A DNA stretch of 26,854 nt from a virus, in IMG/VR virus record IMGVR_UViG_3300044630_001266, positions 1 to 26,854 of that record; one strand, written 5' to 3'. The notes below the pieces were generated by a model. The model made no database searches, had not been told where the DNA came from, and was given only the letters and a program-made list of their open reading frames with translations. A program made the position numbers and the translations under genes. Below, piece after piece: positions 1 to 26,854 of this stretch. The stretch's first letter is position 1; every line of letters begins with the position of its first letter.

Positions 1-344
1 TTAGAAGAATCTGCTTCATTAGCATTTATTAATTTAACTATTTTATCCCATATTATACTAGCAAAAGAAGCAGTCATAACTCTTTTTTCATCTGATCTTT
101 TATAGTTTTCAATATCTATGCCAACTTCTTTACAATAAACAAAGAAGTTTTCTTTTAATTCATTATTAAATGATGAAATAGAACCTAAATCTCTTAAATT
201 AGCAAGACACATATACATATCGTCTTGAATATTAACATGTAATTTAGAAATTTTTAATTTGCGTAAGCATTCACCCATTTCAACATCTGAAAGTCTTCTA
301 AAATCAGCCGAGCGATCATACCATTTAACTGGTTCTTTTTGCAT
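1..344 (-). CDS. Hypothetical phage protein, C-terminus cut by window edge
   Basis: An open frame starts at an ATG at 342-344 and runs off the left edge without a stop, giving at least 114 residues. The start overlaps the stop of the upstream gene (TAATG arrangement), as in the translationally coupled genes around it. The protein begins MQKEPVKWYDRSADFRRL and is soluble and helix-rich, with no membrane segment or recognisable motif. I do not recognise the family. Its place at the end of a chain of small genes behind the 1853-1881 promoter suggests an early or accessory function, which is only an inference. Confidence 0.6.
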   Translation of the reverse strand, partial: MQKEPVKWYDRSADFRRLSDVEMGECLRKLKISKLHVNIQDDMYMCLANLRDLGSISSFNNELKENFFVYCKEVGIDIENYKRSDEKRVMTASFASIIWDKIVKLINANEADSS

Positions 345-487
345 TAACAAACTTTTAATTTTTTCTTTTGTTTAACACGTTTTACATTACCACTATGATC
401 TTTATATAAATCAAAGTGATCTTTACCATCAAAATAGAAACCATCCAATATCCATTTTTTAGATGTTTTTTTAATTTTTCTTTTCAT
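344..487 (-). CDS. Small basic hypothetical protein (47 aa)
   Basis: This 47-residue protein starts MKRKIKKTSKKW and is strongly lysine-rich at both ends. The start at 485-487 was chosen because AAGGAC lies about seven bases upstream; a longer frame to 529 would overlap the upstream gene and has no better ribosome site. The centre (WILDGFYFDGKDHFDLYKD) looks like a small beta-rich fold. The charge would suit nucleic-acid binding, but no family was recognised. It is coupled to the next gene through a TAATG junction. Confidence 0.55.
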   Translation of the reverse strand: MKRKIKKTSKKWILDGFYFDGKDHFDLYKDHSGNVKRVKQKKKLKVC

Positions 488-491
488 TATA

Positions 492-707
492 TTAGTCCTT
501 TTCGTCATCTTTGAATGACATACTATCAACAGGATCTAAGTATGTCATTTTTTTTATAGTTCTTGTTAAATTTTCCATATCTTCGTGCATACGATCAATC
601 ACATCTTTTAAATCATTTATTTTAAAAGATTGCTCTGCAATAAGTTTTTCTTGCTGGTCTAGTTTCTTTTTATATTCTTCTATTAAAATTACGTTATTAT
701 TTACCAT
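492..707 (-). CDS. Small coiled-coil hypothetical protein (71 aa)
   Basis: I take the ATG at 705-707, which gives a 71-residue protein; a TTG at 722 would add five residues. From about residue 8 to 55 the sequence has heptad-like spacing rich in Glu, Lys, Gln and Leu/Ile, so a single coiled coil is likely. The C-terminus is acidic (FKDDEKD). It overlaps the upstream gene by seven bases. No family was recognised, and the coiled coil suggests an oligomeric or partner-binding protein. Confidence 0.5.
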   Translation of the reverse strand: MVNNNVILIEEYKKKLDQQEKLIAEQSFKINDLKDVIDRMHEDMENLTRTIKKMTYLDPVDSMSFKDDEKD

Positions 708-964
708 TTGTTTATCAACCAATCTTTAATATTATCTACTTGTGGATTACCTTTTAACATAATGACATTTGTATAATCGCCATCAATTTGATCTATTTCG
801 ACAAAAGTAATATCTTTTTGCTCATTATATTTCACTTCTGCTTTAAATTTAAGTTTTAAAAACATATACTCTTTGATAAAATTTATTGTTGTTTTATCAA
901 TTGATGATGCATAGGCATCAGCACAATAATGTGTTTGTTTTGGTATTACTAATTCTTTAATCAT
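701..964 (-). CDS. Hypothetical protein (87 aa)
   Basis: An 87-residue soluble protein with ATG at 962-964, overlapping the stop of the upstream gene by eight bases. It has a mixed alpha/beta look: a helix around residues 25-38, then two or three strands (KAEVKYNEQKDITFVEIDQ). There are no transmembrane segments or cysteine clusters. No family was recognised. The tight overlaps on both sides are the main support that it is a real gene. Confidence 0.5.
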   Translation of the reverse strand: MIKELVIPKQTHYCADAYASSIDKTTINFIKEYMFLKLKFKAEVKYNEQKDITFVEIDQIDGDYTNVIMLKGNPQVDNIKDWLINKW

Positions 965-1166
965 TTATATAATTTTCTGTTGTGAACATATATCCCATCG
1001 TTTTAAAACTTTCACCTTTTTCTAATGCCCAAACTTCTTTTACTACTTGTTTTGCTAACTCTTCAGATCTAAAATATTCTTTTTCATCTAAGAATTTTAA
1101 GAAAGTATTTTTGTTAAAAATAAAAGTTTTAGATTTTCTATTTCTAATGATAGTGACTTCTTTCAT
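957..1166 (-). CDS. Hypothetical protein (69 aa)
   Basis: A 69-residue protein beginning MKEVTIIRNRKSKTFIFNK. Its ATG at 1164-1166 overlaps the TGA of the preceding 41-aa gene (ATGA junction), and its own stop overlaps the next start. The layout is an N-terminal beta hairpin followed by a helix rich in Glu and Lys. It has no membrane segment or metal-binding motif. The family was not recognised. Confidence 0.5.
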   Translation of the reverse strand: MKEVTIIRNRKSKTFIFNKNTFLKFLDEKEYFRSEELAKQVVKEVWALEKGESFKTMGYMFTTENYIND

Positions 1167-1288
1167 TTTCTCATTCTTTCTCTTAGATTATATTTTATTT
1201 CTTCTAAGTGAAGTTCTATACGTCTTTGCACTTGTACATGAGAGTAAATCCCCCAAATTAGAACAATTAATAAAAATGTATTAAGCAT
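1163..1288 (-). CDS. Single-span small membrane protein (41 aa)
   Basis: A 41-codon frame on the minus strand. The N-terminus (MLNTFLLIVLIWGIYSH) forms one hydrophobic membrane segment and is followed by a charged tail ending RERMRK. The TGA overlaps the ATG of the next gene in an ATGA junction, and the start lies two bases after the stop of the upstream gene, so the frame fills the gap exactly. No good Shine-Dalgarno is seen, so coupling is likely. Phages often carry such small inner-membrane peptides, but no function can be assigned. Confidence 0.5.
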   Translation of the reverse strand: MLNTFLLIVLIWGIYSHVQVQRRIELHLEEIKYNLRERMRK

Positions 1289-1289
1289 A

Positions 1290-1610
1290 TTAGTGACTAT
1301 GACTTATATTGTTTTCATCTACAAATGTTTCTAAATCATCTTTAATTTCTAAATAATTTATATCATTAAAGATATCATCAGCATCTTCGAATGCTTTAAT
1401 TCTATTTGTAAATTCAGCACTTACAGTATTTGGTTGTGCCATTGTTTCAAAAATACCATCTTCTGTATCAAACACATCACATATTTTACCACTCAAATAA
1501 TCTTGCCAAACTGAATTAACAACTTTTAATAAAGTAATTCTATGTGGTGAATATTTGTAGTCAGCTATACCAAATGTTGCATAAGGAAGTGGTTCTCTAA
1601 GAGGAAACAT
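1290..1610 (-). CDS. Hypothetical protein (106 aa)
   Basis: A 106-residue acidic protein starting MFPLREPLPYATFGIADYKY. A good Shine-Dalgarno, GAGGG, lies about eight bases upstream inside the end of the preceding gene, so the two are coupled. The C-terminal half is rich in Asp and Glu (for example DADDIFNDINYLEIKDDLE). There are no membrane segments. No family was recognised. The acidity is notable because several phage inhibitors mimic DNA, but that reading is speculative. Confidence 0.55.
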   Translation of the reverse strand: MFPLREPLPYATFGIADYKYSPHRITLLKVVNSVWQDYLSGKICDVFDTEDGIFETMAQPNTVSAEFTNRIKAFEDADDIFNDINYLEIKDDLETFVDENNISHSH

Positions 1611-1611
1611 A

Positions 1612-1818
1612 TTATCTACCCTCTTCTGCTGCTATTTCTAAATCTAAAGCAACTTCAGCCATTGCTTGTTGTGCGTCAGTTAAATCAAACTCTGGGTCTT
1701 GTAATTTATCAAAGATACTCTTAGCTTGTCTTTCACCATGTTTTTTAACAAACTCTTCTCTAGATAATATAAATGTATCATCTTCCATTTGCATTAACCA
1801 ATTTTTCACTTGTCCCAT
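1612..1818 (-). CDS. Small acidic hypothetical protein (68 aa), first gene of its transcript
   Basis: A 68-residue helical acidic protein beginning MGQVKNWLMQMEDDTF and ending EEGR. It has the best ribosome-binding site in the left part of the window (AAAGGAG, spacing about seven bases). A TTTACT-17-TAAAAT promoter is predicted at 1853-1881, so it should be the first gene of the leftward unit that runs to the window edge. No domain was recognised. Its promoter-proximal place suggests high early expression, which is an inference. Confidence 0.55.
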   Translation of the reverse strand: MGQVKNWLMQMEDDTFILSREEFVKKHGERQAKSIFDKLQDPEFDLTDAQQAMAEVALDLEIAAEEGR

Positions 1819-1852
1819 AATATACTCCTTTTCATTATTTGTTTATAGGTAT

Positions 1853-1881
1853 ATTTTACTATATTTGAGTAATTAAGTAAA
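1853..1881 (-). promoter_or_regulatory. Sigma70-like promoter with TTTACT and TAAAAT boxes
   Basis: On the minus strand the -35 TTTACT (1876-1881) and -10 TAAAAT (1853-1858) are separated by exactly 17 bp, and the -10 continues ATAC. The sites at 5229 and 16968 share this layout. Transcription would start near 1846, leaving a leader of about 28 nt with AAAGGAG before the ATG at 1818. Confidence 0.6.
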
Positions 1882-1886
1882 TACTT

Positions 1887-1917
1887 ATAAAAAATAAAAA
1901 AGCATTATATTTCAATG
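1887..1917 (-). terminator. Weak intrinsic terminator candidate
   Basis: Just after the stop of the 1920-2399 gene the minus strand carries CATTG, a five-base loop and TAATG, followed by a T-rich run (CTTTTTTATTTTTTAT). The stem is only four Watson-Crick pairs plus one G-U, so termination may be inefficient. Its place between a gene end and the 1853 promoter supports the call. Confidence 0.35.
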
Positions 1918-1919
1918 AC

Positions 1920-2399
1920 TTAGTGTATTGATATTATTTCGGCTTCTGGTTTATCAATAGTTCCAGTCACATAATTGATATAATCTAAGAATTCTGGTGC
2001 TTCTGGGTTTGAATGTATATCCCATGATGTTCCAGTCATTCCTTTTACGCAATAATCTGGTAATGTACCTTGCACTTCTTCATCAACTAATATAACAATC
2101 GAAACTTTTTGTGGTTCACTGTGACCAGACATTTCTGCTGGTATGTTTGCTGTGTTATTAAATTTACAAGGAAACCCCATTTGCTCTGTCATATTATAAT
2201 CAATCGCATCTTGTCTTGCTCTATCAAGTTGATACAATACAGAATTAACACAATAACGTATTACATTATATTCGAAAAGTTCATCAACTTTGTCAATTGT
2301 AGTTTTTAATTGAAAGCCATTGATATCTATATGGATAGTTTGATTTCGCAGTGTAGCGAACTTATGACGTATTCCTACGATGTTTTTTTCACTTGACAT
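1920..2399 (-). CDS. Hypothetical protein (159 aa)
   Basis: A 159-residue soluble protein starting MSSEKNIVGIRHKFATL. It has alternating beta strands and one helix (about residues 48-70), and near residues 100-107 a strand of the type KVSIVILVD. No catalytic motif was identified. It is the last gene before a weak terminator and a new promoter, so it probably closes the leftward unit that includes RNase H. The family was not recognised. Confidence 0.6.
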   Translation of the reverse strand: MSSEKNIVGIRHKFATLRNQTIHIDINGFQLKTTIDKVDELFEYNVIRYCVNSVLYQLDRARQDAIDYNMTEQMGFPCKFNNTANIPAEMSGHSEPQKVSIVILVDEEVQGTLPDYCVKGMTGTSWDIHSNPEAPEFLDYINYVTGTIDKPEAEIISIH

Positions 2400-2409
2400 A
2401 ATATAATTT

Positions 2410-2652
2410 CTACTTCTTTTTAAGTCTAACTAATGTCTCTATTTTTTTAGTTCTATCTACTTTAGGATATGATATTTTAAATTCTTCATTTTCCCAAGTA
2501 CCATTATTAAAAGAAGTAAATTCTGTTGTGACCAATTGTGCAGTTTCAGTTGAACGATGCACTGTGACTAATTTTTCATCATCCCAAATTCTTATTTCAG
2601 CTGGGAATGAACGATTAGATATTTTTTCTATTATATTGCCTATTTTAAGCAT
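2410..2652 (-). CDS. Small beta-rich hypothetical protein (80 aa)
   Basis: An 80-residue basic protein starting MLKIGNIIEKISNRSF. Alternating hydrophobic and charged residues suggest a small beta barrel or sheet, ending in a lysine tail (VRLKKK). Its start overlaps the 3' end of the upstream gene by eight bases, so translation is probably coupled. No motif was recognised. Confidence 0.55.
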   Translation of the reverse strand: MLKIGNIIEKISNRSFPAEIRIWDDEKLVTVHRSTETAQLVTTEFTSFNNGTWENEEFKISYPKVDRTKKIETLVRLKKK

Positions 2653-3037
2653 TGATGTATGTTGAAACAGATTCTTTCGTAATATTTGGATATAAAGATG
2701 TTAATTCTTGATTTTTTAACGCAAGAAGAATCTTTTGTTCTTTTGCGTCTAGTCTTTCTAACATTTGAATAAACAATGATTCTCTTTGAGCAGGTTTTAA
2801 ATCTTTTCTTCTAAAGATATAAAACTTTCTTACTTCTAAAGTAAGATTTGATGGAGCCATATCTTGTGGCTCAATTGCAGACTTAAATGGTGGACTTGTT
2901 TCTGGCAAATCCCATTTTAAATTGCTATCAAAGTTGTTTTGTAAAACTAATTTTAACTGAGCATTATTCTTGTATTTAACAATGGCAGTTATATCATTAT
3001 TTAGTTCTTCTAATATTTCATAAACACGTCTTCCCAT
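2645..3037 (-). CDS. Conserved T4-like marine phage protein, DUF6433-like
   Basis: A 130-residue protein starting MGRRVYEILEELNN. A strong Shine-Dalgarno, GAGGAG, lies about nine bases before the ATG. The N-terminal helix on duplicated repair-like 'YEILEEL' spacing, the central PP-containing segment and the helical C-terminus with LFIQMLERLDAKEQKILLAL resemble the roughly 120-aa conserved proteins (DUF6433) found beside replication and recombination genes in T4-like cyanophages. Their function is not established. It sits directly downstream of RNase H, and I infer a DNA-metabolism role only from that. The family match is by eye. Confidence 0.6.
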   Translation of the reverse strand: MGRRVYEILEELNNDITAIVKYKNNAQLKLVLQNNFDSNLKWDLPETSPPFKSAIEPQDMAPSNLTLEVRKFYIFRRKDLKPAQRESLFIQMLERLDAKEQKILLALKNQELTSLYPNITKESVSTYINA

Positions 3038-3040
3038 GTT

Positions 3041-3907
3041 TTAAAACTCCTCTATTTCTTGGAGTAATAGACTACAACGTTTTTCAATTAAATAGTTGTA
3101 TACTGTCATTTTATCTCCTGTTGGTTTTATGTTATTGTAAGCATTTAGTATATCATCTACTATATTTTTAGGTATAGAGTCAAGACATACTAGTTTTTGG
3201 TTTCTTAAATAGTTTTTCTTCTGCTCATCGTTTTCACAAGCATTGAAACCTTTTTCTAAGAAATTATTTAATATTTTTTTAGTAATTGGTTTTTGTCTTT
3301 CATCTTTGTTAAAGATATCATCAGGTGAAAGTACATTTGGAACACCATCTCCAGAGTCACCTCTTACTATATGTTCTATTATATATTGCTCAGCTTCTCT
3401 TACTGATGATTTATTAACTTGTTTTTTAAGTAATGGCGAATATTGTTCAACGTTTCCAAATTTTTGTAATTGTTTAAAATCTTTATCAGAAGAAACAATC
3501 ATATGTTTTTCTAAAGGTCTTTCTTTCACTAGTGTAGCAATTACATCGTCTGCTTCAGCATGATTGATATGTAATACTTTATAAGGAAAATATTTAACTA
3601 AATCTTGTCTTACATCAGACATAGTTTCAAAAATAAGTTTCCAATCAACTGGATCTGCTTCTCTATCTTTCTTACGATGTGCTTTATATAAAGGAAATTC
3701 TACTTTTCTCCAAACGTCTTTACCATCAGCACATATAACTAAATCACCATAATCTGCTGAAAATTTCTTCTTATAATATTTAATAGTAGAGAGTATCGCA
3801 TGACGAATGATGTTAGATACTTCTTCCATTGGTCTTCCTTTTTGAACATCTTGTTTAAAAGAAAGTATATTTGCGATTGCTACTTGTGAATAATCAATTA
3901 ATATCAT
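3041..3907 (-). CDS. rnh: RNase H / FEN-family 5' nuclease (T4 Rnh-like)
   Basis: A 288-residue nuclease of the T4 RNase H family, which removes RNA primers and 5' flaps during lagging-strand synthesis. I chose the ATG at 3905-3907 rather than the longer frame to 3934 because it gives the family's compact N-terminus (MILIDYSQVAIA, with metal-binding Asp5) and an ATGA overlap with the upstream gene. Visible acidic metal ligands are Asp61 (CADGKD), Glu118/Asp120/Asp121 (HAEADD), Asp141/Asp143 (SSDKDF) and Asp184/Asp187 (RGDSGDGVPN). The helix-hairpin-helix region follows. The length is close to T4 Rnh (about 305 aa). It probably works with the primase at 15929-16957. Confidence 0.93.
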   Translation of the reverse strand: MILIDYSQVAIANILSFKQDVQKGRPMEEVSNIIRHAILSTIKYYKKKFSADYGDLVICADGKDVWRKVEFPLYKAHRKKDREADPVDWKLIFETMSDVRQDLVKYFPYKVLHINHAEADDVIATLVKERPLEKHMIVSSDKDFKQLQKFGNVEQYSPLLKKQVNKSSVREAEQYIIEHIVRGDSGDGVPNVLSPDDIFNKDERQKPITKKILNNFLEKGFNACENDEQKKNYLRNQKLVCLDSIPKNIVDDILNAYNNIKPTGDKMTVYNYLIEKRCSLLLQEIEEF

Positions 3908-4752
3908 TTTTTTAATTTTTCTTTTGGTATCCAAAATCTATCTATTTTAGCTTTGACTTCACTAAAAACATTTGATGGGTTTATAATTGTCCCATCAGAA
4001 AGTGTTTGTACATAATCCATATCTGTTAAATATGAGCATAATTCATTAGCTTCATATCCAGCACGTCTACACATTCCTATTTGAATTTCAGTTTGAATCA
4101 CTGGACGATACTTTTTAATTGTATTAACAGCACCTTTAATAACTTGAAATTCTAATCCTTCTACGTCTATTTTAATTCCATCTACATCTTTAAAATTAAA
4201 ACTATCTAATGTTTTTGTTTGTATTTTTTCTTGAATGGTTCTTGTAGATTTACTTTCAGGTTTTTTAACCCAACCTTTTTTTGTTAATTTCTTTCCATTA
4301 AAGTTTAATTCTATATGATTGTGACCAGAAGCACGAGTGACTGTATTTAATGTTTCTTCTCCCTCTGTATCGCTTAATGCATAAGGAAATACTTCTATAT
4401 TACCTGTCATTAAAATAGGAGCATAAGTTGATTTAGATAATTTAAACCAGCCTTTACCATTAGTTTTATTATTTTTATTCAATTCGATATTTTCTAATAA
4501 CCATTTTCTTAAATATGATGTAGGTTCAAAAGTCTTTATATCTTTAGCCCAAGTAGCATATTCAATTGTGTTAGTTCCTAAATGCCCACCAACATCAATA
4601 ATTGTTCTTGCGTTTGGTGTCAATGTTCTAAAATATCTTAAATTGTTTATTTGATATCCACTGCTCTTTAATCTTGAGCCATAAAAAGTATCATTTTCTT
4701 CGACATGATATATTCTACCGATTGCAGATTTAACTATTACAGATTTTCTCAT
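3904..4752 (-). CDS. FkbM-family SAM-dependent methyltransferase
   Basis: A 282-residue protein with the methyltransferase fold. Residues 51-60 (IIDVGGHLGT) are the SAM-binding glycine loop, 74-77 (TFEP) end the second strand with an acidic residue, and 180-208 carry the FkbM hallmark: TLDSF, then DGIKIDVEGLEFQVIKGA. Family members mostly O-methylate sugars, polyketides or glycans. The real substrate here is unknown; host surface glycan or a modified nucleotide are both possible. It lies between the YubB-like gene and RNase H with overlaps of about four bases on each side. A TATAAT precedes the ATG but lacks a matching -35. Confidence 0.85.
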   Translation of the reverse strand: MRKSVIVKSAIGRIYHVEENDTFYGSRLKSSGYQINNLRYFRTLTPNARTIIDVGGHLGTNTIEYATWAKDIKTFEPTSYLRKWLLENIELNKNNKTNGKGWFKLSKSTYAPILMTGNIEVFPYALSDTEGEETLNTVTRASGHNHIELNFNGKKLTKKGWVKKPESKSTRTIQEKIQTKTLDSFNFKDVDGIKIDVEGLEFQVIKGAVNTIKKYRPVIQTEIQIGMCRRAGYEANELCSYLTDMDYVQTLSDGTIINPSNVFSEVKAKIDRFWIPKEKLKK

Positions 4753-5222
4753 ACTATATTATATAAAACTAATAAATGTGGTGGTATTAAATCATCTTTT
4801 AAATTATGTGGTGTAGTTTCCCAACACTCATCATCGCCATTATCATAAGCACCAACAAAACCAAACTCATTAAAGTCTTCATAGTTTGTTTTTTCAGTAC
4901 CATAAGTTGCTTCAATTGAATATCTTTTTGATTCAACTAGATAATCAAAAAAAGAAATTGGTGGAACGTATTTTGTTTGAATTTCAAAAAAGATAGAATT
5001 AGGAGATGTTCGATCATAATTAATTACTTTGCCATGAATACGATTGTTCCAGTTTTTATTCACAAGAGAATATTTGGCACCTTTTTTCTCAATATCAAAT
5101 ATGCTTCCGAACAAAGGAACTATGTTCTTTGACATTTTATTAGCTTCTAAATCGTTTTCAATCATATCAATTTTAAATGGATCAGTATGCGACATATTAA
5201 TATGATTTGATACTATAATCAT
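4749..5222 (-). CDS. YubB/Api92 ferredoxin-like domain protein
   Basis: A 157-residue protein. Its C-terminal half has the sequence pattern of the YubB/Api92-like ferredoxin-fold family: a strand ending in an aromatic, then PP at the start of a helix (KYVPPISFFDYLVES), a strand with an acidic turn (YSIEATYGTEK), and FGFVGAYDNGD. The N-terminus (VSNHIN) matches the family's 'SN..N' opening. Function is unknown; the family is common in phages and plasmids. The ATG is six bases after a predicted -10 box and has no Shine-Dalgarno, so the transcript is probably leaderless. The family assignment is by eye. Confidence 0.55.
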   Translation of the reverse strand: MIIVSNHINMSHTDPFKIDMIENDLEANKMSKNIVPLFGSIFDIEKKGAKYSLVNKNWNNRIHGKVINYDRTSPNSIFFEIQTKYVPPISFFDYLVESKRYSIEATYGTEKTNYEDFNEFGFVGAYDNGDDECWETTPHNLKDDLIPPHLLVLYNIV

Positions 5223-5228
5223 AAGTAT

Positions 5229-5257
5229 ATTATATATTAAAAATACTTGTATGTAAA
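5229..5257 (-). promoter_or_regulatory. Promoter TTTACA-17-TATAAT giving a leaderless transcript
   Basis: The minus strand reads TTTACA (5252-5257), a 17-bp spacer starting TACAAGT, and TATAAT (5229-5234). Only six bases separate the -10 from the ATG at 5222, so transcription should begin at or beside the A of the start codon. The first 13 bases and the -10 plus ATAC are identical to the site at 16968-16996. No Shine-Dalgarno precedes the gene. Confidence 0.72.
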
Positions 5258-5260
5258 TGG

Positions 5261-6484
5261 TTATATTTTAGTAAAAAAGTCATTTAATCTAGTCTTTAAT
5301 TCGTTAAAATACTCATCATCTGCTATTAAATTTGCTATAATTCTTACTGAATCATTTTGTTGAGTAGTTGAAAGCATACCAGCACGTACAAGCTTTCCCA
5401 TTACTCCAATAGTTGGATTCTTACAATCTAATTCTAAAAACAATCCTTGTTGTCTATAACTTTTTAAATATCCTTGATTAAATAAATCTTTCGCAATTTC
5501 ATCTAAACGTATGACTGTTTGTTTCGCTCTATGAAATAAACCATTATCTTGAATAATTTGTTTTACTTTTTTCATTGCACCTATACCAGCCATATAAGGT
5601 TGCCAAGTATGCCCCCATCCCCATTCTTGCGTTGAAAGAACTTCACCAATACGAGCATTACCTGCTGCAAATCCAATTGGTGCATATCCTGCTGATAATG
5701 ATTTACCACAAGCAATAATATCTGGTTGAATATTATACCCTGCTGTTGAATATCCAAAATATGATAGTGATTTACCCCAACAAACTGCTACATCATCTGT
5801 AATAAGATTTACATTATATTCTGTACAAAGATGTCTAACACCCTCCCACCATCTTTTACTATAAGGAAGTATTCCATCCATCCAAGGACAAGTTTCTACT
5901 ATAAAAGCACCAACATTGCTTGAGTCACCAAATTTACTAAATCTTTTTTGTAATTCTGCTAATGCTCTTTCTTCTTCTAATTCACGTTCTTCTATTGTTT
6001 TCCATTTAGGTGCTCGGATGCATCTTAATCTATCTGATGGAAAATCAACTGTATATGGACTTGCCATTGCTCTTGTTAGATAACTTGTGCCATGATATCC
6101 TGGAGTACAAGATACAATTAAATTCTTTTTAGGATTTACAGTTTTCCAATATGTATCACTCATCATAATAGCACACTCTACTGCTGAAGTTCCAGCAATA
6201 GCCCAAGACATAACTGACATTCTTGATTCAGATAAAACAAAATGAACCATCTCTTGAGTATCTACATCAGACTCACCAGTATTACCTCTTATGAATGCAA
6301 CTGAGTTTATCTTATCAGCCATTGCTTGTATTACTTCTTTATTTCCATAACCAAGTGTGAAAGCACTATTACCAGATTGTATATCTAAGTATTTCTTACC
6401 ATCAGACATTTCAACCCAATGACCATATGTTTTTGTGACAATTTTAGGTAATTCACCATCAGCACTATTTCTTAATTCGTACAT
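5261..6484 (-). CDS. PLP-dependent class III aminotransferase
   Basis: A 407-residue fold-type I enzyme of the class III (omega) aminotransferase family, which moves amino groups to terminal aldehydes or ketones. Visible features in order: substrate-side LDIQSGNSAFTLGYG (33-47), phosphate-binding AGTSAVECA (97-105), the aromatic stacking loop GYHGTS (129-134), acidic Asp230 for the PLP ring nitrogen (LITDD), the Schiff-base lysine Lys261 in CGKSLSAGYAPIGF, and Thr293 in GHTW. The usual DE-V-x-x-G-F-G-R-T-G motif is altered to DDVAVCWGKSLSYFG, so substrate use may be unusual. The start overlaps the SDR gene by 13 bases, which suggests a coupled pathway. The substrate is unknown; such an enzyme is rare in phage genomes. 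Confidence 0.88.
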   Translation of the reverse strand: MYELRNSADGELPKIVTKTYGHWVEMSDGKKYLDIQSGNSAFTLGYGNKEVIQAMADKINSVAFIRGNTGESDVDTQEMVHFVLSESRMSVMSWAIAGTSAVECAIMMSDTYWKTVNPKKNLIVSCTPGYHGTSYLTRAMASPYTVDFPSDRLRCIRAPKWKTIEERELEEERALAELQKRFSKFGDSSNVGAFIVETCPWMDGILPYSKRWWEGVRHLCTEYNVNLITDDVAVCWGKSLSYFGYSTAGYNIQPDIIACGKSLSAGYAPIGFAAGNARIGEVLSTQEWGWGHTWQPYMAGIGAMKKVKQIIQDNGLFHRAKQTVIRLDEIAKDLFNQGYLKSYRQQGLFLELDCKNPTIGVMGKLVRAGMLSTTQQNDSVRIIANLIADDEYFNELKTRLNDFFTKI

Positions 6485-7032
6485 TGTAATTCCATATTTG
6501 TTATGTGTGCGTCTTTATTCTCAATTATAAATCTTACTGAATTTAAAACCGATTCTATTGTTAATTTTTTTCCTGAATATTCTTTTGCGAGTTGAGTATC
6601 AACCCAAGCTGGACGAATAATACTAATTTTAAAAGGGATGTTTGGATTATATAATTCTTCTATTGATTTATCAAGTAATTTCTTTTGTGACCAATAGTTT
6701 TCAAATCCTTGAGGAACTTCTTGTGGAGTCTTCCATAATTTACTTACCATTGAACCCATTACGATTATATGTTTTGATTGTTGTTTATAGAGATTGTAAA
6801 GATTCTCTAAAGATGTATGTTGTTGTCCAGTGTGTGCGTTCAATACTATTACTGAAGCATCTTTACAATTTCCTATAAAGTCTGAATGCACTTTTGGATC
6901 ATTTAAATCTAAATGATGCGATTTGTCATAACCTATACAATATGTATCAGATTGTTTTGCGTAATAATCAAATATAGATTTACCTATACCAGATTTGTGT
7001 CCTGTAATCACATATTTCATAACATTATTCAT
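6472..7032 (-). CDS. Short-chain dehydrogenase/reductase (SDR)
   Basis: A 186-residue Rossmann protein, short for the family (about 250). It has the cofactor loop TGHKSGIG (10-17), NAHTG (65-69, in place of NNAG), catalytic Ser94 (MGSMVS), Tyr113 and Lys117 (YWSQK) and IIRPAWVDT (138-146), so the catalytic triad is complete. It would interconvert an alcohol and a carbonyl with NAD(P)(H). It overlaps the aminotransferase by 13 bases; an alcohol-to-carbonyl step would supply an aminotransferase substrate. The start may be ATG at 7030-7032 or the in-frame ATG four codons later; neither has a clear Shine-Dalgarno. Confidence 0.82.
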   Translation of the reverse strand: MNNVMKYVITGHKSGIGKSIFDYYAKQSDTYCIGYDKSHHLDLNDPKVHSDFIGNCKDASVIVLNAHTGQQHTSLENLYNLYKQQSKHIIVMGSMVSKLWKTPQEVPQGFENYWSQKKLLDKSIEELYNPNIPFKISIIRPAWVDTQLAKEYSGKKLTIESVLNSVRFIIENKDAHITNMELQCTN

Positions 7033-7046
7033 AATATAAAAATAAT

Positions 7047-7106
7047 TTATTTTTTACAAACGCATCTTTTAAATAGTTTTTTTATTCTATCAATTAACTT
7101 TTTCAT
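7047..7106 (-). CDS. Possible 19-aa basic peptide with strong ribosome site
   Basis: A 19-codon frame, MKKLIDRIKKLFKRCVCKK, lies between two genes and is preceded by a near-perfect AAAGGAG seven bases before the ATG, better than that of most full-size genes nearby. The peptide is amphipathic, with nine Lys/Arg and a CVC near the end. It may be a real micro-protein, or the site may serve to load ribosomes for the SDR gene 15 bases downstream, which itself lacks a Shine-Dalgarno. Confidence 0.4.
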   Translation of the reverse strand: MKKLIDRIKKLFKRCVCKK

Positions 7107-7123
7107 TCTGTACTCCTTTATTA

Positions 7124-7276
7124 TTAGGGTCTACCTTGACCACGATAAGCTTTAAACGATCTTCGCTTATGCTTATTCATCATAGAACTACTATGAAATC
7201 CATTTCCAATACTTGTACGTTTTGGTTGTGATTCTCTCTTAGTATTTGATCCATAATTTGCTGCACGTTTTGCCAT
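7124..7276 (-). CDS. Small basic conserved phage protein (50 aa)
   Basis: A 50-residue very basic protein, MAKRAANYGSNTKRES at the start and FKAYRGQGRP at the end, with KHKRRS in between. Small basic proteins with this NYGSNTKR...YRGQGR layout are, to my recollection, conserved in marine T4-like phages, but their role is not known. The charge and lack of hydrophobic core suggest RNA or DNA binding, or an internal virion protein. The frame fills the gap between the holin-like gene and the 19-aa frame. Confidence 0.6.
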   Translation of the reverse strand: MAKRAANYGSNTKRESQPKRTSIGNGFHSSSMMNKHKRRSFKAYRGQGRP

Positions 7277-7317
7277 AATTTATCTTTAAGTTGTTTGTTT
7301 AGTTTTTTTCAGTCATA

Positions 7318-7638
7318 TTAATCACGAACTGGAAAATTTGGTACAGGTGGTTTTGCTGCTGGTGGTTGCATTACTGTTGTTGTAATTGATGAACCATTAA
7401 GTTTTTCTTGTGTTCGCCCATAAGCAGTCACACCTAATATTGCTCCCATTGAAATATGAAATAATCCACCACCTTGTAGTGTTAATGGTGTCCATGCAGT
7501 AATCACTATTGTTTTTAAAAATGATATTTGTGCCACATTCCATAAAATAGGGAATACCATAAAGTCAACAAAACAAATAGCAATATACAGCCAAGCAATC
7601 GCTGGTCGCCATAAAGATTTAATTTCGTCATTATTCAT
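7318..7638 (-). CDS. Holin-like protein with three membrane segments
   Basis: A 106-residue membrane protein with hydrophobic segments at about residues 13-34, 38-52 and 56-72 and a proline-rich tail (MQPPAAKPPVPNFP). The opening WRPAIAWLYIAICFVDFMVF and the LTLQGGGLFHISMGAILG segment match the '3TM holin' family found in gene transfer agents and marine phages. Holins permeabilise the inner membrane at lysis. It is adjacent to another membrane protein but about 10 kb from the spanin cluster. The assignment rests on pattern and topology. Confidence 0.7.
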   Translation of the reverse strand: MNNDEIKSLWRPAIAWLYIAICFVDFMVFPILWNVAQISFLKTIVITAWTPLTLQGGGLFHISMGAILGVTAYGRTQEKLNGSSITTTVMQPPAAKPPVPNFPVRD

Positions 7639-7640
7639 AA

Positions 7641-8750
7641 TTATTCTTTCTTAGGAATCACAGAATTTTTAGGTTCTTCTGGTCTTCCATCTAATGGTCT
7701 TGTTATTGTTTCTTTTATATCTGATTTTCTTTCATACACATCTACGTTATCAATTTCATAAAACGCAGTAGGTGTCTTATTTGTATTTATATTTGATAAA
7801 TCGTTTGCTCTTTCTTTTCGCTTACGTTCCAAATATGAATTACCATCAGTTATTTTTTCTTTTACTTTATTTAAAGTTTCTTTTAATTTAGATTTTATCT
7901 CAGTTTTTATATCTTTAACTATTTCTTTTACTTCTGTTAATGGTTTAATAGTTGGTAATATTGTTAATGGTGTTGTTGGAGTTGGATCTTGTGGTTTTAC
8001 TCCGCTTGTAAATGCTATTTCTCTGTTCCAAGCAATTAACATCATAACTGCTAATGGGTCAAATACCAATACAATAATAATAATTACAAATCTTACAGCT
8101 TTCTCAAGTAGATTTTCATCTATCTTATCACCATATATTAAAGCAGCAATATATTTAATCGGACCAACTTCTGCTTCGATCTTTCTTAATTGTCCAGCAA
8201 TTGGTGCTCTTTCATTATTTAAATTATTAATTGTATTTTGTGCTTTTTCTATTTCAGCAACTAATTTATTTCTTTGTCCCTCTTGTTTGCGTCTTAATTC
8301 AGTCGCAGCATTAATACCTTTTTCATCATTAGTACGACCGATACTTTGTTCAACTAAATCATCTAATTGTTTAATAGTTTTTTGGTTTCTTGAAACTATA
8401 TCTCTTTGATATTTAATTTTATCATCTAATATATAAACTTTAGAAGATACTTCACCTGATGGTACTGCTTGATCTAAATGTGCTTTACTTAAAAAGCCAA
8501 AAATACCCATACTCGTTAAGAACATAAGTACAACTAATGATACACTAAAATAATATCTCATTACTTTTGTTATATCATTCCATCTTCTGTATAACCAAGA
8601 TGCAATTACTAATTTTGCTGTTTCTAAAGCTGTACCCATAATTGCTATTGGTATTACAGCTGTTGCAAATATTGCTATTAACCCAGTAATCGCATAAAAT
8701 GCTGCGATAGTAGATAGAAATAATGCGTTAATTAATAATAAGGTTTTCAT
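7641..8750 (-). CDS. Large membrane coiled-coil protein conserved in marine T4-like phages
   Basis: A 369-residue protein with hydrophobic segments near residues 3-45 and 66-87, a long charged coiled-coil region (about 103-195), a conserved GPIKYIAALIYGD, another hydrophobic stretch (about 217-241) containing FDPLAVMMLIAW, and a lysine- and proline-rich tail. The coiled coil between membrane segments and the VFDPLAV motif recur in proteins of marine T4-like phages annotated as membrane or virion proteins of unknown role. The ribosome site GGAAAG sits in the end of the upstream gene. Membrane remodelling or lysis-related action is possible because the holin-like gene is two bases downstream. 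Confidence 0.7.
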   Translation of the reverse strand: MKTLLLINALFLSTIAAFYAITGLIAIFATAVIPIAIMGTALETAKLVIASWLYRRWNDITKVMRYYFSVSLVVLMFLTSMGIFGFLSKAHLDQAVPSGEVSSKVYILDDKIKYQRDIVSRNQKTIKQLDDLVEQSIGRTNDEKGINAATELRRKQEGQRNKLVAEIEKAQNTINNLNNERAPIAGQLRKIEAEVGPIKYIAALIYGDKIDENLLEKAVRFVIIIIVLVFDPLAVMMLIAWNREIAFTSGVKPQDPTPTTPLTILPTIKPLTEVKEIVKDIKTEIKSKLKETLNKVKEKITDGNSYLERKRKERANDLSNINTNKTPTAFYEIDNVDVYERKSDIKETITRPLDGRPEEPKNSVIPKKE

Positions 8751-8753
8751 TTA

Positions 8754-8924
8754 TTACTTTCCTTCGTTTCCAAAACCATAAAATACAACTTTGCTATCTT
8801 TACCATATTGTGCTTGTACTGCTCTTGTAGCATCAGTCACGTTCATGGCACGTTGTTCGACTATAATTCCTGGAGTTTTATTGTTAATTACTACTAGAAA
8901 TCTAAAAGTTTTTAAAGGAATCAT
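8754..8924 (-). CDS. Small conserved hypothetical protein (56 aa)
   Basis: A 56-residue protein, MIPLKTFRFLVVINNKTPG at the start and YGFGNEGK at the end. It has a beta-alpha-beta appearance: a hydrophobic strand, VEQRAMNVTDATRAVQAQYG as a helix, then KVVFYGFG. Its ATGA junction overlaps the stop of the GIY-YIG gene, with AGGA close upstream, and its 3' end supplies the ribosome site for the large membrane protein. The family was not named, but it looks like a small modular fold rather than a random frame. Confidence 0.55.
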   Translation of the reverse strand: MIPLKTFRFLVVINNKTPGIIVEQRAMNVTDATRAVQAQYGKDSKVVFYGFGNEGK

Positions 8925-9343
8925 TTTCCTATATTATTTCTTGTAAATTTCATCATAATATTTTCATTATAATATTTGTTTTCACCATTAGGAAGTTTTG
9001 CGTTTAATACATCAAATTCAAACATATACTTTACTTCCCAATAATTAACTTCTCCTCTTGTTTTACAAAGTCGAAGTATTTCTCTTTTAAAATTTTGTTT
9101 TCCTATTTCTTCTATTTCTTTTAAAAAGGTAGATGAAGATCCCCAATATTCTTTCCAATCACTTTCTATTCTTGAACGTCTTTTATTAACTCTTCCTTTA
9201 AGTGGCTGTTTAGTTTTAGCAGAAGTAAAGTATTTTCTTCCTATATAAACTTTATTATTTAAAAGATTTGTAATAGAATATATAAATCCGAAATATTTTG
9301 AAGGATTAATGAACTCTTTGTTTTCGTATAACCATTGTGTCAT
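8921..9343 (-). CDS. SegE-like GIY-YIG putative homing endonuclease
   Basis: A 140-residue protein with a GIY-YIG module of the T4 SegE type: FGFIYSITN (18-26, in place of GIY), VYIGRKYF (32-39) with catalytic Arg36, then DWKEYWGSSS, IGKQNFKREILRLCK and a glutamate in RGEVNYWEVKYM. Such free-standing nucleases cut a neighbouring genome and spread by repair. It lies two genes downstream of nrdB, a common homing target in T4-like phages, while nrdB itself is uninterrupted. There is no separate DNA-binding domain, so it may be domesticated. No clear Shine-Dalgarno was found. Confidence 0.78.
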   Translation of the reverse strand: MTQWLYENKEFINPSKYFGFIYSITNLLNNKVYIGRKYFTSAKTKQPLKGRVNKRRSRIESDWKEYWGSSSTFLKEIEEIGKQNFKREILRLCKTRGEVNYWEVKYMFEFDVLNAKLPNGENKYYNENIMMKFTRNNIGK

Positions 9344-9351
9344 ACTTATAT

Positions 9352-9537
9352 TTATTCATCTTGTTCTTGATCTTGATCTTCAAACTCATTATCGTTATTA
9401 TTTTCAGCTATATCATGTGCGCACATTGGACAATAAGCAACATCTGCTTTAGACAATGTATCATCTTGAGTAGTAAATGAAATTTTACCCTCTGTTTCAC
9501 AAGACATACAATGAAATTTAACTGTTTGCGTTTTCAT
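9352..9537 (-). CDS. Small zinc-ribbon protein (61 aa)
   Basis: A 61-residue protein with two Cys pairs, CMSC at residues 10-13 and CPMC at 36-39, the spacing of a zinc ribbon, followed by an acidic tail (DQDQEQDE) encoded by a short tandem GATCTT-type repeat. A GGGGTG ribosome site lies in the end of nrdB, and the ATG overlaps the nrdB stop. Zinc ribbons of this size usually bind nucleic acid or a partner protein. The close link to nrdB is suggestive only. Confidence 0.65.
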   Translation of the reverse strand: MKTQTVKFHCMSCETEGKISFTTQDDTLSKADVAYCPMCAHDIAENNNDNEFEDQDQEQDE

Positions 9538-10538
9538 TATTTTTTAGCACCCCAAACATCACCCCAATTACCTTTTAGAGATCCTTTTGCATAATCAGTA
9601 ATACGATTTTCAAAAAAGTTTCCATGTATTGGAGCATTTATCATGTCCTCTACCCAAGGAAGTGGGTTTGTTTTTCTTTTATTAATACCTCGTAATCCCA
9701 TTGATATGAGTCTACGATCACAAATATAACGAATATATTCTTTCACCTCTTCTTTTTTTAAATTTTGCATATCGCCCATTGAGAAAGCAAGATCAATAAA
9801 GTTATCTTCTAACTCTACCATCTTTTCAGCGATATCATATATTTTCTTTTTAAGAGAATCATTCCATATTTCATTATTCTCTTCTATATATGTACGGAAT
9901 AATCTTATCATACTCTCACAATGTTGTGTTTCATCTACTATCGACCAAGTGACAATTTGTCCCATACCTTTCATCAAACCATGTCTTGGAAAATTTAACA
10001 ACATAATAAAAGATGAAAACAATTGCATACCCTCTGTAAATGCTGAGAATGCTGCTATACTTGTAGCAATACTTGCTTTGCTTGTAGATTTAGATGCTAA
10101 GTCAACAAAGTAATTATGTTTTGCTGCCATTTCTTTGTAATTATTAAACTCATTATAAGTTGCTTCTGGCAAACCTAATGTTTCAATTAAATGAGAATAT
10201 GCTGCTATATGTAAAGCTTCACGTGCTGCGAATCCACACATCATCATTCTTACTTCTGGTTGTGGAAAATATGGAAGATAGTTCATCACATAACCACCTG
10301 CTACATCAATATCCCCTTGTGTAAAAAATCTAAAAATATTTGTAAGAAAACTCTTTTGAGATGGTGTTAATTTACTTTTCCAATCTTTCACGTCTTCTAA
10401 CATTGGTACTTCTGTATGCAACCAATGTGATTGCTCGTGTTTAAGCCATGCATCATATGCCCATGGATAATTAAATGGTTTAAAATAATTTCTTTCTTTT
10501 GTTAAAGATAAAGTCTCTGTCGCTTTTGGCACGTTCAT
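9537..10538 (-). CDS. nrdB: Ribonucleotide reductase class I beta subunit
   Basis: A 333-residue NrdB, which holds the diiron-tyrosyl radical used by NrdA to make deoxyribonucleotides. Metal ligands are visible: Asp76 or Asp78 in TQGDIDVAGGY, Glu107 and His110 with the radical Tyr114 in REALHIAAYSHL, Glu169 in AFTEGMQLF, and Glu203/His206 in DETQHCES. Retention of the tyrosine favours class Ia-type chemistry. A good AGAGGA precedes the ATG. nrdA lies upstream on the same strand with four genes between, so both are probably expressed together. Confidence 0.96.
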   Translation of the reverse strand: MNVPKATETLSLTKERNYFKPFNYPWAYDAWLKHEQSHWLHTEVPMLEDVKDWKSKLTPSQKSFLTNIFRFFTQGDIDVAGGYVMNYLPYFPQPEVRMMMCGFAAREALHIAAYSHLIETLGLPEATYNEFNNYKEMAAKHNYFVDLASKSTSKASIATSIAAFSAFTEGMQLFSSFIMLLNFPRHGLMKGMGQIVTWSIVDETQHCESMIRLFRTYIEENNEIWNDSLKKKIYDIAEKMVELEDNFIDLAFSMGDMQNLKKEEVKEYIRYICDRRLISMGLRGINKRKTNPLPWVEDMINAPIHGNFFENRITDYAKGSLKGNWGDVWGAKK

Positions 10539-10556
10539 GTTCCTCTGTGTGTTAAG

Positions 10557-11243
10557 TTAAAAAAATAATTGTACTTTTCCGTTTGGATTAATGTAAATAT
10601 GTCCTTGTAATGTAATTCGTTTTTCAAAATTAGCTAATGCGTGGCGACCTATTCTATGCTGTTCTAAACCATTCCATATATGAAGTGTTCCATATTCATA
10701 TGGTATCATAGTTTCTTTTCCTGATGGCATTAACCACTCTAAGTGTGCTCCTCTTTCTGGCATTATAATAGGAGATAAAAAAGAAAACAGTCTTTTAGGA
10801 TCTATATTATCTTCCCATAAACAAAGTGTCGTATCAGTATGCCATCCGAATGGTTGAGCAGTTTGTTTTCCGTCAAATATATGAAATCCAGGAATTGGTA
10901 AATTTGGATAAAATTCAGTTTCTTTATAATTAAATACTTCAAACCACTTACCAACATTTTCAATTAGTTTTTTATATATTAGATCTTTAAATTCTTTTAA
11001 AAGTATTCCTTGAACTTCTTTGTTTATCTCACTTGTATCTTTGGGAGTAAGTGGATATATACTATCACCAAGTAAATATTGGTTTTTAGAATAATCAGAT
11101 TTCATATCAAGACTATTTTTATATACATTATAGTCGTGTAATTTTTTCCAATGTGATTTTAATTCTAAAACCTTTCTTGCTATTTGGTTTCGCTCGCCCT
11201 CTGAAAAGAAATTTTGTATTTCAGCAAAAGAAAAACGTTTCAT
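10557..11243 (-). CDS. Putative Fe(II)/2-oxoglutarate oxygenase, paralog of the next gene
   Basis: A 228-residue protein. I chose the ATG at 11241-11243 because it aligns with the start of the paralog at 11248-11946; an earlier start at 11321 would overlap that gene. Possible iron ligands are His135 and Asp137 (GWHTDTT) and His196 (EQHRI), with a likely 2-oxoglutarate arginine at 209 (KRITLQGH). The shared PGFHIFDGKQT segment (119-128) precedes the HxD. Family members hydroxylate proteins, nucleic acids or small molecules. The substrate is unknown. It is separated from its paralog by four bases. Confidence 0.68.
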   Translation of the reverse strand: MKRFSFAEIQNFFSEGERNQIARKVLELKSHWKKLHDYNVYKNSLDMKSDYSKNQYLLGDSIYPLTPKDTSEINKEVQGILLKEFKDLIYKKLIENVGKWFEVFNYKETEFYPNLPIPGFHIFDGKQTAQPFGWHTDTTLCLWEDNIDPKRLFSFLSPIIMPERGAHLEWLMPSGKETMIPYEYGTLHIWNGLEQHRIGRHALANFEKRITLQGHIYINPNGKVQLFF

Positions 11244-11247
11244 AATC

Positions 11248-11946
11248 TTACCAGTAAATATATGCTCTATTATCTTTAAGTACATAATGACCTTGTAAAG
11301 TAATTCTACTTTCTCCGTCATTCATACCAAATTTTTTCATCCTATGAAAATGATCACCTTTCCAATAATAAAAAGTATTTAAGTTATATAGCTTTACTTT
11401 TTCAGGATAATCTCTTAAAGCATCAAAATCATTTGTATCTTTATACTCTAAACCAGCAGGATCACTGCTTGGTGATTCAATTAAAGATAAAAAAGAATAA
11501 CATTGTTCTGGTTTATAATTAGTATCATATCTGCATATTGTAGTATCTATATGATATTCAAAAGGATGTGGTGTTTGCTTACCTCGAAATATATGAAATC
11601 CAGGACGTGGATATTCAGACAAGTAAGAAGTAGGCAATCCTGTTATATCTTTAATTGTACTAATTATTTTTCCATATAAATCAAAGAATGAAACATTTAA
11701 GTTTTCTGATAAAAATTTATTTCTTTGATCTAGATTTTCTAATACATATGTAGCATCACCTAAAAAATATTGATTTTCAGCTGACTTATAAAGTTCAGGA
11801 TCTTGTGCTGCTAAAAGTTTAGCAGATTTTGCTAAAGGAAAATCTTTTATATGTTTCCAATCAGATTTTAAATCTTCAACTTTATTTCTTATATTTAAAC
11901 GTTCTTCGTCAGTGAACCAATTATCTATATTTTTAAATGTGAACAT
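11248..11946 (-). CDS. Putative Fe(II)/2-oxoglutarate oxygenase, tandem paralog
   Basis: A 232-residue protein aligned end to end with its neighbour: opening MFTFKNIDNWFTDEER against MKRFSFAEIQNFFSEGER, then PGFHIFRGKQT and a HIDTT in place of HTDTT. Candidate ligands are His132, Asp134 and His201 (HFHRM), with Arg214 (SRITLQGH). It probably arose with its neighbour by tandem duplication. It lies between nrdA and nrdB, so a nucleotide or DNA substrate is possible, but a protein substrate such as a host factor is equally open. No strong Shine-Dalgarno was found. Confidence 0.68.
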   Translation of the reverse strand: MFTFKNIDNWFTDEERLNIRNKVEDLKSDWKHIKDFPLAKSAKLLAAQDPELYKSAENQYFLGDATYVLENLDQRNKFLSENLNVSFFDLYGKIISTIKDITGLPTSYLSEYPRPGFHIFRGKQTPHPFEYHIDTTICRYDTNYKPEQCYSFLSLIESPSSDPAGLEYKDTNDFDALRDYPEKVKLYNLNTFYYWKGDHFHRMKKFGMNDGESRITLQGHYVLKDNRAYIYW

Positions 11947-11950
11947 AATA

Positions 11951-12202
11951 TTAACTAAGTAATGAAAATGTAGTCGTAATTATCTTTTCAATTGCTGCTT
12001 TGTATTTCATTGTATCAGCTTCTTCTTGTATTTCTTCAATACGAGCCAAATCATTTAATAGATCTGTATATTCAGCTGTTGATAGTTGTCCTGTGTCATG
12101 TTGATGATTATATCTTATTACTTTAGTTGCTTTTTCTCTTAACCATGCATTATCAGATTGTGTTAATGCTTGCATTTCTTGTATTGCTTCATTTATAGTC
12201 AT
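11951..12202 (-). CDS. Small helical hypothetical protein (83 aa)
   Basis: An 83-residue, mostly helical protein starting MTINEAIQEMQALTQ. It has a GAGGAA ribosome site and its ATG overlaps the stop of the lipoprotein gene by one base. The middle (QLSTAEYTDLLNDLARIEEIQ) looks like a two-helix hairpin. It contains no membrane segment. No family was recognised. Confidence 0.55.
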   Translation of the reverse strand: MTINEAIQEMQALTQSDNAWLREKATKVIRYNHQHDTGQLSTAEYTDLLNDLARIEEIQEEADTMKYKAAIEKIITTTFSLLS

Positions 12203-12624
12203 TATTTGTTCCTCGCTGCAAGTGCATTTGCTATAATATCCACTTGTTTTGTTAAATTAATTACTTTTTCAATACAGTAAAGTTCTTTCATTTTACCTGA
12301 TTTAGAAGAGTCATAAAGACCTCTCATACTTTCAGAAAATGGTCTTACCATTTTTAAAACATCTTCATTTTCTTTTGCTGATGAATAGTAATACAGTTTT
12401 TCTTTTCCTTCCCATATTTTTACTATGGTTTCGTGTGATTTGTCACCAGTACATTGCACTTGTCGTACATCGTATCTTAGATTTGAAATCATTAACATTT
12501 CATTATCATCATATGCTGATGGTAATAATTTCTTAACTGAAAGTATTGCTGCAGGAATGCAAGATGTCAATACTGTTAAAAGGAGTAAAACACTCCATAT
12601 TCTTAACCCTCGCAAGCTAAACAT
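12202..12624 (-). CDS. Putative lipoprotein (140 aa)
   Basis: A 140-residue protein with a basic start, a hydrophobic segment and a lipobox ending LTVLTSC (Cys22), so it should be exported and lipid-anchored. Two more cysteines (QVQC and LYC) could pair outside the cell. A GAGGAT ribosome site lies upstream. The start overlaps the last codons of nrdA by 22 bases. Its role is unknown; superinfection exclusion or envelope action during infection are possibilities. It is longer than usual for an Rz1-type spanin subunit, and the o-spanin candidate of this window lies at 17560-17730. Confidence 0.65.
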   Translation of the reverse strand: MFSLRGLRIWSVLLLLTVLTSCIPAAILSVKKLLPSAYDDNEMLMISNLRYDVRQVQCTGDKSHETIVKIWEGKEKLYYYSSAKENEDVLKMVRPFSESMRGLYDSSKSGKMKELYCIEKVINLTKQVDIIANALAARNK

Positions 12625-14402
12625 GTATCCTCATTTGTTAAGTCTTTTATTTTAATTTCTTCTATGATTCTTCGTTCAATTTTCTTAGCAACTTTATCAG
12701 CTTTACCAATTTTCTCACTACGACAATAGTATAAAGTCTTTAAACCTTTTTTCCATGCCATAAAGTGACAAGCATGTAAATATTTAATATCCGTATCTGG
12801 TCTAAAGAATAAATTAACTGATTGTGCTTGGTCAATAAACTCTTGACGTATTGCTGCATGTTCTACAACCCAACGTTGATCTATTTCCATAGCTGTTTTA
12901 AAAGTATCTTTATCGTTTTCTTTTAATATATCTAAGTGTTGAACCGAACCATCATTCATTATAATACTCGACCAAATTTCATTATAATCAAGCTTATTAT
13001 TTTTTTCACAAGCTTTTTTAATTATTTTATCTAAGTGTTTATTTTTATTTATAGACGCACCAGAAAGAGTATCTTGTCTATAAACGTTTGCTCTAAATGG
13101 TTCAATTGATGGTGAAGTATTTCCCATTAAGATAGAAGATGAAGCATTAGGTGCGATTGCCATTACATGAGAAAATCTCTGTCCTGTTCCAACTGCATCT
13201 GGTGCTTCACCTCTTTCTTTTCCAAGTTTAATGTTCGCTTTATCTAATTGATTTCTAATATGCATGAACATTCGAGTATTGGCAGATACTGCCATTGCAG
13301 ACTCCCATGGAATATTTTTGCTTTGTAGGTAAGCATGAAAACCGAGTGCACCAACTCCGATACTTCTTTCTCTTTCAGCTGAGTATTTTGCTCTTGATAT
13401 AGCATTCGGAGCGTGAGTTATAAAATATGTAAGAACATTATCTAACATCTCTGCTATATCTGCTAAAAATTGGTCATCTTTCTTCCACTCATCAAAGTAT
13501 TCTAAATTAACTGAAGATAAACAACACACAGCAGTTCTTTCGACACTGGTTGGAAGTATAATCTCAGAACAAAGATTTGATTGATGAATTTTTAAATTTT
13601 TTGATTTAAGGAATGCTGGTAGATGTTCGTTTGATGTATCGATAAAATGAAGATATGGTTCTCCAGTCATCATACGCATTTCTAATACACGTTGCCATAA
13701 ATCTCTTGCACTTATATAAGATTTAACTTCTTGTGTATGTGGATCACGTAAAGCCCATTTATCATCTGCTTCAGTATCTAACATACATTTTTCAATAAGT
13801 TCCATGAACTCATGTGGTATATTAATACCATGATGCATATTTAAACAACGAACATTTGGATCTCCTGTTGGCTTTCTTATTTCTAAGAATTCAATTATAT
13901 CAGGATGAGATATATCTAGATAAGCAGCATACGATCCTCTTCGTGTGCGTCCTTGTCTGTATGCAAGTGTTGCTGCATCATATATTTTTAAATGTGGTAA
14001 TACACCTGTTGATTTATCATCAGCCGATCTTATTCCAAATCCTATACCAACTCCACCCCCAACCATAGATAGCCAGTTAGTTTCTGAAAGATTTTTAACT
14101 AATCCTTCAGCTGTGTCTTCTATGTAATTTAGAAAACAAGAAATTGGTAATCCTTTTTTACTTCTTCCAAATGAAAGGATAGGAGTAGAATATGATAGCC
14201 AATGTTTTGAAGCATAATCATAAAGTCTTTGAGCATGTTCTTTGTTTGAAGAAAATGTTTTACTTACGAAAGCAAATCTTTGTTGTGGAGATGTTTCATC
14301 ATCCTTCATATAGGACTCTTTCATACGAATTTTGCCTATTTCATCGAATAATGAATCTCGAGAATAGTCAACTCGTATGTCGTTGTATAGTTCTTGTGTC
14401 AT
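12603..14402 (-). CDS. nrdA: Ribonucleotide reductase class I alpha subunit
   Basis: A 599-residue catalytic subunit that reduces ribonucleoside diphosphates with radical help from NrdB. Key residues are present: Cys89 (PISCFLN) and Cys293 (AVCCLSS) as the redox pair, Asn276/Cys278/Glu280 in SNLCSEI at the active site, the radical-relay Tyr558-Tyr559 (TLYYCRS) and a C-terminal CxxC (Cys594, Cys597). The N-terminal ATP-cone of about 90 residues found in E. coli NrdA is absent, so feedback inhibition through dATP is probably lost, as in many phage enzymes. No strong ribosome site is visible before the ATG. Confidence 0.96.
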   Translation of the reverse strand: MTQELYNDIRVDYSRDSLFDEIGKIRMKESYMKDDETSPQQRFAFVSKTFSSNKEHAQRLYDYASKHWLSYSTPILSFGRSKKGLPISCFLNYIEDTAEGLVKNLSETNWLSMVGGGVGIGFGIRSADDKSTGVLPHLKIYDAATLAYRQGRTRRGSYAAYLDISHPDIIEFLEIRKPTGDPNVRCLNMHHGINIPHEFMELIEKCMLDTEADDKWALRDPHTQEVKSYISARDLWQRVLEMRMMTGEPYLHFIDTSNEHLPAFLKSKNLKIHQSNLCSEIILPTSVERTAVCCLSSVNLEYFDEWKKDDQFLADIAEMLDNVLTYFITHAPNAISRAKYSAERERSIGVGALGFHAYLQSKNIPWESAMAVSANTRMFMHIRNQLDKANIKLGKERGEAPDAVGTGQRFSHVMAIAPNASSSILMGNTSPSIEPFRANVYRQDTLSGASINKNKHLDKIIKKACEKNNKLDYNEIWSSIIMNDGSVQHLDILKENDKDTFKTAMEIDQRWVVEHAAIRQEFIDQAQSVNLFFRPDTDIKYLHACHFMAWKKGLKTLYYCRSEKIGKADKVAKKIERRIIEEIKIKDLTNEDTCLACEG

Positions 14403-14408
14403 AGTTTA

Positions 14409-14969
14409 TTATTTGTAGTATTGAATTACGAAACTGAAACGATAAGTGGGTGCTGATGGACTTGGTGCTGATATACAGTGTGGTATTGTGCCGTCAAAAA
14501 GTATTACTCTTCCTGGAATATAAAAAGAACAATATTCTAACTTACTCATATTTTGATTTGTAAACATAGTATAACCACCCCATTCAATATTCCATGTCAT
14601 ATTAGGGTAATATAATATAGTTCTTACATCATTTGATCCTGCAGCATCACAATGAAAACGATTCTTGTCGTGTAGTGTGCTTAAATTAACTCTTGCTTGA
14701 ATAATCTCGTATCCATCTAACATAGAAAGTATTTCTTTAGTTCCTTCTAAGTTAAGAAAATTTGATTGTTGTAATTGATTCCCTGCGAGTAGATTGCAGT
14801 ATAAATTAAAATCACCTTTATATTCTAATCTTGCTGTGTCACTTCCATCTGTAGTAAAATGCCTAGTTGAACAAAAATGATAAAGTCTTTCTCTATCTGC
14901 TGCTGAATAAACATCATCAAATATAGTTAATTGTCTATCTTCAATTTGTAAGAGAGTTTTATTCATCAT
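14409..14969 (-). CDS. Fe(II)/2-oxoglutarate-dependent oxygenase family protein
   Basis: A 186-residue double-stranded beta-helix protein with clear oxygenase motifs: His106-x-Asp108 in RFHCDAAG, RTILYYPNMTWNIEWGG (116-132), His164 in GTIPHCISA and Arg177 in TYRFSFVIQYY. It resembles the phage prolyl-hydroxylase-like family common in marine T4-like phages, whose substrates are mostly unknown. It is not closely similar to the pair at 10557-11946. The ATG overlaps the preceding gene by 11 bases. The length is complete for a minimal domain. Confidence 0.8.
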   Translation of the reverse strand: MMNKTLLQIEDRQLTIFDDVYSAADRERLYHFCSTRHFTTDGSDTARLEYKGDFNLYCNLLAGNQLQQSNFLNLEGTKEILSMLDGYEIIQARVNLSTLHDKNRFHCDAAGSNDVRTILYYPNMTWNIEWGGYTMFTNQNMSKLEYCSFYIPGRVILFDGTIPHCISAPSPSAPTYRFSFVIQYYK

Positions 14970-15150
14970 GTGCTTGTTTTATAATTTTATGTACTTCTGT
15001 AATATCTAATTTTTCAATACTGTCGATATTTTTCATTAGTTTATCTTGTTTCAAAACTTTTGCTTTATGTGCTTTAGCTAACTTAGTAAAATACTCAAAT
15101 GTTTCTTCATTATGTCCTAACACTGCAGGTTCTTTTTCTTTTGCTGGCAT
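14959..15150 (-). CDS. Small lysine-rich hypothetical protein (63 aa)
   Basis: A 63-residue helical protein starting MPAKEKEPAVLGHNEETF. The middle is rich in Lys and Ala (AKAHKAKVLKQDKLMKN). It overlaps both neighbours by a few bases, which supports translation. No family was recognised. Confidence 0.5.
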   Translation of the reverse strand: MPAKEKEPAVLGHNEETFEYFTKLAKAHKAKVLKQDKLMKNIDSIEKLDITEVHKIIKQAHDE

Positions 15151-15353
15151 TAGTCTTCATCCCTATCAAATACACTTCTCTTTAACATATGATAATATAG
15201 TATATCGTAAGTTATGAAATTTATAAATTGCATTACTACTGTAAATTTCATTTGTAGTAAATATTCAGGAATTATCAATATACATAACCATAAACAAATA
15301 CCATAATGCATTCTTTTATTTTCTGGTATAGTATAGAATAACCAATTCAACAT
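15150..15353 (-). CDS. Small two-span membrane protein (67 aa)
   Basis: A 67-residue protein starting MLNWLFYTIPENKRMHYG with two hydrophobic segments, about residues 17-33 and 35-56, and a charged C-terminus (KRSVFDRDED). It shares one base with the next gene. The topology would fit a small inner-membrane hairpin protein. Function is unknown; a holin-like role cannot be excluded, but nothing specific supports it. Confidence 0.5.
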   Translation of the reverse strand: MLNWLFYTIPENKRMHYGICLWLCILIIPEYLLQMKFTVVMQFINFITYDILYYHMLKRSVFDRDED

Positions 15354-15358
15354 TTGTA

Positions 15359-15559
15359 CTATTCGATAGTATTTTTATCTCTTTTAATATGTCCTACAAC
15401 TTTACCAGCATTCTTTCCTTCTTTGATAGAATACCCAGAAGTTCCGTTTGCGTTTATAGCAACTTCTTTTCTTGCTTTTAGTAAAGCTTTTTCTTTCTTT
15501 TCGATTTCTTGATTAGCAGAATATATTGCCATCGTTCTATCGAATTTACTGTTTGTCAT
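15359..15559 (-). CDS. Small charged hypothetical protein (66 aa)
   Basis: A 66-residue protein starting MTNSKFDRTMAIYSANQ, with a lysine/glutamate helix (about 17-33) followed by a Gly-rich basic tail with KEGKNAGKVVGHIKRDK. The ribosome site AAGGAA lies in the end of the upstream gene, with which it overlaps by 14 bases. No family was recognised; nucleic-acid binding would fit the composition. Confidence 0.5.
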   Translation of the reverse strand: MTNSKFDRTMAIYSANQEIEKKEKALLKARKEVAINANGTSGYSIKEGKNAGKVVGHIKRDKNTIE

Positions 15560-15920
15560 TTTCTTTTTCCTTTTCTTTTTTCTTTGTAAAATCAGCTTTC
15601 ACTACTGTTGGTGAAACAGCTTCTTTTGCTATCTTATCTAATTCATTTTGTATTTCAATTTGTTTGCTCGTCACTAAATCAAGAGTATCATAATTTAAAT
15701 TATCAATATAATTTTTAGCGATATCAGCACCTAGTTCTAAGACTAGTAAATCTTTACCAGCTGCAATCATAGCTGACCCACAAGATATAGCTTGTCTTGG
15801 TGTTTTAATATTCATAATAGATCTCCAAAGAGGTTGAAGAAGAACATTTTGTTCATGTTCTACACGTCTTTGTTGTTCTTGTATCTTTGTCATATCAATC
15901 GTATTATTATCATCGCTCAT
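15546..15920 (-). CDS. Hypothetical protein (124 aa)
   Basis: A 124-residue protein starting MSDDNNTIDMTKIQEQQRRV, with a strong GAGGA ribosome site. It has a helical N-terminus, a Gly/Ala-rich centre (ISCGSAMIAAGKDLLVLELG) and a Lys/Glu tail (TKKKEKEKENDKQ) that gives a purine-rich run in the DNA. It follows the primase gene on the same strand by eight bases. No catalytic motif was identified, and the family is unknown. Confidence 0.55.
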   Translation of the reverse strand: MSDDNNTIDMTKIQEQQRRVEHEQNVLLQPLWRSIMNIKTPRQAISCGSAMIAAGKDLLVLELGADIAKNYIDNLNYDTLDLVTSKQIEIQNELDKIAKEAVSPTVVKADFTKKKEKEKENDKQ

Positions 15921-15928
15921 ATTTTCCT

Positions 15929-16957
15929 CTATATTTTACAACGTACCCATTTATTAAAAGCAAGTTCTGCTTCTAGTCCACGATACGTATTTTCATTAAT
16001 TAAATTTACTATATTTATCTTAGGATGTTTTAAAACTATTTCATTTATATCTTTACCAGATATATTTGAAGGGAGCAGGCATACTCCATATCCTAAGCTT
16101 ATACACTTATATATAGATTTACAAATTTCAACATTTCTTGGTTCATTATCTATTATTACTATTACACGTTCTTTATTTTTTAAAAGTCTTTTTATTTCAA
16201 AAGAAGTACCTGCAACAGCAACAGCATTAGGTAAGAACATACTATCAATCGGTCCTTCAACAGCATATATAGTCTTATTCTCATCTAACTTTTCTAAACC
16301 AAATATCTTTTCGTTCTTCTCGTTTGTCTTAATTGTATAATACTTTGGTAATTCTTTTCCTAAAGTACGTCCTTGTATTGCAAGTAAATTCTTTTTCTTA
16401 TCGTAAAATGGTATTACTAACCTTGGATGATCTTCTTCAATCGAAGCAAACTTCGGTGCAACATTGTCATTAACCCATTTTTTAAATGTATTAACCCAAT
16501 ATAAAGATGCAAGGTATTCAGTTGGTATTTTACGTTTTGATAAGTACTTACGAACAGGATGTTCATTTTGTAGAGTGGTGACACACTCAGCATTAAGAAG
16601 ACCAGAAATAGTTTCTTTCTTATTCTCTGGTTTAAATTGGTCAAAGAAGTCTTTAATCGGTTCTTTAGAGACTCCAACTTTAGAATTACTTTTATATTTT
16701 TCAACATTATATTCACTTTCTAATTTAGGATCAATAAATTTTAAAAAATTACTAAACCCCATACTAGCACTACAATTGTGACATTTGAAGTTTAAATTAT
16801 TTTTAATCTTGTAAATAAAACCTCTTGCCTTTAATATACTACGTTTAGAATCTTTACATATTGGACAACTGAAATTCCAAAGATAAGTATTTTTCTTCTT
16901 AAAGTTTCTCAATTTTGGAGATACTAAATCAATGTATTTGATGTCAATAAACAACAT
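15929..16957 (-). CDS. 61: DNA primase, T4 gp61-like
   Basis: A 342-residue primase, the same length as T4 gp61. It has an N-terminal zinc finger with Cys31/Cys34 (CPIC) and Cys59/Cys62 (CHNC), and a TOPRIM core with Glu234 (YAVEGPIDSMF), GTSF near 250-253 and an acidic cluster starting at Asp270 (IIDNEPRN). It makes the RNA primers for lagging-strand synthesis together with the gp41 helicase, which is not in the window. The gene is first after a predicted promoter whose -10 box is only ten bases from the ATG, and has no Shine-Dalgarno. Confidence 0.93.
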   Translation of the reverse strand: MLFIDIKYIDLVSPKLRNFKKKNTYLWNFSCPICKDSKRSILKARGFIYKIKNNLNFKCHNCSASMGFSNFLKFIDPKLESEYNVEKYKSNSKVGVSKEPIKDFFDQFKPENKKETISGLLNAECVTTLQNEHPVRKYLSKRKIPTEYLASLYWVNTFKKWVNDNVAPKFASIEEDHPRLVIPFYDKKKNLLAIQGRTLGKELPKYYTIKTNEKNEKIFGLEKLDENKTIYAVEGPIDSMFLPNAVAVAGTSFEIKRLLKNKERVIVIIDNEPRNVEICKSIYKCISLGYGVCLLPSNISGKDINEIVLKHPKINIVNLINENTYRGLEAELAFNKWVRCKI

Positions 16958-16967
16958 AATAACGTAT

Positions 16968-16996
16968 ATTATACTATATTTTAACTTGTATGTAAA
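16968..16996 (-). promoter_or_regulatory. Promoter TTTACA-17-TATAAT upstream of primase
   Basis: The minus strand carries TTTACA (16991-16996), a 17-bp spacer beginning TACAAGT and TATAAT (16968-16973) followed by ATAC. The first 13 bases and the -10 with ATAC are the same as at 5229-5257. Ten bases separate the -10 from the primase ATG at 16957, so the leader would be about three or four bases. Confidence 0.72.
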
Positions 16997-17001
16997 GTGT
17001 T

Positions 17002-17445
17002 TTAACTAAACAATTTTAACAATATTTGGGCTAAACTCTTATATTCCATACCCATAGCAATAGCTAAAATAGCACCACCAGCATACCATTTCCAACGTTC
17101 AATATTTTGTACTTTATTTGATAATTTCTCAATATTGGTTGAACTTGTATTTGATAAATGGTAGCTTACTTCTTTAATTTCTTTATGCACATCCATTATA
17201 CGCATATTTAAATCATGTATTTCGCTATTTAAATGCTCACTCTTTTGTTCATTATTTTCAATTCTTACTTCATGTTGAGAAATTAACTTACTTACTTCTA
17301 ATGAAGCATCTGCTAATTTATCTACATTTCTATCAAGTTTGCCTAATAATGTTTTAAGTAATTCAATATCAGATGTTAATTTAACGAAACGTGACTTAGT
17401 GTTTCCATTTCCATTACCATTACCATTTTCATAGTTATCTGACAT
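17002..17445 (-). CDS. XhlA-like coiled-coil protein with C-terminal membrane anchor
   Basis: A 147-residue protein with an Asn-Gly repeat at residues 7-15, a long heptad-rich coiled coil (about 19-117) and a C-terminal membrane segment that begins WKWYAGGAILAIAMG. This layout matches XhlA-type hemolysin/lysis-associated proteins and some tail-associated coiled-coil proteins. The ATG overlaps the stop of the spanin-like gene by 11 bases, which suggests a shared lysis role. Because the coiled coil is longer than in XhlA, the family call is tentative. Confidence 0.55.
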   Translation of the reverse strand: MSDNYENGNGNGNGNTKSRFVKLTSDIELLKTLLGKLDRNVDKLADASLEVSKLISQHEVRIENNEQKSEHLNSEIHDLNMRIMDVHKEIKEVSYHLSNTSSTNIEKLSNKVQNIERWKWYAGGAILAIAMGMEYKSLAQILLKLFS

Positions 17446-18097
17446 TTTTTTGTAGTCTTTCTGCTTCTTTTACCCAATTTTGTAAAGCAATTAATTTTTC
17501 ACGTACTATATTACATTCTGTATAATTATCAACAGTTGTTTCTAATAACGTTATTAATTCTACTTTATTGTTTTCATTTGTTTTGGACTTTCCATCAACA
17601 CCTCTGGTGGCATTGGGTATTTCGGGGATACCTGTGATGGCTTCATTATGGAGCAATTTGACATCATAAGGAAGAGCACACTGCCTATTAAGATTGTCAG
17701 GGATAATCTTTGATACTTTTGCATGGACATTTTCACCTCTTTCATTTATTTTTTTAACTATTCTCTCTAAATTTTTATCTGAAGCTTCAGACAAATCTTT
17801 TATTTGTTTTTCGTATGTTTTTATTTTATTTTTACTTTCATTTAATGCTTTTTTAGTAGCAGAAGAACTATTCGCATAATTTAATCCTTCTAACCATGTT
17901 CCTAATATTAATACAATTAAAAACATTATACGATAGAAAAATTTAAGTGGGATTGGTATAAAAGGAATAGATGTAATTATAAATCCTACTAGACCTGTAA
18001 GAAATATTGCATGAAACACAAAATCAGGTATTAATGTAAATAATGTTGATAATGTGAAAAAACTACTTAATGATTTTATACTTAAAAATTCAAACAT
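17435..18097 (-). CDS. Rz-like inner-membrane spanin subunit
   Basis: A 220-residue protein with an unusually hydrophobic N-terminus (segments at about 12-43 and 52-68), a charged coiled coil (78-125), then a C-terminal region with paired cysteines (RQCALPYDVKLLHNEA at 138-153 and YTECNIVREKLIALQNWVKE near 192-211). The LLHNEA and ALQxWV pattern is typical of Rz/LysB-type i-spanins, which join an outer-membrane lipoprotein to disrupt the outer membrane at lysis. Most i-spanins have a single membrane segment, so the two or three here are unusual. An o-spanin candidate is nested in the +1 frame at 17560-17730, which strongly supports the call. Confidence 0.72.
   Translation of the reverse strand: MFEFLSIKSLSSFFTLSTLFTLIPDFVFHAIFLTGLVGFIITSIPFIPIPLKFFYRIMFLIVLILGTWLEGLNYANSSSATKKALNESKNKIKTYEKQIKDLSEASDKNLERIVKKINERGENVHAKVSKIIPDNLNRQCALPYDVKLLHNEAITGIPEIPNATRGVDGKSKTNENNKVELITLLETTVDNYTECNIVREKLIALQNWVKEAERLQKNVR
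17560..17730 (-). CDS. Rz1-like outer-membrane spanin lipoprotein nested in Rz
   Basis: A 56-codon frame lies entirely inside the i-spanin gene in the +1 frame, over Rz codons about 123-179. It starts MSMQKYQRLS, has a hydrophobic signal segment (LTILIGSVLFL) and a lipobox ending MMSNC (Cys26). The mature part of about 31 residues is proline-rich (KPSQVSPKYPMPPEV and ESPK), the hallmark of Rz1. GAGGTG lies four bases before the chosen ATG; two nearby in-frame ATGs are alternative starts. A nested lipoprotein with signal, lipobox, prolines and ribosome site is very unlikely by chance. Confidence 0.82.
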   Translation of the reverse strand: MSMQKYQRLSLTILIGSVLFLMMSNCSIMKPSQVSPKYPMPPEVLMESPKQMKTIK

Positions 18098-18100
18098 AAA

Positions 18101-18871
18101 TTAATTCAATTCTGTTGCTACTATATTTGCTATTTCTTGTTCTTTAGATTCTTTATTCCTTTTAATAGAAGACCAAGATCCACCACCATAACGATTAAAA
18201 CGAATTGCTTTCATTTTATCACCATTTTTTAAAACTATAATTCCTTTAGGATTTTTACGAGCAAAATTATAAATTAAACTTTCTCCTTCATCTTCTAAAT
18301 TTAAATATTCAGACCAACGAGTCCATTTAGTTTTACCATTTTTAAATTTACCATATATAGAATCTTTAACATTAAACATAGCATAACGTCTTGCAGCTTT
18401 TTGTGAAACAACTGGGGCATCTGTACTTACACCAGCACCTGTGACATTTGCTATATCTTCTTGTACTTCTTCTGTTAAATATAAATCTCTTAAAAAATCT
18501 TTTACTTCTTGTTCATCTAAATTCATTGACTCATTAGATGATAATAATTCATTATATCTTGATTCAACTAGATATAGTGATTCTTTTTTAATATAAAATT
18601 CTTTGATTAAGTATAATGCTGCAACTAGAGATTTAAGACGATTATCTCCTCCAGGAAGTTTTGCTAATAACATTTTTAATTTAAAAACTAATCGATGCAA
18701 ATATGAAAATGATTCACGTTCTGCTGAAGTTTTTAATTCTGAATATTTTTTAAGATAATTACCTTTATCATCAATAATTCCATATTCATATGCTTTTGTC
18801 TTCACGAAAGGTGTGACAAGCAAATATAAAATTCTTAAAGCGATAAGATTATCTACTACTAGATTTGCCAT
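18101..18871 (-). CDS. Conserved marine T4-like phage protein, probably virion-associated
   Basis: A 256-residue protein beginning MANLVVDNLIALRILYLLVT. It has an N-terminal helical domain (about 1-140; ERESFSYLHRLVFKLKMLL is typical), a linker TGAGVSTDAPVVSQKAARRY, and a C-terminal basic beta-rich domain with ARKNPKGIIVLKNG and AIRFNRYGGGSW. I recall this two-part layout from conserved proteins of T4-like cyanophages beside structural genes. The role is not established. AAGAGAA lies before the ATG. Its stop is three bases before the i-spanin gene. Confidence 0.65.
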   Translation of the reverse strand: MANLVVDNLIALRILYLLVTPFVKTKAYEYGIIDDKGNYLKKYSELKTSAERESFSYLHRLVFKLKMLLAKLPGGDNRLKSLVAALYLIKEFYIKKESLYLVESRYNELLSSNESMNLDEQEVKDFLRDLYLTEEVQEDIANVTGAGVSTDAPVVSQKAARRYAMFNVKDSIYGKFKNGKTKWTRWSEYLNLEDEGESLIYNFARKNPKGIIVLKNGDKMKAIRFNRYGGGSWSSIKRNKESKEQEIANIVATELN

Positions 18872-19260
18872 TATATTTCTCTTAATTTCTTTTGTACGTT
18901 TTCATCAATCGTCAAACTTGTTGTACGAACTGCTGTGTCTGGAATAAACTCAGGCAGTCTTCCAAGATAGGTAAGAAAAGGAATTAATACATTCCAATTA
19001 TCTTCACCTATCTTAAAAAACAACATTTTTGTTGCAGATTGTCCCCAAAGATTATAGATAATAATTATATGATTTAATATAAGTCTTTCTTTTAAATCAT
19101 CTATATTTAAAGAAAGTTTATATCTTTTTAAAAGTTTAGAAAGATGAATAAATCTTTTTAAATCATCTTCAAATTCTGATAAATTCCCAATAGTAGGATT
19201 ATCATAATATTTAATAGCATAACTTAGGAAATTACTTTCCGCTAGTTTTTGCTCTGTCAT
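18871..19260 (-). CDS. Conserved marine T4-like phage protein (129 aa)
   Basis: A 129-residue helical protein starting MTEQKLAESNFLSYAIKYYD. The segments EFEDDLKRFIHLSKLLKRY and DLKERLILNHIIIIYNLWG, followed by MLFFKIGEDNW, resemble a conserved family that I associate with virion gene clusters in T4-like cyanophages. No enzyme motif is visible. It overlaps the coiled-coil gene by 29 bases and abuts the 18101-18871 gene, so the three are probably co-translated. Confidence 0.62.
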   Translation of the reverse strand: MTEQKLAESNFLSYAIKYYDNPTIGNLSEFEDDLKRFIHLSKLLKRYKLSLNIDDLKERLILNHIIIIYNLWGQSATKMLFFKIGEDNWNVLIPFLTYLGRLPEFIPDTAVRTTSLTIDENVQKKLREI

Positions 19261-19453
19261 TATCTTTGGTTGAAGTTTCTTCTTTTGATTTAGTTGAAAT
19301 AGCTACTTCATTTAATGCTTGTACAGCACCAGTCAACATATCAATCTCTTTTACAGTTTGAGCTGTTGTATTACGAAGTTGAACCAAAAAGTTCTGCTTT
19401 TCTGTTAAAATTTTAGAATACTCTTCAATTTTATTTTTTACATCATATGTCAT
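19232..19453 (-). CDS. Small coiled-coil protein (73 aa)
   Basis: A 73-residue protein starting MTYDVKNKIEEYSKIL, with one coiled-coil helix over about residues 4-53 (QLRNTTAQTVKEIDMLTG in the middle) and a Ser/Thr/Lys tail. A clear AAGG ribosome site precedes the ATG. It lies between a structural gene and the 129-aa gene. It looks like a small chaperone or assembly protein of the virion cluster, but that is only an inference. Confidence 0.55.
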   Translation of the reverse strand: MTYDVKNKIEEYSKILTEKQNFLVQLRNTTAQTVKEIDMLTGAVQALNEVAISTKSKEETSTKDNDRAKTSGK

Positions 19454-19475
19454 AATTTAAACCTTAATTATATAA

Positions 19476-20069
19476 TTATACTATTGTCATTCCTCTAGAT
19501 GATAGAATGATCCATCCACTAGCTAATGCTAATAATGTTATTGAAGCACCAACAGTGCTACTATTAACTGTTGTGAATCCAACTCGAGTCGCAACGTTAA
19601 TTGATACTGAACCAGTACCTGCTATCACATTTATAATTTTAACTTGTCCTGTTGTACCTGTTGCAAGAGATAAAGAATCACTTCCAGAAGATAAAGTAAA
19701 GTTAGTTATTGCTGTTGATACACTTGCAGCAGCATTACCTGTTGCAGCTTGAGGTGTTTGTGAAAAACTTAAAAAACCATTTGATATTGCTAAATTGCCA
19801 GCAACGTCAAGTTTCTCAGATGGTGTAGAAGTACCGATACCTACTTTATCAGCAGAAGCATCTGTGAAAAGTAGATTATTATCGTTATCTCCAGAGATAC
19901 GAGTATCTTGGTCAGCACCATTTGAATTTACTATTACAGCAGAATTCAAGTTTGCTAAGAAGTTTGTAATTGTTATTTTTTTATTCGAACCACCCTGTAC
20001 GAGTGTGAATAGATCTGCACCAGCAGCACTGGTTGCAGCAGTTAAATCTGATATTTTTTGATCAGCCAT
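19476..20069 (-). CDS. Virion or tail-fibre-like structural protein (197 aa)
   Basis: A 197-residue protein starting MADQKISDLTAATSAAG, a common opening of phage fibre and adhesin proteins. Residues 75-90 carry VGIGTSTPSEKLDVAG, a repeat motif typical of trimeric fibre stems. The C-terminal half is rich in Ser, Thr, Ala and Gly and likely beta-structured. GC is higher than in neighbouring genes. AGGAG lies at the usual spacing. A tail-fibre or virion-surface role is likely, though the receptor is unknown. Confidence 0.75.
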   Translation of the reverse strand: MADQKISDLTAATSAAGADLFTLVQGGSNKKITITNFLANLNSAVIVNSNGADQDTRISGDNDNNLLFTDASADKVGIGTSTPSEKLDVAGNLAISNGFLSFSQTPQAATGNAAASVSTAITNFTLSSGSDSLSLATGTTGQVKIINVIAGTGSVSINVATRVGFTTVNSSTVGASITLLALASGWIILSSRGMTIV

Positions 20070-20096
20070 TATTTTCTCCTATTATATGTTATAGAG

Positions 20097-20124
20097 GGGA
20101 TGATTATTTGTATCTAACCATCCC
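20097..20124 (-). other. Hairpin between two structural genes
   Basis: On the minus strand GGGATGGTT pairs with AATCATCCC around a 10-base loop (eight Watson-Crick pairs and one G-U). No T-run follows, so it is not a typical terminator. It lies in the 83-base gap between the 499-aa and 197-aa structural genes and may stabilise or separate their mRNAs. Confidence 0.4.
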
Positions 20125-20152
20125 AACTCTAGGATTGTTTTTATTTTATTTA

Positions 20153-21652
20153 TTAACTATCTTTGAACTCAGTATCGTCAGCTTGATCGCCAGTGATTGT
20201 TCCCATAGCAACAAGTGTTTCATAATTTACTCTACCAGCACGTCCACCTGTTCCTACTGTTCTTACTACCCAACCAGCATGAGCTGTTCCACTTGTAGAA
20301 GAATCTCCTAGTGAAGATATAGCAGTTGCTTGGTTAGTAGATGCTTGGATTTCAAAGTACTGATTATTGTTGCCAGTGCCAGAAATCAAAACGATTGTGA
20401 ATGGTGTATATGTTAAACCAGTTGGTGTACCACTAGTAGTTGTTAATGCTGAACCAGCTTCAGTAGTCAAAGTAAAGCCAGTGACAGATGGTGAAGTACC
20501 AGTAATAGCAGAAACAGTATAGATATTTCCTGTTGCATAACTAGTAATAGTACCAGTTCCACCTAGTGTTCCAGTAATTCTAATACGATCACCAACTGCT
20601 AAAGTAGTAGCAGTACAAGTAAATTCGCCACCAGTACCAGAAATAGCAACACCAGCAAGAGCAGTACGACCTGCTGCAGCTTCAGCAGTAGTTGCTAAAC
20701 GGAAAGTTCCTGCAGCAAAACCGAGAGCAGATACGAAATACTCAGTATCATTTGATAAACCAGTAATAGCAGTAGAACCAGCATGGAAATACTTAACTGA
20801 TTCAGCAGCAACTAAGCCGTGAGTAGCATAAGCGATTTGCTCAGTAGCGATTGTCACACCAGAAGTAGGAATAGTACGACGAGGTTTGTTAACAACAACA
20901 GTTGGAGCTGATGTGTACGCAGAACCTGAGTCAGTGACAGCAACTGCTGTGACCAAACCACCAGAGATAGTTGCAGTACCTGTAGCAGTATCACCAGTGA
21001 AAGTTTGTGTACTAGAACCAGTACCAGTCAAGTTAATGGCAGTACCAGCTTGAGCATTTGATAAAGAACTTGCTAATTTAAATGTATCACCATCAACCAC
21101 GATAATGAAGTAAGCAGTACCATCTACCAAACCAGTAATTGCAGTTGCACCTACTTTTAAGTATGTTAGTTTAGTACCAGTTAATAATCTATGATTAGCA
21201 GAAGTGATAGTATCGTCAGCAGTAGAAACAGCAGTCGTTGGAATAGTCAACGATACTGGAGCAGTCAATGTGACTGCAGGTGTTTCTAGATAACGAAGAC
21301 CACCAGAAGCAACAGCGATAGAAACTACATTGTCTCCACCTGATACTGCTTCTGTAGCATCTACTCCAAAAACTTTAGTTGGATCAGATACATACTTTGG
21401 TTTTTCTGATAATGTATATGATGCACCTGCATTAACTGCAGTAAGTGTTGCACCAACAACACCAGCAACAACAGTTGCTGCTGTGTCTGAAGCGATGTCA
21501 GTAATTCGATAATCTTCATTTGATACACGAATAAAATCACCGATTCTTGATTCTGTAGTAAAAGCAGTTGAAGATCCAGCCACTACGCCATCTGCGTCAA
21601 TAGCGATTGTTCCTGAAGCTGTTTTACTATCTTTATTTCCCCATAATGACAT
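20153..21652 (-). CDS. Large Thr/Ala/Gly-rich virion structural protein (499 aa)
   Basis: A 499-residue protein that opens MSLWGNKD and closes with HAGWVVRTVGTGGRAGRV then YETLVAMGTITGD, end motifs I associate with virion structural proteins of T4-like cyanophages. The middle holds two related repeats, residues about 136-218 and 259-345, each with TIPT, then TAITGL, a YF and a TF(K/R)LA; further beta-repeat segments with GTGTITSYATGNIY follow. The composition is Thr, Ala, Gly and Val rich and the gene is clearly less AT-rich than its neighbours. AAGGA precedes the ATG. A surface, decoration or tail-associated role is likely. Confidence 0.78.
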   Translation of the reverse strand: MSLWGNKDSKTASGTIAIDADGVVAGSSTAFTTESRIGDFIRVSNEDYRITDIASDTAATVVAGVVGATLTAVNAGASYTLSEKPKYVSDPTKVFGVDATEAVSGGDNVVSIAVASGGLRYLETPAVTLTAPVSLTIPTTAVSTADDTITSANHRLLTGTKLTYLKVGATAITGLVDGTAYFIIVVDGDTFKLASSLSNAQAGTAINLTGTGSSTQTFTGDTATGTATISGGLVTAVAVTDSGSAYTSAPTVVVNKPRRTIPTSGVTIATEQIAYATHGLVAAESVKYFHAGSTAITGLSNDTEYFVSALGFAAGTFRLATTAEAAAGRTALAGVAISGTGGEFTCTATTLAVGDRIRITGTLGGTGTITSYATGNIYTVSAITGTSPSVTGFTLTTEAGSALTTTSGTPTGLTYTPFTIVLISGTGNNNQYFEIQASTNQATAISSLGDSSTSGTAHAGWVVRTVGTGGRAGRVNYETLVAMGTITGDQADDTEFKDS

Positions 21653-21673
21653 AGTAATTTTCCTTTTTAGTTA

Positions 21674-21700
21674 AAATAATCACCTTAAGAATGATTATTT
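21674..21700 (-). other. Perfect 9-bp stem-loop ahead of a structural gene
   Basis: AAATAATCA and TGATTATTT form a perfect 9-bp stem around the loop CCTTAAGAA (plus-strand reading). On the minus strand the second arm runs into TTTT. It lies in the 73-base gap between the 111-aa gene and the 499-aa gene, 22 bases before the ATG. It could be a weak terminator or an mRNA 5' stabiliser. Confidence 0.4.
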
Positions 21701-21725
21701 GTTATTATAGCTATAATATAGTTAT

Positions 21726-22061
21726 TCAATTCTTTTTAATAAAATCTGAAAAGCTTTCTTTTATGTTTTCAGTTTTTTGTGTCTTTTCTGATTTTAAATA
21801 ATCTTTGCATGTAGATATATAATCTTCTGCTTTTGTTATCTTGCTTTGTACCCATTCAGGAAGATTATCATTATCAGTAAGCATTTCTTTAATCTCTTTA
21901 GCATTATTTAATATTGAAGTTAATTGGCTTTTAGCCATAGATCCTTCACTATCATATTCTCCTGGATCATTTTCATTATTTAAAGGTTGTTTCTTTTTTA
22001 AATAATCCGATACAGGAGTTGATAGTTTTTTCAATATTTTTTTCTTAAAATTCTCTTCCAT
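21726..22061 (-). CDS. Conserved phage protein with SxxLTSI...WVQSKI domain (111 aa)
   Basis: A 111-residue protein. The C-terminal region EGSMAKSQLTSILNNAKEI followed by LPEWVQSKITKAEDYIS and YLKSE resembles a short helical module that I recall from T4-like marine phage virion and head-associated proteins. The N-terminal 35 residues are basic. Only a weak ribosome site (CAGAG) is seen. It abuts the next gene. A structural or assembly role is likely from context, not proven. Confidence 0.65.
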   Translation of the reverse strand: MEENFKKKILKKLSTPVSDYLKKKQPLNNENDPGEYDSEGSMAKSQLTSILNNAKEIKEMLTDNDNLPEWVQSKITKAEDYISTCKDYLKSEKTQKTENIKESFSDFIKKN

Positions 22062-22295
22062 TTATACTCTGAAATCTAATTTTTTGTTTAATGCATTTAC
22101 TGCACCATCTATTAATCTATTTTGAGGTGCTTCTACTTTTACTTCAGCTGGTTGTGTTTCAACCTTAACTTCAGCTTTTACTTCAGCTTGTACTTCTACT
22201 TTTGGTGCTGCTGCTGGTTGTGCTTCAACTTTAGGAGTCTCAACTGTAGCTTCTTGTACTTTCACTGATGTATTATCTTGTTTATTTTCACTCAT
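22062..22295 (-). CDS. Low-complexity Val/Glu/Lys-rich protein (77 aa)
   Basis: A 77-residue protein whose middle is made of imperfect repeats such as KVEVQAEVKAEVKVE, mixed with proline-alanine linkers (QPAAAPKVE). It ends in a short ordered-looking part (RLIDGAVNALNKKLDFRV). AAGGA lies before the ATG. Repeats of this kind act as extended linkers or disordered tails. Its place in the virion cluster suggests a minor structural or scaffold role, which is an inference. Confidence 0.6.
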   Translation of the reverse strand: MSENKQDNTSVKVQEATVETPKVEAQPAAAPKVEVQAEVKAEVKVETQPAEVKVEAPQNRLIDGAVNALNKKLDFRV

Positions 22296-22349
22296 TTTAT
22301 ATCCTTATTGTTATTATATTGTATTATGTGCCTTCAAACTCTATTTAGT

Positions 22350-22913
22350 CTATATTATAAGCCAAAGTCCTTGACTTGACAGAATTACACCAATTAATGC
22401 TACTATATAACTAGCATAAAATAATGGCATACTTACAGCTAAAATACTCGCTGAAAGTAATACGATACTTAATTGATATGCTGTAGATGCATATGAAATC
22501 CATGGACTTCTTTTTTTAGCATCATCACGTTCAGCTTCTAATTTCTTTGCAATTTCAGCAATTTCTTTTTTATCTTTTTCCATACGTTTTGCTTCAGCGA
22601 TTAGCTTTTCTTTATTTTCTTTATCTATTGCTTGTATTGCAGCAGTTTCATAGATAGATTCACGCACGTTTTTTGCTTGATACCATGCCCATTGATTACT
22701 TGATGCAATAGTATTGTTTAATACGATAGAACTTAACTTACCACCATACCAAGCATTGACTGCTAAAAGCAATGCAAATATGTTAATAACTAATCCTGCT
22801 TTATCTTTAATTTTTGCTTCACGTTCACTTCTTGACCCAACGATTGGTTTCGGTTCGTTTGGATCTTTAGAAGTTTTTGTAAAGGTTTTTAATATTGTAT
22901 CTATAAATGACAT
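22350..22913 (-). CDS. DUF4337-like membrane protein (187 aa)
   Basis: A 187-residue protein: a cytoplasmic head (1-37), a membrane segment at about 39-57 (AGLVINIFALLLAVNAWYGG), then SSNQWAWYQAKNVRESIYE, a charged coiled-coil region (about 96-130) and a C-terminal membrane region (about 146-187). The 'WAWYQAK..R' segment after the first membrane span is typical of DUF4337, whose function is not known. GAGGGA lies at the end of the previous gene. Its presence in the virion cluster is unusual for a membrane protein. Confidence 0.72.
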   Translation of the reverse strand: MSFIDTILKTFTKTSKDPNEPKPIVGSRSEREAKIKDKAGLVINIFALLLAVNAWYGGKLSSIVLNNTIASSNQWAWYQAKNVRESIYETAAIQAIDKENKEKLIAEAKRMEKDKKEIAEIAKKLEAERDDAKKRSPWISYASTAYQLSIVLLSASILAVSMPLFYASYIVALIGVILSSQGLWLII

Positions 22914-22916
22914 AAA

Positions 22917-23270
22917 TTATCCCTCTACTTTTGACCCTGCACGCCATTGATAACATGACCAATATCTTGGTGTAGTTTTATCATTAGCTGTATCACAATT
23001 ATGTCTTGCACGAAAAGATTTACGTCTTGCTGGATCGTCTCTTTTAATTTCCATTTTAGGATCACCAAATCTAACTATAACCACATTACCAGAACTGTTT
23101 TTAACATATACAGCAAATTTCTTTGGTCCACTAGGTGTTCGAAAAGGGTTATTTAAAGTCACAGTCTTGCCTTGATATTCTGCTTCCTCTAATACTTCAG
23201 GTTCGTATGATCTAGTTTCACAAACTAAATCTATAATATCTTCTTTTAAATCTTTAAATTTTTTAACCAT
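22917..23270 (-). CDS. Conserved T4-like phage virion-cluster protein (117 aa)
   Basis: A 117-residue basic protein with the sequence KTVTLNNPFRTPSGPKKFAV, VRFGDPKMEIKRDDPARRKS, FRARHNCD and RYWSCYQWRAGSKVEG. I recall this domain as very conserved in marine T4-like phages and also as a C-terminal part of some larger capsid-associated proteins. Two cysteines and several aromatics could form a small structural site. The biochemical role is unknown. It is separated by three bases from the DUF4337-like gene. Confidence 0.72.
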   Translation of the reverse strand: MVKKFKDLKEDIIDLVCETRSYEPEVLEEAEYQGKTVTLNNPFRTPSGPKKFAVYVKNSSGNVVIVRFGDPKMEIKRDDPARRKSFRARHNCDTANDKTTPRYWSCYQWRAGSKVEG

Positions 23271-23272
23271 AA

Positions 23273-24850
23273 TTATTTTGTTAATCTTGTTCTTTCAATT
23301 TTACGAACAACAGGAACAAGTTTCATAGCAAAATTATTAATATAAGATTTTGGTAATGCTGCTATACGTTTTTCTGCTCGTTCTCTTTCAGCAACTGACA
23401 TATTTGCTGGTGACTTTTTAAATAATAATTTTTTAATTTTATTAATTGCAAGTCTTCTTGCTCTTTTATTTACTACGTCCATTGTTGATGCTCTTTTTAA
23501 AGCAAGACGTAATTTAGCATTTCTTTTTCCTTTTGTTCTTGCAAAACGAATACGTGATTTAATACGTTCTGGTCTTGTAAGAACTTCTTTAATTGTAGGA
23601 ACATCATAAGTAGTATTTTCATCGTCAACTATTTCTAATTCTTCATCATCGTATATATCCAAATAATCGTCATCTTCAAGTGGATCTTCATTATCATACT
23701 TACGAATAATTGCATCCATTTCATAATCATCTAAACCAAAATCAAATTTAGAATCATAAGGATCGTTTGATTCTTTTATTGAAGCTATTTCTGCATCAGA
23801 AACTTCTCCATCTTTTATTATTTCTTTTAATTTTTTATAGAATGTTAAATAATGATACTTCTCAAGCATTTTGTAAATAACATTTTTAGGTAAAGCATTC
23901 TTCTTGCCATACTCACGTATTTCATCTGGTGTTAAGTCAGCATCAAAAACTTCTTTACGATCTTTCATAGTTTGGTCGCCAGCATCTACTAATGCTTTAA
24001 TACCTGACATAATTTCACCAATCTTCTTCGAAACGATTCCTTTTAAGTTTTCAACATTGTCTGGATCTAAACGTTTTAAATCTTGATAATCAACTATGTC
24101 TCTTTCTAATTCACCTTTAACAACATCTAATCTTTTTACTTTGTCTTCGAAATCTTTTGCGTATTTCTCAGGATTGAATTTAAATTCTACTGGTTTTTTA
24201 ATAAATTCGTTTTTTACAATATCAAAAATACCATCACTTAAATTATCATTTCTTTCTTTTAATTTTGGATCTGTTAATACAAAGTAATTAATAGGATGAT
24301 TAGTTCCTGGAACTGTTTTACCATTTATATCTTTTAATGATTTAGCAATTTCTAATCTCTTTTCATCTCTTTGACTTTCTGGAACATCAAAAAGAACATT
24401 AACATCTAAATCAGCATCATCTCTATATTGTTTAGTAAGTATTGAACCAATTAAACTAAATTTTATAACTGGTGCTTTCTTTTTAAATTCTTCTATTTGA
24501 TCTAATATGATTTTTCTTACTGACTCTTTTAATTTTGGTTCTTCTGTATTAGCATTATCAAAAATTACCTTAGCATAAGTCTTTTGTGGTATATCGATAA
24601 CAGATTCGCTTTTACCATACTTACGCATTGCTTCTGCTTTTGTCATTTTATACTTATTATAAAAATCATCAGCTGACAAATCTTGTAAGTCAATTGCCAT
24701 ATTTTTAAACATTCCTTCATCAACTGTTCCTTGAGTATTTTGAGAATCAGAAACTTTTAAATTCTGTACATCTAATAATCTTTTGAAATCTTTGTATGAT
24801 AGAATTCCTCTTTCAAGTGTTTCTTCTTCAGTGACAAATAATGTTGTCAA
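23273..24850 (-). CDS. Nucleotidyltransferase-fold phage protein
   Basis: A protein of up to 525 residues. Near residues 130-160 it has a nucleotidyltransferase signature, SLIGSILTKQYRDDADLDVN: the GS of the helix start and acidic metal-binding residues. The region before it is acidic and helical and the C-terminus is very basic (arginine- and lysine-rich from about residue 430). The start is uncertain: TTG at 24848-24850 gives the full frame and overlaps the divergent AAA+ gene; the first ATG is at 24710-24712 (479 aa). I infer a tRNA- or nucleotide-adding fold, but the function is unknown. It heads the leftward virion cluster. Confidence 0.65.
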   Translation of the reverse strand: MTTLFVTEEETLERGILSYKDFKRLLDVQNLKVSDSQNTQGTVDEGMFKNMAIDLQDLSADDFYNKYKMTKAEAMRKYGKSESVIDIPQKTYAKVIFDNANTEEPKLKESVRKIILDQIEEFKKKAPVIKFSLIGSILTKQYRDDADLDVNVLFDVPESQRDEKRLEIAKSLKDINGKTVPGTNHPINYFVLTDPKLKERNDNLSDGIFDIVKNEFIKKPVEFKFNPEKYAKDFEDKVKRLDVVKGELERDIVDYQDLKRLDPDNVENLKGIVSKKIGEIMSGIKALVDAGDQTMKDRKEVFDADLTPDEIREYGKKNALPKNVIYKMLEKYHYLTFYKKLKEIIKDGEVSDAEIASIKESNDPYDSKFDFGLDDYEMDAIIRKYDNEDPLEDDDYLDIYDDEELEIVDDENTTYDVPTIKEVLTRPERIKSRIRFARTKGKRNAKLRLALKRASTMDVVNKRARRLAINKIKKLLFKKSPANMSVAERERAEKRIAALPKSYINNFAMKLVPVVRKIERTRLTK

Positions 24851-25793
24851 AATTGATACTGTAAAATCTGAATCTTCTAATTTAGATGTTAAGTCTTTAG
24901 TTCCAATTAGAGATAGTAATTATGTTCCATTCGGAAATTACAAAGATTTAGAAACTATTATATCATCTAAACAATTTTATCCAACATTTGTGACTGGACC
25001 GACTGGTAATGGTAAATCTACTTCAATTGAACAAATTTGTGCAAAACACAAAATTTCTTTAATTAGAGTTAATTTAAACAGCTTAACAGATGAAGATCAA
25101 TTAATTGGTACTAAAACACTTATCGATGGTAATATACAAATCGTAGAGGGACCAGTTGTTATAGCAATGAGATTAGGAATACCATTATTGCTTGATGAGA
25201 TCGATGCTGGTGGTGCTAATACTCTATTATGCTTGCAACCTATCCTTGAAGGAAAGCCATTCTATTTTAAATTAAAGAATGAGATTATCGTTCCTAAATT
25301 TGGCTTTAATATATTCGCGACAGCGAACACTAAGGGTAAGGGATCAGAAGATGGAAGATATATTGGTACGAATGTTTTGAATGAAGCATTTCTTGAAAGA
25401 TTTGCTGTGACATTTCAACAAGAATATCCAACACCATCGATTGAATTAAAGATCGTTAAAAATCTGATGGACTCTTATAAGTGTAAGAATGACAAATTTG
25501 CTCAGACTTTAGTTAAGTGGGCTGATGTAATTAGAAAAACAAATGAATCTGGTGGTGTTGATGAAACAATTACTACAAGAAGATTGGTTCATATTGTAAG
25601 AGCATATTCAGTATTTAAAGATATTGATAAATCTATACAGTTATGTACGAATAGATTCGATGAAGCAACAAGACTTGCTTTTATTGATTTATTTGACAAA
25701 GTATCAAATAACAAAGAAACTTCGGCTCCGAAACCATCAGAGTCTGAAGTTGCGAGTGCTGTAGTTAATCAACAACAAACAGTGAGTGCTTAA
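24783..25793 (+). CDS. CobS/MoxR-like AAA+ ATPase
   Basis: A roughly 336-residue AAA+ protein on the plus strand. It has Walker A (GPTGNGKS, about residues 74-81), Walker B (IPLLLDEIDAG), sensor 1 (NIFATANTKGKG) and an EAFLERF near the arginine finger. T4-like marine phages commonly carry such CobS-like ATPases; their target is unknown, since no cobalt chelatase partner is near. There is no in-frame ATG before Met129: the start is TTG at 24783 or GTG at 24831. Both overlap the divergent gene. Downstream it ends in a TAATG junction with the next gene. Confidence 0.85.
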   Translation: MKSLYDRIPLSSVSSSVTNNVVKIDTVKSESSNLDVKSLVPIRDSNYVPFGNYKDLETIISSKQFYPTFVTGPTGNGKSTSIEQICAKHKISLIRVNLNSLTDEDQLIGTKTLIDGNIQIVEGPVVIAMRLGIPLLLDEIDAGGANTLLCLQPILEGKPFYFKLKNEIIVPKFGFNIFATANTKGKGSEDGRYIGTNVLNEAFLERFAVTFQQEYPTPSIELKIVKNLMDSYKCKNDKFAQTLVKWADVIRKTNESGGVDETITTRRLVHIVRAYSVFKDIDKSIQLCTNRFDEATRLAFIDLFDKVSNNKETSAPKPSESEVASAVVNQQQTVSA

Positions 25794-26158
25794 TGCTAAC
25801 TTGGAATTCACTTACTAAATCACAAAAACGTTGGGTAGAAAACGTTGCGAAAATTCTACCCGATTGTGTGACCAATGGGCATATTACAGCAACACAATGT
25901 TATGACTCTTTTAAACTATTAGAAAAACAAAGAGTTTCAGGTAGTCCAAAAATTGGATATCCAAATTGGTTGTTTAAACTTAATAAAATTAAAAGAGGAA
26001 TCTATTTGTTTCCAGCAGAGGGAGTGACAGTACAAAAAGCATCTCAATCTTTAAGTGGGAAAGCTGAACCTATTGCTATTACCAACAGAGTATCAGAAGA
26101 AGATAAATCGTTTTTGAATGATTTAAAAGCTTTTGGTATTGATATAAAAGTTTCTTAA
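25793..26158 (+). CDS. Hypothetical protein of tandem paralog pair (121 aa)
   Basis: A 121-residue protein starting MLTWNSLTKSQKRWVENVAK. A helical N-terminal half precedes IGYPNWLFKLNKIKRGIYL, a segment almost shared with the gene at 26259-26606, then a variable charged tail. It starts within the TAATG of the ATPase gene, so expression is coupled. The conserved core looks like a small winged-helix-like or helical DNA-binding fold, but I did not recognise a named family. It probably arose from the same ancestor as its neighbour by tandem duplication. Confidence 0.65.
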   Translation: MLTWNSLTKSQKRWVENVAKILPDCVTNGHITATQCYDSFKLLEKQRVSGSPKIGYPNWLFKLNKIKRGIYLFPAEGVTVQKASQSLSGKAEPIAITNRVSEEDKSFLNDLKAFGIDIKVS

Positions 26159-26181
26159 TGGGAGTTTGTTAGTTTATTGTG

Positions 26182-26225
26182 AAGTGGGAGTCCCATATAA
26201 GAAAATTTCATTTTTTCTCCCACTT
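26182..26225 (+). repeat. Perfect 9-bp inverted repeat overlapping a -35 box
   Basis: AAGTGGGAG (26182-26190) and CTCCCACTT (26217-26225) form a perfect 9-bp inverted repeat around a 26-base loop. The right arm reaches the first two bases of the -35 TTTACT. Inside the left part TGGGAGTCCCA is a second, competing palindrome, and a third GGGAGT occurs at 26160. It may be an operator, an attenuator or a terminator of the upstream unit. Confidence 0.5.
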
Positions 26226-26252
26226 TACTTACAATAAAAAATATAATATAAT
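26224..26252 (+). promoter_or_regulatory. Promoter TTTACT-17-TATAAT giving a leaderless transcript
   Basis: TTTACT (26224-26229), a 17-bp spacer beginning TACAA and TATAAT (26247-26252) precede the ATG at 26259 by six bases. No Shine-Dalgarno is present, so the transcript should begin at the start codon. It is the only plus-strand member of the four promoters and is the internal start for the 26259-26606 gene and the DUF3310 gene. Confidence 0.7.
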
Positions 26253-26258
26253 AGTGAT

Positions 26259-26606
26259 ATGATAACATACGATAATGCTTCTAAAGCCCAAAGAAAATGG
26301 ATTGATGCAGTAATTACTATTTTTCCAAATATTGAGAAAACTGGAGTAATTTCAGCAGCAGAATGTTATTCTGCTCATATGAATTTATTAAAAAATCGTA
26401 AAGCAGATTCAGATAAAATAGGATATCCTAATTGGCTATTTAAAACCAATAAAATAAGTCCAGGAGTTTATTTTTTTCCTGCGAAAGGATTAAACCCTGA
26501 GAGTATAGTTAAAACGACTCCAGTGGGAGATTCTTCTGTAAGAGCAGAAGTATCAAAGACAGAAGAAGATAAACAATTTTTTAAAGATGTATTAACAAAT
26601 GTATAA
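26259..26606 (+). CDS. Hypothetical protein, paralog of the preceding gene (115 aa)
   Basis: A 115-residue protein starting MITYDNASKAQRKWIDAVIT. It aligns with the preceding gene along the whole core: SKAQRKWIDAV against TKSQKRWVENV, then IGYPNWLFKTNKISPGVYFF against IGYPNWLFKLNKIKRGIYLF. The tail differs. It has its own promoter and a leaderless start, unlike its sister, so the pair is differently regulated. Function is unknown. The family is likely phage-specific. Confidence 0.65.
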   Translation: MITYDNASKAQRKWIDAVITIFPNIEKTGVISAAECYSAHMNLLKNRKADSDKIGYPNWLFKTNKISPGVYFFPAKGLNPESIVKTTPVGDSSVRAEVSKTEEDKQFFKDVLTNV

Positions 26607-26854
26607 ATTTAACGAAGATAAACTAATAAAAGAATTAAAAGAATATATTGACCAAACATATAAAGGTCATTATTCTAAAAAGAAATTTCAGTCAACAGAG
26701 TTCATCGTTGATTGTGGTCATGGTCTAGGATTTACACTAGGCAATGTTTTAAAATATGCTCAAAGGTATGGGCATAAAGATGGACAAAATCGTAAAGATC
26801 TTTTAAAGATTTTACACTATGCTCTTCTTGCTTTACATATACACGATCAAGGAG
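26599..26854 (+). CDS. DUF3310-like phage protein, cut by window edge
   Basis: An open frame from ATG 26599-26601 to the right edge (85 codons, no stop). It overlaps the previous gene by eight bases. The sequence TEFIVDCGHGLGFTLGNVLK followed by YAQRYGHKDGQNRKDLLKI and HYALLALHIH is the typical DUF3310 pattern: a GF..GNV.KY..R.G.KDG..RKDL.KA..Y. Members occur widely in phages as small proteins often called SaV-like or nucleotide kinase, with uncertain function. The stop lies outside the window. Confidence 0.8.
   Translation, partial: MYKFNEDKLIKELKEYIDQTYKGHYSKKKFQSTEFIVDCGHGLGFTLGNVLKYAQRYGHKDGQNRKDLLKILHYALLALHIHDQG

Follow-up and report, generated by a model that had tools for sequence, protein, structure and literature searches.

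The window analysed here, which is a complete IMG/VR record of a virus (26,854 bases), very probably carries a two-component embedded spanin of the KS5/Cr30 type, which would have an exported and lipidated nested partner and act in lysis by membrane fusion. The coordinates of the two genes and of related features are shown in Table 1. An embedded pair of the Rz/Rz1 type, as the original prediction had proposed, is the best reading of the locus because the outer gene is homologous to i-spanins with an annotated nested o-spanin and because the nested frames are themselves related to one another.

Table 1 Features of the embedded spanin locus, its surroundings, and the spanin-like pairs of two relatives.
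Feature	Location	Strand	Basis
i-spanin (Rz-like), 220 aa	17435..18097	-	ORF; matches to phrog_4952 and phrog_9841; tblastn to annotated i-spanins; Cys140 and Cys195 invariant in the clade
Putative nested o-spanin (Rz1-like lipoprotein), 56 aa	17560..17730	-	+1 frame of the i-spanin gene; kept in 15/15 full-gene IMG/VR contigs; counterparts in distant phages rank high with the nested profile
Shine-Dalgarno-like site GAGGTG of the nested gene	17734..17739	-	3 nt ahead of ATG 17730; read from the sequence
Codon of the putative lipidated Cys	17653..17655	-	Lipobox MSNC; Asn at -1 atypical
Predicted i-spanin membrane helices, residues about 25-42 and 50-75	17873..18025	-	Hydropathy; low-confidence AlphaFold2 model; alignment with distant relatives (one hydrophobic segment at most)
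Coiled-coil protein, Pfam DUF7201 (PF23831, E 2e-11)	17002..17445	-	Next gene downstream; overlaps the i-spanin gene end
DNA primase, synteny anchor	15929..16957	-	phrog_47, E 8e-74
Spanin-like pair of Methylophilales phage Melnitz	L020 3160-3552 and 3488-3895		Overlapping genes for 130 aa (phrog_739, E 5e-17) and for a lipoprotein of 135 aa (phrog_812 Rz-like spanin, E 5e-15)
Spanin-like pair of Pelagibacter phage HTVC008M	L021 3797-4024 and 4190-4330		75 aa (phrog_739, E 4e-6), then a 46-aa lipoprotein without a spanin family match

Both reading frames were found as originally described, a 56-codon +1 frame inside a gene for 220 aa. The nested frame lies fully within the i-spanin gene, is shifted relative to it and has a start and a ribosome site of its own. 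Read from its first ATG it covers 17560-17745 and encodes 61 aa; from the ATG at 17730 it encodes 56 aa. GAGGTG ahead of the nested start was also found in the relatives L016 and L040. The frame spans 0.56-0.81 of the i-spanin length. This is near the usual embedded range, in which the o-spanin of ~70% of the pairs extends from 0.4-0.5 to 0.9-1 of the i-spanin according to the sections of PMC6139136 consulted, and the position was therefore counted for an embedded spanin. RNA folding at the nested start was nothing special (z 0.61), and the number of Shine-Dalgarno patterns in the window (24 against 17.1 ± 4.3 expected) was left out of the argument. Down the transcript, the gene order is a DUF7207 gene, a 256-aa protein, the i-spanin, the DUF7201-like coiled-coil gene and a T4-type primase. 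Elsewhere in the window, a 140-aa ORF at 12202-12624 (minus strand) with the canonical lipobox LTSC overlaps the end of the nrdA gene and represents a second, orphan lipoprotein; searches with its protein returned nothing from phage records (E <= 1), PHROGs (E <= 0.01) or Pfam (E <= 0.1). A 525-aa ORF at 23273-24850 (minus strand) matches the nucleotidyltransferase domain PF01909 (E 1.2e-5) and gave nothing below E 0.01 against PHROGs.

The PHROG search with the 220-aa protein gave matches to phrog_4952 (E 9.2e-14), the description of which is only "signal peptide motif", and to the Rz-like spanin phrog_9841 (E 1.9e-4), while no Pfam or NCBIfam model scored above its cut-off. A tblastn search of 50,697 phage records with this protein returned 15 records at E <= 1, with Bise as the best (E 2e-4) and Salva at 0.2. 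The same search with the L040 protein, which is 60% identical, returned 28 records at E <= 10, corresponding to 18 distinct phages by name; Mana was the best match (E 2e-6), and Cr30 was among the matches at E 8e-3. The annotation under the tblastn match was o-spanin in Mana, AP3, Salva and Siara, LysC in Carl1, and gp31, noted as Rz1, in KS5. The i-spanin is related to those of KS5, Mana, AP3, Salva, Smp131 and the T4-superfamily phage Cr30. A profile of the clade (A2) matched two of the seven genomes of Melnitz, HTVC008M, AG-345-L05, S-WAM2, Salva, Mana and Bise, namely Mana (E 4e-9) and Bise (E 2e-7), and missed Salva.

The protein has the anatomy of an i-spanin, with an N-terminal membrane anchor indicated by hydropathy, the Rz-like PHROG match and a predicted helical periplasmic domain in a low-confidence, mostly helical model. 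Cys140 and Cys195 are invariant in nine clade i-spanins, and Cys195 is nearly invariant in the wider family. They would provide a periplasmic cysteine in at least one partner of the pair, in agreement with the rule given in the part of PMC6139136 consulted. The N-terminal stretch IPDF..H.I..TGLVGFIITSIP is also invariant in nine clade sequences, including L040. The AlphaFold2 model (mean pLDDT 50.9), with helices at residues 25-42 and 50-75, was too poor for a fold search. Lys52 and Arg56, located between the helices or at the start of one, would be consistent with a loop in the cytoplasm and a C-terminus in the periplasm. The i-spanin had been described as atypical in having two or three membrane segments. 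In agreement with this description, hydropathy gave at least two hydrophobic N-terminal segments in the clade and at most one in the distant relatives (AP3 left out), the structure model being poor; the Smp131 i-spanin, the annotated start of which is perhaps wrong, has none. The additional membrane segment at the N-terminus of the clade's i-spanin is new here.

In addition to acting as a spanin, the i-spanin with its N-terminal part of two or three helices might be a multifunctional lysis protein carrying a holin-like hairpin fusion, although we consider this unlikely. The difference in the number of hydrophobic segments and the conservation of the N-terminal region in L040 would fit such a fusion, as would the absence of a holin family match at the cut-offs used among the 30 window ORFs scanned against PHROGs. 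That scan left out smaller ORFs and a few larger ones, however, and a holin may lie beyond the window. The whole protein had no holin family match in Pfam, NCBIfam or PHROGs, and the structure model is poor. A role of the hairpin, conserved to L040, in controlling the timing of the spanin, perhaps in a holin-like manner, appears equally improbable; if true, one 663-base gene would hold three lysis functions in two frames.

Close relatives of the locus were collected from IMG/VR. The scan with the window protein yielded 14 loci, 13 of which have the full gene at 87-100% identity. Two contigs in which the gene is 60% identical were reached through a scan with the primase encoded next to it, and further scans gave no additional contig. 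One locus with 35 residues of the gene (L018) was excluded from all counts, and L043, L044 and L050, which share contigs with L037 and L040, were not recounted. The 15 full-gene contigs and the window comprise 10 distinct DNA sequences. The nested frame is open, and its cysteine and the motif PPEVLM are kept, in all 15 (60-100% i-spanin identity). L037 and L040 come from the IMG data sets 3300020578 and 3300020603, which are listed in the data availability section of a Lake Tanganyika study (PMC8245535). Nothing was found in support of a marine origin, which had been assumed for this DNA: two relatives come from the lake-study data sets, and none was traced to the sea.

The overlapped part was originally described as less AT-rich than its flanks, and the G+C content is indeed 39.2% in the overlap as compared with 22.9% and 24.0% in the parts of the i-spanin gene on either side. 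GC-ending codons are concentrated in the overlap in the window (19/56 versus 14/164 outside; Fisher p 1.8e-5) and in L040 (18/58 versus 25/158; p 0.02). With the i-spanin protein fixed and codons drawn by the phage's own usage, the 61-codon +1 stretch was free of stops in 1.8% of 20,000 draws, and 0.06% of the fixed-protein codon draws had, anywhere in the gene, a +1 frame that starts with ATG and contains a relaxed lipobox. The whole-window scan gave two lipobox-like ORF starts, and 6 of 20 first-order Markov windows had one each. As a lipobox-like start is not rare by chance, the case rests on conservation and not on the motif.

The features read in the nested gene were largely confirmed: GAGGTG, a hydrophobic segment, the cysteine and a mature part with 6 prolines in 31 residues are present, while the lipobox is atypical. 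MSNC, with Asn at -1, fails the PROSITE-type [AGS]C pattern in the window and L016. Thus, when relatives are checked for nested lipoboxes, the cysteine is kept in all examined, but the clade's MSNC does not satisfy the strict pattern, which is passed by L040 (canonical MFAC), Cr30 and Bise. A candidate lipoprotein of HTVC008M (LLTNC), in which position -1 is again Asn, does not match [AGS]C either. Deviant spanin lipoboxes exist, and one of them, AWAC, was shown to work (Kongari et al., PMC6139136, in the part consulted). The nested protein had no match among the PHROG, Pfam and NCBIfam models. Its tail is CSIMKPSQVSPKYPMPPEVLMESPKQMKTIK in the window, CSTMKQQDTGRYPMPPEVLMESPKKLKPIN in L040, CANKPVTLVTFPNPPEHLMKPPVALKPV... 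in Cr30 and CSTTPPPKASFPTPPELLMRPPPALKPL... in Bise. The motif PE-x-LM occurs in the nested tail of six of nine distant phages (Cr30, Bise, Smp131, KS5, Mana and AP3), and the tails of 20Sep420 (PADMM), Salva (SPEMM) and Pluto (PPKTAM) deviate from it.

These nine phages (Cr30, Smp131, Pluto, KS5, 20Sep420, Salva, Mana, Bise and AP3) were examined from among the 18 distinct tblastn phages. In all nine, a nested +1 frame encodes a hydrophobic segment and a cysteine, and the frame is annotated in the records of Salva, Mana, AP3 and KS5. Homologues with a stop in the +1 frame or without the cysteine, which the original prediction would have taken as evidence against it, were thus seen neither in the 15 contigs nor in these nine of the 18 phages. 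The i-spanins of the distant phages are only 17-26% identical, yet their nested frames are related and share a C-terminal motif. A nested profile built from the window clade alone was run against 1554 six-frame segments taken from 13 loci. The nested frame of Bise ranked first (E 5e-5), followed by Cr30 (3), Smp131 (4), 20Sep420 (5), Salva (6), Mana (8), KS5 (15), AP3 (18) and Pluto (26). Bise alone was above the inclusion threshold, two unrelated segments were in the first eight, and one HTVC008M segment outranked Cr30.

Similarity of the nested tail to that of the window was also compared with codon shuffles in which the i-spanin protein was kept fixed. In the distant test, which covered eight phages and excluded AP3, 0 of 1000 shuffles reached the observed similarity for Cr30 and Bise, and the P values were 0.001 for Salva, 0.002 for 20Sep420, 0.004 for Smp131 and 0.07-0.09 for KS5, Mana and Pluto. 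L014, L015, L016 and L040 all gave 0/1000; they share the nested frame by recent descent, and weight was therefore given to the eight distant phages alone. Overall, homology of the nested o-spanin is strong for Bise, supportive for Cr30, Smp131, 20Sep420 and Salva, and weak for KS5, AP3, Mana and Pluto. The profile, the codon shuffles and the excess of GC-ending codons favour conservation of the nested frame for its own sake.

Tests within the clade did not reach significance. Synonymous differences inside and outside the overlap did not differ significantly in any of eight pairs (window versus L040, 7/32 against 29/96, p 0.50; the other seven, p 0.12-1.0). In a forward null based on the low synonymous rate of the flank, the window-L040 comparison was compatible with chance (P 0.38 for identity and 0.15 for the mature half). 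Codon-position counts gave a lowest p of 0.13 among six comparisons, and the dual-frame selection that had been expected to appear in such rates was thus not detected in the clade. Retention of GC-ending codons from the window to L040 was 7/10 inside and 2/5 outside (p 0.29). The clade has few synonymous changes and a strong bias to AT-ending codons. We read these outcomes as low power, yet keep them as a negative result, and support for the nested frame accordingly comes mainly from the distant comparisons.

It is very unlikely that the nested frame is open by accident and persists through the conservation of an outer spanin-like membrane protein. The non-significant synonymous-rate and position tests within the clade, the frequency of lipobox-like starts (~0.3 per simulated window) and the atypical lipobox are compatible with an accident. 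An accidental frame is difficult to reconcile with related nested frames and a shared C-terminal motif at such low i-spanin identity, or with the codon-shuffle nulls and the concentration of GC-ending codons in the overlap. The codons for IPNATR and DGKSK are, moreover, identical in DNA between the window and L040, and annotated o-spanins lie at the same place in other phages. Pairing of the i-spanin with an unlinked lipoprotein, such as the 140-aa LTSC protein (12202-12624), which would leave the nested frame a relic, is still harder to credit: that protein has a canonical lipobox and no family match and the nested lipobox of the clade is non-canonical, but no i-spanin-like gene was recognised beside it, and PPEVLM is kept in the nested tail of every clade member seen, which means that the tail is not decaying.

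Among the matches listed, the primase was closest to those of Melnitz (43.7%) and HTVC008M (42.6%), and DUF7201-like proteins occupy the same place in both genomes (22% identity). The spanin-like pairs at the same genomic position in these marine relatives (Table 1) are new here; both are annotated merely as hypothetical proteins. Like the pair in the window, they are located upstream of the DUF7201-like coiled-coil gene and the primase, whereas the Melnitz pair only overlaps and the HTVC008M pair is separated, in contrast to the embedded pair of the window. With profile A2, nothing related to the i-spanin of the window was found in the two genomes. As a control, phrog_739 matched 9 of 14 named cellular genomes and is thus unspecific; in eight clade contigs it gave one match, at the i-spanin of L040 itself. 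The Melnitz case therefore rests on the lipoprotein match and the position, and the HTVC008M case is weaker. In the consulted part of the Melnitz paper (PMC9004378), the word "spanin" appears once, about lambda, and the pair is not reported; Melnitz is said there to be without lysin-like genes other than gp67, and curli pores are proposed to have a role in lysis.

DUF1353 proteins with an N-terminal hydrophobic segment adjoin the spanin-like pairs of Melnitz (L020 3896-4501) and HTVC008M (L021 3176-3781), and each is possibly a lysis-related enzyme. Both genomes have DUF1353 and GH108, and neither family was found in four clade contigs (0/4 each). A phage lysozyme was present in one of the four, inside a 995-aa frame that is perhaps a tail-lysozyme protein. 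An endolysin of the clade was not found in these four contigs, which are or may be fragments, and neither an endolysin nor a holin was recognised adjoining the nested pair.

By analogy with Rz/Rz1 (PMC6139136, in part), the two proteins of the embedded spanin would be translated, the nested one lipidated, and the complex formed between them would fuse the membranes. The 220-aa i-spanin would be anchored in the inner membrane with its helical domain in the periplasm, and the 56-aa nested protein would be exported, lipidated on its cysteine and moved to the outer membrane, where its proline-containing tail may contact the C-terminal half of the i-spanin. After removal of the wall by an endolysin, the complex would join the inner and outer membranes and disrupt the outer membrane, so that virions are freed. 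The mechanism is ordinary, and the embedded arrangement is already known from other phages. The interest of the locus is moderate and lies in the annotation of aquatic phages, the odd lipobox and the extra membrane segment. The locus adds a T4-related clade, with two members from a lake study, to the phages with an identifiable outer-membrane lysis system, and it fits the 2018 report that nested o-spanins are missed by gene callers (PMC6139136, in the part consulted). Upstream of the DUF7201-like gene and primase, the spanin-like pairs of marine relatives are different ones, and this position can be checked in the genomes of cyanophages listed as lacking spanins.

The consulted part of the survey by Kongari et al. 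(2018; PMC6139136) lists 182 embedded pairs, including the group of KS5, Smp131, phiRSA1 and RSY1 and the singletons Cr30 and phiW-14. It places T4 itself in a separated spanin family, and 20 of its 91 spanin-less phages infect Prochlorococcus or Synechococcus. Cr30 groups by gp20 with DLP6, PhiM12 and PhiN3, which are assigned to the T4 superfamily (PMC5349666, in the part consulted). The suggestion that such a pair had not been pointed out for marine T4-like phages therefore has to be corrected, since the embedded pair of Cr30 was listed in 2018 (PMC6139136, Tables 3 and 4). Among the open-licence titles listed, none was on an embedded pair in T4-like lake phages, and the words spanin, holin and lysis are absent from the main text of a pelagimyophage survey (PMC7029224).

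The T4 spanins PseT.3/PseT.2 are encoded by separate, non-overlapping i- and o-spanin genes, whereas the pair in the window is nested; the T4 genes were assayed by complementation of an induced lambda Rz-am Rz1-am lysogen in PMC6139136. A unimolecular spanin of the T1 gp11 kind has an N-terminal lipobox and a C-terminal membrane helix; the 220-aa protein is different, and its hydrophobic part is N-terminal only. The lambda Rz/Rz1 pair is likewise embedded, with a +1 frame, a signal segment, a lipid-bearing cysteine and a proline-rich mature part (in part from PMC6139136), and family searches, as opposed to a direct comparison with lambda, gave no match to the window pair at the family level. 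The Burkholderia phages KS5, AP3 and Mana and the Stenotrophomonas phage Smp131 (Peduoviridae) have homologous i-spanins with a conserved cysteine and embedded spanins of the KS5 group, and a nested +1 o-spanin is annotated in KS5, AP3 and Mana in the same layout as in the window. Unlike the window, these four phages are P2-like, and their spanins lie beside holin/endolysin or membrane-protein/lytic-enzyme genes. The Caulobacter phage Cr30 shares phrog_4952 (E 2e-48 for Cr30) and a nested +1 lipoprotein-like frame with a FPNPPEHLMKPPVALKP tail with the window. Its i-spanin (AGS80943; L045 2683-3240) is about 21% identical to that of the window and has one hydrophobic segment, and its nested frame (2924-3169), which is without annotation in the record, has a canonical lipobox. 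The Cr30 pair is located about 2.2 kb upstream of the DNA primase gene, and a primase gene also lies downstream of the pair in the window.
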